In this document: one piece after another, positions 1-64,000 of the stretch
Position numbering within the stretch: position 1 is the stretch's first letter
Layout of the letters: every line of letters starts with the position of its first letter
Origin: an uncultured Bacteroidales bacterium
Lineage (GTDB): Bacteria; Bacteroidota; Bacteroidia; Bacteroidales; WCHB1-69
Direction: 5' to 3'
DNA length: 64,000 nucleotides
NCBI GenBank assembly: GCA_905233625.1
Contig: CAJOFJ010000020.1
Span: 1 to 64,000, forward strand
Made by a program: the position numbers and the translations under genes
The notes under the pieces: generated by a model
Told to the model about the DNA's origin: nothing
The model's database searches: none
Seen by the model: only the letters and a program-made list of their open reading frames with translations

Positions 1-4
1 AAAA

Positions 5-1204
5 ATGGCAAGAGTATTAATCATTGGCGCCGGAGGTGTTGGCGCAGTAGTGGCACACAAATGTGCTTCCGTTCCTGAAGTTTTTACCGAAATTATGTTG
101 GCCAGCCGCACGAAAGCCAAGTGTGACAAGATTGCCGCTGAAATCGGTGGCAACCGCATCCAGACCGCCCAAGTCGATGCCGACAATGTGCAGGAAACCA
201 TCGAGTTGCTCAACAGCTACAAACCCGACCTGCTCATCAACGTGGCACTGCCCTATCAGGATCTTCCCCTGATGGACGCTTGCTTGGCGACCAAGACCAA
301 TTACATGGACACCGCCAACTATGAGCCCCGCGACAAAGCCAAATTCGAATACAGCTGGCAGTGGGCTTACCAAGACCGCTACAAAGAAGCTGGCATCATG
401 GCTCTGCTCGGCTGCGGCTTCGACCCCGGTGTGACCAGCATATATACCGCCTACGCCGCTAAGCATTATTTCGACGAAATCCACTATCTGGACATCGTGG
501 ACTGCAATGCCGGTGACCATGGCAAGGCTTTTGCCACCAACTTCAACCCCGAAATCAACATCCGAGAAATCACCCAGCGCGGCAAATACTGGGAAAACGG
601 CCAGTGGATTGAAATCGACCCGATGTCTATCCACAAATCCGTGGAATATCCCAACATCGGTCCCCGTGACTCTTACCTGCTTTACCACGAGGAATTGGAA
701 TCCTTGGTGCGCAGCTATCCAAGCATCAAGCGTGCCCGTTTCTGGATGACTTTCGGCCAGAAATACCTGACCGTGCTGAACGTGCTGCAGGAAGTGGGTC
801 TTACCAGCATCAAGCCCATCAACTACGAAGGCAAAGAGATTGTGCCGCTGCAGTTCCTGAAAGCTGTGCTGCCCGAACCTTCCTCACTGGGCGAAGGATA
901 CAAGGGACAGACCTCCATCGGCTGCCAGATCAGAGGTATCAAAGATGGTAAAGAACGTACCTATTACGTTTGGAACAACTGCGACCACGCCGCCTGCTAC
1001 AAGGAAATCGGCGCACAGGCTGTTTCCTACACCACCGGCGTACCCGCTATGCTCTGCGCCAAGATGATCCTCACCGGCCAGTGGAAAGGCCAGGGTGTGT
1101 TCAATGTGGAGCAATTCGACCCCGATCCGTTTATGAAGGAAATCGGCGGATACGGACTGCCTTGGAACGAACAAATCGACCAGCCCCTGCCGATAGAAAA
1201 ATAA
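5..1204 (+). CDS. Saccharopine dehydrogenase family protein, probable carboxynorspermidine synthase
   Basis: A 399-residue NAD(P)H-dependent oxidoreductase. The N-terminus holds a Rossmann nucleotide-binding motif (GAGGVG, residues 8-13) after a short beta strand, as in the saccharopine dehydrogenase superfamily. Length and overall sequence fit the Bacteroidota members annotated as carboxynorspermidine synthase, which condense aspartate semialdehyde with a diamine on the way to (nor)spermidine. The matching decarboxylase (nspC) is not in the window; it could lie upstream. The ATG at position 5 is the only start visible, with just four bases before it, so an upstream start cannot be excluded. 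The family call is firm; the substrate is inferred from family knowledge. Confidence 0.85.
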   Translation: MARVLIIGAGGVGAVVAHKCASVPEVFTEIMLASRTKAKCDKIAAEIGGNRIQTAQVDADNVQETIELLNSYKPDLLINVALPYQDLPLMDACLATKTNYMDTANYEPRDKAKFEYSWQWAYQDRYKEAGIMALLGCGFDPGVTSIYTAYAAKHYFDEIHYLDIVDCNAGDHGKAFATNFNPEINIREITQRGKYWENGQWIEIDPMSIHKSVEYPNIGPRDSYLLYHEELESLVRSYPSIKRARFWMTFGQKYLTVLNVLQEVGLTSIKPINYEGKEIVPLQFLKAVLPEPSSLGEGYKGQTSIGCQIRGIKDGKERTYYVWNNCDHAACYKEIGAQAVSYTTGVPAMLCAKMILTGQWKGQGVFNVEQFDPDPFMKEIGGYGLPWNEQIDQPLPIEK

Positions 1205-1392
1205 TTTGGTGGGGTAAACACCCGTGGGATGAAATTCACCACCTGTGGGACGAAATCCCCTAATTAGGGGTAAAATTCCAAATACAGGGGTGAAAATGAC
1301 ATTATAACGTATGGGGCAAATGATGATTTGCCCCTAATGAAACCTGATCGTAAGGGCGGGCCATTGTGTCCGCCCTCACAAAATATACTTTT
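1205..1392. repeat. Intergenic repeat region with two hairpins ahead of uvrB
   Basis: The gap between the dehydrogenase and uvrB is filled with short repeated words (GTGGGAT/GTGGGAC followed by GAAAT). It also holds two clear inverted repeats. One has a 9-bp stem, GGGGCAAAT (1313-1321) with ATTTGCCCC (1326-1334). The other has a 7-bp stem, AGGGCGG (1353-1359) with CCGCCCT (1370-1376). Neither is followed by a T run, so they look like dispersed palindromic elements rather than classic terminators, though they may still end the upstream transcript. No TAnnTTTG promoter is obvious here. Confidence 0.6.
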
Positions 1393-3426
1393 ATGAACTT
1401 CAAACTTAACGCTCCCTTCGCACCCTCCGGCGACCAGCCCGATGCCATCAAACAACTGGTGGAAGGCTTGAACCGTGGCGACAAGGCCCAAACCTTGCTG
1501 GGCGTGACCGGCTCGGGCAAAACCTTCACCATCGCCAATGTGCTCAACGAGGTGAACCGCCCTGCCCTCATCCTCAGCCACAACAAAACCCTTGCCGCCC
1601 AGCTATATAGCGAGTTCAAGCAGTTTTTCCCGGAAAACGCGGTGGAGTATTATGTTTCCTACTACGATTACTACCAGCCCGAAGCCTACATCCCTACTAC
1701 CAATACCTATATTGAAAAGGATCTGGCCATCAATCAGGAGATTGACAAATTGCGTATGCATACCACCTCCTCTTTGCTGTCGGGCCGGCGGGATATTGTA
1801 GTAGTAGCTTCTGTATCATGTATTTACGGTATCGGTAATCCGGATGATTTCGCCCAGAACGTCATCAATATCCACAAAGGAATGGTGGTGGACCGCGACC
1901 AGCTGCTCTATGCCTTTGTCGCAGGCCTCTACTCCCGCACTGAACTGGCGCTGGAACCTGGCAAATTCAGGGTGAAAGGGGATACCGTGGACATCTTTCC
2001 GCCATATAACGATACGGCTTTCAGAATCATCTTTTTTGATGATGAAATTGAAGATATCTTTGAAATAGACCCTGTATCGGGCGACAAACTCAACAAACTG
2101 AGCGTGCTCACCATCTATCCCGCCAGCATTTTCGTGACCTCTCAAGACTCGATGAACAATGCCCTGGCGGAAATCAAACTGGACCTTGAAACCCAGATAC
2201 AATACCTTCATTCCATTGACAAACACCTGGAAGCCAAGCGTTTGGATGACCGTGTGAATTATGATATCGAGATGATGAAGGAACTGGGTTACTGCTCAGG
2301 CATTGAGAACTACTCCCGCTATTTTGACCGCCGCAAGCCCGGGGAACGACCTTTCTGCATCTTGGACTTCTTCCCCGACGACTTCATCTTAGTGATTGAC
2401 GAAAGCCATGTCACGGTGCCCCAAATCGGAGCCATGTACGGCGGCGACCGCTCCCGCAAGATCAATTTGGTGGACTACGGTTTCCGTCTGCCCGCCGCCT
2501 TGGACAACCGTCCCCTGAAATTCCACGAGTTCGAGTCTCTCATTGGACAGACTATCTTTGTCAGTGCCACCCCCGCCCAGTATGAACTGGACAAATCCGA
2601 AGGTGTTATCATTGAACAAATTGTGCGTCCCACCGGCTTGCTCGACCCACCCATCGAGGTGCGCCCCGCCCTACACCAAGTGGATGACCTGCTGGACGAA
2701 ATCGAGCTGACTGTAGGCCGGAAACAAAGGGTTTTGGTGACCACGCTGACCAAAAAGATGGCGGAAGAGCTGAACAGCTACCTCCTGCGCATCGGCATCC
2801 GCTCCAAATACATCCATTCTGATGTGGAAACCCTGGAGCGAGTGGAGATTCTCAAGGATTTGCGCGCCGGAGCAATCGATGTGCTGGTTGGGGTAAACCT
2901 GCTGCGCGAGGGACTCGACCTGCCCGAAGTAGCCCTGGTAGCCATCATGGATGCCGACAAGGAAGGCTTCCTGCGCAATGAGCGCTCGCTCACCCAGACC
3001 GCAGGCCGCGCGGCCCGCCATGTGAACGGCCGCGTCATCTTCTATGCCGACAAGGTCACCAAGTCAATGCAGGCCACCATGGACGAAACCCTGCGCAGAA
3101 GAGCCAAACAGCTGGCTTACAACGAAAAACACCACATCATCCCCAAAACGGCCATCAAGTCGGATGCCATCCCCAGAGAACTGCAGAACCTGCGATTTGA
3201 CCTCCCCGATCCGATACTGTACAAGCCCGCCGACGAGGGTATGCCTATCGCCGCTGAGAAAAGCATTGACTACAAAATGTACAATATCGAACAGTTGCAA
3301 GCCAATGCCAAGAAACTGCGCAAGCAGTTGGAAAATGCCACCAAAGAACTGGATTTCATGCTGGCAGCCAAGCTCCGCGACGAAATTCTCGAGATTGAAA
3401 AGCTGATAGCAGAACAGAAAGCATAA
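1393..3426 (+). CDS. uvrB: UvrABC excision nuclease subunit B
   Basis: UvrB (677 residues, normal for the family) loads on damaged DNA with UvrA, opens the helix and recruits UvrC in nucleotide excision repair. Visible are the Walker A motif GVTGSGKT (about residues 37-44), the beta-hairpin region rich in Tyr (YYDYYQPEAYIP) that clamps DNA, the DESH box (about 335-338), helicase motifs near LLREGLDLPEV and QTAGRAARH, and a C-terminal UVR domain that contacts UvrC. The reading frame extends upstream to a GTG at 1366, but that codon lies inside the 1353-1376 hairpin. The ATG at 1393 gives the standard N-terminus MNFKLNAPFAPSGDQ, so I start there. Confidence 0.97.
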   Translation: MNFKLNAPFAPSGDQPDAIKQLVEGLNRGDKAQTLLGVTGSGKTFTIANVLNEVNRPALILSHNKTLAAQLYSEFKQFFPENAVEYYVSYYDYYQPEAYIPTTNTYIEKDLAINQEIDKLRMHTTSSLLSGRRDIVVVASVSCIYGIGNPDDFAQNVINIHKGMVVDRDQLLYAFVAGLYSRTELALEPGKFRVKGDTVDIFPPYNDTAFRIIFFDDEIEDIFEIDPVSGDKLNKLSVLTIYPASIFVTSQDSMNNALAEIKLDLETQIQYLHSIDKHLEAKRLDDRVNYDIEMMKELGYCSGIENYSRYFDRRKPGERPFCILDFFPDDFILVIDESHVTVPQIGAMYGGDRSRKINLVDYGFRLPAALDNRPLKFHEFESLIGQTIFVSATPAQYELDKSEGVIIEQIVRPTGLLDPPIEVRPALHQVDDLLDEIELTVGRKQRVLVTTLTKKMAEELNSYLLRIGIRSKYIHSDVETLERVEILKDLRAGAIDVLVGVNLLREGLDLPEVALVAIMDADKEGFLRNERSLTQTAGRAARHVNGRVIFYADKVTKSMQATMDETLRRRAKQLAYNEKHHIIPKTAIKSDAIPRELQNLRFDLPDPILYKPADEGMPIAAEKSIDYKMYNIEQLQANAKKLRKQLENATKELDFMLAAKLRDEILEIEKLIAEQKA

Positions 3427-3428
3427 AA

Positions 3429-3454
3429 AAACTCCCCTTCAAACAGGGGAGTTT
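3429..3454. terminator. Hairpin terminator between convergent uvrB and the OmpA/TPR lipoprotein gene
   Basis: A 10-bp stem AAACTCCCCT (3429-3438) pairs with AGGGGAGTTT (3445-3454) around a TCAAAC loop, directly after the uvrB stop. The A run at 3425-3431 becomes a T run on the minus strand, so it reads best as a Rho-independent terminator for the minus-strand gene about 95 nt away. It may also stop uvrB transcripts. Confidence 0.7.
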
Positions 3455-3530
3455 CGCTTCGCTCAAGGGGAGTCTCATGCTATGCATTCGAGGGGAGTGG
3501 ACTTCGTCCAAAGGGGAGTCCTCCTCGAAC
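3452..3530. repeat. Modular mini-hairpin array, AGGGGAGT linker type
   Basis: Linker words AGGGGAGT recur at roughly 3445, 3466, 3491 and 3511. Between them sit small hairpins: TTTCGC-TTC-GCTCAA (3452-3466), ATGC-TAT-GCAT (3477-3487) and TGGAC-TTC-GTCCA (3498-3510). The first fits the covarying core seen in the arrays near 40 kb, 41.4 kb and 44.8 kb; the others are looser. Confidence 0.55.
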
Positions 3531-3547
3531 GAGAAGAGATCCGCTTG

Positions 3548-5383
3548 TTACTTCACCAAATTCTGGAATTCAGTAGTCTTTCTATATTTCTTGAATTCTG
3601 CATCGCGTTTGGCTTTTCTCTTATACTTGGAATCTTTGTCGATGGCGGCACCCAAATTCTTGTATAAATTGTATTCGTCGGCGGTGCGGGCAGCCAAAAC
3701 TGCTTTCAGATAGTAAACCTTCGCATCGGTGCTGGTAATGCAATCCAACGTAGCCTTGGCGGCAGTATAGTTCTTTTTCAAAATCTGTGACAAAGCGGTA
3801 TTGTAGTCGCAGTTGGTATTGCTCAATACCTGGGCAGCGCCGTCAAAGTCGCCTTCCATAATTTTGAAAATACCATTGTTATAACTCTGATTCACAGGAT
3901 TTACCGATGCTTTCTGAGAGTCTTTAAACAACTGCTTGGCCTCATTCAAATTGCCAGCGAAGAAAGCGGCAATAGCTTTGTTATTCAAGATGATACCATT
4001 GTCAGGAGAAATGGCGGCAGCCTTGTTCAGCAGGTTGTTGGCTTCATCCAAATAATCCGGATTGCCAGTAGAATAATAATCGTTCAACTTCAAAGCAGCC
4101 TGATTATTATAAGCTCTCCAATCGTTTTCATATTGACTGTCGTTCATAATAGCCGTGTAGATGTCAGCCTTGGTGGCATTGCTTTGCGCCATAGAAGCGG
4201 CATACAATCTTTCGTTAAGGGTCAATTTTTCAGGATCAGAAGTGGCCAGTTTTAATATTTCCTGATCGTTATACTGATTTTTATTGTACACCAAAGAAAT
4301 TTCGGCACGACGCAACGGAGGCAGAATCTGATTGGCGATTTCGTTATAAATATCCGTCATTTCACGGATTCTTTGTTCGCGCAAATTATTATTAGGCTGG
4401 GAGCGCACCACATTCAGAATCTTATTTCTTTCCGGAATACTAGATTTTTCCACTGCTGCTTCAAAGCCGTCCCAGTCTTCGCCCTTGGCGTTGTTTTCAA
4501 ATTTCAGTTCAGGTTTCTGAAAATTCTTGGGATTGATTTTGTTGTCCTTGCAATACTGCTTGATATACTTGTCATATTGCTCGTTGAACCATTTCTTGCC
4601 CTGCTCGAAACGGCGCTCTGACAAGCCTTGGTTGTGTGATTCCTCACCTTCGGGAGAAGCCCAGCCCGAAATCACCACTTTTTCAATATTACCACCCTGA
4701 TTCAGAAAATCCACCAAATTCTTGATGGCTTCCTTGGCTTCCTTGCTCTTGTTCAGCGGCAGGTTCCAATTTACAGAAGAACTGTTGACTTCAAAATAAA
4801 TATCAGCGGTTTCGCTCTCATAATTAGCCTCATAACCATGAGGTCCGAAGATGAAATATGTGCCGTTCCCGTTAACTGCGTCATCAGATAAAGCCGGAGT
4901 AATGTCCATCAACGCCGAGGTATTGGAAACACCATCACCTATCAAACGGTCAGGATCAAGTTTCTGACTTTTTTTCTTAAGGGCAGCATTGGTTACAGCA
5001 TAAATTTCGCTATCCTGCATCTCATCATTGTAATCAATAGTACCGCTTTTGGTGAATTTACCCCCTGCCTTGTAAGGAATAACCGTGGCCCCGTCAACCT
5101 TGGCTTTCTCGCCAGCCAAAGTAATGGGAGGCAATGTTGTCAGCACCTCGCCAGTGGCGGATTTCACAGTAGGTACTATCGTCACCACCGCTTTCTTTTT
5201 CATGTATTTCGGCGGAACTTCTCCCTTGATAGTGTAATCCACTTTACCGCCTTTGTTTTCCAAATCTGGATTGTCCAACGTGATGGACACCTCCGGATAA
5301 CGTTTCACCATTTTTTGCAAACCGCATCCCGCCAAAATCAATGCCGCGAGAGTCAGCACCAATGCTAAATTCTTATTCTTCAT
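3548..5383 (-). CDS. OmpA-family lipoprotein with C-terminal TPR-like repeats
   Basis: A 611-residue predicted outer-membrane lipoprotein. The chosen ATG at 5383 opens a lipoprotein signal (MKNKNLALVLTLAALILAGC) with lipid-modified Cys20; the frame runs 14 codons further upstream without a better start. The N-terminal third is beta-rich. A central stretch (IEKVVISGWASPEGEESHNQGLSERR) matches an OmpA-like peptidoglycan-binding fold. The C-terminal third is helical with tetratricopeptide-like repeats (for example LDEANNLLNKAAAISPDNGIILNNKA). It probably links outer membrane and cell wall. It is transcribed alone from a TATCTTTG promoter and converges on uvrB. The precise role is unknown. Confidence 0.8.
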   Translation of the reverse strand: MKNKNLALVLTLAALILAGCGLQKMVKRYPEVSITLDNPDLENKGGKVDYTIKGEVPPKYMKKKAVVTIVPTVKSATGEVLTTLPPITLAGEKAKVDGATVIPYKAGGKFTKSGTIDYNDEMQDSEIYAVTNAALKKKSQKLDPDRLIGDGVSNTSALMDITPALSDDAVNGNGTYFIFGPHGYEANYESETADIYFEVNSSSVNWNLPLNKSKEAKEAIKNLVDFLNQGGNIEKVVISGWASPEGEESHNQGLSERRFEQGKKWFNEQYDKYIKQYCKDNKINPKNFQKPELKFENNAKGEDWDGFEAAVEKSSIPERNKILNVVRSQPNNNLREQRIREMTDIYNEIANQILPPLRRAEISLVYNKNQYNDQEILKLATSDPEKLTLNERLYAASMAQSNATKADIYTAIMNDSQYENDWRAYNNQAALKLNDYYSTGNPDYLDEANNLLNKAAAISPDNGIILNNKAIAAFFAGNLNEAKQLFKDSQKASVNPVNQSYNNGIFKIMEGDFDGAAQVLSNTNCDYNTALSQILKKNYTAAKATLDCITSTDAKVYYLKAVLAARTADEYNLYKNLGAAIDKDSKYKRKAKRDAEFKKYRKTTEFQNLVK

Positions 5384-5422
5384 ATACATAATTATTTTGT
5401 TGTTTTTATTTCCATTATCTTG

Positions 5423-5430
5423 CAAAGATA
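5423..5430 (-). promoter_or_regulatory. -7 promoter box TATCTTTG for the OmpA/TPR lipoprotein gene
   Basis: On the minus strand this reads TATCTTTG, matching the Bacteroidota -7 consensus TAnnTTTG, 40 nt upstream of the ATG at 5383. Confidence 0.7.
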
Positions 5431-5474
5431 CATATTTTTACGGAATACTCACTCAGAAAAATTCATTTTTTTTG

Positions 5475-5482
5475 TATGTTTG
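5475..5482 (+). promoter_or_regulatory. -7 promoter box TATGTTTG for apbE
   Basis: TATGTTTG fits TAnnTTTG and lies 26 nt upstream of the apbE start. Together with the box at 5423-5430 it makes a divergent promoter region. Confidence 0.65.
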
Positions 5483-5507
5483 CATTTTAATATAACAGCA
5501 AAACGCA

Positions 5508-6503
5508 ATGAATAGTATATCCTCTCTTAAATTATACCTTTTTTTCTTGATTCCTTTGTTTTATACATCTTGTAACGACCTGCAATTCCAGCGTTTTGAA
5601 GGTGGTGCGTTAGGAACTTATTACGCCGTCACTTATAAAGGTGCGGAAAATCCCTCGCTGCAAAAAGAGGTGGACTCCATTTTGAATGCCATCAATGAAA
5701 CTTTTTCCATCTTCAATGAAGCTTCTATAATTTCAAAAATAAATAGTAATCAACAAGTTATATTGAATGAAGATTTTGTCGATGTTTTCTCTGTCGCGCA
5801 AAAAATCGGCCAAGAAACCGATGGAGCCCTGGAAATGACCATCGGACCGCTGGTCAACCTCTGGGGTTTTGGAAAAGACGAACGAAAACTTGACATATCC
5901 CAGACGGAAATTGACTCGGTGTTAGACATTATCGGTTATTGGAAAGTTCATCTGGAAAACAACACCATTGTCAAAGACAATCCTGGAATACAGCTGAATT
6001 TCAACGCTTTGGCAAAAGGTTTTGCGGTGGATAAAGTGGCGGAATATCTGGTGGAAAAAGGTTACAAAGACTGTGTGGTCGATATCGGCGGCGAGATTGT
6101 GGCGAAAGGCAAAAAATACCACGACCAGGAATGGAACATCGGTTTGCAAACACCGACTCGTACCCGCGATGGGGAAATGCGCGCCGAAGAGACTTTCCAT
6201 CTGCACGACCGCGCAGTGGCCACCTCCGGCAACTACCGCAACTATTTCGAGGAAAATGGTCAACGATATGCGCACATCATCAACCCGAAAACTGGCAGAC
6301 CCGAAAAAAGTAATTTGTTGAGTGTGACAGTGATAGCTGATCGCTGCGTGGAAGCCGACGCCTACGCTACTGCCTTCATGGTAATGGGAATGGAAAACAC
6401 CCGTCTTTTCATGACAGCTCATCCTGAACTCACCTGCATCTTCATCTACGATGAAAATGGCACTTATCAAACTGAAGTATGTAATCCATCTATAAATCAG
6501 TAA
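5508..6503 (+). CDS. apbE: FAD:protein FMN transferase (ApbE family), lipoprotein
   Basis: ApbE transfers FMN from FAD to a Thr/Ser of target flavoproteins such as the RnfG/NqrC subunits, on the periplasmic side of the membrane. The 331-residue protein starts with a lipoprotein signal ending FYTSC (Cys22). Family landmarks are GTYYAVTY near the N-terminus, LNFNALAKGFAVDK (about residue 163), VDIGGEIVAKG, HIINPKTGRP (about 256), and DAYATAFMVMG (about 284), which carries the metal-binding Asp. It has its own promoter and is divergent from the OmpA/TPR gene. No flavoprotein target gene is nearby. Confidence 0.93.
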   Translation: MNSISSLKLYLFFLIPLFYTSCNDLQFQRFEGGALGTYYAVTYKGAENPSLQKEVDSILNAINETFSIFNEASIISKINSNQQVILNEDFVDVFSVAQKIGQETDGALEMTIGPLVNLWGFGKDERKLDISQTEIDSVLDIIGYWKVHLENNTIVKDNPGIQLNFNALAKGFAVDKVAEYLVEKGYKDCVVDIGGEIVAKGKKYHDQEWNIGLQTPTRTRDGEMRAEETFHLHDRAVATSGNYRNYFEENGQRYAHIINPKTGRPEKSNLLSVTVIADRCVEADAYATAFMVMGMENTRLFMTAHPELTCIFIYDENGTYQTEVCNPSINQ

Positions 6504-6575
6504 ATTATAGAAGTTCATCCCTGTCTTTTCTTCAAAAAAATTCCTAAAGCCAGTCTTAGTTCGGATATTTTTTTA

Positions 6576-6583
6576 TATCTTTG
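6576..6583 (+). promoter_or_regulatory. -7 promoter box TATCTTTG for the small lipoprotein gene
   Basis: TATCTTTG, 20 nt before the ATG at 6604, in an AT-rich leader. Confidence 0.7.
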
Positions 6584-6603
6584 CGGTTTAAAATGACCCT
6601 GGT

Positions 6604-6849
6604 ATGAAAAAAATAGGATTATTCCAGCATAGATTCATTCTCTTATTTAGCCTGTTACTTGTTCTCGCAATAGGTTTTGGCTTAACTTTCTCTTCCTGTT
6701 CCTCTTCAAAACATTACGGTCAGACAGAACACAAATGCTCCCAATACCGCAACGTAAGAGTGAAACAGCCCCGTTGGAATACCGCCACTTCTACCTCTAC
6801 CACTTACTATATCAAAAAACAAAAACCTCGTAAAAGATACAATCCGTAA
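6604..6849 (+). CDS. Small predicted lipoprotein of unknown function (81 aa)
   Basis: An 81-residue protein that I do not recognise. It has a basic N-terminus, a long hydrophobic stretch (about residues 10-28) and a possible lipobox FSSC (Cys32). The mature part of about 50 residues is strongly basic and rich in Thr, Tyr and Lys, ending KKQKPRKRYNP. A well-placed -7 promoter box supports that it is a real gene. It sits 31 nt ahead of the M23 peptidase gene and is probably cotranscribed with it, which suggests a cell-envelope role. Confidence 0.65.
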   Translation: MKKIGLFQHRFILLFSLLLVLAIGFGLTFSSCSSSKHYGQTEHKCSQYRNVRVKQPRWNTATSTSTTYYIKKQKPRKRYNP

Positions 6850-6880
6850 TCTTTTATCCTACTAATTATCAATTATTTAT

Positions 6881-7831
6881 ATGAAAATAAAATTTCATCA
6901 ACTTATATTTTGCTCTTTCCTGCTGTGCCTTTTCTCCTTGGTTAATGCACAGAATGATAATTCATTGAATTTCAATACCTACAACGGCATCCCCTACATG
7001 GACGAGGAAATGGTATTCGACACTATCGGCATCAAGATGGACAGCGTGGAAATGAGCTACTATGATAAAATTGACAAAAATGTGGAACCCGTTCTTTTCC
7101 TGTACCTTAAATGGATGCCCGGCTACGGCACTTACGAGGATTTCAACATTGCGGCAGTCCACTACCGTCACCACACCAGCGTACGCCCCGACACCCTGAT
7201 TTTAGGAAAATATTGTCACCCTGCTCCTTATAAAATTTATTCCAAATACGGCATGCGTCGTCGCAGAATGCACCGCGGTGTGGATCTGTCCTACCCCATG
7301 GGCACACCTGTAGTGGCCGCCTTCGATGGAATGGTGCGTATCTCCAAACCCAATGCCGGCGGCTACGGACAACTTATCGTCATCCGCCACGACAACAATC
7401 TGGAGACCTATTACGGCCACCTCTCCCAGCGACTGGTCAACCCGGGACAGATGGTTCACGCAGGTGATACAATCGCTTTGGGCGGCAGCACCGGACGCTC
7501 CACTGGACCCCACCTCCATTTTGAAACCCGCTACCTCGGCTATGACTTCAATCCTACCAAAATCATTGATTTTGACAATTTCAGACTGAAAGCGGACACC
7601 CTCTATACCAGCGGTTTTGAAGTGACTTCCAAAAGTTTGTTGGCTGAAAAAAACGCCAATGATGCCAAAGCCTCAACTTCATCCTCAGGTACTGTTTACC
7701 ACAAAGTACGCCGCGGTGAAACCCTGGGCTCCATCGCCAAAAAATACCATACCTACGTCTCTACCATCAAGAAACTCAATGGACTGAGAAGCGATTTTAT
7801 CCGGGAAGGCCAACGACTGAGAGTGAAATAG
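6881..7831 (+). CDS. M23 metallopeptidase with C-terminal LysM domain
   Basis: A 316-residue secreted peptidoglycan endopeptidase. The signal peptide ends near LVNAQ (residue 24). The M23 (lysostaphin/LytM) domain has its zinc ligands in HRGVD (about residue 130) and HLHFE (about residue 210), with the usual GGYGQLIVIRHDNNLETYYGHL core between them. Residues about 272-316 form one LysM peptidoglycan-binding domain (YHKVRRGETLGSIAKKY). The zinc motifs look intact, so it is probably an active hydrolase trimming cross-links in the periplasm rather than an EnvC-like activator. It lies 31 nt after the small lipoprotein gene and is followed directly by a repeat tract. Confidence 0.92.
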   Translation: MKIKFHQLIFCSFLLCLFSLVNAQNDNSLNFNTYNGIPYMDEEMVFDTIGIKMDSVEMSYYDKIDKNVEPVLFLYLKWMPGYGTYEDFNIAAVHYRHHTSVRPDTLILGKYCHPAPYKIYSKYGMRRRRMHRGVDLSYPMGTPVVAAFDGMVRISKPNAGGYGQLIVIRHDNNLETYYGHLSQRLVNPGQMVHAGDTIALGGSTGRSTGPHLHFETRYLGYDFNPTKIIDFDNFRLKADTLYTSGFEVTSKSLLAEKNANDAKASTSSSGTVYHKVRRGETLGSIAKKYHTYVSTIKKLNGLRSDFIREGQRLRVK

Positions 7832-7974
7832 GTTACAGGGGTCAGGTTACAGATTACAGGTTGCAGGTAGCAGGTAGCAGGTAGTAGTTAGATAGGGGAT
7901 AGTGATTAGGGTTTAGGGGATAGTAGGTAGGAGATAATAGGTAGGGGGTTGTTGTTATTTTTAAGGATATAGAA
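7832..7974. repeat. Degenerate word tract (GGTAGCA / GGGGATAGTGATTAGGG family)
   Basis: The gap after the M23 gene consists of shifted copies of short purine-rich words: ACAGGGGTCAGG, GGTAGCAGGTAGCAGG, ATAGGGGATAGTGATTAGG, GGTTTAGGGGATAGTAGG. The same words recur in reverse orientation at 20578-20700 and 25747-25776. I see no gene or promoter here except a possible weak leader for the next gene. Confidence 0.6.
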
Positions 7975-10212
7975 TTGAAAAAAGAAATGTTTTTTCGGAA
8001 GTTATCATTAAGATTACTCCTGCTTGTAATTTTTAACTTTCAGTTTTCAGTTTTCAGTTTTCAGTTTTCAACTTGCTCCCTTTCAGCTCAAATCACTTAC
8101 ATTCCAGCTTTTCAACGTAATCAGCATATCCCTGTGCTGACGGGCAATGACACCCTGTCTCTGGCCTGGGCAGGCGGGATGAGTAGCACAGCCTTCTTCA
8201 ACATCGACCTCAACCTTGATGGCACGGAAGACTTGCTGGCTTTTGAAAAACATGGGAACAGACTGCTTCCCATGCTGCGTCAAAACCAACAGTGGGTATA
8301 TGCCCCTGAATACTGCCACTGCTTTCCTGAACTGCACGACTGGATAATCCTGAAAGACTATGACAATGACGGGAAAAAGGACATTTTCACATACGGACTC
8401 GCGGGAATCAGAGTCTTCAGAAATATCTCGCAAGAGGCTCTTTCCTTCAGTTTGGTGACCGAGCAGCTGACTTCCTTCTACTATACCGGATATAGCAATA
8501 TCTATGCCTCACCCGATGACAATCTGGTGGTGGCCGATGTGGACCATGATGGCGATATGGACATACTGAACTTTTGGGTTTTAGGTAAATATGTTCATTT
8601 CCAAAGAAATTATGCCATCGAAAACAACCTCATCAACGGATGGCTGGACTTCCGCCTGGAGGATGAGTGCTGGGGCAAATTCTCCGAAGGTGCTGACAAC
8701 AACGAGATTACCCTACTTAGTTTTTGCCAAAGCAAAAATGAGGAACCTACCCGCCACGTCGGCTCCACCATGACCCTGACCGACTTCAACCACGACGGAC
8801 TGGAAGACCTGATTTTGGGCGACATTGACTACGCACAAATTGTGCTCCTGACCAACGGAGGAACTTTATCCGAAGCCCTGATGGTAGCGCAAACCACCGC
8901 CGTCCCCAGTGCCGTCAATCCCATTTCCCTATACTCCATGCCGCTGGTTTCTCCTGTTGAATTAAACGGCAATGGTTGCCGGGAATTATTGGTCTCTCCT
9001 GCCGACCCATCCTTGAATAAGTCCCAGAATGTCAATAGCGTATGGCTATACGAATACGATAGTCTGCTGCAAAATTACAGCCTTATTACACAAGCATTCC
9101 TGCAAGAAGAAATGGTGAATTTAGGTTCCGGTTGTTACCCCGTGCTTTACGATTGGAATGGTGACGGTTTGTTGGACTTGTTTGCCGGAAATTTCGGATA
9201 TTATGACAGTTCCGCTTATATCAACGGCTTCCTCACCTCGTATTACTCCTCCGCCATCGCCTATTTCGAAAACATCGGCACGACCTCCGAACCTGCCTTC
9301 CAACTGATAAATCCTGATTTTGGAAACCTGCGTCACCTCAACAAACAAGCCCTATTCCCCGCTTTTGGGGACTTAGATGGCGACGGACAAAAGGAAATGA
9401 TTTGTGGCTGTAGCGACGGAAGTCTGATATGGATCAAAGGCGGACAAATCATGGAAAATTATCTCAATATTGATGTAGGCGACTTTGCCACACCTCAACT
9501 CTTCGACCTTGACCAAGACGGAAAATTGGACCTGCTTATCGGAAACCGCAGGGGTATAATTGCTTATTACAGAAATATTTCCTCTTCAGATAATATTGAT
9601 TTTCAACTGGAAACCAGCACACTGGGAAATGTTGATGTACGCGACCATACCCTTTCTTACTTCGGTTTTGCCACCCCCTGCTTCTTCAGACAAAACGACG
9701 AAACCTTGCTAATATGTGGAAATGAACAGGGTAAATTATTCTTTTACAACAATATAGACAATAACCTCAGCGGAAATTTCACTTTGCAAATACAATGGAT
9801 TCCCGAACAAGTCGGTACTCGCCACCTGCCCATACACGAGGGTATTCGGACTGGTATTGCTGTCGGTATGCTGAACAATGACTCATATCCAGACTTGATT
9901 GTGGGCAATTTTGCCGGCGGATTGGCCTTTTTTGAAGGACAGAGCGAAATACCCGTCCAAATTGAAGAACCCACCATTGCAACCAACTTTCATTGCTATC
10001 CCAATCCTTCTGCAGACTACATCAATATTGAAACAAAATACAAAGGAAATATACAAGCGCAGATTTTTGACCTCACCGGTCGGAAAATCATGGAAACCAA
10101 CTTTAACAGTTCTCATTTTCAACTAAATATCAATAATTTAAGTCCTTCAATATATATATTGAAACTGATAAATGACGGGAAAGAATCTTACCACAAAGTG
10201 GTGAAAAGATAA
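7975..10212 (+). CDS. T9SS-exported FG-GAP/VCBS repeat protein
   Basis: A 745-residue secreted surface protein. After a signal peptide come about eight integrin-like FG-GAP/VCBS repeats, each with a calcium-binding loop of the type DxDxDGxxD (DYDNDGKKDIF, DVDHDGDMDIL, DFNHDGLEDLI, DWNGDGLLDLF, DLDGDGQKE, DLDQDGKLDLL), predicting a beta-propeller. Residues about 672-745 are a T9SS type A sorting domain (CYPNPSADYINIE at the start, GRKIMET, IYILKLINDGKES near the end), cleaved on export. The start may be TTG 7975 or ATG 7987; the second is the safer choice biologically. The signal peptide is partly encoded by a heptamer repeat (8041-8068). Confidence 0.85.
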   Translation: MKKEMFFRKLSLRLLLLVIFNFQFSVFSFQFSTCSLSAQITYIPAFQRNQHIPVLTGNDTLSLAWAGGMSSTAFFNIDLNLDGTEDLLAFEKHGNRLLPMLRQNQQWVYAPEYCHCFPELHDWIILKDYDNDGKKDIFTYGLAGIRVFRNISQEALSFSLVTEQLTSFYYTGYSNIYASPDDNLVVADVDHDGDMDILNFWVLGKYVHFQRNYAIENNLINGWLDFRLEDECWGKFSEGADNNEITLLSFCQSKNEEPTRHVGSTMTLTDFNHDGLEDLILGDIDYAQIVLLTNGGTLSEALMVAQTTAVPSAVNPISLYSMPLVSPVELNGNGCRELLVSPADPSLNKSQNVNSVWLYEYDSLLQNYSLITQAFLQEEMVNLGSGCYPVLYDWNGDGLLDLFAGNFGYYDSSAYINGFLTSYYSSAIAYFENIGTTSEPAFQLINPDFGNLRHLNKQALFPAFGDLDGDGQKEMICGCSDGSLIWIKGGQIMENYLNIDVGDFATPQLFDLDQDGKLDLLIGNRRGIIAYYRNISSSDNIDFQLETSTLGNVDVRDHTLSYFGFATPCFFRQNDETLLICGNEQGKLFFYNNIDNNLSGNFTLQIQWIPEQVGTRHLPIHEGIRTGIAVGMLNNDSYPDLIVGNFAGGLAFFEGQSEIPVQIEEPTIATNFHCYPNPSADYINIETKYKGNIQAQIFDLTGRKIMETNFNSSHFQLNINNLSPSIYILKLINDGKESYHKVVKR
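8041..8068 (+). repeat. Four tandem CAGTTTT heptamers inside a signal-peptide coding region
   Basis: Four perfect copies of CAGTTTT, with partial copies on both sides (8038 onward), encode the hydrophobic core of the signal peptide of the FG-GAP protein. Because the unit is 7 bp, gain or loss of one copy would shift the reading frame. Confidence 0.8.
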
Positions 10213-10284
10213 ACCTTGTTATATTGAATAGTAATTTTTTATAAAGTTTTTTCTCAATTTTTATTTTTATATTGAAAATTTTCA

Positions 10285-10292
10285 TATCTTTG
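10285..10292 (+). promoter_or_regulatory. Distal -7 promoter box TATCTTTG for recA
   Basis: TATCTTTG 126 nt before the recA ATG. A transcript starting here would carry a leader of about 120 nt with a small hairpin, TCTGCG (10312-10317) pairing with CGCAGA (10331-10336). Confidence 0.6.
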
Positions 10293-10379
10293 CAGCGATG
10301 AAATTTCCTTCTCTGCGATAGATGCGGCTGCGCAGAAAAATATTCCGCGTCTATTGGATGAGAAATGGAAAATTATTTG

Positions 10380-10387
10380 TATTTTTG
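10380..10387 (+). promoter_or_regulatory. Proximal -7 promoter box TATTTTTG for recA
   Basis: TATTTTTG matches TAnnTTTG and lies 31 nt ahead of the ATG at 10419, with a TTG at 10354-10356 as a possible -33 element. If used, it gives a short leader and rules out the longer N-terminus at 10365. Confidence 0.5.
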
Positions 10388-10418
10388 TAGTTTGTTTAAT
10401 CTTGAAAAAAACTGTCCT

Positions 10419-11426
10419 ATGGAAAAAGAAAAAATGAATGAGGAAAAACTTAAAGTGCTGAATTCCACCCTGGAAAAATTGGAAAAGACCTTTGGCAAGG
10501 GAGCTATCATGCGCTTGAGCGACACTCCCGTTGAAGATATTGACGTTATCCCTACCGGTTCTTTGACTCTTGATTTGGCCCTTGGTGTGGGCGGCCTTCC
10601 AAAAGGAAGAATCATCGAGATTTATGGTCCCGAGTCTTCCGGTAAAACCACTCTGGCCATCCATGCCATCGCAGAGGCACAGAAAGCAGGCGGCATTGCC
10701 GCATTCATCGACGCTGAGCATGCTTTCGACCGCTCTTACGCTGAAAAGTTGGGCGTAAACACCGCCGACTTGTTGGTTTCCCAGCCCGACAACGGTGAGC
10801 AGGCTCTCGAAATCGCCGACAACTTGATCCGCTCCGGTGCCATCGATATCATCGTCATCGACTCTGTAGCCGCATTGACGCCCAAGAGCGAGATTGAGGG
10901 TGACATGGGCGACTCAAAAATGGGATTGCAGGCACGACTGATGTCGCAGGCTCTCCGCAAACTTACTGCCACCATCAGCAAGACTGGCTGCTGCTGTATC
11001 TTTATCAACCAGCTGCGTGAGAAAATCGGTGTCCTCTTCGGCAATCCCGAAACCACTACAGGTGGTAACGCGCTGAAATTCTATGCATCCGTGCGTCTCG
11101 ACATCCGCCGTACCTCCCAGCTGAAAGATGGTGATCTGGCCGCCGGTAACCGCGTCAAGGTGAAAGTGGTGAAAAACAAAGTAGCACCGCCTTTCCGCAC
11201 TGCTGAATTCGACATCCTCTTTGGCGAAGGCATTTCCAAAACCGGTGAAATCATCGACTTGGGCGTGGAATACAACATTATCAAGAAATCAGGTTCCTGG
11301 TTCTCATACAACGATAGCAAACTGGCACAGGGTCGCGATGCGGTGAAACAGCTGCTCAACGACAACCCTGAACTGATGGAAGAACTGGAAGCAAAAATCC
11401 GCGAAGCAGTCGCCGAAAAAAAATAA
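10419..11426 (+). CDS. recA: Recombinase A
   Basis: RecA (335 residues from the chosen start) forms filaments on single-stranded DNA, catalyses strand exchange and triggers LexA-type self-cleavage. Clear features are Walker [10 protein letters not shown] (about residues 69-77), the MAW motif around FIDAEHAFD, Walker [11 protein letters not shown], loop L1 with [20 protein letters not shown], and loop L2 with [20 protein letters not shown]. The frame opens 18 codons earlier (ATG 10365), but that extension overlaps a likely promoter and is not family-like. It leads a dense plus-strand cluster through purB that also includes ruvB, another recombination gene. Confidence 0.97.
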
Positions 11427-11435
11427 CCCCTCATC

Positions 11436-12458
11436 ATGAAACAATTTTTTGTCAGACTGATTCTTCTCTCCCTGGTGCTGCTGATGGCCGACTGCGGGCA
11501 TAACAACAAGCAATATGCCAATATGCCACCAGACCTGGCCAAACTGAGCAAAGCCATCGACAAGCATCCCAAAGATGCGGAGGCGCGTTACGCCAGAGCT
11601 GTTTATTATTATAACCGCGGTTTCATCGAAGAGGCCAAACTCGACATGTTCGAATGTCTGAAACTGGACGACAAAACCTCCAAATATTATGTGTTGATGT
11701 CAGACATTTATTTCGCCGAGAAAGAAACCGACGAGACAGAGGAGATGCTGGAACGAGCCATCGCCCTGGACCCTGCCAATAACGAAGCGCGACTGAAACT
11801 GGCTGAATTGTATTTCCATCTCAGGATGTTCACAGAATGCAACAGTGCCCTGGATGCCGCTCTGGAACAGGAAAAATTCAACCCCAAAGCTCATCTGATC
11901 AGAGGTTTCTGCCTGAAAGAAATGCAAGACACGGTAGGAGCCATGCGAATGTTCCAACTGTGCATTGACCAGAATCCAAGTGAAATCAGAGCTTTTCTGG
12001 AACTGGGATACTACTACCAGCAAAAACTCGATCCGCTGGCCATCAACTATTACCAAAACGCCCTGCAAGCCGACCCCAACAACATTGAAATCAATTTCAA
12101 CCTGGCCAAACTTTTGCAGGATTTGGGAGAGAAAAATCATGATGACGAACAAATAGAACAAGCGGTAGAGCAGTATAAAATTGTACTGCAACTCAAAGAA
12201 GACCACCTGCCTACCCTTAACAATCTGGGCTATGTCTATATGGTAGACCAAGACAAATACGATGAAGCGATGGTCTTGTTCGACCGGGCAATCGCTGTGG
12301 AACCCACCTGCGTGGAAGCTTATTGCAACCGTGGTGTATGCTTCGAGTGCACAGGCCAGTTTGACGAAGCACGGAAAGCATACGGAACAGCGCTGAAAAT
12401 ATTACCAAATTATGAGCCTGCTGTCCTTGGTTTGAACCGCTTAGACAAAATGAAATAA
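11436..12458 (+). CDS. TPR-repeat lipoprotein-like protein
   Basis: A 340-residue protein of tandem tetratricopeptide repeats from about residue 38 to the end (motifs such as AEARYARAVYYYNRGFIEEA, DEAMVLFDRAIAVEP, FDEARKAYGTALKILP). These repeats form a superhelical protein-binding scaffold. The N-terminus is a signal sequence ending LLMADC. Cys20 is where a lipoprotein Cys would be, but Asp at the -1 position is not a standard lipobox residue, so lipidation is uncertain. It is 9 nt after recA and 10 nt before ruvB, so it is likely cotranscribed with both. Its partner is unknown. Confidence 0.82.
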   Translation: MKQFFVRLILLSLVLLMADCGHNNKQYANMPPDLAKLSKAIDKHPKDAEARYARAVYYYNRGFIEEAKLDMFECLKLDDKTSKYYVLMSDIYFAEKETDETEEMLERAIALDPANNEARLKLAELYFHLRMFTECNSALDAALEQEKFNPKAHLIRGFCLKEMQDTVGAMRMFQLCIDQNPSEIRAFLELGYYYQQKLDPLAINYYQNALQADPNNIEINFNLAKLLQDLGEKNHDDEQIEQAVEQYKIVLQLKEDHLPTLNNLGYVYMVDQDKYDEAMVLFDRAIAVEPTCVEAYCNRGVCFECTGQFDEARKAYGTALKILPNYEPAVLGLNRLDKMK

Positions 12459-12468
12459 ATGAAAGACA

Positions 12469-13494
12469 ATGAATAATAATCTGGATCCTAATTCCTCAAG
12501 ACTCTCTGCTGCCGAAAAGGAGTTTGAAAGAGCCATCCGGCCTACAGACTTCGCCAATTTTCATGGGCAGGAGCAGGTTATTGACAATATCATTGTCTTT
12601 GTGCGTGCTGCCAAAGCCCGTGGAGAGGCTCTGGACCACGTTTTGCTTCATGGACCTCCAGGATTGGGCAAAACCACCCTTTCGCACATTATTGCCAACG
12701 AAATGGGAGTCAATATGAAGATCACTTCCGGACCAGTCATCGATAAACCCGGTGAGTTAGCCGGTTTGCTTACCAATCTGGAACCTAACGATGTGCTTTT
12801 TATTGACGAAATTCACCGCTTATCGCCCATCGTAGAAGAATACTTATATTCTGCTATGGAAGACTATCGTATTGATATTATGATCGATAGTGGTCCCAAT
12901 GCCCGCAGTGTGCAGATTTCACTCAACCCTTTCACGCTGGTAGGCGCCACTACCCGTTCAGGACTGCTTACAGCACCTTTGCGCTCCCGTTTTGGCATCA
13001 ACCTGAGATTGCAATATTATGATGCGGAGACCCTGTCCACAATTCTCAAGCGCTCGGCCTCCATCCTCAATATCCCCATCAAGGACGATGCCGCCTTCGA
13101 AATCGCCCGCCGTAGCCGTGGCACACCTCGTATCGCCAATCTGTTACTGCGCCGCGTCCGTGATTTCGCCCAAATAAAAGGCGACGGCACCATCACCTAC
13201 GACATCACACAAGTGGCGCTAGCAGCCCTGAATGTCGATAAACATGGCTTAGACGAAATGGATAACCGGATACTTTCCACCATTGTAGAGAAATTCAAAG
13301 GCGGACCTGTCGGTATTTCCACTATCGCTACGGCTGTGGGAGAAGACCGTGGAACACTGGAAGAAGTATATGAGCCTTTCCTGATTCAGGAAGGCTATCT
13401 CATGCGTACCCCAAGAGGTCGAGAAGTGACCGACTTAGGTTATGCTCATCTTGGAAAATTCAAACTCAATGATCATCAACCATCTTTGTTTTAG
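12469..13494 (+). CDS. ruvB: Holliday junction branch migration helicase RuvB
   Basis: RuvB (341 residues) is the AAA+ motor that, with RuvA, drives branch migration at Holliday junctions. Visible are Walker [10 protein letters not shown] (about residue 63), Walker [10 protein letters not shown] (about 111), sensor 1 region [18 protein letters not shown] with its arginine finger, sensor 2 [17 protein letters not shown], and the C-terminal winged helix ([26 protein letters not shown]) that touches DNA. It lies 10 nt after the TPR gene in the recA cluster. ruvA and ruvC are not in the window. Confidence 0.97.
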
Positions 13495-13523
13495 ATAATT
13501 GTTCAATATTAAAAAATATCACT

Positions 13524-14366
13524 ATGAAAAGATTTATTTGTCTTATTAGTTTGATTGCCATTTTTACTTGTGCTTTTGCCCAAGAATACTATTCAACAGG
13601 CTCCTCTAACAATGACACTAAAAAAAAGAAATACACAAGCGAGAATATCCAGAAAACCGACAGCTATAATGAATTGGAAGGCCGTAGGGTAGTTTTTGGC
13701 ATTAACATCGGTCCTTCTTTCAGCTGGATGAACTGGAAAAACCACAGAGTTATTCCTGAAGGTTACGACAGATCCCATCCCGGTGCTCTCAAATTAGGAT
13801 TACGATATGGGGTTACCTTGGATGTGGATTTGACCAAGAGCAAAAACTTTTATGTATCAACAGGTATTATCATTGAACATACTGGTGGTAGATTGAATTT
13901 CAATGAAAATCTTTATCTGAATCAAGACACAATAACTCGGAATATAGACCGCAGCTATAAAAGCATTTATTTCACTATTCCAACGGCTATCACCCTTAAG
14001 ACACCGAGTTTTAGCAATTTTATTATCTGCGGTAATATAGGCTTGTACCACAGTTTCAACTTATATTCCAGATATCAGTCAAGTTTTCAAATCGACCCTT
14101 CTGCTAAAGAAACAGACAAAGAAAGCATCAATGACGTTACAACCGACTGGTTAAAGGATAGTGAAGTCGCCCTTTTCAAAGAATCTATTTTTGTTGGAAT
14201 CGGTGTAGAATATGTCATTAAAAACCACCTCAAAGGAAGGCTGTTCGTCAACTATGCCCAGTCATTGAACAATTATTTCTCAAAAAACGCCAAGAATAAT
14301 CTTACTGGAGTTAAAGAAAGGGCTTCTATCGGTACTATTGAGGTTCTTTTCGGACTTTCTTTTTAA
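13524..14366 (+). CDS. Outer-membrane beta-barrel protein, PorT-like in layout
   Basis: A 280-residue protein with a signal peptide cleaved near CAFAQ (residue 20), a short charged linker (NNDTKKKKYTSENIQK), then alternating amphipathic strands ending in an aromatic residue (EVLFGLSF), the usual end of an outer-membrane barrel. Strand-like segments such as VVFGINIGPSFSWM, KLGLRYGVTLDVDL and FYVSTGIIIEHTGG resemble the OMP_b-brl_2 group to which PorT belongs. The similarity is architectural only, and I do not claim that it is PorT. It sits 29 nt after ruvB and 9 nt before the FAH-family gene. Confidence 0.65.
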   Translation: MKRFICLISLIAIFTCAFAQEYYSTGSSNNDTKKKKYTSENIQKTDSYNELEGRRVVFGINIGPSFSWMNWKNHRVIPEGYDRSHPGALKLGLRYGVTLDVDLTKSKNFYVSTGIIIEHTGGRLNFNENLYLNQDTITRNIDRSYKSIYFTIPTAITLKTPSFSNFIICGNIGLYHSFNLYSRYQSSFQIDPSAKETDKESINDVTTDWLKDSEVALFKESIFVGIGVEYVIKNHLKGRLFVNYAQSLNNYFSKNAKNNLTGVKERASIGTIEVLFGLSF

Positions 14367-14375
14367 CCATAGGAC

Positions 14376-14987
14376 ATGAAAATCATATGCGTCGGTAAGA
14401 ATTACCTGAAACACATTCAGGAATTGGACAGGCAACGGCCTTCCGAACCCGTTTTTTTTCTGAAACCCGACTCATCCATTATCATCCGCAACCGGCCTTT
14501 TTTTCTGCCGGATTTTTCCGAAGAAATTCATCATGAAGTGGAATTGATTTTCAGAATATGTAAAGTCGGAAAATGCATCCAACCCAAATTTGCCCATACC
14601 TATTATGATGCTATTGGCTTAGGTATCGATTTTACAGCCAGGGACTTACAGCGAAAATGCGTAGCTGAGGGAAACCCTTGGGAAATTGCCAAGGCTTTTG
14701 ATGGTTCCGCTGTCATCAGCAAATTTGTTGAAAAAGAACATTTTGAAAAGCTTAACAACTTGGATTTCAAATTATTGCTGAATAACCAATGTGTGCAACA
14801 CGGCAATAGTGCAGACATGTTATTTTCCATTGATGACATTATCTGCCACGTATCCAAATTCATGACGCTGAAGATTGGGGACATCATTTTCACAGGAACC
14901 CCAGAAGGCGTAGGGAAAGTCGCCATCAACGACCGACTGCAAGGTTTTATCGGAGAGGAAAAATTTTTAGATTTCAAAATAAAATAA
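14376..14987 (+). CDS. Fumarylacetoacetate hydrolase (FAH) family protein
   Basis: A 203-residue single-domain member of the FAH superfamily, enzymes that hydrolyse or decarboxylate beta-dicarbonyl acids (oxaloacetate, acylpyruvates). The metal-binding pattern is visible: EIHHEVELIF (about residues 49-58) with Glu ligands, GIDFTARDLQ, and the C-terminal IIFTGTPEGVGKV. It is short like the YcgM/FAHD1 group, so an acylpyruvase or oxaloacetate decarboxylase activity is plausible but not proven. It is 9 nt after the barrel gene and 6 nt before purB, so translation is probably coupled. Confidence 0.85.
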   Translation: MKIICVGKNYLKHIQELDRQRPSEPVFFLKPDSSIIIRNRPFFLPDFSEEIHHEVELIFRICKVGKCIQPKFAHTYYDAIGLGIDFTARDLQRKCVAEGNPWEIAKAFDGSAVISKFVEKEHFEKLNNLDFKLLLNNQCVQHGNSADMLFSIDDIICHVSKFMTLKIGDIIFTGTPEGVGKVAINDRLQGFIGEEKFLDFKIK

Positions 14988-14993
14988 AACACT

Positions 14994-16289
14994 ATGATAC
15001 CAAGATATTCGCGCCCCGAGATGAGCGCCGTTTGGACTGAAGAAAACAAATTCAATAGCTATCTGAAAGTTGAAATCGAAGCCGCCGCCGCTTGGAGCAA
15101 ATTAGGCGTGATTCCTGAACACGATGTGGAACTGCTGCGTCAGAATGCCCGTTTTGACATCCAGCGCATCTATGAAATAGAGAAAGAGACCAAACACGAT
15201 ATTGTGGCCTTCACCCGTACAGTAAGCGAAAGTCTGGGCGAAGAGAAAAAATGGGTACACTACGGCATGACTTCCACCGATGTGGTGGACACCGCCAACG
15301 GCTACCTGCTCAAACAAGCCAACATAATCCTGCGGAACGACCTGCAACGCCTGTCCGCCATCTTGAAAAAACGGGCATACGAATTCAAGGATACTCCCTG
15401 CATCGGCCGCACACATGGAGTACATGCCGACATTACCTCGTTGGGCCTCAAATGGGCCTTGTGGTTTGAAGATATGCAACGCAATATTGCTCGGTTTGAA
15501 GATGCCGCCGCAGATGTGGAATGCGGCAAAGTGAGCGGTGCCGTGGGTAATTTCGCCAACGCCCCTGCTTTTGTGCAAGATTACGTATGCGAACAATTAG
15601 GTATCAATTCCGCCAAAATTTCCACTCAAACGCTGCAACGTGATCGCCACGCTCATTATATCGCCACCTTGGCACTGATTGGCGCCTGCATTGAAAAAAT
15701 GGCCACTGAGGTACGCCACTGGCAACGTACAGAACTGAGAGAGGCAGAGGAAAAATTCGGCAAGGGACAGAAAGGCTCTTCCGCCATGCCCCACAAACGC
15801 AACCCCATCAGCAGCGAAAACATGTGCGGCTGCGCCCGCGTTCTCCGCGGCTATATGATCACTTCCTACGAGGATATCGCCCTGTGGCACGAACGCGACA
15901 TCTCCCACTCCTCAGCCGAACGTATCATCCTACCCGACGCCACCATCCTGCTCGATTATATGCTTAACCGCTTCACCGGCATATTGGAAAACCTCGTTGT
16001 TTTTCCAGAGAACATGCTGAAAAACATATACTTAACACACAAAGTCATCTTTGCCCAACGGGTTATGACCACCCTTATCGGAAAAGGTTTGTCTCGCGAG
16101 AGTGCTTACGACCTCGTACAACCTATTGCCATGACCGCCTGGTTCGATGGCAAAGACTACAAAGAACTGCTCGAACAAAACGAAGAAGTTTGTAAATATC
16201 TTAGCCAAAGCGAATTAGACAGCTGTTTTACCTTGGAATATTATCTTAAAAATGTTGATTTAATCTTTAAACGTGTTTTCGGAGAATAA
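14994..16289 (+). CDS. purB: Adenylosuccinate lyase
   Basis: PurB (431 residues, Bacillus-type length) catalyses two fumarate-releasing steps in purine synthesis: SAICAR to AICAR and adenylosuccinate to AMP. The fumarase/aspartase superfamily signature GSSAMPHKRNP is at about residues 261-271. Also present are TSTDVVDTANG (about 91-101), GRTHGVHAD with the catalytic His, and HERDISHSSAERI. It follows the FAH gene by 6 nt and ends the tight part of the recA-ruvB-purB run; the next gene is 57 nt away. Confidence 0.95.
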   Translation: MIPRYSRPEMSAVWTEENKFNSYLKVEIEAAAAWSKLGVIPEHDVELLRQNARFDIQRIYEIEKETKHDIVAFTRTVSESLGEEKKWVHYGMTSTDVVDTANGYLLKQANIILRNDLQRLSAILKKRAYEFKDTPCIGRTHGVHADITSLGLKWALWFEDMQRNIARFEDAAADVECGKVSGAVGNFANAPAFVQDYVCEQLGINSAKISTQTLQRDRHAHYIATLALIGACIEKMATEVRHWQRTELREAEEKFGKGQKGSSAMPHKRNPISSENMCGCARVLRGYMITSYEDIALWHERDISHSSAERIILPDATILLDYMLNRFTGILENLVVFPENMLKNIYLTHKVIFAQRVMTTLIGKGLSRESAYDLVQPIAMTAWFDGKDYKELLEQNEEVCKYLSQSELDSCFTLEYYLKNVDLIFKRVFGE

Positions 16290-16346
16290 ATCACTTTTTT
16301 CATAAATTATTATTATACAGATATTTACCAAATAAATTTTATAACC

Positions 16347-17324
16347 ATGAAAAAAATAATCTTTGTCCTTTTGGCAGTAATGCTTATACTGAGTTCCTGC
16401 AAGCATAAAAGTGTTGGGGCATTTAAAGTGGACAACTTCTCCAACGGCAAGGCCGGAGAAGTGCTTTTGATTATGGATAACAAATATTTCTCTGAAGGTC
16501 AAATACAAGAAGTGAACAATTGTCTGCAACAAGCTCAACCTGCTATCAATCAGATAGAACCGATGTTTGATGTGTTGCATTTCCAGTCTGCGGATTTCAC
16601 CTCTAAATTTGTACGGCACCGCAACATCGTTCATTTCGATTTCAGTCCCAAATACAATAATAATGTTATCTCATTTGACCATAACCCTTGGTCTAATCCA
16701 CAAATTTATATTCATATCAAAGGTTATGATGCGGATTCATGCCTGAATTTGTTCAGAACATACGCGGATAGCATTGTTTATCTATTGTATGACAATGACT
16801 TAAAGCGTGTTCAGTATGCTTTCAAGCGTGAACTGGAACCTACTATTCAGAAAACACTGAGAGAAAAATTCGGTATTTCTCTCTATGTGCCTATGCACTA
16901 TTTTATTGCCAACCAAACTGACGATTTCCTGTGGTTACGTTTCAGAACCACCAAAAATGACCGTTTTATCATGGTTTACAAGTTACCTGCATACGAGCTT
17001 TCCGAGAAAAATGTGATTGCCATGCGTGATACCATTACCAAGAAATACATTCCCGGCGCTGTGAAAAACGCCTACCCCATCATTGCCCAAAAGGCAGGTT
17101 TCCCCATTGTAAATCAAACCCAGATTGGGAACAAAAATGGAGTGGAAATGAGAGGTTTGTGGGAAAGTACCGGAGACTTCATGGGAGGTCCTTTCTATAG
17201 CTTTACTTATCAAACTCCCGACGGACAATCCTGTATCACGGTCGATGGCTTTGTCTATGCCCCACAAGAGGACAAAAGAAACTACCTCCGAGAGGTAGAA
17301 GCCATTGTGAAATCCCTCCGCTAA
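16347..17324 (+). CDS. DUF4837 family lipoprotein
   Basis: A 325-residue predicted lipoprotein (signal peptide ending LILSSC, Cys19) that matches the Bacteroidota-specific DUF4837 family. The recognisable start of the mature protein is SNGKAGEVLLIMDNKYFSEG; the middle has LREKFGISLYVPMHYFIAN and the C-terminal half has GAVKNAYPIIAQKAGFPIVN followed by RGLWESTGDFMGGPFYSF. No catalytic motif is visible and no function is established. It lies 57 nt after purB and 51 nt before the ECF sigma gene. Confidence 0.75.
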   Translation: MKKIIFVLLAVMLILSSCKHKSVGAFKVDNFSNGKAGEVLLIMDNKYFSEGQIQEVNNCLQQAQPAINQIEPMFDVLHFQSADFTSKFVRHRNIVHFDFSPKYNNNVISFDHNPWSNPQIYIHIKGYDADSCLNLFRTYADSIVYLLYDNDLKRVQYAFKRELEPTIQKTLREKFGISLYVPMHYFIANQTDDFLWLRFRTTKNDRFIMVYKLPAYELSEKNVIAMRDTITKKYIPGAVKNAYPIIAQKAGFPIVNQTQIGNKNGVEMRGLWESTGDFMGGPFYSFTYQTPDGQSCITVDGFVYAPQEDKRNYLREVEAIVKSLR

Positions 17325-17375
17325 AAAAATTTCATTTTACTGTAACGTTTTGGCCATTTAAAGCGTCTTATAAGC

Positions 17376-17921
17376 GTGAAAGTATCAAATAACCATAAAA
17401 ACCTGATTGATGGCTGTCTGCGTAATGACAGAAAATGCCAGCAGGAATTATATGACACTTTCGCACCGAAGATGTTGGCGGTGTGCATGCGTTATGCCAA
17501 CACCAAGCATGAGGCGGAAGATATTATGATAGAGGGGTTTATGCAAGTTTTTACTCATCTTGAAAATTTCTTCGGGGAAAGTTCTTTGGAATCCTGGATC
17601 CGAAAAATCATGGTCAACAAAGCCATTTCAAATTTCCGTAGCAACAACAAAAGATATAACTACGAGATTATTGACATGGACATGGAAATAGCTGACGACA
17701 GCAGCAATATTGAGGCTGGACTGACAGGAGCGGAGATTATACACATCATGCAAAAAATGCCTGAAATGCAAAAATTAGTCTTCAACTTGCGCGTATTTGA
17801 AGATTATTCTTTCAAAGAAATAGGAGAAGAAATTAATGTACCAGAAAACACAGCGCGAGTTTATTTTTTGAGGGCCAAGAAGTGGATTACAGAAAAAATA
17901 AAGGAAAAAAGCGATAAATGA
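17376..17921 (+). CDS. ECF-type RNA polymerase sigma factor
   Basis: A 181-residue extracytoplasmic-function sigma factor. Region 2 covers about residues 20-95 with the core-binding/-10 reading segment KHEAEDIMIEGFMQVFTHL and the DNA-melting stretch SLESWIRKIMVNKAISNFR. Region 4 covers about 125-178 with the helix-turn-helix DYSFKEIGEEINVPENTARV. The start is a GTG at 17376; the next Met is inside region 2, so a later start would destroy the fold. Its stop overlaps the start of the next gene by four bases (ATGA), so both proteins are made together. The partner is a membrane protein, as expected for a sigma/anti-sigma pair. Confidence 0.92.
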   Translation: MKVSNNHKNLIDGCLRNDRKCQQELYDTFAPKMLAVCMRYANTKHEAEDIMIEGFMQVFTHLENFFGESSLESWIRKIMVNKAISNFRSNNKRYNYEIIDMDMEIADDSSNIEAGLTGAEIIHIMQKMPEMQKLVFNLRVFEDYSFKEIGEEINVPENTARVYFLRAKKWITEKIKEKSDK

Positions 17922-18871
17922 AGATGAACATCAAAGATATCATGGAACAAATGCAGGAGACACCCTCTCCGCGGTGCTGGGAAAGCATAGCCTCCCAGCT
18001 GCCAGCGGCAGGTGCTGCTGTGGGTGGGGGAACGGCTGCCACCGCTGCCAAAGGGGCATTGTCCGCAGGAAAATTGGCTGCCATTATAGGCTCCGCCACC
18101 GCTGTTGTCGCTATTGTCACCGGCACCACCATCGCCATTATCAATCACGAACCAGCCAGTGTTCCCCAAAACAAGCCGGAATCCAACACTACCATTCTTG
18201 TAAGCGAAAACACAGACACTACCAATATAGATATGGATACCACTACATTCCCTGAAGCTATTCCCTCTTCTACCCATACTCCATTAGAAACTCCTCATGC
18301 TTCCACCTCGTCCAATATCGAAAAGCTAAGCGATTCTGAAACATCCAATCCCTACACAACACCCACTGCGGCCAACACCACTGACTATTCCGCTCCTGTT
18401 ACCACCCCCTCTGCCATGCCGGCCAATTCAAATCCAAGCATTTCACCGATCTCCTCCAGCCCAAAAAAATCTCTCAATACCGTTTCAAACAATCATACCA
18501 TCTCTCAAGCTTCATCAAGCCAAGAGAACAAGCAAACCGAAACAGAAACAATAACACAAAGCAAGCCTGAAGTTGACAATATTTTGGAAAATACCGGCTA
18601 TTCGAGACCTGTTATTATTGAAATTCCCAATATTTTTACCCCTAACGGTGACGGTGTGAATGACCAATTTGTCATCAATGGCCTTGAAAACTGCGAGAAA
18701 AAAGTACTGATTGTGAAGAATCAGAATGGACAGATTGTTTTCCAAAGCCAAAGCTACGACAACTCATGGGATGGCAACAACCTTCCCGATGGGACTTACT
18801 ACTATCAATTTAACTATAGCATTAACAATATCAGCGAATTACGCAGAGGTACAATCCTTATTCGCCGATAA
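17918..18871 (+). CDS. Predicted anti-sigma-like membrane protein with C-terminal T9SS type B (CHU_C) domain
   Basis: A 317-residue protein translationally coupled to the ECF sigma gene. The N-terminal 40 residues have no signal peptide and carry a PSPRCWESIASQLP segment, like the Pxx(C/L)WxxIxxxL start of other Bacteroidota anti-sigma-like proteins. One membrane span follows (about residues 46-75, Ala/Gly/Ile/Val-rich). Residues about 85-225 are a low-complexity Ser/Thr/Pro/Asn linker. Residues about 237-317 form a gliding-motility-associated C-terminal domain (PNIFTPNGDGVNDQF, DNSWDGNNLPDGTYYYQF, GTILIRR). The layout places the sigma-binding end in the cytoplasm and the sorting domain in the periplasm. 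The anti-sigma role is inferred from context. Confidence 0.78.
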   Translation: MKMNIKDIMEQMQETPSPRCWESIASQLPAAGAAVGGGTAATAAKGALSAGKLAAIIGSATAVVAIVTGTTIAIINHEPASVPQNKPESNTTILVSENTDTTNIDMDTTTFPEAIPSSTHTPLETPHASTSSNIEKLSDSETSNPYTTPTAANTTDYSAPVTTPSAMPANSNPSISPISSSPKKSLNTVSNNHTISQASSSQENKQTETETITQSKPEVDNILENTGYSRPVIIEIPNIFTPNGDGVNDQFVINGLENCEKKVLIVKNQNGQIVFQSQSYDNSWDGNNLPDGTYYYQFNYSINNISELRRGTILIRR

Positions 18872-18884
18872 AATCGACGAATAA

Positions 18885-20486
18885 TTACCACATTCCGTCG
18901 AATACCGTCCAGATAAAATCACCGGTATCCCATGCGGTATTGATGGCTTCCATGCCACACGCACTACTATAATCCGTCAACAACTTCAAGGCCTCATCTC
19001 TGCGTCCTTGATTCAATAACGACAAAGCCTTGTCTTCTATGTCTTTTTGATTGTCAAAGAATTCCTTTTGCATGGGCTTCCATGTGTTGTCTATCACCTT
19101 GCGCATATCGCCCCAACGCTGCGATGCCAAGGTTCCCAAACGGTTGAAGGCCCACCAAGCGGATTTACGGCTGAAACCCGTCTCACGTCCACAAGTCTTG
19201 TACTCGGAGGGCAAGTCGGTGACGTTGGCGTAAATCGGCACATACACTGAAGAAGCCACATTGTCGAGGGCAAACCAACACAAAGCACCCACCTCATCGG
19301 GCAGGTCGCTGCGGCACTGGATAATGGTGGCATACACCGTAAACCAAACCGCGATATTACGCTCTCCATGGGCGTGCCATCCACCGTTTACCTTATGCAG
19401 TTTCAGCTCATCAGACTTCATAAAAGGATTAGCCAGCGGAGAGATCACGGTTTTCCCTTCCTTGTCCGTTACCGTGATATTCTTTCGCATATCATATTCC
19501 GTTCCCTCGTAATAATCCTGAAAAACACGAACCATATCCGACAATTTCACCAAAGAATCGGGTTTCACCGAAAAAGGATAATTCTCGGCATTGGGGTCCA
19601 GTTTCAACGAAGGAGCCAGCAAGTCAAACACACGCCATTCACGGCGGCGACAGGCCAGCATCATGCGTGATTCAGGCGCGTATGCGTATGCAAATCTGAA
19701 TGGCTCTCCACTTTTTTTGTTCCACCAGCCATTCTCTTCAGCTACCGAATACACATTGTCGGAAGCCATAAAATAATCCTTGTTTTTCAAGTCTATCTCT
19801 CTGATAGTCGATGCATTGGCATTAACCGCGATATGGTCGTCGGGCACTCTCTGTGCAGCCCAAACTGCCCCTAATTTGCCCTTACCAGGACCGACGATCT
19901 CCAAGTGCCAAACTTCGTTTTTGTCGGCGATGGTCAGGCATTCGCCCGCGTCAATCCAGCCGTAAGTTTTCATCAGCTCTCCCGCCATTTTGATAGCCTC
20001 ACGCGCTGTGGTACAACGCTCCAGCATCAACTGGCATAGCCGCTGGCAGTCAATGAGTCCACTATCGGATTTCAGCTCTCCGCGCCCTCCAAAAGTAGAT
20101 TCTCCGATGGCCAACTGTTTCTCATTGACACATGGATAGGCGGTGTTCAAAAACTGATAGGTATGTGCCACCTGCGGAATTTCGCCCACGGGGATATTGT
20201 CGTAGCGGTTCATCTTGCCAGGTTCCGACTTGGCCCAAACCCGTTTGTACATCGTTTCCATGGCTCCTGCCTGATGATCCGCTGCCTTCTCCACCGTCAT
20301 ATTCGTACGAGAGCGACCACTGTCATCCGTGTGCGAAGTCATCACCGAACCATCCGCTGAGGCCTTCTTGCCCACCGTCACGCTGGTGCATTCCATTCCT
20401 TCGGTAAAATCATCTATGCTGAACACATTTTGTCCCTGTGCCCATACAAATGCAAACACAAAAATGCCCAATAATATTTTTTTCAT
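18885..20486 (-). CDS. C69 family (dipeptidase A type) peptidase
   Basis: A 533-residue secreted N-terminal-nucleophile hydrolase of family C69/U34, which cleaves dipeptides. The signal peptide ends around WAQGQ (residues 15-19). The nucleophile is Cys33 in MECTSVTVGKKASADGS. The 13 residues between the signal cleavage site and Cys33 would have to be removed to free the nucleophile, unlike the relative at 63451 where Cys follows the signal directly. Other family stretches are ESTFGGRGEL and MKTYGWIDAGECLTIADKNEVWHLEIVG. It is convergent with the CHU_C gene, 13 nt apart, and preceded by a repeat region. Confidence 0.9.
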   Translation of the reverse strand: MKKILLGIFVFAFVWAQGQNVFSIDDFTEGMECTSVTVGKKASADGSVMTSHTDDSGRSRTNMTVEKAADHQAGAMETMYKRVWAKSEPGKMNRYDNIPVGEIPQVAHTYQFLNTAYPCVNEKQLAIGESTFGGRGELKSDSGLIDCQRLCQLMLERCTTAREAIKMAGELMKTYGWIDAGECLTIADKNEVWHLEIVGPGKGKLGAVWAAQRVPDDHIAVNANASTIREIDLKNKDYFMASDNVYSVAEENGWWNKKSGEPFRFAYAYAPESRMMLACRRREWRVFDLLAPSLKLDPNAENYPFSVKPDSLVKLSDMVRVFQDYYEGTEYDMRKNITVTDKEGKTVISPLANPFMKSDELKLHKVNGGWHAHGERNIAVWFTVYATIIQCRSDLPDEVGALCWFALDNVASSVYVPIYANVTDLPSEYKTCGRETGFSRKSAWWAFNRLGTLASQRWGDMRKVIDNTWKPMQKEFFDNQKDIEDKALSLLNQGRRDEALKLLTDYSSACGMEAINTAWDTGDFIWTVFDGMW

Positions 20487-20687
20487 CCTTTGAATTTTGA
20501 ATTCTGAATTATTTTCACGTCACACCCCGCCCTATGGGCATTCGTTCTTTTACAGAGACGCACGGCCGTGCGTCTCTACTAACCACTAATCACTAACCCC
20601 TATCGCCTAATCACTTCTACCTTCTACCTCCCACCTTCTACCTATTCACTGACCACTAACACCTAATCACTGACCCCTGACCCCTGA
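20487..20687. repeat. Intergenic repeats: AGAGACGCACGG palindrome plus word tract
   Basis: This gap holds a perfect 24-bp palindrome (20554-20577) made of AGAGACGCACGG and its reverse complement. A tract of words follows (20578-20687) that on the minus strand reads GGGGTCAGGGGTCAGTGATTAGG, TTAGTGGTCAGTGAATAGG, GGTAGAAGGTGGGAGG and similar. The tract continues into the end of coaE. No open reading frame or promoter box is evident. Confidence 0.7.
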
Positions 20688-21218
20688 TCACTGTCCCCTG
20701 TTATCTATCACCATATCCGCCCGTCTGCATTTCTCTTCCTGAGGCATTTGGGCATTGATACGGTCCATAATCTCTTTTTCTGTAAGGTTGGGATTCCGTT
20801 TCTTGATACGTTCCAAACGCACTTCCAGCGGGGCGTCCACCACAATTACCATATCGAAAAACTTTTCCAGCTCGTTTTCATACACAATAGCGGATTCCAG
20901 CATTACTGACGGGGCATGCTGCTCTTCTGCCCACTCATCAAAGCGAGCCATCACCGTAGGATGAATCAGATTATTGATAATCTCCCGCTTGGATGGATCT
21001 TGGAACACATACTGCGCCATTTTTTTGAAATCCAACCTTCCTTCGGTGAAAACCTCCCTGCCAAAATAAGAACGGATAGTATCAATAATACTTTGATCTT
21101 CATAACATTTCTTGGCTTCCTCGTCCGCATAGAACACCGGTATACCCATCTTTACGAAGAACTGGGAAATGTATGTTTTACCCGTTCCTATCCCCCCTGT
21201 TATAGCTATTTTTTTCAT
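20688..21218 (-). CDS. coaE: Dephospho-CoA kinase, C-terminally truncated
   Basis: CoaE phosphorylates the 3'-hydroxyl of dephospho-CoA in the last step of coenzyme A synthesis. The P-loop GGIGTGKT (residues 8-15), FYADEEAKKCYED, IHPTVMARFDEW, VIVVDAPLEVRLERIKKRN and a C-terminal RADMVIDN stretch are all present. Family members are usually about 195-210 residues and continue after DN-x-G with a helix of about 20 residues; this one is 176 and stops at DNRGQ. The last three codons and the stop (20688-20699) belong to the GGGGACAGTGATCAGG word tract, so the normal end seems to have been replaced. It starts 3 nt after the YbbR-like gene. The catalytic core is intact and function may survive. Confidence 0.88.
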   Translation of the reverse strand: MKKIAITGGIGTGKTYISQFFVKMGIPVFYADEEAKKCYEDQSIIDTIRSYFGREVFTEGRLDFKKMAQYVFQDPSKREIINNLIHPTVMARFDEWAEEQHAPSVMLESAIVYENELEKFFDMVIVVDAPLEVRLERIKKRNPNLTEKEIMDRINAQMPQEEKCRRADMVIDNRGQ

Positions 21219-21221
21219 TAA

Positions 21222-21650
21222 TTACTTTACATACAAGGTTATTACTTCTGGCTTGTCCACCGATTTTAATTCAGGATAACCATTGTCTATCAAAAAATTA
21301 CACAATTCCTTGTTGGAAAAAGAGTAAGCGCTGCGCTTGTTCTTGTTTTTGATTATTTCATTGACAGAAATATCAACAACCCTGTTTTCCTTGGCGTATT
21401 TCGGGGTCAAGTAATCCAATCCCCTTGTACGGAAAGTCAATATTAACGTGGTATCCGACAATGTACAGCTGGTTTTTCCTTCCGGCAGCTCAGAACAAAT
21501 GAGTCGGTACTCCAGCGTATGTTCCTGATCTCTGGAGAAATTGATAAAAAACCACGCGATAGCCGATAAAAACAAACAAACCAAAAAGGCCAAAGGCGGA
21601 AGTTTTATCTTATTTTTACTCTCTTGCTGAGACTGCCTCTCTACTTGCAT
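21222..21650 (-). CDS. Short YbbR-like membrane-anchored protein
   Basis: A 142-residue protein. A short basic cytoplasmic tail (MQVERQSQQESKNKIKLP) leads to one membrane span (about residues 19-37, LAFLVCLFLSAIAWFFINF) and a periplasmic part of about 100 residues with the pattern of a single YbbR-like beta domain (EYRLICSELPEG, TLILTFRTRGLDYL, VVDISVNEI). The position between yajC and coaE is where Bacteroidota keep a YbbR-like gene, but known neighbours there are, as I recall, longer with several domains. The ATG at 21650 is 7 nt after the yajC stop; the frame runs upstream into yajC, so I chose this start. Confidence 0.65.
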   Translation of the reverse strand: MQVERQSQQESKNKIKLPPLAFLVCLFLSAIAWFFINFSRDQEHTLEYRLICSELPEGKTSCTLSDTTLILTFRTRGLDYLTPKYAKENRVVDISVNEIIKNKNKRSAYSFSNKELCNFLIDNGYPELKSVDKPEVITLYVK

Positions 21651-21657
21651 AATTCTC

Positions 21658-21987
21658 TTATTTTTGAGCGTTCTTGGCCTCGTTCTCATCGATGGCAACA
21701 GCCGCTTTCTCAATGGTGATCTTCACATTGTCAGCGATTTCGATAACGAAAACCTTCTCCTGAACATCCACAATCTTGCCGTGCAGACCTCCAATGGTGA
21801 TGATTTTGTCACCCTTGGACAACTTGCTTCTATATTCCTCAATTTGTTTCTGTTTTTTCTGCTGCGGTCTGATCATGAAAAAGTAAAAAATCAAAAGCAG
21901 CAAAAGAATAAAAATCAAAGTCATTGATCCATTACTTGCTCCCTGTCCTTCAGCTGGAGCCATTAATAAAAATAACAAATTATTCAT
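21658..21987 (-). CDS. yajC: Preprotein translocase subunit YajC
   Basis: YajC (109 residues) is the small accessory subunit of the SecDF-YajC complex that helps protein export at the inner membrane. It has a single N-terminal membrane span (about residues 22-39, MTLIFILLLLLIFYFFMI), followed at once by the hallmark RPQQKKQKQIEEYRSKLSKGDKI and the cytoplasmic SH3-like strand region GGLHGKIVDVQEKVFVIEI. It is part of the minus-strand run nusB, DUF1573, yajC, YbbR-like, coaE, an order I recognise from Bacteroidota genomes. Confidence 0.95.
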   Translation of the reverse strand: MNNLLFLLMAPAEGQGASNGSMTLIFILLLLLIFYFFMIRPQQKKQKQIEEYRSKLSKGDKIITIGGLHGKIVDVQEKVFVIEIADNVKITIEKAAVAIDENEAKNAQK

Positions 21988-22013
21988 TTTCAGTTGTTTA
22001 TATTGATAATTAA

Positions 22014-22478
22014 TTAAGGTTCAACTACCGTAGCCTTTACTCTGAGGGTGGTCTGCACGGGATAAGTGTTAGCAGACACAACTACCATTTTTTGCACTTC
22101 ACCTTGCTGGTTCTTCGAATCGAAAGTCACCCCGATTTCACCGGATTCACCCGGTCTGATAGGTGCCTGCGGAGGCGTTGAGGTGGTGCAACCACAAGAG
22201 GAGCGCGCACTGGAAATAATCAGATTGGACTTCCCGGTATTTTTGAATTTGAATGAATAGCTCAATTTTTCGCCTTTGATTACCCTTCCGAAATCGTATT
22301 CCAATGTTTCGAAAGTCAGCACCGGCATCTTTTCGGCATCTTTTTTTGATAAACCTTCTGCCGTCATCGGATTATGCACATCCGCAGTGGTGAAACCCTC
22401 AGAGGTATTTTTCTCTCCACAGGCCGCCAACAGAAAAACTGTCACACATAAACCAATGATAATCGATATTTTTTTCAT
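22014..22478 (-). CDS. DUF1573 domain lipoprotein
   Basis: A 154-residue predicted lipoprotein (signal peptide ending FLLAAC, Cys20). The mature part is one DUF1573 immunoglobulin-like domain (about residues 50-154): LTFETLEYDFGRVIKGEKLSY, FKFKNTGKSNLIISSARSSCGCT, then RPGESGEIGVTFDSK. The SCGCTT cluster is typical of the family. The function is unknown; such domains are common in Bacteroidota envelope proteins. It lies 26 nt ahead of yajC and after an untranslated gap of 142 nt downstream of nusB. Confidence 0.85.
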   Translation of the reverse strand: MKKISIIIGLCVTVFLLAACGEKNTSEGFTTADVHNPMTAEGLSKKDAEKMPVLTFETLEYDFGRVIKGEKLSYSFKFKNTGKSNLIISSARSSCGCTTSTPPQAPIRPGESGEIGVTFDSKNQQGEVQKMVVVSANTYPVQTTLRVKATVVEP

Positions 22479-22620
22479 TTTTAATTTTGCTTTGAGCTAT
22501 GAGCCTTGAGTTATGAGCTTTAATTTTTAGTTCTTCGTTCTTTATTTATTGGCACATTAGCACATTATCTAATTAGCACATTTAAATATTTCCTTGCAAC
22601 TGAGAGACGCTGTTGCCTAC
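22479..22620. repeat. Degenerate repeats GAGCTATGAGC and TTAGCACATTA
   Basis: Between nusB and the DUF1573 gene, GAGCTATGAGCCTTGAGTT-type words (22493-22520) are followed by TTAGCACATTA-type words (22550-22583). Related AATTAGCAAAT words occur at 55220-55258. No gene or clear promoter is visible. Confidence 0.45.
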
Positions 22621-23577
22621 CTACACCAAGCCTCTTCCCATCTTATTCAACTTCCCATCCTCCTTCAAATCCACCGCCATTTTATCCAACATGCCATTGA
22701 TGAATACCTTGCTCTTCTGGGAACTATAGGTTTTCGCCAATTCAATATACTCATTAATAGTCACTTTCACCGGAATGCTGGGGAACTCCGTGAATTCACA
22801 GAGCGCCATCTTCATCAAAATGATATCCAGCTCCATGATACGCTCCAATTCCCAGTTCTGCAGCTTTTGCTCTATCCTTTCCTCGTACTCGTTATTATGC
22901 ACCAAAGTCAAGGTGTAGAGACGTTTATAGAACTGCTGATCGCTTTCCTCTCCTTCCGCCACCGGCTTGAACAAAGTCGCGATGGTGCAATTGTCCTTCT
23001 TTGACTCCTTGAACTGCTGGATATTCTTGTACAGCATCAGCAGAGCCTCGTTGTAATCATCAAACCAATGGATGTTTTTTTCTTCAAAAAACCAATGTAT
23101 CAACTCACTTTCCACGAAAACCTTCTCCACAATGGCCAACACCAATTCCTTATCCTCATTATAGCTTCGCTGAGGATTAGCCATATAACGCTGGTATTCA
23201 GGCAATTCAACTATTTCATGGTTCACTTGGACAATAAAATCAGCATCATTGGCCCAATTGATTTTGAGTTCTTTATACTTTTTATTCAGCGTTACATTCT
23301 CATCAATTTGCAAGATTACCTTATTATCCACAAACTTGGTATTAGGATTCAGATCCGCCTCGGTGGGGTTGATCTTGTTTTTCAAATCCTCCAGTTTATT
23401 GACTCTATAACGATAAATAGCTGAAAATAAGGAAAAAAAGTAGATAAACAAAGTATAACAGGACTGGATGGCGTCGTTTAGTTTTTTCTCGCCTTCAACC
23501 ACATCTTCCCGATCATTCATCTGATGGGCAAAGATGGCCTGCATTACCTTGATTCTCAAATAACGTCTGCTTACCAT
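22621..23577 (-). CDS. nusB: Transcription antitermination factor NusB
   Basis: NusB binds boxA RNA with NusE (S10) to support rRNA antitermination. At 318 residues it is of the long Bacteroidota type: the start MVSRRYLRIKVMQAIFAHQ is typical, a charged insert fills the middle, and the all-helical NusB core with RIMELDIILMKMALCEFTEFPSIPVKVTINEYIELAKTY is at the C-terminus (about residues 195-300). A TATATTTG promoter box lies 19 nt upstream. It opens the minus-strand run to coaE. The region ahead of it is a modular repeat array. Confidence 0.93.
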   Translation of the reverse strand: MVSRRYLRIKVMQAIFAHQMNDREDVVEGEKKLNDAIQSCYTLFIYFFSLFSAIYRYRVNKLEDLKNKINPTEADLNPNTKFVDNKVILQIDENVTLNKKYKELKINWANDADFIVQVNHEIVELPEYQRYMANPQRSYNEDKELVLAIVEKVFVESELIHWFFEEKNIHWFDDYNEALLMLYKNIQQFKESKKDNCTIATLFKPVAEGEESDQQFYKRLYTLTLVHNNEYEERIEQKLQNWELERIMELDIILMKMALCEFTEFPSIPVKVTINEYIELAKTYSSQKSKVFINGMLDKMAVDLKEDGKLNKMGRGLV

Positions 23578-23595
23578 GTTTTTCTTTTAGCGCTG

Positions 23596-23603
23596 CAAAT
23601 ATA
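23596..23603 (-). promoter_or_regulatory. -7 promoter box TATATTTG for nusB
   Basis: Reads TATATTTG on the minus strand, matching TAnnTTTG, 18 nt ahead of the nusB ATG at 23577. Confidence 0.55.
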
Positions 23604-23631
23604 CTATTTTTTGTTGGATTGTTGATATGCG

Positions 23632-23772
23632 TGAAGGCGTGAAGACATGCACTTCGTGCATTCGTTAAGACGACATTCTGTTTTTTCCGCCTTCACACCT
23701 CCACGAACGAGCGAAGCGAGTGTCTTGACGAACGAACAGAGTGAGTGTCTTCACGTCTTAACATCTCCACGT
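23632..23772. repeat. Modular 25-bp-period mini-hairpin array between ftcD and nusB
   Basis: Octamer linkers (CGTGAAGG, CGTGAAGA, CGTTAAGA and reverse complements) alternate with 15-nt cores. The cores are ATGCAC-TTC-GTGCAT (23647-23661), ACGAGC-GAA-GCGAGT (23707-23721) and ACGAAC-AGA-GTGAGT (23732-23746). The last two start exactly 25 bp apart. On the minus strand these read ACTCGC-TTC-GCTCGT and ACTCAC-TCT-GTTCGT, with one inner base pair changed on both sides. The array begins right after the ftcD stop. Confidence 0.75.
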
Positions 23773-25470
23773 TTAACCGATCACTTCCTCCACCTTCGCC
23801 ATCAGAGTAGTTTCGAGCTCTTTGGCTTTCACCACGTAGGCCTGGGCTTTGCTTACCATTTCTTCCGCAAAAGCCTTGTCCTCCAAGCTAGAGGCATTGA
23901 TTTTCACGTTCAGGTAAGCACCCATGACGGCAGCGCGGGCGCACAACACACCAACACCGGCATCGGTCACAGAGTTCGGATTGCCCTTTTCAATCATGGC
24001 AGCGCAAAGCTCAAACACGTCGAAGCTGCGTTGGATAGTCTTATAAGGCACCTCGATAGCATATTTGGTAGCATCTTGGATAGCCTGCTTGCGAGCAGCC
24101 TTCTCGGCATCGTTGCCCTTGGGCATGCCAAAAGCTTCCATAATCAAATTGAAGGAATGGGTATCCTCATCCACCAGCCACAAGAGGTCGTCTTTGATTT
24201 TCTGACCTTTTTCAGCCCATTGTGAGAATTCCTCCCAACGCTCGTCCCAACCGGGTTTGTGTGAGGACAGGTTGGCCACCATCGTACCCAGAGCGGCACC
24301 CAGGCTGCCCATGTATGCGGAGATGGAACCACCACCAGGAGCGGGACTCTCGGAAGCGGTCTCGTTGGCGAAACCAGTGCAGGTCATGTCCATCAATTTC
24401 TCCGTCTTGTTGTCTTTCTCAATCAGATATTCAATCACCTTCTCTTCCGGAATGAAGGGTTTCAAATCGTCCAAGCCCATGGATTTGATAGCGATCTTGA
24501 TGATTTCGGCCTCGTCGATACCCAATGAGCGCTGCTGTTTTCTCAAGAAATATTTACCAGCGTCAATCAAGGTTTTCTTGGGCACCAGTCCCACAATTTC
24601 CGTACCGGTCACGCGAATGCCGCGGGCGGCAGCTTTGTTGCAAACCTCCTCAAAAGCCACATGCAGCGGAGTGGTATTGGTATCGGTGATGTTCATAGAT
24701 ACCTGAGCCACACCGTATTCCTTGATGAACCAGCCGATAGCCTTGGTACCTTTCAACGTACCGGGAATATTAATCGGATTGCCATTCTCGTCTTTCATGA
24801 TTTTGCCGGTAATCGGGTTACCCTCGCGTTTCGGACGGCCTTTCTCACGAACGTCGAAAGCGATGGCGTTGGCGCGGCGGGTGGAAGTGGTGTTCAGGTT
24901 GTAGTTCACCGCGATGAGAAAATCACGGGCACCGATAGCGGAAGCACCGCTCTTGGCTACCTCTTCTGTGAACTCACACGGACCGAAATCGGGTTTCCAT
25001 TCGGCGCTGGCGATACGCTCTTTCAGTGCCTCGTACTCGCCTTGACGGCAGTTGGCCAGATTACGACGTTTGGGTTCGAAAGCGGCGTTTTCATAGCAGA
25101 ACACCGGAATGTTGAGTTCTTCGCCCACCTTCTTGGCTAATTTGCGAGCATATTCAGCGGTTTCTTCCATGGTGATGTTGGAAACAGGCACCAAGGGGCA
25201 CACGTCGGTGGCACCGAAACGCGGATGATCGCCGTGATGGCCTCTCATGTCAATCAGTTCCTTGGCTTTGGCAATCACCTTGTAGGCAGTAGCCACCACT
25301 TCGTCGGGAGTGCCGACAAAAGTTACCACAGTTCTATTGGTGGTAAAACCCGGATCCACGTCCAGCAGCTTCACGCCTTCCGATTTTTCTATTTCATCGG
25401 TTATCTGTTTGATCAGGTCTAAATTACGACCCTCGCTGAAATTGGGAACACATTCAATTAATTGTTTCAT
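23773..25470 (-). CDS. ftcD: Bifunctional glutamate formimidoyltransferase / formimidoyltetrahydrofolate cyclodeaminase
   Basis: A 565-residue fusion enzyme of histidine degradation. It moves the formimino group from formiminoglutamate to tetrahydrofolate and then deaminates it to 5,10-methenyl-THF. The N-terminal formiminotransferase domains (about residues 1-330) show MKQLIECVPNFSEGRN and DVDPGFTTNRTVVTFVG, plus RGHHGDHPRFGATDVCPLVP. The C-terminal cyclodeaminase domain (about 345-560) is helical with SPAPGGGSISAYMGSLGAAL. Both halves look complete. Other hut genes are absent from the window. It has its own TACCTTTG promoter and lies downstream of tRNA-Cys. Confidence 0.95.
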   Translation of the reverse strand: MKQLIECVPNFSEGRNLDLIKQITDEIEKSEGVKLLDVDPGFTTNRTVVTFVGTPDEVVATAYKVIAKAKELIDMRGHHGDHPRFGATDVCPLVPVSNITMEETAEYARKLAKKVGEELNIPVFCYENAAFEPKRRNLANCRQGEYEALKERIASAEWKPDFGPCEFTEEVAKSGASAIGARDFLIAVNYNLNTTSTRRANAIAFDVREKGRPKREGNPITGKIMKDENGNPINIPGTLKGTKAIGWFIKEYGVAQVSMNITDTNTTPLHVAFEEVCNKAAARGIRVTGTEIVGLVPKKTLIDAGKYFLRKQQRSLGIDEAEIIKIAIKSMGLDDLKPFIPEEKVIEYLIEKDNKTEKLMDMTCTGFANETASESPAPGGGSISAYMGSLGAALGTMVANLSSHKPGWDERWEEFSQWAEKGQKIKDDLLWLVDEDTHSFNLIMEAFGMPKGNDAEKAARKQAIQDATKYAIEVPYKTIQRSFDVFELCAAMIEKGNPNSVTDAGVGVLCARAAVMGAYLNVKINASSLEDKAFAEEMVSKAQAYVVKAKELETTLMAKVEEVIG

Positions 25471-25525
25471 AGTTGTATTTCTATTTTATTGATTATTAAT
25501 ATCTTGGTAATTTACACTATAAATA

Positions 25526-25533
25526 CAAAGGTA
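25526..25533 (-). promoter_or_regulatory. -7 promoter box TACCTTTG for ftcD
   Basis: Reads TACCTTTG on the minus strand, 55 nt upstream of the ftcD ATG at 25470. Confidence 0.6.
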
Positions 25534-25569
25534 CATATTTTTCCCTAATTATGTACGGATTTAAACAAA

Positions 25570-25597
25570 AAAAAGGCTGTCATGCGATAGCCTTTTT
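25570..25597 (-). terminator. Rho-independent terminator of tRNA-Cys
   Basis: On the minus strand AAAAAGGCT pairs with AGCCTTTTT around a 10-nt loop, and the 3' arm runs on into further T residues (eight in a row). It begins 4 nt after the tRNA 3' end, so it terminates the tRNA transcript. Confidence 0.85.
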
Positions 25598-25601
25598 CAA
25601 G

Positions 25602-25672
25602 AGGTCTCTTCCAGACTCGAACTGGAGTAAATGGTTTTGCAGACCAGCGCCTAGCCACTCGGCCAAGAGACC
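25602..25672 (-). tRNA. tRNA-Cys(GCA)
   Basis: The minus strand folds into a full cloverleaf. The acceptor stem is GGTCTCT with AGAGACC and the D arm is GCCGAGTGGCTAGGC. The anticodon stem TGGT/ACCA carries loop CTGCAAA, giving anticodon GCA (Cys), and the T arm is TCCAG-TTCGAGT-CTGGA. The discriminator base is U73, the identity base for cysteine tRNA. CCA is not encoded. A TATTTTTG promoter box and a strong terminator flank it. Confidence 0.95.
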
Positions 25673-25684
25673 TTTTTGGGACTG

Positions 25685-25692
25685 CAAAAATA
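25685..25692 (-). promoter_or_regulatory. -7 promoter box TATTTTTG for tRNA-Cys
   Basis: Reads TATTTTTG on the minus strand, 12 nt upstream of the tRNA 5' end, in an AT-rich stretch. Confidence 0.65.
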
Positions 25693-25720
25693 CAACTTTT
25701 TTTTGAATTGGCAATTTTTT

Positions 25721-25776
25721 TAGAGACGCACGGCGGTGCGTCTCTACTATACCTAATCACTATTTCCTATCCCCTA
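25721..25776. repeat. TAGAGACGCACGG palindrome and GGGGATAGG word tract at the typA stop
   Basis: A 26-bp near-palindrome (25721-25746; TAGAGACGCACGG paired with GGTGCGTCTCTA) is followed by a tract that on the minus strand reads TAGGGGATAGGAAATAGTGATTAGG. The first TAG of that tract is the typA stop codon (25774-25776). Confidence 0.7.
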
Positions 25777-27594
25777 TTGCGCTTGTTGTTGGATCTTGAT
25801 ATTATGACGCTTGCGTTCGGTCTCATCCAAGATAATCTTGCGGAGGCGGAGCGACTGCGGAGTGATTTCCAGATATTCATCGGGACCGATATACTCCATG
25901 TATTCCTCCAGCGACATCTTGATGGCAGGAGCAATGTGCATTTTCTCGTCACTACCGGCGGCACGCATATTAGACAGTTTCTTCGATTTGCACACATTCA
26001 CCACCAAATCGTCGGGGCGGATATGCTCACCTATGACCTGACCGGCATACACCTGATCGTTGGGGTCGATGAAGAAGCGGCCGCGGTCCTGCAACTTATC
26101 AATGGCATATGGATAGCTCTGACCCGTTTCCATGGCGATGAGCACGCCTGCATGACGGCCCTGGATTTCACCTTTCCACGGCTGGAATTCGATAAAACGA
26201 TGCGACATAATCGCCTCTCCTTCGGTAGCGGTCAGCACCTGGTTTCGCAAGCCGATAATACCTCTGGAGGGAATCTGGAAGTCCAAATGCACACGATCAT
26301 TAATTGTCTCAATATTCAACAAATCACCCTTGCGGCGGGTCACAAAGTCAATCACACGGCTAGAAAATTCTTCCGGTACCAAAACTGTCAACTGCTCCAC
26401 TGGCTCGCATTTCTGGCCGTCAATTTCCTTGATAATAACCTGTGGCTGACCCACTTGCAACTCATAACCCTCACGGCGCATAGTCTCAATCAATACTGAC
26501 AAGTGCAACACGCCACGACCATAAACATTCAGCATATCAGGTGAACCCGTTTCTTCCACACGCAAAGCCAGGTTTTTCTCCAATTCAAGGAATAATCTGT
26601 CACGCAAATGCCTTGACGTTACATACTTACCTTCCTTGCCAAAGAAAGGTGAGTTGTTAATGGTGAATAACATACTCATGGTAGGCTCATCCACCTTGAT
26701 AGGTGGCAAACCTTCCGGTTCCAAGGCATCGGCCACAGTGTCACCAATCTCAAAGTTGTCAAGTCCCAGAATAGCGCACAATTCTCCAGCCTCTACAGGA
26801 GTTTTTATTTTTTCCTTGCCCAATCCTTCAAACACATACAATTCCTTGATTTTGGAAGGCACAATGCTACCGTCACGTTTCACCAAGGAAACATTTTGTC
26901 CCCATTCCAAACTACCTCTTCTGATTCGTCCCACCGCGATTCGTCCCACATACGAGGAATAATCCAAGGAAGAAATCATCATCTGCAAACTACCTTCTTC
27001 CACCTTTGGGGCAGGGATATGCTCAATAATCTGATCCAGCAGATAAGAAATATCATTAGTCGGGGTTTTCCAGTCTGGTCCCATCCAACCCTGCTTAGCC
27101 GAACCATACACTGTAGGGAAATCCAACTGGTCATCGGTAGCACCCAAATTGAACATGAGCTCAAAAACGGCCTCCTGGGCGAGTTCCGGGTTACAGTTGG
27201 GCTTATCCACCTTATTGATGACAACAATCGGTTTAAGGCCCAATTCTATGGCTTTCTGGGTCACAAAGCGGGTCTGGGGCATGGGGCCTTCAAAAGCGTC
27301 CACCACCAGCAGTACTCCGTCTGCCATATTCAGCACTCGTTCCACTTCACCACCGAAGTCACTATGGCCCGGAGTGTCAATGACGTTAATCTTGCAATCC
27401 TTATACCGGACTGAAACGTTTTTGGAGAGGATGGTGATACCTCGTTCTCTTTCCAAATCATTATTGTCCAATACCAATTCCTGCACCTGCTGGTTGGCAC
27501 GAAACAAGTGCGCCTGGTATAAAATGCGGTCAACCAAGGTAGTTTTGCCATGGTCAACGTGGGCGATAATCGCAATATTCCTAATGTTTTGCAT
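25774..27594 (-). CDS. typA: Ribosome-associated GTPase TypA/BipA
   Basis: TypA/BipA (606 residues) is a translational GTPase of the EF-G class that binds ribosomes and supports assembly and stress growth. G1 is AHVDHGKTT (residues 10-18), the switch region has RERGITILSKNV, G3 is DTPGHSDFGGE and G4 is NKVDKPNC. The C-terminal domains are complete (VPEEFSSRVIDFVTRRKGD, PSRGIIGLRNQVLTATEGEA, LRLRKIILDETERKR). The frame opens 13 codons upstream, but ATG 27594 gives the standard MQNIRNIAIIAHVDHGKT start and follows a TATCTTTG promoter by 28 nt. Its stop codon lies in a repeat tract. Confidence 0.96.
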   Translation of the reverse strand: MQNIRNIAIIAHVDHGKTTLVDRILYQAHLFRANQQVQELVLDNNDLERERGITILSKNVSVRYKDCKINVIDTPGHSDFGGEVERVLNMADGVLLVVDAFEGPMPQTRFVTQKAIELGLKPIVVINKVDKPNCNPELAQEAVFELMFNLGATDDQLDFPTVYGSAKQGWMGPDWKTPTNDISYLLDQIIEHIPAPKVEEGSLQMMISSLDYSSYVGRIAVGRIRRGSLEWGQNVSLVKRDGSIVPSKIKELYVFEGLGKEKIKTPVEAGELCAILGLDNFEIGDTVADALEPEGLPPIKVDEPTMSMLFTINNSPFFGKEGKYVTSRHLRDRLFLELEKNLALRVEETGSPDMLNVYGRGVLHLSVLIETMRREGYELQVGQPQVIIKEIDGQKCEPVEQLTVLVPEEFSSRVIDFVTRRKGDLLNIETINDRVHLDFQIPSRGIIGLRNQVLTATEGEAIMSHRFIEFQPWKGEIQGRHAGVLIAMETGQSYPYAIDKLQDRGRFFIDPNDQVYAGQVIGEHIRPDDLVVNVCKSKKLSNMRAAGSDEKMHIAPAIKMSLEEYMEYIGPDEYLEITPQSLRLRKIILDETERKRHNIKIQQQAQ

Positions 27595-27622
27595 CTTCTG
27601 AGAACGTATTTTTTTGAGGGTG

Positions 27623-27630
27623 CAAAGATA
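27623..27630 (-). promoter_or_regulatory. -7 promoter box TATCTTTG for typA
   Basis: Reads TATCTTTG on the minus strand, 28 nt ahead of the chosen typA ATG; the longer frame would start upstream of the transcript. Confidence 0.7.
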
Positions 27631-27631
27631 C

Positions 27632-27661
27632 AAAAAAACGGGGTACCTTGCGATACCCCGT
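27632..27661 (-). terminator. Rho-independent terminator of the giant adhesin gene
   Basis: On the minus strand ACGGGGTA pairs with TACCCCGT (8-bp stem, 8-nt loop) and is followed by seven T residues. It lies about 48 nt after the adhesin stop and just ahead of the typA promoter. Confidence 0.85.
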
Positions 27662-27670
27662 GTAATATTT

Positions 27671-27700
27671 TGTAGAGACGCATGGTCGTGCGTCTCTACA
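27671..27700. repeat. TGTAGAGACGCA palindrome downstream of the giant adhesin
   Basis: A 30-bp inverted repeat (TGTAGAGACGCATGG with its near complement) between the adhesin stop and its terminator. It is the same family as 20554-20577 and 25721-25746, with one paired difference in the stem. Confidence 0.75.
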
Positions 27701-27708
27701 TTTGGTTA

Positions 27709-30700
27709 TTATTTAACGATAGCCACTTTGTAAACACCTACACCGTTTTCGGTAGCCAGTCTTACAACATAGTTGCCTTCAGCCACATTCAGTGAAATCA
27801 CTTCAGGACTGCTCAGTACTTTGCCAGTATAAACTTGCTTACCATAGATGTCATAGATGTCAACATTGCTGATAGCGATACCGTCTTCGTTCACAATGTA
27901 AATATTGTTCTGGAAGCTGTAAACCTTGATACTTGACATGTCGGCATCAGCAATACCCACACCGTTTCTGGTTGTGAAACCGTTTTCAGCCCATTCAGAT
28001 TCTAATGAGGTACCACAGATAGCCTTAACACCCCATGAATACAGTGTGTTAGGAGTCAAACCTGACAAGGACAAAGTAGTGGTGTTTACAGTTTGAGTCT
28101 GATATGTAGTTTCACCAGCAGCTCTGTAGCGAACTTCGTAGCTCGGAGCGGTACCTACCCAGCTCAAATCAGCTGAAGTAGAGGTGACGTTCATAGCAGT
28201 CAAGTTGGTCGGCATGTAGCAAGCAGCCTCGAAGACAGCTGTAATAGTATGATCGTTGGTTACATTGTTGAAAGTAAAGCCAGAGATTGCACCTCTGCTT
28301 GAACCGTCAACGATTACATCGCTGATAACATAGAATTCATCAGGAGTGATGGTGAATTCAACACTGCTACCATATTCAACACCCGTTTGAGTAGCAGGTG
28401 CGATAGTACCATTGATGCCCTGAACAACGGTGATGGTGAAGGTCTTCGGCTGAGTAGTAGCTGTCAAGGTGATGTCTGCCAAAACAGGATCCAGCGTGAA
28501 GGTTCCGATACCATTGTTGTAGTCTACATTCACTACGCCATTGCCAGCGGTAACACTTACGATGTCATAACCCACTTCAGGAATAATCATGTATGAAGGA
28601 GTTGCACCATATGCGTAGGTCAGGGTACCAGGAGTAATAGTAGCGTGTGCAGGCTGATCAACAGTAACTGTTACGTAGTCTGATGCGAAGTTAGCGAAGA
28701 TAGTGTAATCGCTCTGAACATCGATAATTGTGAAGCTGTTGTTTGTAACAGCAACTTCTTCACCGTTTGCCATAACATTAACCAAATGATAACCAGCAGC
28801 GGCATTCAGAGTATAAGGAACACTGCTTCCAGCTTGAACGGTAAGAGTAGCAGGTGTAATTGTGCAACCCTCAATGTTAGAAGTAGCGGTCAAGGTGTAC
28901 ATAACAGCCTCGAAGGTTACATCAACAGTATGGTTTGCAGTAACGTTGATGAATTCATAGAATTCAACAGCGCCAACACTTATACCGTCAACAACAACAT
29001 CAGCAACCTGATAATTAGCGTCAGGAGTAATGTTCAAGCTGAAGTTGCTACCATAAACAACATTTTCGCTTATTGAAGCAGCACCATTCACAGTACCATA
29101 TTCACTTGCGTTTGCAGTAATAGTGTACATGAACTGAGCGAAGGTTACGCTTACACTGTGATCAGCATCGATACTAGTATAAGGTACACTCAAAGTAACC
29201 ATAGCATCTTCCTGAGTGTAAGTGGTGGTTACACCGTCAATTTCTGTAGATGAAATGTACCAACCTTCGTTAGCGTTGATTTCGTATGTTAAATCAGTAC
29301 CATAGTTTACAATCTGAGTTCCCTCAGGAGTAATGCTACCACCTTCAGTTACTTCAGAAGTCATAGTGTAAGTATTCACTGCGAAATAAGTGTTGATAAC
29401 ATAGTTGTCAGCCACATTTTCGATTGTGTAAGTGAAGGTTTCAGGATCAGTGATTTCCATTTCATTGTTATTGAACACCACTGAAACGATATGATGTCCT
29501 TCAGCTGCGGTAGCGGTGAATTCATAATCAACCGGACTTTCAGGATCATAAATGAAGCTGATACCGTCGCTTACAGTACCTTCACCATATGCATTAGTAG
29601 TAATGGTATAGGTGTTAGCAACGAATACGATATCGAATACGTGAGCTTCTTCAATGTAGTTGAACTGGTAGTTATTGGCAGTGTACAGGTTCTGACCATC
29701 CAAAGTAACATTGTCGATAGAATAACCGGTAGCGGGTACGATATTGCTATACCAGTTGTCAGCGTAGTTCACGATAGTGCTGTAACTGTCACCATCAACC
29801 AAGAGACCGCTTGCGTCAGCATAACCCTGACCAGCAATCACATTGTAAGTGATAGCAAAGGTATCAACCTTAACCACAGCTTCGATAGTGTAGTTTTCAG
29901 CGATAGAATCCATAGTGAAGTAGTAGTAATGAGGATCACTACCGAATACCACTTCGTCAATTCTGTTTTCACCATTCACGAGGAACTGATACAGGTGGAA
30001 ATGCTCTTCAACCGTACCAACAACCATCATAGGATCATATTCAGCCACATACTGGGTGTCAGGAGTAATAGTACCCATGATATCCGTAATGCTGTCATAC
30101 GTATTGTAATTGCTTACGAATGCATCGATTCTGTAACCGAACTGGATGTCCACAGTCTGAGTTTCAGTAACATCTTCGAAAGTGTAGCTGTCAATACGAC
30201 CTTGAGACTCACCGTTAACAAAAACATTCACAATATGATAGCCGTCGTTTACATCAGCACCGAAAGCAACGGTAGTATCCACATCGTGATTTACGGAATA
30301 GTCAACCCAAGTGGTGTAGGTTTCACCTGCGTTCAACAGTTCACTATCATTAGCATAACCCTTACCAGTCAAAACATTGTAGTTGATAGCCACAGTGTCT
30401 CTTCTGAAAGTAGCGTTCAGATAGTAATTAGCCACCACTAAAGTATCAATAGTATAGTTGTAAGTGCCATCACCATTGTTCACAACATCGGCGAATACAT
30501 CTTCTGGGTTATCAGGAACCACCAGGCTGAGGGTCAAGCCAGCCAAATGATAGTGAGGATCAGCCACCATGTTCACAGTGAAAGGATCAGGATTGATAGT
30601 AGTGTCAGTAGCTGCGGGAACAAATGCACCACCGAGATCGCTATAGAGGTCTGATCTGTAGTTTTCAACAGTCTTGAAGATATGGAATTCAAGTTTGAAA

Positions 30701-33700
30701 TCTACGAATACGGTATGAGGCTCTGTAACATTCTCCAAGGTATAGAGCATGAAGTTAGCGCCTGTACCGTCTTCGGGAACAACCTGTACATCGTCAACCC
30801 ATACACCAGCCACGTGGTACATAGGAGCCGGCACAAGGTTCAAAGTGAGGTTTTCACCATAGTTGACAGCGATAGTGCCATTAGGAGTAACCGTACCACC
30901 CAACTCATTGTAAGTTACGATAACATCGTTAACAGGATATACTTTGAAGTTATCGATGCTGAAACCTAAGTTGCCAGGCAATGAAGTGGCGTGGAAACCG
31001 AAGTTGTAGATACCGTCTGCGTCAATAGTGATAGTAGTGGTAGCTGTCTCATTGGTAGTATTGTTGAAACTATGAGTAGCCACAGCGTTGGTCATATCGG
31101 CGATATGTGCGCCATTGCCATAGAATAATTCGAAGGATTCGGTCAGTGAGCTATTAGCTTTATAGTCATAGATAATGGTATAAGTACCAGCAGCCATTTC
31201 AATACAAGGTGACATCATCCAGTCGTCAGCAGCGGCCAAATCGTTGAAAGTATAGTAAATCTCGTTGTCCAGATTCATAGTGACACCGTCGTTGTTGGCA
31301 TCGATCGGGTTCCAACCATGGTTGATAGTCAGACCAGCGAATGTTTCAACGTAAGGAACAGTGGCAGGTTCCAGAACAGTAATAGGAGCGGAAGCAACTG
31401 TATTGTTAGCATCCACAAGGTCACCTTCCAATTCAACCCAAGCAACGATGAAGTTTGCACCAGCTGCAAATGTGGGCAACTGACCGAAAGTATATTCAGC
31501 AGTTTCATTGAAAGCAATCGGAGTTTCCAAAGTAACAGTTTCATGAACCGGAGTTTCCTCGTTCACTTGATAATAAGCTTCGAAAGTACTCACTGTACCT
31601 TCATAACCCATATTCTTCACACCAATAGTAACTGCATCTTCCACATCGCAAGCGTCAGCAAAAGTGTTGATGTCTGTGATAGCCAAATCTGTAGCTTCAG
31701 GACAAATGGTCAGTCTAATATTGCTATGGTGTTTTCTTAATGTACCTGCCTGTCCAGCATACGCTGCCGCATCTTGTTGCCATGTAAGAGCTGAATTGTG
31801 AGTAGTGGTTGTCGTCTTAAAGGTATGAGAAGAACTATTATAAGCACCCGAATTATCTTCAACAACGATAGCCAAATTACCACCAGCGTATGAAAATGGT
31901 GTATTCAAGGCAAATTCGTTCCAACCTTGTGCACAATTCAGATTGCCTTCATATACCAATTGTAATCCATCTGTAATCCAGTCACTTGTGCTTGCAAATT
32001 CTGATTTGTCAGTATTTACCATATAAATCTTCACATTGTTCTTACTTGTCATGGCACTTGAGTAAGCATATTCAAATGAAATGGAAGAAATGGTGCCCAC
32101 GGCATTGATTTCCTCTGCGGTAAGAATTTGCTGAGTATAAGAATAATTATAGTAGTTACCAACAGGAATATAATTCTGATTTGAACCAGTACCTGCAATC
32201 TCTGCATCAGTACCTGCGATACACTTAGTTGCGAAACCAATCGCATCGGTATATTCACTTTCATCACCAGTACCGCAAACAGCCTTTACACGTACAGTGT
32301 AGTTGGTTGAAGCCTGGAGGTTGTTCAGGAGAGCATAAGTGGTGTCAACAGAAACACTGGTCCAGGTAGCATCACCCTCTACCATGTATTCAACAGCATA
32401 AGCAGCCTGGTCATAATTATCAGCCCAATTGACAGCAGCTGTATGGTCAGTAACTTCTGAAACAGTTAATGATGAAGGAACGAAGCAAGTGGGAATAGCT
32501 TCCACCAAAATATTATCAACATATGTATAATTGTACCAATAGCTATTGGTATAACCTTCTGGTTTTTCTTTAGTTTCACGGAATGCGATATAACCATTTC
32601 CACTATAATCACTCAATGGAATTGTAAATCTTTCACCTGCAACAGGAGCAGAAATAGTTTGAATAAGGGTGAAACTTGTTTCAGGATTAGCAGCGTCAGT
32701 AACAACACCCACATCCAATCTTGAACCATAGTAAGTAGAAGTTGAATTATATGCTTTTGCATCAAAAGAAATCATCAAGGTATTAATTGCGGCGTCCAAC
32801 TGAGGCAGCACAGCATACACTTCACCATATGAAGTTGAAGTTGAAGTAGTGCAATAGCTATATAATCTCAATGAGTTGGTACCGCTCACAGCGTATGATG
32901 AGCTATTGTAAATACCTGCACCGTATGAGGTTGAAGTACCCGTATATTTTCTGTTCCAGCAGAGTGGCATTACCATGGTTGACTGGCTTGTTGTGGAAGT
33001 ATAAGCGTCGAAATTCTCTGCGAAAGGAACTGCGGCCAAACCACAAACAGTGTTGATACTTAATTCTGTGCTTGTTACTTCTGACTCGTCAGTAGCTGAG
33101 CAAATAGCTTTTACGCTGAATGGCAGTACATAGTGGGTAGAAGCTGACAAACCCGTAATGATGTAAGGATTTTCGGTAGTAGTTAATGTAGTGGTTTGAT
33201 CACCAATGGTATAAGAAACTTCCCATTCAGTTTCGCTGCCACCGGCAGTCCAAGAAACTTGAGCTGTGGTTTCAGTAACTGTACCAACGGTAATAGCAGA
33301 CGGTTTCATGCAAGAGGGAGCTTCCTCAATTGCAACATTATCCACAAAGATTGCACCACTACCATAGTTGGCATTAGAGAAGAACTGCAATATGATAGAT
33401 TTACCAGCGTATGCTGCCAATGAAATAGGATCAGCCTCGGTGAATGTACCTGGATTTGTATAATTAGAACCAGTACTTGTGTATGATCCCAACTCAACAG
33501 CTTGTGTTGTGCCTTGTTCTATTACATTTACCTTGAATGCACCGCAACTTGCTCTGTGTGAATAGTCAAACTTCAATACATATACACCTGTATTTGGCAA
33601 TGTGATCACTGGCGAATTGATAAGTGCCGTACCACTTTGTACATAGTAATTGTACATACGCATCATTTTATTACCGCTATAGCTATATACACCCCAAATA

Positions 33701-36700
33701 CGTTCAGGATAATTGTTTATTGTTGAAGAAGTAGAAGCACTATTGTCCCAGCAATTGGCTACTGTACTAGCATCAAAACCCTCAAAGTTTTCGTTCCATG
33801 GTAAGCTACTTATTGCCAAACAAGGAGTAGTGAAACTTGCAGCTGCTGACCAGTCGGAATAATCTTCACCACCACAATTGGTACGTACACTTACCTGATA
33901 AGTGGTACTGCCTTCCAAAGTAAATACGGTTGACAAATCAACAGTGGTCCCATTAACCGTAGCAGTTTGTTCACCAATCATCAATTCGTAAGAAGCAGGA
34001 GTACCAAGTTCATTTGGTGTAATGGTAGCGGTTAAACCGTTAACGCTGATAGAAGGAGTACCGCAAGTCGGAGCCGGCTTGATAGTCACATCATCCAAAA
34101 AGACACCATGACCATAATTACCTGTCGCTTCGAAAGCAAATTGGCAAGAAGAAGACATTGCAGCAGCAATAGAAGTAATACTACTTGTGTAAGCCTGCAA
34201 CAATACCCAATTGCTGCTCATAGAAGTACGGTAATAAACTCTCAATTCATCTTGATCTCCAGCCCATTCAGCTTGTGAATGTTTGAAAGTCAAAATAAGA
34301 TTTGAAGAAGAAGACAAATCAAATGCAGGAGTAACCAACTTGGTTACGTAATCATAGTCACTAACAACAAACGTAGCATCATTGCTGCCTGAACCATATG
34401 TTACGTCGACATCTACTTCCCAGTTTTGCGTATCAGAAACATATTCTTGTGACCAGCATTCGGGCGGGAAGACATCACCTTCGAAGTCCTGAGTGTAAGG
34501 AATTTCAGTCAAAGGCATACAAGGAGTGGTAACCATGAGGGTAACCCAGTTGCTCTCCATGTTCTCGCCGCAAACTGACTGAACACCCATTTCATAAGTA
34601 ACATTGGATGCTAAACCTGAAATCGTAACGAAGGGATTCCAACCTTCAAATGGTACATTTACAACTACAGTGGTATATTCTTCAGCACTTTCCTCTTTAT
34701 ATCTAACATTATACTGTGCAGGAGTTCCCCATTCACCATTGTTCCAATGTAATTGGGCGGAAGTGAAATCAAAACTCAAATTCATAGGATCAGAGCAAGC
34801 GGGAGCGGTGGTCTGAGTAACAGGACCATTCCATACGCCATTGTCACCTGCACAAACTACTCTTACATAGAAGTCGTAAGTTGTCTCGTAATTCAATCCA
34901 CCAATTGTAGTGGCAGTAGTGTCGGTTACATCAACAATAGTACCTTCATCCAAGTTGAAACCTTGTTCACCATATTGAATCTGATAGTTGGTAACTGCTT
35001 CATCAGCTTCCCAAGCCAAGTCAACAGTAGTACCCGTTACATTGGAAGTAGTCAAAGCAGTAACTTCGAACGGACACTGGTTAACATTAACATTATAGAA
35101 ATACTGGAAGCTTGTGCTGTTGTTCACAATCTTGAAGTTAACAGCTCTACCTTTATACAGGTCGGCGATGGCAACCGTAACGATTGTATTTTGGTTAGGA
35201 GCAATACCCGAATAAATTGCTTCAAAACGGTCGGCTCTGGTACCTCTGTATGAAGCCAAAATAGTATATTCACCTGCACCGCGTACTTCAAATGACAAGT
35301 AAGTCGGGTTTTCAGCAGGAATATTGATAGCGGGAGTGATCAACTCTGCACCATTGGTATTTGAATATGCGTAACCACTGGTTGAGAAATGGAAATTCTG
35401 ATTTTCCCAGCAAGTGGGCATAGTGTTTGTTGAGAATTCTTCAGCGAAAGGAATTTCAAAGGCAGCGCAACCTGAATGGAAAGAAGTGCTTGCCCATTCG
35501 CTCTGGTTTTCTGTGTCGTTAGGATCACATAAAGCTTTCACGCGTACCTCATAATCGGTGTTGCCTTGCAAACCACCAAAAGTGGTCATCGGAATCAAGC
35601 TTACTTCGATAGAAGTCCAAGCGTCGTCACCAGCAGTAGCGGGTTTGAACTGTACCAACCAAGCACTTTCTTCACCACCGGGGAGCCAAGTCAAAGTTGT
35701 TGTATTGGAAATATTAGAAGTTTCCAGATTAGTAACAGGAGCGCAGATACCCTCGGTTCTGAAAGAGGTGGTAAGCACTTCACTCCAGTTGTTTTCACCA
35801 CAGTTGGCCTTTACGCGAACGCTGTAGTTGGTCAACTGAGCCAGTTCGGTCAAAGTGTAAGTGGTGTCATTTACATCAACAGAAGTCCATTCGGTAGCAC
35901 CTTCTGCCATATATTCCACGATGAAAGCGGTCTCGTCTGCTGAACCAGCAACCCAAGTCAGCACTGCGCTGTTAGGAGTGATGTCAGAAACTTCCAAAGC
36001 AGTGGGAGCAACACAAGCGATTTGATCGTCACATGCAACCACAGTAACATCCATGTTCAACTTCATGTTGTTTCTATACTCATTGAAGTATTTGGTACCA
36101 GTTGCTGTTGCAGGACTTGTATATGATACTGCTGATTGAGTATCATCATAATGCATAATAGACTTGTTAGTAGTAGTTGAATGAACATAGAAAGAACCTC
36201 CGTTCCATGAACCATTACCTTCATAATAAGCTACTACCAAATTATCACCAGTATATTCAAACGGAGTATCAAAGGTGAAAGTATTCCAACCCGTTTGATA
36301 AGCGTATGAAGAAGGTCCTTCATATACCAAAGTCAAGTTTGCTGGATCAATATAATCGGTATTGCTATCGAATACTGATTTTGTAGTATTAGCCATCCAG
36401 ATTTTAATATTACCGGTACTTGTGGAAGCCGGTGCGGATGAACAATTGAAACTTACAGAATAGATATTACCTGCAGTTGTATTAATTTCCTCAGCATCAA
36501 TAATCTGCTGTGAATAAGTATAATTATAGGTTCCATAGAACGGCAAATAAGAATTAGTGCTTGTTCCATTACCAATAAGAACATCGTCTTGTGTAGTCAC
36601 TACTGTTTCCGACTGGCAAGCCACTGCGAAAGTACCAGTAGTCCAAGCGCTCACGTTCTCGCCGCAAACAGCCTGCACTCTCATATCATAGTTGCTGTTG

Positions 36701-38136
36701 CCTTGGAGGTCAGTCAAAGTATAAGTAGTTTCAGTAACAGGAATGTTGTACCATTCGCTATGGTCAGCCAATTTGTACTGGAGGTTCCAAGCGGTCTGGC
36801 CTTCAACAGCTGTCCATGTAATCACAGCGGTGGTGCTGTCAACGGTAGCTGTCAAAGCGGTAGGCTGTGAGCAAGGAGTCTCAATCACAGAAATGTTGTC
36901 GATAGCGGCGGGGAACTGGTTACCATTGGTAGCATTGTTCACCCAATTGAACTGGATGCAAACTTCGCCAGCCATTTCACCAGAGATGTCATAGCTGAAA
37001 GAAGCCCAGTCATTCTCGCCTTGCAGAGTAGCGATTTCGGTAGTGGTTTCACCTTTTACCAAGTTAACCTTCAGATAGTCGTTATTAGCTTGACCATTCA
37101 CACGGTAGTCGAAGCTCAAGATGGCACCAGTTTCGGGAACCATCACGGTACGGTAGGCCATCACGTTGCTGGCTTTGGTTACATCGTACTTGTTGGTGAT
37201 ACCGTTGTTAGATGATATATACAACTTATTATTATCGAAACCTTGGGCTTGGCCAACATACCATTTGTTAACGGCTTCGCCATTGTTGATCATGAAATAA
37301 GGATCATTGCCTTCGTCAAAGTTGTAAGCGTAGGGCAGGGTTGCGATAGAGTCAAGTTCCAGAACTGTGGGTTCATCGGGTTCAACGGGGGTCACATTGA
37401 TTGTATAGGTGGCAGTTGCCATATCGCTTGCGGTCTCACCCACAAAAGCGATGGCATTAATAGTAGTGGTTTCAGTAATTTCAATAGCATTTTCATAAAG
37501 TGTAGAACTTGCGGTAGGAGTAGTGCCATCGAGAGTGTAATAAATAGCGGCACCTTCGGTAGCGCAAGCAATCGTCACATTCTGAGCGGCGGTATAAGTA
37601 CCAGCTTCAGGAGCGAAAGTAGGAACGTCAACCACAACGGGTGTGGGAGGTTCGGGAGTAGAAACAGTATAAGTTATCGTAAGAGCTGCAATTCTACGAT
37701 GGCTACTAGTTCCACCTATAGTGAAAATAACAGTATCTCCATTCCCGGTCCATGATCCATCTTCATACGTTCCAACATTGGAAGTTATCGCATTAGAATT
37801 ATCACCACTTCCAAAGGTAAAAGCAATAGCCGTTATGATGGCATTATCTACAGTTACCGTCATGTTATTGCCAGCATACAAACGAATAGCTGCTCCAGTA
37901 GTATAGTACTTAGGAACAGAATTGGAACTGGTGTTCGTACCCTGATCAAACGTTAGGGAAATATCGTTTACCGAAAGAGAAGTAACTGCTTCTCCATTCG
38001 TGTAACCTTGCTCGCTGAAAGTGATTGTCACCTCCTCAGCGAACAAACTTCCCACTGCCATTAGCATCACTAGCAAAATGGCCACCAAACTTTTTGCCCC
38101 TCGGGCGAAAGCTTGAAAAGTGTCAAATTTTTTCAT
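27709..38136 (-). CDS. Giant T9SS-exported adhesin-like surface protein (3475 aa)
   Basis: The longest gene in the window. A signal peptide ends around GSLFAEE (residue 34). A chitobiase/beta-hexosaminidase C-terminal type repeat (about 175-245, YYTLDGTTPTASS) is followed by cleaved-adhesin/choice-of-anchor jelly-roll modules (openings such as LPYAYNFDEGNDPYF, IPYTQDFEGDVFPPECW, LPWNENFEGF, VPFAENFDAY). These alternate with fibronectin type III domains (CxxPTxLxxxxxTxxxAxxxW, near residues 422, 702, 792, 1018, 1605 and 1878). A CARDB-like domain lies near 2150. About 2400-3300 holds roughly ten bacterial repeat domains with GxGTVxPxGxxxVxYG-like starts. A last FnIII domain (about 3307-3395) and a T9SS type A sorting domain (GKQVYTGKV, NYVVRLATENGVGVYKV) close it. 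Likely an adhesin or surface scaffold; the ligand is unknown. Confidence 0.9.
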   Translation of the reverse strand: MKKFDTFQAFARGAKSLVAILLVMLMAVGSLFAEEVTITFSEQGYTNGEAVTSLSVNDISLTFDQGTNTSSNSVPKYYTTGAAIRLYAGNNMTVTVDNAIITAIAFTFGSGDNSNAITSNVGTYEDGSWTGNGDTVIFTIGGTSSHRRIAALTITYTVSTPEPPTPVVVDVPTFAPEAGTYTAAQNVTIACATEGAAIYYTLDGTTPTASSTLYENAIEITETTTINAIAFVGETASDMATATYTINVTPVEPDEPTVLELDSIATLPYAYNFDEGNDPYFMINNGEAVNKWYVGQAQGFDNNKLYISSNNGITNKYDVTKASNVMAYRTVMVPETGAILSFDYRVNGQANNDYLKVNLVKGETTTEIATLQGENDWASFSYDISGEMAGEVCIQFNWVNNATNGNQFPAAIDNISVIETPCSQPTALTATVDSTTAVITWTAVEGQTAWNLQYKLADHSEWYNIPVTETTYTLTDLQGNSNYDMRVQAVCGENVSAWTTGTFAVACQSETVVTTQDDVLIGNGTSTNSYLPFYGTYNYTYSQQIIDAEEINTTAGNIYSVSFNCSSAPASTSTGNIKIWMANTTKSVFDSNTDYIDPANLTLVYEGPSSYAYQTGWNTFTFDTPFEYTGDNLVVAYYEGNGSWNGGSFYVHSTTTNKSIMHYDDTQSAVSYTSPATATGTKYFNEYRNNMKLNMDVTVVACDDQIACVAPTALEVSDITPNSAVLTWVAGSADETAFIVEYMAEGATEWTSVDVNDTTYTLTELAQLTNYSVRVKANCGENNWSEVLTTSFRTEGICAPVTNLETSNISNTTTLTWLPGGEESAWLVQFKPATAGDDAWTSIEVSLIPMTTFGGLQGNTDYEVRVKALCDPNDTENQSEWASTSFHSGCAAFEIPFAEEFSTNTMPTCWENQNFHFSTSGYAYSNTNGAELITPAINIPAENPTYLSFEVRGAGEYTILASYRGTRADRFEAIYSGIAPNQNTIVTVAIADLYKGRAVNFKIVNNSTSFQYFYNVNVNQCPFEVTALTTSNVTGTTVDLAWEADEAVTNYQIQYGEQGFNLDEGTIVDVTDTTATTIGGLNYETTYDFYVRVVCAGDNGVWNGPVTQTTAPACSDPMNLSFDFTSAQLHWNNGEWGTPAQYNVRYKEESAEEYTTVVVNVPFEGWNPFVTISGLASNVTYEMGVQSVCGENMESNWVTLMVTTPCMPLTEIPYTQDFEGDVFPPECWSQEYVSDTQNWEVDVDVTYGSGSNDATFVVSDYDYVTKLVTPAFDLSSSSNLILTFKHSQAEWAGDQDELRVYYRTSMSSNWVLLQAYTSSITSIAAAMSSSCQFAFEATGNYGHGVFLDDVTIKPAPTCGTPSISVNGLTATITPNELGTPASYELMIGEQTATVNGTTVDLSTVFTLEGSTTYQVSVRTNCGGEDYSDWSAAASFTTPCLAISSLPWNENFEGFDASTVANCWDNSASTSSTINNYPERIWGVYSYSGNKMMRMYNYYVQSGTALINSPVITLPNTGVYVLKFDYSHRASCGAFKVNVIEQGTTQAVELGSYTSTGSNYTNPGTFTEADPISLAAYAGKSIILQFFSNANYGSGAIFVDNVAIEEAPSCMKPSAITVGTVTETTAQVSWTAGGSETEWEVSYTIGDQTTTLTTTENPYIITGLSASTHYVLPFSVKAICSATDESEVTSTELSINTVCGLAAVPFAENFDAYTSTTSQSTMVMPLCWNRKYTGTSTSYGAGIYNSSSYAVSGTNSLRLYSYCTTSTSTSYGEVYAVLPQLDAAINTLMISFDAKAYNSTSTYYGSRLDVGVVTDAANPETSFTLIQTISAPVAGERFTIPLSDYSGNGYIAFRETKEKPEGYTNSYWYNYTYVDNILVEAIPTCFVPSSLTVSEVTDHTAAVNWADNYDQAAYAVEYMVEGDATWTSVSVDTTYALLNNLQASTNYTVRVKAVCGTGDESEYTDAIGFATKCIAGTDAEIAGTGSNQNYIPVGNYYNYSYTQQILTAEEINAVGTISSISFEYAYSSAMTSKNNVKIYMVNTDKSEFASTSDWITDGLQLVYEGNLNCAQGWNEFALNTPFSYAGGNLAIVVEDNSGAYNSSSHTFKTTTTTHNSALTWQQDAAAYAGQAGTLRKHHSNIRLTICPEATDLAITDINTFADACDVEDAVTIGVKNMGYEGTVSTFEAYYQVNEETPVHETVTLETPIAFNETAEYTFGQLPTFAAGANFIVAWVELEGDLVDANNTVASAPITVLEPATVPYVETFAGLTINHGWNPIDANNDGVTMNLDNEIYYTFNDLAAADDWMMSPCIEMAAGTYTIIYDYKANSSLTESFELFYGNGAHIADMTNAVATHSFNNTTNETATTTITIDADGIYNFGFHATSLPGNLGFSIDNFKVYPVNDVIVTYNELGGTVTPNGTIAVNYGENLTLNLVPAPMYHVAGVWVDDVQVVPEDGTGANFMLYTLENVTEPHTVFVDFKLEFHIFKTVENYRSDLYSDLGGAFVPAATDTTINPDPFTVNMVADPHYHLAGLTLSLVVPDNPEDVFADVVNNGDGTYNYTIDTLVVANYYLNATFRRDTVAINYNVLTGKGYANDSELLNAGETYTTWVDYSVNHDVDTTVAFGADVNDGYHIVNVFVNGESQGRIDSYTFEDVTETQTVDIQFGYRIDAFVSNYNTYDSITDIMGTITPDTQYVAEYDPMMVVGTVEEHFHLYQFLVNGENRIDEVVFGSDPHYYYFTMDSIAENYTIEAVVKVDTFAITYNVIAGQGYADASGLLVDGDSYSTIVNYADNWYSNIVPATGYSIDNVTLDGQNLYTANNYQFNYIEEAHVFDIVFVANTYTITTNAYGEGTVSDGISFIYDPESPVDYEFTATAAEGHHIVSVVFNNNEMEITDPETFTYTIENVADNYVINTYFAVNTYTMTSEVTEGGSITPEGTQIVNYGTDLTYEINANEGWYISSTEIDGVTTTYTQEDAMVTLSVPYTSIDADHSVSVTFAQFMYTITANASEYGTVNGAASISENVVYGSNFSLNITPDANYQVADVVVDGISVGAVEFYEFINVTANHTVDVTFEAVMYTLTATSNIEGCTITPATLTVQAGSSVPYTLNAAAGYHLVNVMANGEEVAVTNNSFTIIDVQSDYTIFANFASDYVTVTVDQPAHATITPGTLTYAYGATPSYMIIPEVGYDIVSVTAGNGVVNVDYNNGIGTFTLDPVLADITLTATTQPKTFTITVVQGINGTIAPATQTGVEYGSSVEFTITPDEFYVISDVIVDGSSRGAISGFTFNNVTNDHTITAVFEAACYMPTNLTAMNVTSTSADLSWVGTAPSYEVRYRAAGETTYQTQTVNTTTLSLSGLTPNTLYSWGVKAICGTSLESEWAENGFTTRNGVGIADADMSSIKVYSFQNNIYIVNEDGIAISNVDIYDIYGKQVYTGKVLSSPEVISLNVAEGNYVVRLATENGVGVYKVAIVK

Positions 38137-38317
38137 TTTGATTGATTTTGATTAATACTATTGTTTTTTTGTTTTTTGTTTTGTTTCTTATTTTTCTATT
38201 GTTGATAACTTGTTAATAACTTTTTGAGTGACAATATGTTACAATTCTTCTTACGAAGACCTAAATTTTTATTCTCTCTTTTTTGCAACATCATAATAAT
38301 CCATAATAATTGCGAAG

Positions 38318-38325
38318 CAAAAATA
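38318..38325 (-). promoter_or_regulatory. -7 promoter box TATTTTTG for the giant adhesin
   Basis: Reads TATTTTTG on the minus strand, 181 nt upstream of the adhesin ATG. It is the only clear TAnnTTTG match in this position, so the 5' leader would be long. Confidence 0.5.
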
Positions 38326-38516
38326 CACAATTTTTTTGACTTGGTGCTAATTTTTTTATTTTTTTTCTTTTTGAATTGTTAGCTATTGATTTTTAAATGT
38401 GCTGAAGGCACAATATTCTATTAACCCCGCACAAGCACGTTAGTGCGCGCTGTGGGGATCGCCAAATGAAAATTCGCCAAATCGCCAAATGGTTTTGTTT
38501 TTTCATTAAAAATATG

Positions 38517-38524
38517 TATCTTTG
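38517..38524 (+). promoter_or_regulatory. -7 promoter box TATCTTTG with TTTTG -33 element for pepP
   Basis: TATCTTTG 21 nt before the ATG at 38546, with TTTTG at 38492-38496 and a 20-bp spacer, the textbook Bacteroidota arrangement. Confidence 0.75.
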
Positions 38525-38545
38525 CACCTCTAAAACATATATACT

Positions 38546-39943
38546 ATGAATCCATTATTTAAAGCGGAAGTTTACCAGAACCGCCGCACCCAGTTGAAAA
38601 AAGCCGTGAAAAGCGGTATTGCCATCTTTTTAGGCAACAGCGAAGCCCCCATGAATTATCCTTCCAACACCTATAAATACCGTCAGGACAGCAATTTCCT
38701 GTATTTCTTCGGTCTCTCCATTGCCGACATCGCCGCCGTCATCGATTTTGACGAGAACCGCAACATCATTTTCGGCAATGACTTCGAGATTGACGACATC
38801 ATCTGGATGGGCAACCAGCCCACGCTGGCATCCTTGGCCGAGAAAGTGGGTGTGAAAGAGGTGATGCCCATGGCCAAGCTGAGCGAATACATCCATGCCG
38901 CCCAAGCCGCCGGCCGTCAAGTGCACTTCACCCCGCCCTACCGTGGCGACAACAAGATATGGCTGTCCAACCTCACTGGTATCAACGTGAACGACATCCG
39001 CAACCACGCTTCGGCAGAACTGATCAAGGGTATCGTGAACCTGCGCTCCGCCAAGGAGGACTGCGAAATCGAGCAGATGGAGAACGCCTGCGAAATCGGC
39101 TATAAGATGCACACCGCCGTGATGCGCCGCTGCGTGGCCGGCGTGCCCGAACTGGAGCTGGCTGGCTTGGCCGAAGGTATCACCCTGTCGTACGGCAATG
39201 GCGTGTCCTTCCCCATCATCCTGTCACAGCACGGCGAAACCCTGCACAACCACGGCCATGAAGCTATCCTGCAGGAAGGCAACATGCTGCTGATGGACGC
39301 TGGCGCCGAAAACCTGATGAACTACTGCTCCGACAATACCCGTACCCTGCCTGTGGGCGGCCGCTTCACCCAAAAGCAAAAGGAAATCTACGAAATCGTG
39401 CTGAAAGCCAACATGGACGCCATCGACGCTGCCAAACCCGGCGTGTATAACAAGGAACTGCATACGCTGTCCTGCAAAGTCATCGCCGAAGGCCTGTCAC
39501 AGTTAGGCTTGATGAAAGGCGATGTGGATGAAGCCGTACGCCTAGGTGCCCACGCCCTGTTTATGCCCCACGGTTTAGGCCATCAGTTGGGCTTGGACGT
39601 GCACGACATGGAAGACCTCGGCGAGAACTTCGTCGGCTATGATGAAACTGTGAGCCGCAGCGACATCTTCGGTTGGAGCGCCCTGCGTATGGCCCGCGAG
39701 CTGAAACCCGGCTTCATCGTGACCATCGAACCGGGCATCTATTTCATCCCGCAACTGATTGACATCTGGAAAAACGAACACAAGTTCGAGCAATTCATCA
39801 ACTACGACAAGGTGGAGCAATACCGTGACTTCGGCGGCATCCGCATCGAGGACGACCTGCTGATTACCGCCGACGGCCACAAAGTGCTCGGCCCCGCCAT
39901 CCCTAAAACCCCGAAGGAGCTGGAGGAGATTATAGGGAAGTAA
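38546..39943 (+). CDS. pepP: Xaa-Pro aminopeptidase (aminopeptidase P, M24B)
   Basis: A 465-residue metallopeptidase that removes N-terminal residues preceding proline. The N-terminal AMP_N domain (about residues 1-135, YKYRQDSNFLYFFGLSIADI) is followed by the pita-bread catalytic domain. Metal ligands are visible: Asp in LLMDAGAENLMNYCSDNTRT (about 250-265), His in MPHGLGHQLGLDVHDMED (about 340-355), Glu in IVTIEPGIYF (about 393) and Glu in IRIEDDLLIT (about 433). All are present, so the enzyme should be active. It has its own promoter, and its stop codon is followed at once by a modular repeat array. Confidence 0.95.
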   Translation: MNPLFKAEVYQNRRTQLKKAVKSGIAIFLGNSEAPMNYPSNTYKYRQDSNFLYFFGLSIADIAAVIDFDENRNIIFGNDFEIDDIIWMGNQPTLASLAEKVGVKEVMPMAKLSEYIHAAQAAGRQVHFTPPYRGDNKIWLSNLTGINVNDIRNHASAELIKGIVNLRSAKEDCEIEQMENACEIGYKMHTAVMRRCVAGVPELELAGLAEGITLSYGNGVSFPIILSQHGETLHNHGHEAILQEGNMLLMDAGAENLMNYCSDNTRTLPVGGRFTQKQKEIYEIVLKANMDAIDAAKPGVYNKELHTLSCKVIAEGLSQLGLMKGDVDEAVRLGAHALFMPHGLGHQLGLDVHDMEDLGENFVGYDETVSRSDIFGWSALRMARELKPGFIVTIEPGIYFIPQLIDIWKNEHKFEQFINYDKVEQYRDFGGIRIEDDLLITADGHKVLGPAIPKTPKELEEIIGK

Positions 39944-40165
39944 CGGGAAGACGGGGAGACATGCACTGCGTGCATTCGGGAAGACGTACACTACGTGTAC
40001 TCGGGGAGACGGGAAGACGGATAGACGATATCGTATAACCGAGTGAACGAAGTGAACGTCTCCTCGAACGAGCGTAGCGAGTGACTTCCCGAGCGAATGA
40101 AATGAGCGTCTCCCCGAGCGAGCAAAGCGAGCATCTCCCCGAGTGAGCAAAGCGAACGACTTAAC
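39944..40165. repeat. Modular 25-bp-period mini-hairpin array between pepP and ackA
   Basis: The clearest array in the window. It starts at the base after the pepP stop with octamers CGGGAAGA and CGGGGAGA. Cores ATGCAC-TGC-GTGCAT (39961) and GTACAC-TAC-GTGTAC (39986) start 25 bp apart. Five cores in the opposite orientation start at 40043, 40068, 40093, 40118 and 40143, again exactly 25 bp apart. On the minus strand these five have the form n1 n2 TC n3 n4, a three-base loop, then n4' n3' TC n2' n1'. The outer and inner pairs differ between copies but stay complementary, and the central TC/TC mismatch is constant. Confidence 0.85.
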
Positions 40166-40189
40166 GTAATAAAAACAAAAATAAACAAC

Positions 40190-41389
40190 ATGAAAGTATT
40201 AGTACTCAACTGCGGAAGTTCGTCAATCAAATACCAGCTGATTGACATGGCCAACAATGCCGAATTGAAAGCTAAGGGTTTGGTAGAACGTATCGGCTTG
40301 GAAATGGGTGAATTCACCCACAAACCTGTCGGCAAGGACAAATATTATGTACAGACCCCTATCAAAGACCATGAAGTAGGTGTCAACTTAGTGCTGAAAG
40401 CCCTGACCGACCCCGTTCACGGTGTCATCAGCGACCTTAACGAGATTGGAGCGGTAGGTCATCGTGTGGCTCACGGCGGCGAATATTTCAAGAAAAGCAT
40501 GATTTTGGGCGAGCAAGAACTCGAAGAAATCAAGAAACTGTGTGAGTTGGCACCCTTGCATAATCCCGCCAGCTTACTGGGTATCAAGGTGATGCAGAAA
40601 CTTCTGCCCAATGTGAAACATGTGGGCGTTTTCGACACCTCTTTCCATCAGACCATGCCGGCAGAAGCTTATCTGTATGCTATTCCTTACGAATACTATA
40701 CCAATAATAAGGTGAGACGCTATGGTTTCCACGGCACCAGCCATAAATATGTGGGTCCTAAGGCTGCCGAAATCGCTGGCGTGGATTACAACAACTCCAA
40801 AATTATCAGCTGCCACTTGGGTAACGGCGCTTCCATCTGCGCCATCAAGAACGGCAAGTCTGTGGACACTTCCATGGGTTTCACCCCTGTTGAAGGTTTG
40901 GTGATGGGTACCCGCTGCGGCGACCTTGACCTTGGCGCCCTGATTTACATTGCTGAAAAGGAAAACATGGACTTCAAAGCCATGAACACTTTCATCAACA
41001 AGAAATGCGGTTTGCTCGGTATTTCCGGCAAGAGTGTGGACATGCGCGATATCCGCGCCGGCAAGGACAGCGGCGACGAGCGCTCCAAATATGCTTTCGA
41101 CATGTTCGCTTACAGAGTGAAGAAATATATCGGTGCATACGCCGCTGCCATGGGTGGTGTGGATGTCATCCTTTTCACCGGCGGTATCGGCGAGAACGCT
41201 TGGTTCCAGCGCGAAGCCATCTGCCAAGGACTTGAATTTCTGGGCTGCACCCTTGACAAGGCCGAAAATGAGAGACTGGCTGGTCAGGATGGTATTATCT
41301 CCACTCCCGACTCCCGCGTGAAACTCGTTTCCGTCACCACCAACGAAGAGTTAGTGATCGCCACGGATACGTATAATCTCGTGAAGTAG
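40190..41389 (+). CDS. ackA: Acetate kinase
   Basis: AckA (399 residues) interconverts acetyl phosphate plus ADP with acetate plus ATP, the ATP-yielding step of acetate fermentation. The ASKHA fold motifs are visible: NCGSSSIKYQL (residues 6-16), VGHRVAHGGEYF, GVFDTSFHQTMP, HGTSHKYV, CHLGNGASICAI and LFTGGIGENAWFQRE. It is full length. Its usual partner pta (phosphotransacetylase) is not adjacent, although the two often form an operon. No TAnnTTTG box is obvious upstream, where a repeat array fills the gap, so expression may depend on read-through from pepP or an unseen promoter. Confidence 0.97.
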   Translation: MKVLVLNCGSSSIKYQLIDMANNAELKAKGLVERIGLEMGEFTHKPVGKDKYYVQTPIKDHEVGVNLVLKALTDPVHGVISDLNEIGAVGHRVAHGGEYFKKSMILGEQELEEIKKLCELAPLHNPASLLGIKVMQKLLPNVKHVGVFDTSFHQTMPAEAYLYAIPYEYYTNNKVRRYGFHGTSHKYVGPKAAEIAGVDYNNSKIISCHLGNGASICAIKNGKSVDTSMGFTPVEGLVMGTRCGDLDLGALIYIAEKENMDFKAMNTFINKKCGLLGISGKSVDMRDIRAGKDSGDERSKYAFDMFAYRVKKYIGAYAAAMGGVDVILFTGGIGENAWFQREAICQGLEFLGCTLDKAENERLAGQDGIISTPDSRVKLVSVTTNEELVIATDTYNLVK

Positions 41390-41515
41390 CGTGAAGGCGT
41401 GGAGACACTCGCTTTGCTCGTTCGTGGAGGCGTGAAGACGTGAAGACGTGAAGACGTGAAGACGTGGAGACGTGGAGGCGTGGAGGCGTTAGTGTGTTCA
41501 TTAATGTCTTCACGC
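41390..41515. repeat. Octamer array (CGTGAAGA) with one mini-hairpin core, between ackA and the IVP gene
   Basis: Directly after the ackA stop: CGTGAAGG, CGTGGAGA, then core ACTCGC-TTT-GCTCGT (41407-41421), then eight tandem octamers (41423-41486: CGTGGAGG, four CGTGAAGA, CGTGGAGA, two CGTGGAGG). It ends with reverse-oriented TGTCTTCACG. The four identical CGTGAAGA units show that octamers expand in tandem. Confidence 0.8.
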
Positions 41516-41519
41516 TTTT

Positions 41520-41894
41520 CTATTCTTCACTTTGTTTCATTAAATATTCACGATATTTTGTCATCAAAAGACTATTCTTATAAATAAGATCATATATCTC
41601 CTGCAAACTATCTTTTTGTATATACTGTAATTCTTCTGCTATCTGTAGCTGACAGAAAACTTCCATTAATGAGCTGTATGCTATACTTATAAAGTGTACT
41701 TTTTCTTTTAAAGATATCCTGCCACTTCCTTCTGCAATATTTGATGGAACAGATACACAAGCTCTTCTCAATTGATCACACAATGCATATCTTTCTACTT
41801 TTGGAAATTTTTCAATCAATGTATAAATCTGTATCACCAATTGTTTGCTGACCTTCCATACATCAAGATTCTCAAAACTATAATAATGTTTCAT
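41520..41894 (-). CDS. Four-helix-bundle protein of the 23S rRNA intervening-sequence (IVP/S23) family
   Basis: A 124-residue all-helical protein. The N-terminal YYSFENLDVWKVSKQLVIQIYTL and the central ALCDQLRRACVSVPSNIAEGSGR are diagnostic of the IVP family. Such proteins were first found encoded in intervening sequences of 23S rRNA but are common as free-standing genes in Bacteroidota, with no settled function. This copy is more AT-rich than its neighbours, points against ackA and aroB, and is flanked on both sides by the same octamer repeats (41390-41515 and 41975-42022). A TATTTTTG promoter box lies 27 nt upstream. Confidence 0.9.
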   Translation of the reverse strand: MKHYYSFENLDVWKVSKQLVIQIYTLIEKFPKVERYALCDQLRRACVSVPSNIAEGSGRISLKEKVHFISIAYSSLMEVFCQLQIAEELQYIQKDSLQEIYDLIYKNSLLMTKYREYLMKQSEE

Positions 41895-41921
41895 AGTGTA
41901 ATATTATATAAATTTATTTTG

Positions 41922-41929
41922 CAAAAATA
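41922..41929 (-). promoter_or_regulatory. -7 promoter box TATTTTTG for the IVP gene
   Basis: Reads TATTTTTG on the minus strand, 27 nt before the ATG at 41894. Confidence 0.55.
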
Positions 41930-41974
41930 ATAAAATTATTTTTTATTATATATAGTTATAGTGATTTTTTTCTC

Positions 41975-42022
41975 CTTAATATCTTAATGTCTCCACGTCT
42001 TAACGTCTTAACGTCTTAACAT
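41975..42022. repeat. Short octamer array (TCTTAACG) upstream of aroB
   Basis: TCTTAATG, TCTCCACG and three tandem TCTTAACG units, the reverse complements of the CGTTAAGA/CGTGGAGA octamers. No mini-hairpin core is present. Confidence 0.65.
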
Positions 42023-42040
42023 ATAACCACTTTAACAATC

Positions 42041-43055
42041 ATGAACACCCTAAATAGTTTTTCTCCCAACCAAATCGCTATTATCGCAGACCAGAACGTA
42101 CTGCAACTGTTTCCATACTATCTGGATAAGTTATATGCGGATATTCCAAAATTTGTGCTTTCGGTGTTACCTGGCGAACAAAATAAAAACATTGACGAAG
42201 TGGTGTACCTGTGGCAAAACCTGCAGGAACTGCACATTGACAAAAAAAGTCTCATTATCAATTTTGGAGGCGGAATGGTCATGTACCTATCAGCGAGGCA
42301 TACCCTTCATCAACATCCCCACCACCCTGCTCAGCATGATTGATGCAGCGATTGGTGGTAAAAACGGCATCAACCTCAACAACGTGAAAAACGCTGTCGG
42401 CACCATCAATCTGCCCCAAGAGGTTATTATCAACCCTCAATTTCTAATGACCTTGCCACACCAACAGCTACTCAACGGTTTCGGGGAAATGTTGAAATAC
42501 GCCTTGATTGGCAACAAAACTTTATGGGATGAACTGAAAGCATTGAAATCTATTCATTATCAAAATATTAAAAAGGAATGGGTAAATTCTTGCATGGAAT
42601 TTAAAGAGAAAACAGTCCAAAAAGATCTGTACGACACTGGTTTGCGCCATATCCTGAATTTCGGGCACACCATCGGACATGGTATTGAGACTTGGACACT
42701 GAATAAATATGGAGACGCAAGGCCGTGCATTTCCGCAGAAAAAATACCTCACGGTTATGCCGTAGCTTTAGGAATGGTTGCCGAGAGCTATCTATCATAC
42801 TGTCATGGACTATTGTCACAATCCGCTTACGAGGAAATTCGCACTGTTATTTTACAAAATTATAATAAGATACTTACGCCACTATCTGACGATGATATCT
42901 CAGAAATTGTAAAACTCTGTCTCTTCGACAAAAAGAACATTGATGGCCGAATCAATATCACTATGTTGGAAACCATCGGTAAAGCCAGTCCGGATCATTG
43001 GGTTAGCGAGGAGGAATGCGAAGAGGCTATTAGGAATTTAATCGTAGAGGCGTAG
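42041..43055 (+). pseudogene. aroB: 3-dehydroquinate synthase, frame broken by an internal deletion
   Basis: AroB makes 3-dehydroquinate in the shikimate pathway. The first 80 codons (from 42041) end with SLIINFGGGMV. In the family this continues GDLTGF-like into (S/T)YQRG, about nine residues that line the NAD site. Here GTC (42278-42280) is followed by only ATGT before ACCTATCAGCGAGGC, which encodes TYQRG in the +1 frame. About 27 nt are replaced by 4, a net loss of 23. The rest reads well in the second frame (IPFINIPTTLLSMIDAAIGGKNGIN, LNFGHTIGHGIE, HGYAVALGMVAE) to 43055. A palindromic repeat is also inserted at 42711-42734. It is a pseudogene unless the deletion is an assembly error. Confidence 0.8.
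42711..42734. repeat. Degenerate AGAGACGCACGG palindrome inside aroB
   Basis: These 24 bases are a diverged copy of the dispersed palindrome (GGAGACGCAAGG then CCGTGCATTTCC when the central bases are shared). They form eight whole codons giving GDARPCIS between the GHTIGH helix and the HGYAVA motif of AroB, where family members have a shorter loop. Confidence 0.65.
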
Positions 43056-43184
43056 ATGCGTTAAGGCGTGGAGACGTGAAGACATGCACTGTGTGCATTC
43101 GTTAAGACGACATTTTGTTATTCATCTTTAACGTCTCCACGAACGAGCGAAGCGAGTGTCTCCACGTCTTAACGCCTTAACGTC
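43056..43184. repeat. Modular mini-hairpin array between convergent aroB and the DUF4301 gene
   Basis: Starts at the aroB stop with CGTTAAGG, CGTGGAGA and CGTGAAGA octamers and core ATGCAC-TGT-GTGCAT (43084-43098). After a unique middle (about 43109-43130) come reverse-oriented octamers with core ACGAGC-GAA-GCGAGT (43143-43157) and TCTTAACGCCTTAACG up to the next stop codon. The two halves form one large imperfect inverted repeat. Confidence 0.75.
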
Positions 43185-44675
43185 CTATCTTTTCAACAAA
43201 TCAAACACCGTCTTCACGGGATTGAAAGTAGCCAAGGGAACCTCAACAAACACGGTAATCCAATACGCCATAGCGCCATTCCACAAGCCAGGAAGCTCCA
43301 TGGCCTTGAGGCTGCGGTCGCCATACGATTTCGAGGAGATAAAGCCCTTGGTTTCATCCACATAATCTTTCAGATTAAAGAACTCGCCTTTGTAATTGCG
43401 GAAAGCGCATACCATATCCACCGGGTTGAAATGCGTGGCCTGGCGGGCAATTTCCATCTGCTCAGTATCTTTGGCATCCATCTGCGACGACTCCACAATC
43501 TGCAAGCTTTCCATCTCATCATCAATAACCCAGAACGGACCACCTCCCGGTTCGCCTTCATTTTTTACCATACCGCACACGCGGATAGGACGATTCATCT
43601 TCTCGTATAAGGCCTCGGGAGTCGGGTCATCATCCACATTGATCATCAGTTCGGTGGAAGCAAAATCCAACATCTCGCACAAGTCCATATCATCCACTTC
43701 TCCTGCTTCGATTTTTTTCAGGTAATAAAAAGTTTTATTCTGTAATTCTATCAGATAAGAGGCCAAGGCTTTCTTATAGGTGAAGGTAATGTCGGCCTTA
43801 TCTTCTGTAATCACATTATCTATATTTTTGACAAAAACGATATCCGAATGGATATTGTTCAGATTGCCAATCAACGCTCCGTGACCACCCGGGCGGAACA
43901 ACAATTCGCCCTTTTCATTACGGAAAGGCGTATTGTCCAATTCTGCTGCCAAGGTATCGGTGGAAGGATGCTGGATGGAATAAGAAATGTCGTATTTCAC
44001 GCCGAAACGCTCCTCATATGTGGGAAGCACCCTGGCTAACAACTGCTCAAAGCCCTGTTGGTGTTGCGGCGACACAGTGAAATGCAAGCGGCAGTTGCCC
44101 TGCTCATCGCGGGCATACTGGGCAGCCTCCACCAAATGCTCTTCCACCGCAGTGCGGCAAGCATCCCCATATCGATGGAATTTCAGCAAACCCTTCGGCA
44201 AATTGCCGTAATTCAGTCCCTCTTTTTCCAGAATATAACGCACAATCAGCTTGTAATTCTGATACTCCATCTCATGCTCTATGGCATAGCCATCCTGGGC
44301 CATCGCCTTGCGCAGATCTTCGTAAAAAGCAAATTTTGGCAGTTTCGTCAAAAAAGCTTTCGCTTTCACAGCCATTTCCTCGCTATCATTTTCAAGATAG
44401 GAATACAACTCCTTGAACATACGCGAAGCCGCTCCTGATGCCGGCACAAATTTGGTAACACTCTTACCTTCAATCAGATGCTCATAATCCGCTACCAAAT
44501 CCTCAATCTGCTCCTCCTCGAGACGTACGATACCGTCATCGATAGTGGCGGGGCGGTCCAAACACACAAATTTGAAACCGTTTTCAAAGAAAGAGAACTG
44601 GCGCTGCACCTCATTGGGATTGCTGCCGCGGGCCTGAATGAATTGAATGTCTTCGGGGGTGAATTGGATTTTCAT
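43185..44675 (-). CDS. DUF4301 family protein
   Basis: A 496-residue cytoplasmic protein of the Bacteroidota DUF4301 family, function unestablished. Stretches I recognise are the start MKIQFTPEDIQFIQARG, KFVPASGAASRMFKELYSYL (about residues 69-88), FHRYGDACRTAVEEHLVEA, LLFRPGGHGALIGNLNNI (about 268-285) and KNEGEPGGGPFWV (about 390). The PASGAASRM and RPGGHGALI segments recall sugar-nucleotide transferase loops, which is only a suggestion. The frame extends 16 codons upstream; ATG 44675 is chosen because it begins the conserved sequence and follows a TAATTTTG box. It is monocistronic between repeat arrays. Confidence 0.8.
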   Translation of the reverse strand: MKIQFTPEDIQFIQARGSNPNEVQRQFSFFENGFKFVCLDRPATIDDGIVRLEEEQIEDLVADYEHLIEGKSVTKFVPASGAASRMFKELYSYLENDSEEMAVKAKAFLTKLPKFAFYEDLRKAMAQDGYAIEHEMEYQNYKLIVRYILEKEGLNYGNLPKGLLKFHRYGDACRTAVEEHLVEAAQYARDEQGNCRLHFTVSPQHQQGFEQLLARVLPTYEERFGVKYDISYSIQHPSTDTLAAELDNTPFRNEKGELLFRPGGHGALIGNLNNIHSDIVFVKNIDNVITEDKADITFTYKKALASYLIELQNKTFYYLKKIEAGEVDDMDLCEMLDFASTELMINVDDDPTPEALYEKMNRPIRVCGMVKNEGEPGGGPFWVIDDEMESLQIVESSQMDAKDTEQMEIARQATHFNPVDMVCAFRNYKGEFFNLKDYVDETKGFISSKSYGDRSLKAMELPGLWNGAMAYWITVFVEVPLATFNPVKTVFDLLKR

Positions 44676-44695
44676 AATATCGAATTTTGAAAAAA

Positions 44696-44703
44696 CAAAA
44701 TTA
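44696..44703 (-). promoter_or_regulatory. -7 promoter box TAATTTTG for the DUF4301 gene
   Basis: Reads TAATTTTG on the minus strand, 20 nt ahead of ATG 44675; it would place the longer frame upstream of the transcript start. Confidence 0.5.
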
Positions 44704-44751
44704 CAGTTTTTTTTTGAATTCAAAGTTCAAATTTATTAGTGTGCAAATAAA

Positions 44752-44880
44752 AATCGTTAAGACATTCGCTTCGCTCATTCGTTAAGACGTTAAGACATGC
44801 ACTGCGTGCATTCGTGAAGACGAAATTCGCCTCTACGTCTCCACGAACGAGCGAAGCGAGTGTATCCACGTCTTCACGAA
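44752..44880. repeat. Modular mini-hairpin array between divergent DUF4301 and HAD genes
   Basis: Octamers CGTTAAGA and CGTGAAGA with cores ATTCGC-TTC-GCTCAT (44764-44778) and ATGCAC-TGC-GTGCAT (44797-44811), 33 bp apart (25 plus one extra octamer). A reverse-oriented core ACGAGC-GAA-GCGAGT follows (44847-44861). Unlike most copies it lies between divergent genes, so it cannot serve only as a terminator. Confidence 0.75.
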
Positions 44881-44893
44881 TCACAAAATTCCG

Positions 44894-44901
44894 TATCTTT
44901 G
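44894..44901 (+). promoter_or_regulatory. -7 promoter box TATCTTTG for the HAD phosphatase gene
   Basis: TATCTTTG 20 nt before the ATG at 44922, directly after the repeat array. Confidence 0.7.
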
Positions 44902-44921
44902 CAGTCCAAATTTGAAAGACG

Positions 44922-45794
44922 ATGAAAAGCAAGAGAACAGTAGCGATTGCCTATGATTTTGACGGCACCCTGGCGGCCGGTAATATGCAGGAATACAACT
45001 TTATTCCTGACCTCAACATGAACAAGGGCGAATTCTGGGGCGAAGCCAACCAACTGGCCATGGACAATGATATGGACGAGGTGCTTGCCTACCTGTATCT
45101 CATGCTTACCAAAGCCAAAGAAAAAAATATCTCCATCCATAAGGAGACCTTTATTCGTTACGGCGAACACATCACCTTTTTCAAAGGAGTGGAAAGTTAT
45201 TTTGAACGTATGAATGCCTATGCGAAAACCAAGAATCTGGTTCTTGAACACCATATTATTTCTTCTGGTTTACGTGAATTTGTACAAGGAACTTCCATCG
45301 CCAAACATTTCAAAAACATCTTCGCTTCCGGCTTCCAATACGACAAAAATGGTGTGGCCTGCTGGCCTGCCTTGGCAGTCAACTACACCAATAAAACACA
45401 ATTTTTGTTCAGAATCAACAAGGGTATCAATAATTCTTATGATAACACATTGATTAATAAGATTGTACCAGAGGATGACAAACCTGTTCCCTTTTCCAAT
45501 ATGATTTATTTGGGCGATGGGGAGACCGATGTGCCTGCCATGAAAATGGTGAAATTGCAAGGCGGTAACACCATTGCAGTATATAATCCTGATGCCAAGC
45601 GAACCAACTCGCCACGGCGGTCACCGAGAGAAATATGCCTCGAGATTATCCAACATAAACGTGCAGACTATATCGCTCCCGCTGACTATTCCGAAGGCAG
45701 TGAATTGGATGTGATTATCAAGAAGGTAATTGACAAGATTGCCATGGAGCAGGATCTTATCGAGCTGAAAGACAAGATTATGAACGGACAGTAG
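44922..45794 (+). CDS. HAD-superfamily phosphatase
   Basis: A 290-residue haloacid dehalogenase-like hydrolase. Motif I is YDFDGTLAAG with nucleophile Asp12 and acid/base Asp14; motif II is the Ser of ISSGLREFV; the acidic motif IV is YLGDGETDVPAMKM (about residue 196). A helical cap lies between motifs I and II. The substrate is not evident; the phosphoserine-phosphatase-like layout suggests a small phosphorylated metabolite. It is transcribed from its own promoter and its end overlaps the convergent aminotransferase gene by 17 nt. Confidence 0.85.
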   Translation: MKSKRTVAIAYDFDGTLAAGNMQEYNFIPDLNMNKGEFWGEANQLAMDNDMDEVLAYLYLMLTKAKEKNISIHKETFIRYGEHITFFKGVESYFERMNAYAKTKNLVLEHHIISSGLREFVQGTSIAKHFKNIFASGFQYDKNGVACWPALAVNYTNKTQFLFRINKGINNSYDNTLINKIVPEDDKPVPFSNMIYLGDGETDVPAMKMVKLQGGNTIAVYNPDAKRTNSPRRSPREICLEIIQHKRADYIAPADYSEGSELDVIIKKVIDKIAMEQDLIELKDKIMNGQ

Positions 45795-46950
45795 CGTTCA
45801 GATTTTCCATCGCTTTTTCCAAGGTTACTCTGGGACAGGCCACATTGATTCTGAAATGATTCAGGCCTTCCTCGCCAAAAATAGCCCCGTCATTTAATGC
45901 AATCTGTGCTTTGTCCACCAGCAGGCGGAACAGTTGCTTATGGCTCATGCCCAAAGCGCTAAAATCCAGCCAAGGCAGATAAGTGGCTTCATGACGGAAA
46001 GTCTTGATTTCCGGAATGTTTTCTTTTATATACTGTTGAATAAAATCTACGTTTCCCTTTACGTATTGCAACAATTGTGAAAGCCATTCTTCCCCTTTCG
46101 TGTAGCAGGCTTCCAGCGCCACCTCCCCGAAAATATTGCCCACAAAAATGTGAATGCCATCATACATCAACTTCTCAAAGCGCTTACGAAGCTCAGTATT
46201 GGAAATGATGATTTCAGACGTGGATAAACCTGCCAAATTAAAGGTTTTGCTGGGAGCCATGCAAGTAATGGTATTTTGAGCAATTCCTTCGGAAATACTG
46301 GCCATAGGCGTATGTTTATACCCTGGCATGATCAAATCGGAATGAATCTCGTCGGAAATCAATAGACAGTGATATTTCAGGCAAAGTTCGCCCACTTTTT
46401 TCAATTCTTCTTTCGTCCAACAGCGGCCCAACGGATTATGAGGATTGCACAGTATCATCATTTTTACTCCTTGTCGCAAACAGTCTTCCATATGATTGTA
46501 ATCCATTTCGTAATGGTCACCCACTAATTTCAGAGGATCACGAATAATCTGCCGGTCTTGATTTTCAACCACATAATAAAATGGGTGATACACAGGCGTT
46601 TGCACCAACACCTTGTCGCCTGGAGCAGTGAAAGCCTGTACCAAAAAAGACAAGCCCGGCACGATGCCCGGGGCAAAATAGATCCAATCCTTCTCAATTG
46701 TCCACTGATGCCGACGTTGCATCCAGTTGATAATGGACTGATAAAATCCCTCAGAATGAATAAAATATCCCAATACGGGATGTTTCATTCTATTTTCTAT
46801 TGCTTCAAATACAAAATCCGGAGTGCGGAAATCCATATCGGCCACCCAAAGAGGAATCAGATTATCGGCACCATAAATATCCTGATAGCCGTCGTATTTC
46901 ACGCAATTGGTGCGTTTTCTGTCAATTATCTCATCAAAATTATATTTCAT
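45778..46950 (-). CDS. MalY/PatB-type PLP-dependent aminotransferase (cystathionine beta-lyase family)
   Basis: A 390-residue fold-type I PLP enzyme. The start MKYNFDEIIDRKRTNCVKYDG and the following LWVADMDFRTPDFVFEAI are typical of the MalY/PatB group, which combines aminotransferase ancestry with C-S beta-lyase activity (cystathionine or cysteine to pyruvate, ammonia and a thiol or sulfide). CNPHNPLGRCW is the substrate-loop motif, ISDEIHSDL binds PLP, and the Schiff-base Lys is in APSKTFNLAGL (about residue 235). The next gene but one encodes a cysteine desulfidase-like protein, which fits sulfur amino acid breakdown. Confidence 0.9.
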   Translation of the reverse strand: MKYNFDEIIDRKRTNCVKYDGYQDIYGADNLIPLWVADMDFRTPDFVFEAIENRMKHPVLGYFIHSEGFYQSIINWMQRRHQWTIEKDWIYFAPGIVPGLSFLVQAFTAPGDKVLVQTPVYHPFYYVVENQDRQIIRDPLKLVGDHYEMDYNHMEDCLRQGVKMMILCNPHNPLGRCWTKEELKKVGELCLKYHCLLISDEIHSDLIMPGYKHTPMASISEGIAQNTITCMAPSKTFNLAGLSTSEIIISNTELRKRFEKLMYDGIHIFVGNIFGEVALEACYTKGEEWLSQLLQYVKGNVDFIQQYIKENIPEIKTFRHEATYLPWLDFSALGMSHKQLFRLLVDKAQIALNDGAIFGEEGLNHFRINVACPRVTLEKAMENLNATVRS

Positions 46951-47046
46951 CCTTGTTATTTTTTCGGGATTGCAAAATTGTGTTTTCTGTATAATTATTG
47001 TGCTATCAAACGCTTGAAAATGAGCGAAATAAAATATAAATATGTT

Positions 47047-47766
47047 TTAAATCCAGTCTTTCAACCAATAATAAGACAATGCTATATATTCACGGATACA
47101 TTTGATTTCAAGTTCCAGATAATTCCAATATGTATATCTGAGTTTAATGCTTTTCACACTAGGAACAAAGTTGTTGCCATGTAACTTTTCCTTGTTCAGC
47201 TTCAGATCAAAATCCACAGCATGCTCAAACGAAGCAATTCCTCTAATTTTATTAAAACCGCATTTTCTCAAACATTTTAATGTACGAGACAAGTGTTCTG
47301 GTGATGAAATAACCAACAACGACTTTTGTTTCAAATAAGGAAATGTTTCGGCAAGACAAACGGTTTGAGAACGGGTGTTGCTGCCATCTGTCATATATAT
47401 TATGCTGTCCGCAGATACCCCATAATTTACAAGGAATCTTTTCATTTCTTCTTGACATACAGAATCTTCTGGATGGACAAGTACAATTGGTTTGTGTATA
47501 GCGTTTGCAAATTCAGCCGTATAATATAGTCTAAGCAAATTACTTTCGGATGGCATTCCTCCACCACCGTACATTATGACATAGTCTGGTGAAAAAACAC
47601 TATCATTAACCCCGTCCCTCACTGTGTCCTCACCCAAATACCAGTACATGTGGAATGGAACAGGAGTAAACGCCAATATTCCTAATGTTATGAATACTAT
47701 CCCAATAGTGAAGACTATCCACTTTAATAATAAATCTATTCTCATTGTTTTTAGGGAACTTGCCAT
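47047..47766 (-). CDS. DUF218 (YdcF/ElyC/SanA-like) membrane protein
   Basis: A protein of about 239 residues with one N-terminal membrane span (LLLKWIVFTIGIVFITLGILAF) and a DUF218 domain: DYVIMYGGGGMPSESNLLRLYYTAEFAN, IVLVHPEDSV, VSADSIIYMTDGSNTRSQTVCLAE and LLVISSPEHLSRTLKCLRKCGF. DUF218 proteins are linked to envelope synthesis and vancomycin-type barrier functions in other bacteria; no exact activity can be given. The frame starts at a TTG (47802); ATG 47766 and ATG 47745 are both possible, and I use the first. The promoter is TATTTTTG at 47817-47824. Confidence 0.75.
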   Translation of the reverse strand: MASSLKTMRIDLLLKWIVFTIGIVFITLGILAFTPVPFHMYWYLGEDTVRDGVNDSVFSPDYVIMYGGGGMPSESNLLRLYYTAEFANAIHKPIVLVHPEDSVCQEEMKRFLVNYGVSADSIIYMTDGSNTRSQTVCLAETFPYLKQKSLLVISSPEHLSRTLKCLRKCGFNKIRGIASFEHAVDFDLKLNKEKLHGNNFVPSVKSIKLRYTYWNYLELEIKCIREYIALSYYWLKDWI

Positions 47767-47816
47767 GAGAGCTTGGCAGTGTTTGAGTTTTATCGCGAAC
47801 AATTTTTATTAAACTG

Positions 47817-47824
47817 CAAAAATA
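47817..47824 (-). promoter_or_regulatory. -7 promoter box TATTTTTG for the DUF218 gene
   Basis: Reads TATTTTTG on the minus strand, 50 nt ahead of ATG 47766, forming a divergent promoter pair with 47873-47880. Confidence 0.55.
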
Positions 47825-47872
47825 ACATATTTTTATTTTACTGAAAAATGCTGATAGAAAAAAAAAGATACG

Positions 47873-47880
47873 TATTTTTG
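47873..47880 (+). promoter_or_regulatory. -7 promoter box TATTTTTG for the cysteine desulfidase-like gene
   Basis: TATTTTTG 19 nt ahead of the ATG at 47900. Confidence 0.65.
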
Positions 47881-47899
47881 CATACATTTTTTTTGCATC

Positions 47900-49186
47900 A
47901 TGACTAATCAAGAAAAAGACCAGATTATCGCTTTAATCAAGCAGGAAGTGATTCCTGCCACAGGTTGTACCGAACCCGTTGCCGTTGCCTTGGCCGTAGC
48001 CAAAGCCAAAGAAACTCTGGGAGCTGTTCCCAAACAGATTCAATTGTTCTTGAGCGCCAATATCTTGAAAAACGCCATGGGTGTGGGTATCCCCGGCACT
48101 GGTATGTTCGGATTGCCTATCGCCATCGCCCTGGGAGCCCTGATAGGCAGATCTGAATACGAACTGAACGTGCTCAAAGACACCACCCCTGAGGCGGTTG
48201 AGCAAGCCAAACAATATATCCAAGAGCAGCGTATCCAGATTCAGCAGAAAAAAGACACAGAAGAGAAACTGTATATTGAAGTGCGTGTGCACAATGGCGA
48301 CGACAATGCCAAAGTGGTGATTGCTCACGAACACACCCATTTCGCCCTGATTGTGAAGAATGGCCAGGTATTATTGGACCAAAGCGCAAAGGTTGAGACC
48401 GAAAAAAACGATAACCAAGTAAAACTCAATTTGCGCAAAGTATATGACTTTGCCACCACCACCCCAAGTATGGAACTGAGTTTTATCTTGAAAGCGGTAG
48501 AATTGAACAGCAAAGCCGCTGAGGTAGGGTTAAAGAAAAACCCCGGTCATTCGTTAGGAAACACTATTTTGCACCAGCCCAAAAAGAAATTCTTCGGCAA
48601 ACACAGCCTTTATGCGAAGATACTGTCCGCCACCTCTGCCGCCTGCGACGCCCGTATGGCGGGAGAAATGATACCCGTAATGAGCAATTCAGGCAGCGGC
48701 AACCAAGGTATTGCCGCCACCATGCCCGTGGTTGTTTACGCCAAAGAAAGAAGAAAAACAAAAGAGGAGCTGGTAAGAGCACTGATTTTAAGTCACCTGA
48801 CTGTTATATACATCAAACAAAGTTTCGGACGCTTATCGCCTTTGTGCGGTTGTGTAGTCGCTGCCACAGGTTCCGCCTGTGGCCTGACTTATTTGATGGA
48901 CGGCACTTACGAGCAGATTGCCTATGCTGTGAAAAACATGATTGCCAACATTACCGGTATGATTTGCGACGGAGCCAAGCCCAGCTGCTCATTGAAAGTT
49001 GCCACAGGAGCCTCTACCGCCATCCTTTCATCGATGTTAGCTATTGAAAACAAGACGGTTAGCGCGGTGGAAGGTATTATTACCGATGACGTGGATCAGT
49101 GCATCCTCAACATGAATGCAATAGGCACAAAAGGAATGTCCCGCACCGATGAATTGGTGCTGGACATGATGACGCATAAAAATTAA
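47900..49186 (+). CDS. L-cysteine desulfidase / UPF0597 (CyuA/YhaM-like) protein
   Basis: A 428-residue member of the UPF0597 family, related to the alpha chain of iron-sulfur L-serine dehydratases. Characterised relatives use a 4Fe-4S cluster to split cysteine into pyruvate, ammonia and sulfide. Family hallmarks are IPATGCTEPVAVAL with Cys23, NAMGVGIPGTG, MSNSGSGNQGIAATMPV, LCGCVVAATGSACGLTYLM (about residues 314-332) and MICDGAKPSCSLKVATGAS (about 354-372), which supply the cluster cysteines. All are present. It lies close to a MalY-type C-S lyase gene, though not in one operon. Confidence 0.9.
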   Translation: MTNQEKDQIIALIKQEVIPATGCTEPVAVALAVAKAKETLGAVPKQIQLFLSANILKNAMGVGIPGTGMFGLPIAIALGALIGRSEYELNVLKDTTPEAVEQAKQYIQEQRIQIQQKKDTEEKLYIEVRVHNGDDNAKVVIAHEHTHFALIVKNGQVLLDQSAKVETEKNDNQVKLNLRKVYDFATTTPSMELSFILKAVELNSKAAEVGLKKNPGHSLGNTILHQPKKKFFGKHSLYAKILSATSAACDARMAGEMIPVMSNSGSGNQGIAATMPVVVYAKERRKTKEELVRALILSHLTVIYIKQSFGRLSPLCGCVVAATGSACGLTYLMDGTYEQIAYAVKNMIANITGMICDGAKPSCSLKVATGASTAILSSMLAIENKTVSAVEGIITDDVDQCILNMNAIGTKGMSRTDELVLDMMTHKN

Positions 49187-49207
49187 TCTCCGTAATAAAT
49201 TCAGGCT

Positions 49208-49720
49208 TTATTTAATGCCCAATTTATGTTTTACCTTGGCTGAAATATCTTCGCCCTGTTCGTAGTATGTAAGTGTAGAAGTATCAAAGATATATGTAAA
49301 GTTAAATTCTTTTCCCACCTCTTTGATAGCATTCAGTATTTTCTCCTGGAAAGGTTTTAACAATTCCAGTTGCTTGGCTTGCAATTCCTGTTCGGCAGAC
49401 TGTGAAAAATCCTGAATACGCTTATACATATTTGTCAGCTCATCTTCTTTGATTTTCAGAACAGCTGGGGAAGAGGTTCCCTTACTCGCCATCTGTTGGT
49501 ATTCTTCCTGTTTTTTCTGAAATTCGCTGGCCATCTCCTCACCTGTGGCCTGCAATTCAGTTTGCATATCCGCAATAACTTTCTGCACTGTGTCGATTCC
49601 CGGCATCACTTTGATGATTTCTCCGTAATCTACATGACCGAATTTTGCTTTTTGCTGGGCAAAAGAGGCAAAGGGGCATAACAATGCAGCCAAAAATATA
49701 ATGATGAATATCCTTTTCAT
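49208..49720 (-). CDS. OmpH/Skp family periplasmic chaperone (copy 1)
   Basis: A 170-residue periplasmic protein with a signal peptide cleaved near ASFAQQ (residue 22). The Skp/OmpH layout is clear: a short beta start (KFGHVDYGEIIKVMPGI), a long coiled coil (about residues 45-125, LQATGEEMASEFQKKQEEYQ through QELQAKQLELLKPFQEKIL), and a closing strand (FNFTYIFDTSTLTYYEQGEDI). Skp trimers hold unfolded outer-membrane proteins for BamA. A good ribosome site (AGAGGAAAAC) precedes ATG 49720. It is last in the run bamA, ompH, ompH, ompH and is 9 nt from copy 2. Confidence 0.92.
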   Translation of the reverse strand: MKRIFIIIFLAALLCPFASFAQQKAKFGHVDYGEIIKVMPGIDTVQKVIADMQTELQATGEEMASEFQKKQEEYQQMASKGTSSPAVLKIKEDELTNMYKRIQDFSQSAEQELQAKQLELLKPFQEKILNAIKEVGKEFNFTYIFDTSTLTYYEQGEDISAKVKHKLGIK

Positions 49721-49729
49721 GTTTTCCTC

Positions 49730-50239
49730 TTATTTTTTGATTCCCAGTTTTGCTTTGACCATCGGAGTAACATCTATTCCATTATCATAGAACAAAAGAA
49801 TCTGAGTATCAAATATATATGCAAATCCCTGTTCTTTTGCCACCTGGCTGATAGCTTCTTGAATTTTATCCTGGAAAGGTTTGGCCAATTCGTATTGTTT
49901 TTCTTCCAAATCATCCTGCACACCATATTGGAATTCCTGGATACGGGTTTGCAAATCCACTAATTCTTTCTCTCTGATTTGTCTGACGGAAGAACTCATG
50001 GTTCCGGCTTCTCTGTCAAATTTATCTTTTTTGGTCTGAAATTCCTCTACCATTCCGGCATACAATTCTTCCAATTCTGCCTTGAAAGCATTCAATTTGA
50101 TTTGAAGAGAATCAATACCTGGCATAGCCTGAAGGATTTCGCCAGAATTAACATGTCCGTACTTTCCTTGTGTTTGAGCTTGAACTGAGCACACTGATAC
50201 CGCCATAATAACGGCCAATGACAATAAAATCTTTTTCAT
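49730..50239 (-). CDS. OmpH/Skp family periplasmic chaperone (copy 2)
   Basis: A 169-residue paralogue of the neighbouring ompH genes. The signal peptide ends near VCSVQAQ. Then follow KYGHVNSGEILQAMPGID, a coiled coil of about 80 residues and FAYIFDTQILLFYDNGIDVTPMVKAKLGIKK at the end, almost parallel to copy 1. The open frame begins at a TTG nine bases upstream; the ATG at 50239 is preferred because it begins the signal peptide properly. The gap to copy 3 is 30 nt. Copies 1 and 2 look like a recent duplication; copy 3 is more distant. Confidence 0.92.
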   Translation of the reverse strand: MKKILLSLAVIMAVSVCSVQAQTQGKYGHVNSGEILQAMPGIDSLQIKLNAFKAELEELYAGMVEEFQTKKDKFDREAGTMSSSVRQIREKELVDLQTRIQEFQYGVQDDLEEKQYELAKPFQDKIQEAISQVAKEQGFAYIFDTQILLFYDNGIDVTPMVKAKLGIKK

Positions 50240-50269
50240 TTGCTTCAAAAAATCTATAAATTAATACTG

Positions 50270-50806
50270 TTATTCGTCGTCATTATCACGATTGGGAGAA
50301 ATGCCCAGTTTTTGCATAATTTGTTCGTTGATATCCCATTTTGGATCGGCATAAACGATAGTCATATCGCCGGCCACGTCAAAAACAAAAGCAAAACCAC
50401 GGTCTTTGGCATAATCCTGGATAGCGGTAAATACCCTGTCTTGGATAGGTTTTACCAATTCCTCTCTCTTCTTGAACAAGTCGCCGTCGGTACCGAAACG
50501 TTTTTTCTGCAGATTTTTAGCAGCTTGTTCTGCGGCAATAATGGCATCCTCGCGACTTTGCTTCATTTTGTCGGGCAAGGTAATCGCTTCCACCTGATAT
50601 TTTTTATACATGGAATCGATACTCTTGAATTGTTGTTCGATTTCGTTTTGCCATTCCACCGCCAGACGATCCAACTCGGCCTGTGCTTCAACGTACTCAG
50701 GCATATTGGACAATATATATTCTGAATCGATATACGCATATTTTTGACTGAAAAGAGGCAGAGCTATCAAAGATATCAGCACTAAGGTTAAAAAGATCTT
50801 TTTCAT
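50270..50806 (-). CDS. OmpH/Skp family periplasmic chaperone (copy 3)
   Basis: A 178-residue OmpH directly downstream of bamA (56 nt), the most distinct of the three. The signal peptide ends near LPLFSQ (residue 20). KYAYIDSEYILSNMPEYVEAQAELDRLAVEWQ leads into the coiled coil, and FAFVFDVAGDMTIVYADPKWDINEQIMQKLGI closes the fold. The C-terminus has an acidic tail (SPNRDNDDE) that the other copies lack. The position next to bamA is the conserved ompH locus of Bacteroidota. Confidence 0.92.
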   Translation of the reverse strand: MKKIFLTLVLISLIALPLFSQKYAYIDSEYILSNMPEYVEAQAELDRLAVEWQNEIEQQFKSIDSMYKKYQVEAITLPDKMKQSREDAIIAAEQAAKNLQKKRFGTDGDLFKKREELVKPIQDRVFTAIQDYAKDRGFAFVFDVAGDMTIVYADPKWDINEQIMQKLGISPNRDNDDE

Positions 50807-50862
50807 GATTTTATTTTTTTTGATTACTAACGATTTTAATGAACATATATTGTTTTAGACTA

Positions 50863-53496
50863 CTAATCGATAGATTGGTTTATTGAGATATGGAATCTTC
50901 CCTTATTTGCGTTCGGCATTCCTGGTACCTCATCGAAACCGTAGCCCCAGTCGAAACCAAGCAAACCGAACATCGGCAGGTAAATTCTCACACCCAAACC
51001 AGCGGATTTGTACATGTGGAAGGGACTGTATTCTCGTTTGTCAAGCCAGGCTTTTCCTGCCTCAGCAAAAGCAAGCAAATAGATGGTTGCACTAGGATTC
51101 AAGGTGATAGGATAACGGATTTCCGCTGTAAATTTATTGTAAATAGTACCACCTATTTCGCTACCATCCACATACGGCGAGAGCGAATAATCGTCATAAC
51201 CGCGCATACCGATCACTTCGCGGGCATCCAACATGGCATAAGTGGACATACCATCGCCTCCCAGATAGAAACGCTCAAAAGGAGAAGGACCGATAGCTTT
51301 GTTATAGCAACCCATAAAGCCCATCTTCATACGCACAAAGAATACCAGATTCTCCACAATACGGGTATACCATGATACATTCAGTCTCCACTTATGAAAT
51401 TCAAGCCATCTATACTTTTCCTGAGGGGTAAGAGAGGAATAATCCACATTTTTCTTGAACAAAGAATACGGTGGTGTCAACTGCACTGAGAACGTGATTT
51501 CAGAACCCTCGCGCGGATAGATAGGCGCGCTGACAGAATTTCTAGTAATCATGAAAATATAGCTCAAACTATTGGCATATCCACTACTGAAAATAAAATA
51601 GCTGTAATTCTGAACGCGGTAGCGCTGATAAGAGATTGTATGGGAAATTTGGAAATAATCATCCGGCCATTTCACTTTTCTGGCAATAGAAAGTGAGGCT
51701 CCGATAGTGCTGATTTCCACGTGATTTGCGGTACTTCTCTTTGTGCCGTCTGTTTGTTTCTGATAATAAATACCCGCTGTCAGGGAAATAGGTTTTTTTC
51801 CTCCCAGCCAAGGTTCGGTAAACGACAAACTATAATTTTGATAATACTTGGCGTTGGTGGAAACATTGAAGGACAAACGTTGTCCATCACCACCGGGGAT
51901 AGGTGTCCAAGCCTCTTTTTTGAAGAACTTTTTGAAAGAGAAATTATTGAAAGCTATACCCGCACTAATGACGAAAGTTCCCGCTCCATAACCTGCGGAA
52001 AGTGACAGCTGGTCGGAGGAGGACTCTTCCACCACATATTCGATATCCACCGTACCGTCAGCCTCGTTCGGTTTGGGAATTACATTCATGCTTTCCTGGT
52101 TAAAATACCCCAAAGACAATAGCACCTGCTGGGTTCTGATAATATCCGCACGATTGAACATCTGGCCAGGGATCGTGGTGATTTCACGCATGATGACATT
52201 GTCGTTTGTCTTGGTATTTCCCGTGATGGAAATCTTGTTGTATCGGGCCTGTTTGCCCTCGCGTATACGGATTTCAATATCAATAGAGTCGTTTTCAATC
52301 ATCACTTCTACCGGCATTGCGGAGAAGAACAGATAACCATCGTTCATATACAACGAGCTGACATCGTTACCCAAGTCATTTTGCATAGGATTTGTCAGAT
52401 TGTTCATCAGCTGGGTTTGGTTATATACATCCCCTTTGCTGATGTTCAATAGCTTACTTAAGGTTGAAGACGGGTATTTCGTATTTCCCACAAAAGAAAT
52501 GTTCCGGAAATAGTATTTATGTCCCTCGTTGACGTAAATGTCAATGTAAACATTATTTCCCTTGATATAAACAGAATCCTTGGAGATATAAGCATCGCGG
52601 TATCCCAATTCATTGTATTTGTTAATCATGGCTACCTTGTTGCTTTCGTACGATTCTTCAATAAACTTGGAAGCCTTGAAAATACGGAGTTTTACACGAT
52701 CCGCGAAATAATCCTCCATGTGTTCCAGAATATCTTTGGATTGGTAATAGCCCTTGTGTTTGAAACAATAGGCGATGGCAGTATCCAACTTAGAGAAAGG
52801 CTGGAATTTGAATTTTTCCTTGGTTTCTTTCATGGGTTTCAGCAACTTGGCTTTAGAAACCTCTTGATTACCAATGATACTGATTCTTGCAATCTTAACT
52901 TTCTTATTTTTCTTGACATTGAACAGCAGACGAACGCCCTTGGACACCTTTGGATCCTGGGTTTCCTCTACAGTCACCGTACAATTATAGAAACCCTTTT
53001 CGACGTAATAATTCTTGATAAGATTCATACAGGTCTGCTTCATATTGTCATTCACAATATTTCCCTGTGTGAGTTTTATCTTTTCGCGGATTTCATTTTC
53101 CTCGTTTTTTGTTGTGCCCTTGAAACCAAAAGCTACCAGACGGGCCCGTTCTTCAAGATACACATTCAAAAACACCTTGTTATCGATCACATTCGTGATA
53201 GTAATATCAATTTTCTCGTAGTAACCTGAATTCCACAAACGTTTGATGGATTTAGAGATGTCATCACCGGGAATTTCGATGACACTTCCCACACCAAAAT
53301 TGAGCATTCGCTGGTCGAAGTTGGCGTTGCCGGAAGAAGTAATACCGCCGATTTCATACTTTTTGGGAGTCAAATAGTCAATGTCAATTGGGGGCACCCC
53401 GTCTTGCGAGGAGACCACAATCTGAGCATAACTTTCTAATCCACAAAAAGATATAAAAAGCAAAGCTGTAAAAACAAGCCAACTTTTCAGTTTCAT
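50863..53496 (-). CDS. bamA: Outer membrane protein assembly factor BamA
   Basis: BamA (877 residues) inserts beta-barrel proteins into the outer membrane. After a signal peptide (to about SYAQ, residue 25) come five POTRA domains (about residues 45-470), for example YEIGGITSSGNANFDQRM at the start and YNKISITGNTKTNDNVIM in the last. A 16-strand barrel (about 490-877) carries the lid-loop region LGGDGMSTYAMLDAREVIGMRGYDD; the family VRGF/Y-like motif reads MRGYD here. A conserved FGLLGFDWGYGFDE strand sits near the end. It is preceded by its own TATCTTTG box and lies between uppS and the ompH genes. Confidence 0.95.
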   Translation of the reverse strand: MKLKSWLVFTALLFISFCGLESYAQIVVSSQDGVPPIDIDYLTPKKYEIGGITSSGNANFDQRMLNFGVGSVIEIPGDDISKSIKRLWNSGYYEKIDITITNVIDNKVFLNVYLEERARLVAFGFKGTTKNEENEIREKIKLTQGNIVNDNMKQTCMNLIKNYYVEKGFYNCTVTVEETQDPKVSKGVRLLFNVKKNKKVKIARISIIGNQEVSKAKLLKPMKETKEKFKFQPFSKLDTAIAYCFKHKGYYQSKDILEHMEDYFADRVKLRIFKASKFIEESYESNKVAMINKYNELGYRDAYISKDSVYIKGNNVYIDIYVNEGHKYYFRNISFVGNTKYPSSTLSKLLNISKGDVYNQTQLMNNLTNPMQNDLGNDVSSLYMNDGYLFFSAMPVEVMIENDSIDIEIRIREGKQARYNKISITGNTKTNDNVIMREITTIPGQMFNRADIIRTQQVLLSLGYFNQESMNVIPKPNEADGTVDIEYVVEESSSDQLSLSAGYGAGTFVISAGIAFNNFSFKKFFKKEAWTPIPGGDGQRLSFNVSTNAKYYQNYSLSFTEPWLGGKKPISLTAGIYYQKQTDGTKRSTANHVEISTIGASLSIARKVKWPDDYFQISHTISYQRYRVQNYSYFIFSSGYANSLSYIFMITRNSVSAPIYPREGSEITFSVQLTPPYSLFKKNVDYSSLTPQEKYRWLEFHKWRLNVSWYTRIVENLVFFVRMKMGFMGCYNKAIGPSPFERFYLGGDGMSTYAMLDAREVIGMRGYDDYSLSPYVDGSEIGGTIYNKFTAEIRYPITLNPSATIYLLAFAEAGKAWLDKREYSPFHMYKSAGLGVRIYLPMFGLLGFDWGYGFDEVPGMPNANKGRFHISINQSID

Positions 53497-53517
53497 CCTA
53501 TTTTAAAAATTAGCTTG

Positions 53518-53525
53518 CAAAGATA
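53518..53525 (-). promoter_or_regulatory. -7 promoter box TATCTTTG for bamA
   Basis: Reads TATCTTTG on the minus strand, 21 nt ahead of the bamA ATG, so bamA-ompH can be transcribed apart from uppS. Confidence 0.65.
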
Positions 53526-53567
53526 GCAAAAAAAATTGGGATTTTCAAGGATTTTTTAGAAATGTAC

Positions 53568-54323
53568 TTACTCCGTCATTGCCTGAATCTGTTCACCAGT
53601 TTTCCCGAAGCGGCGTTCGCGGGATTGAAAATCCAGAATCACCTGCCACAAGTCTTCTTTTTGGAACTCGGGCCACATGATGGGAAGGAAGAAAAATTCG
53701 GCATAAGCCAGCTGCCACAGCAAGAAGTTACTGATGCGATATTCACCTCCTGTTCTAATCAGGATATCAGGATCTGGTATTTCGCTGTCATACAAATATT
53801 TACTAACAGTGTCTGTTGTAATATCCTCTACATTGAGTTGTCCATTTCGCACCTCTTTTGCCAGCTGTTGGGCAGCATGGGTCAACTCTGTGCGGCCGCT
53901 ATAACTCAATGCCAACACCACCGTCAAGCCCTTGTCTTCGGCAGTATCCTGCAGCGCACGCTGTAATTCATTATAACACTCTGTTGGCAATGATTTTAAA
54001 TCGCCAATAGCTTTCAAGCGAACTTGATTTTTTTTCAGACTCTCCAACTCATTGTGAACCGCAGATACTAGCAAAGACATCAGGGCGTCGACCTCTTCTT
54101 TCGGACGGTTCCAGTTTTCCGTGGAGAATGTATACAAGGTCAAATATTTAACTCCTATTTCGGCAGCAGCCTCAATCACTCTGCGCACCGACTCCACCCC
54201 GTGCTGGTGACCAAACACACGTTCGCGGGATTGTCTTTTCGCCCATCGGCCATTACCATCCATAATGATGGCTACATGCTCTGGCACGTGGTTTTTGTCA
54301 ATTTTGTTCAGAATCTCATTCAT
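53568..54323 (-). CDS. uppS: Undecaprenyl diphosphate synthase (isoprenyl transferase)
   Basis: UppS (251 residues) is the cis-prenyltransferase that elongates farnesyl diphosphate with isopentenyl diphosphate to the C55 carrier used for peptidoglycan and other glycans. Signature regions are HVAIIMDGNGRWAKRQ with catalytic Asp22, HQHGVESVRRVIEAA, YTFSTENWNRP, LALSYSGRTEL and PDPDILIRTGGEYRISNFLLWQ plus WPEFQ. The frame opens at a TTG nine bases earlier; ATG 54323 is chosen. It follows porG by 12 nt and precedes bamA, matching the PorG-UppS-BamA-OmpH order known from Porphyromonas. Confidence 0.95.
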   Translation of the reverse strand: MNEILNKIDKNHVPEHVAIIMDGNGRWAKRQSRERVFGHQHGVESVRRVIEAAAEIGVKYLTLYTFSTENWNRPKEEVDALMSLLVSAVHNELESLKKNQVRLKAIGDLKSLPTECYNELQRALQDTAEDKGLTVVLALSYSGRTELTHAAQQLAKEVRNGQLNVEDITTDTVSKYLYDSEIPDPDILIRTGGEYRISNFLLWQLAYAEFFFLPIMWPEFQKEDLWQVILDFQSRERRFGKTGEQIQAMTE

Positions 54324-54335
54324 TTGGCACAAGTT

Positions 54336-55187
54336 TTATCTTTTTCTACCCAATTTACGACGCACACTTACCTTATGCTTGATGTCACAGATTCTGTCTT
54401 CATTGCCAATTTTGAACGTGATGGTTCCGCCACAGAAAGAATAAAAATCAGTGGTTTTGAAGTTGCCCCGGTCTGAATTATGGTCATTTAATGGTTGACC
54501 GATTTCCGGTGATCGGTCTGCCAAATCCGCGATAATGTCTCCTCTGTTGAAACGAAGTGCATCATTGTCATAATAGGTTCCACTCACGTCGTCCAGGTAG
54601 TCGGTACAAGTGAAGCGCATACCCCATTCGGCTCCGATAGAAACATACCGGCCGATATTCACTTTTAAACCGATGCCGAAAGGAATGGCAAAACTACATA
54701 AAGAGTAATATTTTTTCTTAGGATCCAGTCCTTGGCCTTCTGTTCCAAAAGGCTGTAAATCGTATGTTTTTCCATTGTATTCCGCCTGCGGATTAAAGGA
54801 AAAGACGGCCACTCCCGCAAACACGTAAGGAGAAAATCGGTTATAGCCCTTCTGGTTGTACAATTTCAAAAAATTCACCTCTGCCTGCACTGACAGTTCC
54901 GTAATTGGAGACTTGAAGCTCAGATTACGCTCATACGAGCCATTGCTAACAGCATCGCTGGCACGTACTTTGGCGAACATAATATTGGCTTTCAGCGCCC
55001 AACGGGGAGTAAAATTGTAACGATACACTACACCACCTGCGAAACCGCATTCCGAGAAAATGGTGGAATGGCTTAAGTCTCCAATATAGAAGCTCGTTCC
55101 TAAAAAGGCGCCAATTTCCGACTTCTGGGCGAAACCAGCACCCAGACTTAAAACTATCAAACTGACAATAAGAAATATCTTTTTCAT
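54336..55187 (-). CDS. porG: T9SS component PorG (DUF6089 outer-membrane barrel)
   Basis: A 283-residue outer-membrane beta-barrel protein. The signal peptide is cleaved near GAGFAQ (residue 20). The DUF6089 start KSEIGAFLGTSFYIGDL is followed by strands such as GGVVYRYNFTPRWALKANIM and SPYVFAGVAVFSFNPQA, then GLKVNIGRYVSIGAEWGMRFTCTDYLDDVSG. In Porphyromonas gingivalis PorG lies upstream of uppS and bamA and is an outer-membrane part of the type IX secretion system. The same order here supports the name. ATG 55187 is used because the upstream extension precedes the promoter at 55205-55212. Confidence 0.88.
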   Translation of the reverse strand: MKKIFLIVSLIVLSLGAGFAQKSEIGAFLGTSFYIGDLSHSTIFSECGFAGGVVYRYNFTPRWALKANIMFAKVRASDAVSNGSYERNLSFKSPITELSVQAEVNFLKLYNQKGYNRFSPYVFAGVAVFSFNPQAEYNGKTYDLQPFGTEGQGLDPKKKYYSLCSFAIPFGIGLKVNIGRYVSIGAEWGMRFTCTDYLDDVSGTYYDNDALRFNRGDIIADLADRSPEIGQPLNDHNSDRGNFKTTDFYSFCGGTITFKIGNEDRICDIKHKVSVRRKLGRKR

Positions 55188-55204
55188 TTTTTTTGAATAA
55201 CCTG

Positions 55205-55212
55205 CAAAAATA
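55205..55212 (-). promoter_or_regulatory. -7 promoter box TATTTTTG for porG-uppS
   Basis: Reads TATTTTTG on the minus strand, 17 nt upstream of the porG ATG at 55187. Confidence 0.65.
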
Positions 55213-55219
55213 CAAATTT

Positions 55220-55286
55220 TTTTAATTAGCCAATTAGCAAATGTGATAATTAGCAAATTGTAGTGACGTGGCATGCCACGTTTCTA
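55220..55286. repeat. AATTAGC words and GACGTGGCATGCCACGT palindrome at the DUF5686 stop
   Basis: AATTAGC(C/A)AAT-type words (55222-55258) are followed by an inverted repeat centred on GACGTGGCATGCCACGT (55265-55281). Read on the minus strand the element begins TAGAAACGTGG, and its TAG (55284-55286) is the stop codon of the DUF5686 gene. It resembles the AGAGACGCACGG palindromes in size and flanks but has a different core. Confidence 0.65.
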
Positions 55287-57443
55287 CATGGAGATGCAGA
55301 ATCTCAATCTAAACGCGAAATTATCCAATTGATGATCCCGGGCGTAAGCACCATAGCGATAAAAGACGCCGAGGCCGAAAGAAAGAAATTTCATCAATAC
55401 CAGCAAATCCTCCACCACAATACCCGATTCAAAATACCCTTTTTCCATGGTCTTGAATTCCACACCATAATGGTTTTCAGGATGTTTCAGCCATCCGAAA
55501 CCGATATTCTGGCACAACACGATTTTAGGATTATACACCTTACCTTTCCTCATTTTTCCAAAACAATGCCTGCTGGACAAAAACTCGTTTGGTTCCATGG
55601 TGGCGAATTGCTCCTTGCCGTCGAAGCCGAAATTGATATGGGAATTGCCCCAGTTCACATTACCGCCAGCCCGCGGCACATAGAGCAGAGAATACGGCAC
55701 ATCTCCGATGACTGTCCCCGCCTCAAAACAAAACTCCGAATATCCCAACCTCTTATATACTTGCTTATGGGTCACTTTGATATTCAACTTGTTGTAATTG
55801 AACTCACTGCCCAACACATTCCTGACGCCAATGAAATAATTGACGGTGATTACCGGATAACGCGAATTTCCCACAAAAGTGAAGTCTTCCGATTTAAGCT
55901 TTCTTTCTTTGAATGCCAGACGCGCGCTAAACTGTAACTCAAAATTGGTGAATTGATAGCTTGAATTTTCACCATCTGGTGGCAACGGCTTTTTAAAACT
56001 GTAATCAAAACAGGTTTTATTTTGGGTATATTGCGCACCAATTTGAAGTGATAACGGTTTGATGACATTGATTTTGAACTCCGCACCAGCCAGTTTTGAA
56101 CGGTCAAATTTGTAGATCAGCCAGCGACGGTAAAACTGACCATCGAACAGCATATACTGACGGTTGAAAAACTTTGTATGAGCACTTTCAAACACATCAT
56201 CCGCATAGACAAAGCGCAAAGTGCTATATAATTTTTCGGAAATCAAAATATCCATTTTTCCACCCCATTTCCACGCCTTGTCCTTTAATCCGTAGGCAAA
56301 ATATCCACCAAAACTGACTTCTTTCGCAAATTTATCATTGGTATTCAAGCCCATTCCCAATCGGAAACCCTCATAATTATTGAAATCCAGCAAACTTGGG
56401 ATATAAATGTTGACGGGACCGGCGGCTATATTTCCCGTCAGCAAAGTCTGCAGGAAAAACAGCTTCCTGTCTATTTTTACCTTCTTTTGTATTTTCGCCC
56501 CTAATTCGTAAGTCTGCTTCTCTACGTCGGAGATAGCCTGATTTCTGTACGTCTCTAATATTTCCTCTCCTCTTTCACTATTTTCTTCCACTACCACCAC
56601 ATCCTCCTGATTGAACACACTGTTTTTTATCGGAATATTCACCTGTATATCTTTGGTGGTCATTTGTGACTGAACAACCAATGGATTATCGGCAAAGACC
56701 TTTTTATCATAGATGATTTGTGCCTCCAATTCTGAAGAAAAAAGGGTGTTGGTGGATTTTTCCCTTTGGTATTTCTGAAAGATTTTCACAGGGAAAGCCT
56801 CAAAATCCTTGGCAGACTTGGCAAAGACCTCTGTCAACGCATAATCATCCTTGCCAATATACAACAAACCCTGCAGCGCATTGAAAACTATATTGTTTTT
56901 AGGGACAAAGGCGATCACATAAATCGTATCCTGATTCTCGTAAAGTGTGTCCTGTATTTGGAAATTATAGAATTTATGGGTACCCTTTACGATGGGATTG
57001 ACATATTTTGTATCCATAATCTCCACATAATTACTTCGATACAAACTGAAAGTCTGACTTAAAGTCAGCAGGACCGACAAAATAGGATTACGCGCCACAG
57101 AAGTTTTGGACGCAATAATTTCAGTGTATTCCCTGGATGGTTTCTTGTAATACAACTCGTTCACACTCTCATTAAGCAGAAAATACGGTTTTAACTGCAT
57201 GCTATCGGGGTGATAGCGAGTGACATAGAACTTGTGGTATTGGGTGACTTTGAACGAAGAATTGGTATAAGGACTGTTCAGTTCCCTATATTTGATGACA
57301 CTGTCAATAATCTTATCGGCTGGGTTGATACCGGCACTTATCTCCACTTCCTGCAATGATACCCATAAACTATCTTCCTGTTCCTGACCCTGTGCTACCA
57401 AGGTCAAAAACAGGAAGATAAGAACCAGCCTATAAGCTTTCAT
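55284..57443 (-). CDS. DUF5686 family outer-membrane protein
   Basis: A 719-residue predicted outer-membrane protein of the Bacteroidota DUF5686 family. The signal peptide ends near VAQGQ (residue 20). A beta-rich periplasmic part is followed by a C-terminal barrel that ends in aromatic strands (FAFRLRFCISM). Recognisable segments are ADKIIDSVIKYRELNSPYTNSSFKVTQYHKFYV and SVNELYYKKPSREYTEIIASK near the N-terminus, and FDFNNYEGFRLGMG-like barrel entry (about residue 355). Many family members carry an N-terminal carboxypeptidase-regulatory-like domain, which is missing here. The function is unknown. It sits 6 nt after gcvP. Confidence 0.82.
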   Translation of the reverse strand: MKAYRLVLIFLFLTLVAQGQEQEDSLWVSLQEVEISAGINPADKIIDSVIKYRELNSPYTNSSFKVTQYHKFYVTRYHPDSMQLKPYFLLNESVNELYYKKPSREYTEIIASKTSVARNPILSVLLTLSQTFSLYRSNYVEIMDTKYVNPIVKGTHKFYNFQIQDTLYENQDTIYVIAFVPKNNIVFNALQGLLYIGKDDYALTEVFAKSAKDFEAFPVKIFQKYQREKSTNTLFSSELEAQIIYDKKVFADNPLVVQSQMTTKDIQVNIPIKNSVFNQEDVVVVEENSERGEEILETYRNQAISDVEKQTYELGAKIQKKVKIDRKLFFLQTLLTGNIAAGPVNIYIPSLLDFNNYEGFRLGMGLNTNDKFAKEVSFGGYFAYGLKDKAWKWGGKMDILISEKLYSTLRFVYADDVFESAHTKFFNRQYMLFDGQFYRRWLIYKFDRSKLAGAEFKINVIKPLSLQIGAQYTQNKTCFDYSFKKPLPPDGENSSYQFTNFELQFSARLAFKERKLKSEDFTFVGNSRYPVITVNYFIGVRNVLGSEFNYNKLNIKVTHKQVYKRLGYSEFCFEAGTVIGDVPYSLLYVPRAGGNVNWGNSHINFGFDGKEQFATMEPNEFLSSRHCFGKMRKGKVYNPKIVLCQNIGFGWLKHPENHYGVEFKTMEKGYFESGIVVEDLLVLMKFLSFGLGVFYRYGAYARDHQLDNFAFRLRFCISM

Positions 57444-57449
57444 CCAATA

Positions 57450-60302
57450 TTATTTGTCGAGACGGCAAACCAAGTTTCTGTCTCCGTAAGCATCGTCAAT
57501 CTTGCTGACCGTGGGCCAGTATTTGTCATCGTGAGGAATTGGGAAGGCAGCCTGCTGACGGGTGTAAGGTCTGTCCCAATTATCGGCGCATACCACGCTC
57601 ATGGTGTGCGGAGCTTTCTTGATGACATTGTTTACACGGTCGGCCTTGCCGCTTTCGATATCAGCGATTTCCTGACGGATGGCGATCATGGCGTCGCAGA
57701 AGCGGTCTAACTCGCTCAGTGGCTCGCTTTCGGTAGGTTCCACCATCAAAGTACCATGTACCGGGAAAGCCACGGTAGGAGCGTGGAAACCATAGTCCAT
57801 CAGACGTTTGGCGATATCACCCACCTGAACACCGGCATTTCTGTCGAATTCGTTGCAGTCAAGAATCATCTCATGAGCGCACATGCCATTAGTTCCTGTA
57901 TACAGAATCTTGTAGTGACCCTGCAGACGGGCTTTGATATAGTTGGCATTCAAGATAGCGTATTTGGTTGCTTCGGTCAAGCCTTTGCCACCGCACATTT
58001 TGAGGTAAGCATAGGTGATGGGCAGGAGGTAAGCGCTGCCGTAAGGAGCGGAAGCCACCTGGCTGCCATGCTGACCACCGGTTTCAATGATGGCATGGTT
58101 AGGCAGAAAGTCCACCAGCTTTTCGCATACTGCGATAGGTCCTACGCCAGGGCCGCCACCGCCGTGAGGCATGGCAAAGGTCTTGTGCAGGTTGAGGTGG
58201 CACACATCTGCGCCCATGGTTCCCGGAGAGGTCAGACCCACCTGGGCATTCATGTTGGCACCATCCATGTATACCAAACCGCCATTGTCGTGAACAATCT
58301 TGATAATATCGAGGATAGCCTCTTCAAACACACCGTGAGTAGAAGGATAGGTTACCATGAGACAAGACAGTCTGTCTTTGTATTCCTCAGCCTTGGCGCG
58401 CAGATCTTCCACATCGATTTCGCCATGTTCTGTTGATTTCACTACCACAATCTGGTTACCAGCCTTGGCGGAAGAAGCCGGGTTGGTACCATGGGCAGAA
58501 GCGGGAATCAAGCATACATTACGATGGCCTTCACCACGGGAGATATGGTAATTTCTGATAACGGTCATACCGGCATACTCGCCAGCAGCACCAGAATTAG
58601 GTTGCAGTGAAACAGCTTTGAAGCCGGTAATAACGGCCAGCCACTGGCTAACCTCAGCGATCATTTCCAGATAACCCTCGGCCTGGTCGGCGGGAGCAAA
58701 CGGATGGATATTGCACACATTGGCCCAGCTCAACGGCAGCATTTCAGCAGCTGCGTTCAGCTTCATGGTGCAGGATCCCAGCGGAATCATGGCTCTGTTC
58801 AGTGACAAATCCATGATTTCCAGTTTCTTCATATAACGCATCATTTCTGTTTCAGAATGATACTTGTTGAAGATTTCATGCTGCATGAAAGCGGATTTAC
58901 GCTGCAGGCTTTCCGGGATATTCAATGCCGGGTTGGCGCACTGCTGGCAAACATATTCGTGGAATTCCTTGTGAGCGGCCTCGGCCAACACTTTCAGTAT
59001 CTCGTTCACATCTTCTAACAGAACGGTTTCATCCAGAGCGATGGTGAAGCAACATTCGCACCAGTAATGGAAGTTGATCTTATGCTCCAATGCCACCTTC
59101 TCCACATCTGCGATGGTCACGCCTTCGGGCACTTCAAAGCAAAGTGTGTCAAAATACACCTTGTTATATTGTTTGAAACCATATTTAGCGGCTTCACGCT
59201 CCAGCACACCTGCCAGAACATTGATTTTGGTAGCTTTGCTCTTCAGACCTTCAGCACCATGCCACATGCCATAGAAACCGGCCATGATGGCGGTCAGGGC
59301 GCTGGCGGTACAAATGTTGGAAGTAGCTTTCTCGCGTTTGATGTGCTGCTCACGGGTTTGCAGCGCCATACGCACGGCGCGTTTGCCTTCGGCATCCACA
59401 GTGATACCGATGATACGGCCCGGCATCTGGCGTTTGAACACTTCCTGGCATGCGAAGAAACCAGCAGCGGGACTGCCGAAGCCCATTGGCTGGCCGAAAC
59501 GCTGGGTGGATCCCATCACACAGTCAGCACCCCATTCTCCCGGAGGAGTCAGCAGGGTCAGTGCCAGCAGGTCGGTAGCCACACCCACGAAGATATTGTG
59601 AGCCTTAGCTTTCTTCACAAATTCAGTATAGTCATGAATAGCGCCATGCTGGTTCGGATACTGTACCATTGCGCCGAAATAAGTGTCGTCAAGTTCTATC
59701 TGGTCGGCCTTGCCGATGACTAATTCGATACCATGAGGAGCGGCGTTGGTCTTCATCACGCCAAGTGAATGCATGAAAACATCTTCTGAAACGAAATATT
59801 TTTTTACTTCGTTCTTCACCTGCTCGCGAGTACGGCTGTGGTAGAACATCAACATCATCTCGCCGGCGGCGGTAGCCTCGTCCAGCAGAGAAGCGTTAGC
59901 CAGCGGCATGGCTGTCAGGTCAGAAATCATGGTCTGGAAGTTCAGCAACGCCTCGATACGACCCTGAGAAATTTCGGCCTGGTAAGGAGTGTAAGCAGTG
60001 TACCAGCCTGGATTCTCGAAGATATTGCGCAAAATCACGGAAGGAATGCAAGTGTTGTAGTAGCCCATGCCAATGTAGGATTTGTATACCTTATTCTTGG
60101 CCATCAAGGCGTTGACTTCCTTCAGGTATTCGTATTCTGTCAAACCATCGGGCAGAGCCAGTGGTTCTTTCAAACGGATAGCGGCAGGTACCGTTTTCTC
60201 GATTAACTCGTCCATGGATTTTACACCAATGGTTTCCAACATCTTAGCGGTCTCAGCTTCGCTCGGACCGTTGTGTCTTCTAATGAATTCGTCTTTTATC
60301 AT
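57450..60302 (-). CDS. gcvP: Glycine dehydrogenase (decarboxylating), P protein
   Basis: GcvP (950 residues, fused N- and C-terminal halves) is the PLP enzyme that decarboxylates glycine and passes the aminomethyl group to the lipoyl H protein. Visible are FIRRHNGPSEAE at the start, YTPYQAEISQGRIEALLNFQTM in the N half, and in the C half PLGSCTMKLNAAAEM and VCHLNLHKTFAMPHGGGGPG with the PLP lysine at about residue 706. gcvT and gcvH are not adjacent. ATG 60302 is chosen over an upstream frame start because it gives the conserved N-terminus and follows a TACCTTTG promoter. It is followed closely by the DUF5686 gene. Confidence 0.96.
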   Translation of the reverse strand: MIKDEFIRRHNGPSEAETAKMLETIGVKSMDELIEKTVPAAIRLKEPLALPDGLTEYEYLKEVNALMAKNKVYKSYIGMGYYNTCIPSVILRNIFENPGWYTAYTPYQAEISQGRIEALLNFQTMISDLTAMPLANASLLDEATAAGEMMLMFYHSRTREQVKNEVKKYFVSEDVFMHSLGVMKTNAAPHGIELVIGKADQIELDDTYFGAMVQYPNQHGAIHDYTEFVKKAKAHNIFVGVATDLLALTLLTPPGEWGADCVMGSTQRFGQPMGFGSPAAGFFACQEVFKRQMPGRIIGITVDAEGKRAVRMALQTREQHIKREKATSNICTASALTAIMAGFYGMWHGAEGLKSKATKINVLAGVLEREAAKYGFKQYNKVYFDTLCFEVPEGVTIADVEKVALEHKINFHYWCECCFTIALDETVLLEDVNEILKVLAEAAHKEFHEYVCQQCANPALNIPESLQRKSAFMQHEIFNKYHSETEMMRYMKKLEIMDLSLNRAMIPLGSCTMKLNAAAEMLPLSWANVCNIHPFAPADQAEGYLEMIAEVSQWLAVITGFKAVSLQPNSGAAGEYAGMTVIRNYHISRGEGHRNVCLIPASAHGTNPASSAKAGNQIVVVKSTEHGEIDVEDLRAKAEEYKDRLSCLMVTYPSTHGVFEEAILDIIKIVHDNGGLVYMDGANMNAQVGLTSPGTMGADVCHLNLHKTFAMPHGGGGPGVGPIAVCEKLVDFLPNHAIIETGGQHGSQVASAPYGSAYLLPITYAYLKMCGGKGLTEATKYAILNANYIKARLQGHYKILYTGTNGMCAHEMILDCNEFDRNAGVQVGDIAKRLMDYGFHAPTVAFPVHGTLMVEPTESEPLSELDRFCDAMIAIRQEIADIESGKADRVNNVIKKAPHTMSVVCADNWDRPYTRQQAAFPIPHDDKYWPTVSKIDDAYGDRNLVCRLDK

Positions 60303-60351
60303 GCTGAATATTATTTGTTTGTGTTTAATAATTCTTTTAGGAAACAAGCTG

Positions 60352-60359
60352 CAAAGGTA
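60352..60359 (-). promoter_or_regulatory. -7 promoter box TACCTTTG for gcvP
   Basis: Reads TACCTTTG on the minus strand, 49 nt ahead of ATG 60302. No glycine-riboswitch-like structure is evident in the leader. Confidence 0.65.
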
Positions 60360-60560
60360 CAACTTTTTTCCATAATATGATATGAAATTCCATCTCTTGT
60401 CTCCGAAAAAATTTGCTTTTTTATTTATCCTTGTTTTTTGTTAAATTTCAAAACATGACAGATTATGAGGGATAAAAAAACAATTTTTGAAGTAAAAAAT
60501 GCATAATTCAAACAATTAAAAATCAATATATTACGTGTTGAAATTTTAATCAATCACTTG

Positions 60561-60568
60561 TATTTTTG
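60561..60568 (+). promoter_or_regulatory. -7 promoter box TATTTTTG with TTG -33 element for comEC
   Basis: TATTTTTG 21 nt ahead of the ATG at 60590, with TTG at 60538-60540 and a 20-bp spacer. The rest of the AT-rich gap from 60363 holds no other feature I can support. Confidence 0.65.
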
Positions 60569-60589
60569 TACGATTAAATTTAGGACATC

Positions 60590-62503
60590 ATGTTTTTCCG
60601 AAACTACCCTGTTCTGCGTTTGTTGATACCCTTTGCCTTAGGCATTGCAGGAGCTTATTGGTTACCACTTGAACTTTCAAAGACGCTTATTTTGTCGCTG
60701 ATGATCGTCTGTTGGCTTGTTGCTTTGGCACTTCAGCATAAAAAGACCCTTACCACCACTCTTTTGTCCGGCATTTTCCTGCAGATTTTGTTCGTTCTTG
60801 CCGGCTTTTGCCTTACTTGTATCCACTTTCGGAACGACAATATGATTTCTTTCAGGAAAAACTTTGAAGAAAAACAAATTTTTATGGCCAAAATCATTGA
60901 CCACCCTGTACCCAAAGCCAAAAGCTTAAAAGCCTTAGCGATTATAGAACAAAACACCGACAAACAAGCTATTGGCCAAAAGGCGGTATTGTATTTCGCC
61001 AAGGACAGTCTGCACCCACCCAACTATGGTGATGTGGTGCTTATTCATTCCAAAATATCAGAAATTGAAAACTCCAAAAATCCGTATGCTTTTGACTACA
61101 AAAAATACATGCAGAGACGGGGAATTTTCTATACGGCATACATACCCGCTTCGGGATGGCAAAAAATTGGACAATTCAAGAAGAATCTGCTTCGGGATAA
61201 AACTTATCGGATACAACATTATTTCTCCCAAATTTTTGCCGATGCCAGCATGAGCGGTGACGAATACAGCATCATCACTGCCATCCTGTTGGGCAACGAC
61301 GAAACCATGGAACCGGAGCTGAAAGCCAGCTATGCCTCCGCCGGAGTGAGCCATATTCTTTGCGTTTCGGGTATGCATGTGGGCGTGATTTTCATGATAC
61401 TGAATTTTCTTTTACAGCCTTTGGACTACTCCAAACAACTACGACTGCTAAAAGCCGTTCTTCTGATGATTTTTATTTGGTTATATGCTTGTATCACAGG
61501 ACTTTCCCCATCGGTAACCCGTGCTGCCACCATGTTTTCTTTTGTCACCATCGGAAATATGATGAGGCGCAATACCAATATTTTTCACAGTCTGTTTGCT
61601 TCACTTTTTATACTACTGATTATCAATCCTTTATTAATTTTTGAAATTGGATTCCAATTGAGCTATGCAGCAGTATTCGGCATAGTAATTTTTCAGCAAA
61701 AATTGGTAGAATTATGGGAGCCCAAAAGCAAAATTATCAACTATTTTTGGAACCTCATTACAGTGTCGGTTGCCGCGCAATTGGCCACTTTTCCTTTGTC
61801 GGTTTACACATTTGGGCAATTCCCAAATTATTTTCTTTTGGCAAACCTTTCCGTTATTTCGTTATCATTTTTGGTGGTGGTCAGTGGGGTGTGTCTGCTG
61901 GCGGTGTCTTTTATTCCCATAGTATCCTCTTGGATAGCTTGGCTATTGACCCGTGAAATCAGGCTGATGAACTTTCTAATACAATCCATCGAGAAGCTGC
62001 CGGGATCAGTCACGGAAAACATTAGTATTTCTTGGGTACAAATGTTGTTGATTTATCTGTGTATCATTGCTTTCTATTTATTATTCTTGAAAAAGAAGAA
62101 ATTATATTACTGGCTGGGGTTTTCATCTCTTTTGTGTTTAATTCTTTTCTTTGATTTTGACAAATATTATACACAACATATTGAAAATCAAACTATTTAC
62201 AAACTGTCCAAAGGAATGGCGGTCAGTTTCAATTATCATGGCAAAGCCGTAATTTTCAGCGATTCTATCCGTGACAAAAAACATCCGGATTACGCTTTTT
62301 GCATCAAAAACCATGAGCGAAAAGAGCGGATTGAAAGTGTTATTATTTCTCTCGACAGCAATTATCAGAATGAATTTTTGCTGAAAGAAAAGGATTTTGT
62401 AGTTTTTGACGGAAAGACCTACCAGCTGATTCGCCGGAAACGTCGGCACTCCCCTACCAGCAACAAAATAGCCGTTGACGAGATGATTTTTCTGAAAGAT
62501 TAA
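60590..62503 (+). CDS. comEC: ComEC/Rec2 family competence-type membrane protein
   Basis: A 637-residue polytopic membrane protein. The N-terminus has two to three spans and a DUF4131 region, then the Competence domain (about residues 225-500) with AILLGNDETMEPELKASYASAGVSHILCVSGMHVGVIF and the helix-rich YACITGLSPSVTRAATMFSF, IFEIGFQLSYAAVFGIVIF. ComEC forms the inner-membrane channel for single-stranded DNA during uptake. Many homologues end with a metallo-beta-lactamase-like nuclease domain; here the C-terminal 130 residues are a short soluble tail with no HxHxDH motif, so that domain is absent. The gene has its own promoter. Confidence 0.88.
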   Translation: MFFRNYPVLRLLIPFALGIAGAYWLPLELSKTLILSLMIVCWLVALALQHKKTLTTTLLSGIFLQILFVLAGFCLTCIHFRNDNMISFRKNFEEKQIFMAKIIDHPVPKAKSLKALAIIEQNTDKQAIGQKAVLYFAKDSLHPPNYGDVVLIHSKISEIENSKNPYAFDYKKYMQRRGIFYTAYIPASGWQKIGQFKKNLLRDKTYRIQHYFSQIFADASMSGDEYSIITAILLGNDETMEPELKASYASAGVSHILCVSGMHVGVIFMILNFLLQPLDYSKQLRLLKAVLLMIFIWLYACITGLSPSVTRAATMFSFVTIGNMMRRNTNIFHSLFASLFILLIINPLLIFEIGFQLSYAAVFGIVIFQQKLVELWEPKSKIINYFWNLITVSVAAQLATFPLSVYTFGQFPNYFLLANLSVISLSFLVVVSGVCLLAVSFIPIVSSWIAWLLTREIRLMNFLIQSIEKLPGSVTENISISWVQMLLIYLCIIAFYLLFLKKKKLYYWLGFSSLLCLILFFDFDKYYTQHIENQTIYKLSKGMAVSFNYHGKAVIFSDSIRDKKHPDYAFCIKNHERKERIESVIISLDSNYQNEFLLKEKDFVVFDGKTYQLIRRKRRHSPTSNKIAVDEMIFLKD

Positions 62504-62543
62504 TCCTTTTAAAAAATATTAACCGCTATTCAAGATTTTTTTG

Positions 62544-62551
62544 TATCTTTG
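62544..62551 (+). promoter_or_regulatory. -7 promoter box TATCTTTG for the universal stress protein gene
   Basis: TATCTTTG 35 nt before the ATG at 62587. Confidence 0.7.
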
Positions 62552-62586
62552 TCGATTATTTAGGATTTTAACAAAAATAGACGCTT

Positions 62587-63438
62587 ATGAAAAATATTGT
62601 AGTGGGAATTGACTTTTCCAAAAACTCGTATAACGCCATGAAGCATGCTGTGGCCATTTCGTTGAGAAACAAAGCCAAACTGCATTTGGCATGGGTAAAA
62701 ACAGCTGCTATGAAAACCGATTTGGCAGTAAGCACCACCACCGACAATTACATGACAACCGTAAGGGAAAAACTGAACCAATGGGTGGAAGAATGCAAGA
62801 CTGAAGCTCCTGAAAGTTCGGTGACCTCTATCATTTTGGAAGGCAAACCGGCAGTGGAATTGTGCAAATACGCCTCCAATCTTTCCAAAGCCATGATTGT
62901 GATGGGTACTCACGGTGTGTCTGGATTCGAGGAATTCTTTGTTGGCAGCAACGCCTTCAGAACCATCAACCTAACCACTGTTCCCGTGTTGATTTTGCGT
63001 GAAGGCATTGAAATCAACCGTGACCTGACAGACATTTTGGTTCCCATCGACACCAGCTTCGAAACCTTGCAGAAGATGAAAATCGCCATTGAATTTGCCA
63101 AAGACTTCAATGCCAAGATTTGTTTGTTAGGCATTATCAACCCTATCAACAATGACATCAAGCATGTGATTAACGTGCAGTTGAACCATGCCGCATCCAT
63201 GTGCAAGAAAGCCAATGTAAGATATGACGTGCATACCCTGGATGTTCCTGCGGATTCCATTTCCGCATTATTGAATGCGGCTAAGAAAATGGATGTGAAC
63301 CTGATGGTAATCATGCGTGAGGAAGAAAACGATCTATCTAGTGTATGGATGGGCAGCAACACCCGTCAGGTCGTCAACAACTCGCCTATGCCCTTGCTGA
63401 TTGTACCTAACGTGAATCAATTTTTACTCAACAAATAA
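62587..63438 (+). CDS. Universal stress protein with two UspA domains
   Basis: A 283-residue cytoplasmic protein made of two tandem UspA domains. The first (about residues 1-142) begins MKNIVVGIDFSKNSYNAMKHAV and has the nucleotide-loop region VMGTHGVSGFEEFFVGSNAFRTINLTTVPVLILR, close to the G-2x-G-9x-G(S/T) ATP-binding pattern. The second (about 150-283) starts DILVPIDTSFETLQKMKIAI and ends with VWMGSNTRQVVNNSPMPLLIV, a more degenerate form. Such proteins respond to starvation or redox stress. It has its own promoter and is 12 nt ahead of the C69 dipeptidase gene, possibly cotranscribed. Confidence 0.9.
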   Translation: MKNIVVGIDFSKNSYNAMKHAVAISLRNKAKLHLAWVKTAAMKTDLAVSTTTDNYMTTVREKLNQWVEECKTEAPESSVTSIILEGKPAVELCKYASNLSKAMIVMGTHGVSGFEEFFVGSNAFRTINLTTVPVLILREGIEINRDLTDILVPIDTSFETLQKMKIAIEFAKDFNAKICLLGIINPINNDIKHVINVQLNHAASMCKKANVRYDVHTLDVPADSISALLNAAKKMDVNLMVIMREEENDLSSVWMGSNTRQVVNNSPMPLLIVPNVNQFLLNK

Positions 63439-63450
63439 TTTTCATCCGAT

Positions 63451-64000
63451 ATGAAAAAATTTTTCGTCATTATTGCGGCCCTGCTGTTCACGGCCGGTTT
63501 TCAGGCTATGGCCTGCACCAACTTCATTATCACCAAAGGTGCCAGTAAAGACGGCTCCGTTATGGTCTCTTATGCCGCTGACTCGCACACCCTGTACGGT
63601 GAGCTGTATTATCGTCCCGCCGCCGACTACCCTCTTGGCTCTGTCATGGACGTCATTGAATGGGACACTGGCAAACTGCTGGGACAAATTCCTCAGGTAA
63701 ACCACACCTATTCTGTTGTTGGCAACATGAATGAGCACCAGCTGTGCATTGGTGAAACCACCTACGGCGGTCGTGAGGAACTGTGGCACACCCCTGGTAT
63801 GATTGACTATGGTTCTTTGATTTACATCACTTTGCAGCGTGCCAAGAATGCCCGTGAGGCCATCAAGGTACTGAATTTCCTGATCGAGTCTTACGGCTAT
63901 TGCAGCGAAGGAGAGTCTTTTTCTATCATCGACCCCAACGAAGCTTGGATTTTCGAAATCATTGGCAAGGGTCCAGAGATGAGAGATGCCAAGGGCAAGC
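63451..64000 (+). CDS. C69 family dipeptidase (5' part, cut by window end)
   Basis: The first 183 residues of a second C69/U34 peptidase; the frame is open to the end of the window. The signal peptide ends QAMA and is followed at once by the nucleophile Cys22 in ACTNFIITKGASKDGS, so signal cleavage alone exposes the catalytic cysteine. Downstream stretches GNMNEHQLCIGETTYGGREELW and LIESYGYCSEGESFSIIDPNEAWIFEIIGKG are family-typical. It is a paralogue of the peptidase at 18885-20486 (which has GESTFGGRGEL and YGWIDAGECLTIADKNEVWHLEIVG at matching positions). It lies 12 nt after the universal stress protein gene. Confidence 0.93.
   Translation, partial: MKKFFVIIAALLFTAGFQAMACTNFIITKGASKDGSVMVSYAADSHTLYGELYYRPAADYPLGSVMDVIEWDTGKLLGQIPQVNHTYSVVGNMNEHQLCIGETTYGGREELWHTPGMIDYGSLIYITLQRAKNAREAIKVLNFLIESYGYCSEGESFSIIDPNEAWIFEIIGKGPEMRDAKGK

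Follow-up and report, generated by a model that had tools for sequence, protein, structure and literature searches.

Which kind of element fills the gap between a peptidase-like and an acetate-kinase-like gene of an uncultured Bacteroidales bacterium, where seven 15-nt cores stand in two facing groups, and why do the partner bases of these cores agree from copy to copy? The gap lies in the window, i.e., the whole stretch of 64,000 nucleotides that was analyzed, and holds two core types, P and T. Its parts, as read from sequence, cores, spacing, and ORFs, are the following:

38546..39943, upstream ORF, peptidase-like by eye; its stop codon adjoins the element
39944..40166, + strand, whole composite element P> P> center <T <T <T <T <T
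39944..39960, + strand, left 8-nt linkers CGGGAAGA and CGGGGAGA plus C
39961..39975, + strand, P core 1, ATGCAC-TGC-GTGCAT, a perfect 6-bp palindrome
39986..40000, + strand, P core 2, GTACAC-TAC-GTGTAC
40001..40042, + strand, center: linkers CGGGGAGA, CGGGAAGA, and CGGATAGA, then the near-palindrome GATATCGTATAACC, the point at which the linkers reverse direction
40043..40057, − strand, T core 1 (+ strand GTGAAC-GAA-GTGAAC)
40068..40082, − strand, T core 2 (+ strand ACGAGC-GTA-GCGAGT)
40093..40107, − strand, T core 3 (+ strand GCGAAT-GAA-ATGAGC)
40118..40132, − strand, T core 4 (+ strand GCGAGC-AAA-GCGAGC)
40143..40157, − strand, T core 5 (+ strand GTGAGC-AAA-GCGAAC)
40190..41389, downstream ORF, acetate-kinase-like by eye

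All seven cores start where the original prediction had placed them (39961 and 39986, forward; 40043, 40068, 40093, 40118, and 40143, reverse) and follow each other at 25 bp within each group, a unit that consists of an 8-nt linker, one base, the 15-nt core, and one base. The two forward cores are of another type than the reverse ones: they are perfect palindromes (P) without TC/TC. Read in the direction of the element, the gene context is ++, with 17 bp between the upstream ORF and the first core and 32 bp between the last core and the downstream ORF. The linkers are inverted between the two sides, an arrangement from which the whole element is predicted to fold with P and T hairpins opposite each other (−82.8 kcal/mol and z of −4.4 as RNA; −43.4 kcal/mol and z of −3.9 as DNA), and the sequence ATAACCGA of the center is found again in other long arrays. 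An Rfam search of the 64-kb window gave one tRNA above the gathering score and no other family.

Two core types set in an 8-nt phase

Cores were extracted blind to their own sequence, anchored on the linkers only, from the loci of the same genome plus the window and from loci of congeners. This yielded 125 15-mers in the own genome (68 T, 52 P, and 5 others) and 219 in the congeners (130 T, 84 P, and 5 others). Read on the strand of the AGAC linker, T is RYTCRY-NNN-RYTCRY, and P is fully palindromic, mostly ATGCAC-NNN-GTGCAT. The inner positions of these 344 cores are TC/TC in 198, GC/GC in 117 (P, fully paired), AC/GT in 10, and TC/GA in 4, and the constancy of the inner TC/TC, first noticed in five copies, thus extends to the T cores at large. 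The 4-nt foot before the core is AGAC, AGAT, AGTC, or AGTT by the extraction rule and AGAC in nearly all cores listed; the cores begin with RY and are followed by GTCT or GACT. The conserved positions in linkers and core flanks are invariant, in rows picked by a pattern that fixes some of them.

For same-strand cores within 130 bp of each other, the distance between neighbors is exactly 25 bp in 45 of 53 cases in the own genome and in 47 of 64 in the congeners, and it is 25 + 8k bp in 51 of 53 and 62 of 64, respectively (113 of 117 in total). The predicted 25-bp period therefore persists in other copies, and the spacing rule indicates that 17-nt cassettes are set in an 8-nt phased repeat. The repeat also runs alone, without cassettes, at 41385-41492 of the window. 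Copies that hold both core types contain only P> and <T in 27 of 33 cases in the own genome and in 59 of 74 in the congeners; the simple form P> <T accounts for 13 of the 52 own copies (tied with a single P>) and for 42 of 95 congener copies.

An interspersed family found in one genus

Seven further sites had been named in the window (3452, 23707, 23732, 41407, 43143, 44764, and 44847). All of them exist, but the core at 3452 belongs to a sibling family with a different linker. Additional P cores were found at 23647, 43084, and 44797, which gives the following copies:

3430..3520, − strand, sibling family with linker AGGGGAGT, includes the 3452 core; palindromes of several sequences
23643..23750, + strand, second window copy P> <T <T, cores 23647, 23707, and 23732
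41385..41492, − strand, one T core (41407-41421) plus an 8-nt repeat run, CGTGAAGA / CGTGGAGG
43076..43161, + strand, copy P> <T, cores 43084 and 43143
44756..44870, + strand, copy T> P> <T, cores 44764, 44797, and 44847

When the window was scanned for GA..GA cores in which all four outer pairs form, there were 17 matches, 12 of which are the cores named here, compared to a mean of 2.7 and a maximum of 5 in 20 first-order Markov sequences; perfect 6-3-6 palindromes are mildly enriched (28 versus a mean of 17.75 and a maximum of 26 in the Markov control). Genome-wide, the T pattern has 54 matches and its reversed version none, and the P pattern has 52 exact matches and, with up to one mismatch, 91 versus 4 for the reversed pattern. 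The composite repeat occupies about 50 places in the genome (52 clusters, including one pair that is a contig-end overlap).

Across 148 genomes, the linker-including pattern reached high counts in one genus only and stayed near the reversed control elsewhere. A covariance model, the check proposed with the original prediction, found the element in seven of nine genomes of the genus, the own genome among them, with 68, 41, 62, 74, 43, 68, and 10 matches (from at most 80 scored candidates per genome), and in none of the 80 other members of the family searched. The relatives among the matches listed are Bacteroidales or Bacteroidetes MAGs, and at least three of six carriers come from yak or sheep rumen or abomasum. 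In sum, the P/T family is real: it consists of interspersed composite palindromes, is confined to one genus among the genomes searched, and is not in print as far as literature searches show.

The exact pattern also matched seven loci outside the genus (L075, L079, L090, L114, L117, L122, and L143; non-Bacteroidales or of unnamed phylum), none of which has a 25-bp array and all of which were excluded from the congener counts. Three of them (L075, L090, and L122) belong to an interspersed repeat in a single genome titled Mobilicoccus; this repeat has GGTCTCGAGAC and CTCGACCAAC parts with a GCTCGCTTCGCTCGC-type hairpin and is apparently independent of the P/T family. The single match in SIG153 (L072) lies in apparently coding sequence, lacks linkers, and yields no core, and its genome has no P match. 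Carriage by phage was considered because of one match in a viral collection and was dropped, as its surroundings (L242) hold no P/T array.

Partner bases agree between copies

In 50 distinct T cores, 95.0% of cells are paired (78.7% after shuffling), 58 cells are changed on both sides (21.6 after shuffling), and covariation is 0.730 (0.402 after shuffling and at most 0.166 in slid controls). None of 500 shuffles reached any of these three values, which are not formal probabilities since the cores are related copies. Two other measures do not rise above shuffles: 4 pairs are changed on both sides, a value that 220 of 500 shuffles reached, and there are 8 further pair types, reached in 368 of 500. 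Watson-Crick cells number 184 of 200, with a maximum of 143 in 20,000 permutations of single 3' letters or whole arms. The same holds for 40 longer units read on the GA strand, with 98.8% of cells paired and a covariation of 0.795 versus 0.425 (0 of 500 shuffles); one slid version (+2) came to 66.9% and 0.228, and both-sides pairs and further pair types were unremarkable compared to shuffles. Hence, the agreement of partner bases from copy to copy, on which the original prediction was built, goes beyond shuffles and slid controls. As a side observation, 148 of 198 T cores have A-T either at outer pair 1 or at inner pair 5 but not at both, which looks as though each core kept a fixed number of A-T pairs.

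On the opposite strand, T reads RYGARY-GNA-RYGARY, and TC/TC becomes GA/GA between pyrimidine and purine. Tandem GA in a 5'-YGAR context is reportedly a sheared G·A motif (work of Chou, Cheng and Reid and of SantaLucia and Turner), and therefore the TC/TC mismatch probably does not stand open; next to a GNA triloop, GA/GA would be a recipe for sheared G·A pairs. The loop region of T on this anti-head strand is commonly GC-GAA-GC, like the d(GCGAAGC)-type GNA mini-hairpin that Hirao is said to have described in 1994; unlike the latter, T sits in natural arrays and adds a tandem GA/GA step and an outer pair block. A GNA triloop is present on the anti-head strand in 165 of 198 T cores and 118 of 136 P cores, and a sheared G·A pair is called typical of GNA loops in the part of the source used here (PMC6479982).

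Under RNA parameters, GA/GA shares the top rank in stability among 100 tandem mismatches in each of the three contexts tried, and of the two strands of a perfect T core it is the GA strand that has the lower energy (34 of 34). Under DNA parameters, GA/GA comes no higher than rank 14 to 15 of 100. A lone T hairpin is predicted to be marginal or unstable on the GA strand (mean, +0.32 kcal/mol with RNA and +1.52 kcal/mol with DNA parameters). The imperfect outer pairs among 792 cells comprise 16 that are G·T on the GA strand, 7 that are G·T on the TC strand, and 2 others, counts that lean weakly to the GA strand as the folded one. For P cores, the energies give no strand preference.

Orthologous copies hardly change, but gaps turn over

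Compensatory evolution, as originally claimed, would be visible as paired change in place. In 112 comparisons of orthologous cores with congeners (not independent, as several share one own core), 66 cores were identical, 13 differed in the loop only, 8 differed on one side, 10 were another core, 14 were gapped, and 1 was mixed; change on both partners of a pair was seen in none. The claim in this form must be given up, and the covariation lies between copies.

In 50 comparisons with one alignment spanning the copy, a set that keeps only one-piece alignments and thus favors conserved copies, the element was more alike than third codon positions in 49, with pooled identities of 0.922 for the element, 0.706 for third positions (0.55 to 0.93 in single comparisons; pooled, 0.71), and 0.950 for first plus second positions. 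Twenty orthologous copy pairs are at least 97% identical over at least 60 columns, and third-position identity beside these well-kept copies falls from 0.86 at 0 to 60 bp to 0.71 at 150 to 300 bp. Within the window, the copy at 23643..23750 is identical to congener locus L111 in 120 of 120 aligned columns, and that at 43076..43161 matches congener locus L127 in 93 of 94. The near-identity of retained copies compared to third positions could indicate selection on resident copies, counter to our best explanation (see below). This reading is weakened by a 60-kb control, in which element-free gaps were also well conserved (22 comparisons; the median was 0.89 in one congener, where 13 of 15 gaps aligned, and 0.87 in another, where 9 of 12 did), and element gaps lay at 0.82 to 1.00 in seven of eight cases, the eighth not being alignable. 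High conservation is thus not unique to element gaps, and the notion of an "ultraconservation" of the element was toned down after this control.

The gap at 39944..40166 itself has different contents in its orthologues: AT-rich filler in L067, a different palindrome cluster in L096, and a T> ... <T copy with other cores in L127. Orthologous gaps elsewhere vary too, the element being absent, replaced by another repeat, or present with other cores or in the opposite direction (L092, L097, L078, L124, L100, and L086). Other repeats stand in the orthologous gaps of congeners at L067, L088, L096, L123, and L126 (GTGCTAATTATCAAT-like, CAGTGGTCAGTGATTAG-like, and others), and hence some gaps seem to be rewritten wholesale between species. 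Among the gaps listed, no clean insertion beside an empty site was caught, the element-free gaps there holding unrelated sequence, and we therefore infer movement from the distribution. Furthermore, blocks of at least 60 nt with 88% identity or more connect 27 pairs of different loci (one pair, 38 versus 44, is a contig-end overlap), and in 9 of the 27 the shared block spans the first to the last core in both loci, i.e., P, center, and T. The left ends of shared blocks mostly lie 8 to 31 nt outside the cores; the right ends spread over 0 to about 60 nt. We take this sharing between unrelated loci, together with the turnover, as probable copying of the P-center-T unit.

A probable REPIN-like element outside the described families

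The explanation that we favor, with a probability of roughly 0.5, is that the gap element is a small noncoding, nonautonomous REPIN-like repeat that would spread as a P-center-T unit via a single-stranded hairpin that an enzyme would read. The folded form would be the strand with GA/GA and GNA. The pairs would agree because only copies with a well-formed hairpin get copied on; selection would then act at the copying step and less on the resident copy, and arrays may lengthen by the addition of 25-bp units. Long arrays mostly stand sense between codirectional genes, and an intercistronic transcript with P and T hairpins opposite each other is predicted for them. Pair-preserving variation among paralogous copies next to near-static orthologues helps to separate selection on copying from selection on a resident function.

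The P/T element resembles REPINs and REP-BIMEs as these are described in the parts of the sources used here (PMC3116915, PMC6006769): they are extragenic, occur in many copies, and consist of short palindromes arranged as inverted doublets with a spacer. The same passages predict folding in single-stranded DNA or mRNA, propose the doublet as the copied unit, and report compensatory differences between copies of REPINs. An inverted doublet forming a larger hairpin is present in the P> <T copies counted above. The GT[AG]G tetranucleotide of REPs, 0 to 2 nt 5' of the hairpin, is not: the foot of the element is of the AGAC type, without GTAG or GTGG. The basal stem of REPs has 7 to 20 fully paired nt in the section of the source used (PMC6006769), whereas P has 6 pairs and T has 2 pairs, 2 mismatches, and 2 pairs. 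No cognate RAYT flanked by the repeats was found (0 of 28 Y1 loci). Unlike REPINs, the P/T element has two different facing hairpin types and is extended in tandem in an 8-nt phase. Because of its foot, its stem, and the RAYT result, the element is not filed as a REPIN despite its REPIN-like layout; it is best read as a new REPIN-like element outside the described families.

Two further families invite comparison. CGTC-tagged REPs, in the part of the source used here (PMC3733652), are palindromes without a dedicated transposase, mostly head-to-head dimers, with Bacteroidetes among their phyla; they have a CGTC foot, an 8- to 9-bp stem with AT first, a 4- to 5-nt loop, and a CCA-like tail. None of these sequence features recurs in the P/T element, whose cores are 6 + 3 + 6, start with RY, and are followed by GTCT or GACT, but the P/T family would join them as an orphan palindromic family without a known dedicated transposase. 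Pneumococcal BOX elements, as far as the text used goes (PMC3049150), are likewise composite and lie between genes, with modules at the ends and tandem internal modules whose number varies, and some are transcribed; their modules are about 50 nt (boxA, boxC), whereas P/T has facing 15-nt hairpin types in an 8-nt phase, the comparison being one of modular layout alone. The original prediction knew of no described element with this design, and literature searches led to none either; six core sequences, searched as text, were found in no paper of the collection searched. REPINs and BIMEs, as inverted palindromic doublets between genes, are of a related design.

To look for the enzyme, 28 Y1_Tnp loci were collected from nine genomes of the genus, 3 of them from the own genome and the other 25 from the eight congeners; one locus, L192, probably does not hold a Y1 gene. 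No association with the P/T repeat was found: 0 of 28 loci have P/T cores in the fetched flanks, some of which are cut by contig ends. One Y1 group, with a mean mutual identity of 0.73 to 0.81, is present in seven of seven carriers and in neither of the two noncarriers, and no other Y1 gene exceeds an identity of 0.64 to it (0.60 for the gene of genome G007). The group does not form one supported clade in the tree, and the copy of genome G003 has an abnormal C-terminus. With nine genomes and a choice made afterwards, this group is a lead and not evidence. Several Y1 loci of the genus have palindromes of their own, and L174 has a hairpin of the sibling family. In the own genome, the Y1/RAYT-type genes L001, L002, and L003 have palindromes nearby (TGTGGC.., CATGCC.., and, at L003, GTAG-CGTGCC-TTC-GGCACG). 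A Y1 subclass of Cyanobacteria and Bacteroidetes is without REPs in the part of the source used (PMC6006769); the own Y1 genes have motifs like those of this subclass, yet palindromes adjoin them.

A bolder extension of the favored reading, which we regard as doubtful, is a mobile noncoding repeat of a new kind with a noncanonical mini-hairpin replicator. Its enzyme would read a strand of alternating Watson-Crick and sheared G·A steps (GA-RY-GA-RY-GNA-RY-GA-RY), accept any letters that keep the fold, and write 17-nt cassettes into the 8-nt scaffold, which would give arrays of interchangeable hairpins. Should the folded strand be confirmed, nature may use sheared G·A mini-hairpins as a recognition signal, and it would be worth examining in the same way the GA/GNA hairpins of unrelated repeats, as seen in one actinobacterial genome.

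Transcription and other explanations

It is imaginable, though unlikely, that the element is a functional RNA, i.e., an intercistronic transcript within one operon whose P and T hairpins, opposed on a linker stem, would stabilize the mRNA or adjust the expression of the genes relative to each other, a role reported for some BIMEs of E. coli. Gene context in the direction of the element is ++ in 21, -- in 13, -+ in 7, and +- in 7 of the 52 own copies (4 unclear). The long arrays (at least 3 T cores or a ATAACCGA center) lean toward such a role: 9 of 13 are ++ and 1 is -- in the own genome, and 8 of 13 are ++ and 2 are -- in the congeners, which include orthologues of the same loci. In the nine own ++ arrays, the first core lies 11 to 30 bp past the upstream ORF in six, and the last core ends 29 to 72 bp ahead of the downstream ORF in eight. 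Neither a sigma-70-like promoter nor, on either strand, an intrinsic terminator (a GC-rich stem followed by a T run) was found in 39800-40300. As a transcript, the element has a much more stable fold than shuffled sequence (z of −4.4), and the near-identity of retained copies would fit as well. However, the other strand folds about equally (−80.8 kcal/mol, z of −4.5), short copies have no direction bias (12 ++ and 12 -- of 39 in the own genome, 18 ++ and 29 -- of 82 in the congeners), and at orthologous gaps copies are absent or replaced. Downstream genes look unrelated in function by eye; a regulon was discarded, as the neighbors of long arrays, also read by eye, share no theme. A tie to the S23-like gene at 41520-41894 (PF05635) was likewise dropped: of its five genome copies, only the one in the window is near an element.

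We consider it quite improbable that the arrays have neither a function nor a dedicated mover and are an 8-nt repeat that expands by slippage, with hairpin-templated repair (quasipalindrome correction) keeping its palindromes paired. The nearly exact 8-nt phase, the expansion of 8-nt runs (41385-41492 of the window; L206 and L229), and the four cores turned into TC/GA palindromes would agree with it. Templated repair would, however, make TC/TC into TC/GA, and 198 TC/TC stand against 4 TC/GA; moreover, orthologous copies hardly change, and unrelated loci share blocks. Least probable of all, an array of double-stranded binding sites, in which a protein of the nucleoid or a regulator would bind the 25-bp unit, with the palindromes as half-sites of a dimer, would account for the fixed phase and for the invariant linker and core-flank positions (some of them fixed by the pattern that picked the rows), but half-sites would keep their letters whereas the cores change letters and keep pairing, P and T differ in sequence, and a folded strand is suggested by the constant break of symmetry at TC/TC and by the bias toward GNA loops.

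The sibling family

The AGGGGAGT family was also seen in L088, L210, and L211 and, by a Y1 gene, in L174 (1210). Its palindromes are many (GATGC-TTC-GCATC, GGGC-TTC-GCCC, and others), with loops that are mostly TNC, and mostly of the TTC type in the window copy, and in several of them GA flanks the stem on the other strand too. The window also contains, at 27709-38136, a single ORF of 3475 aa with many repeated stretches, whose C-terminus resembles, by eye, a type IX secretion sorting domain.
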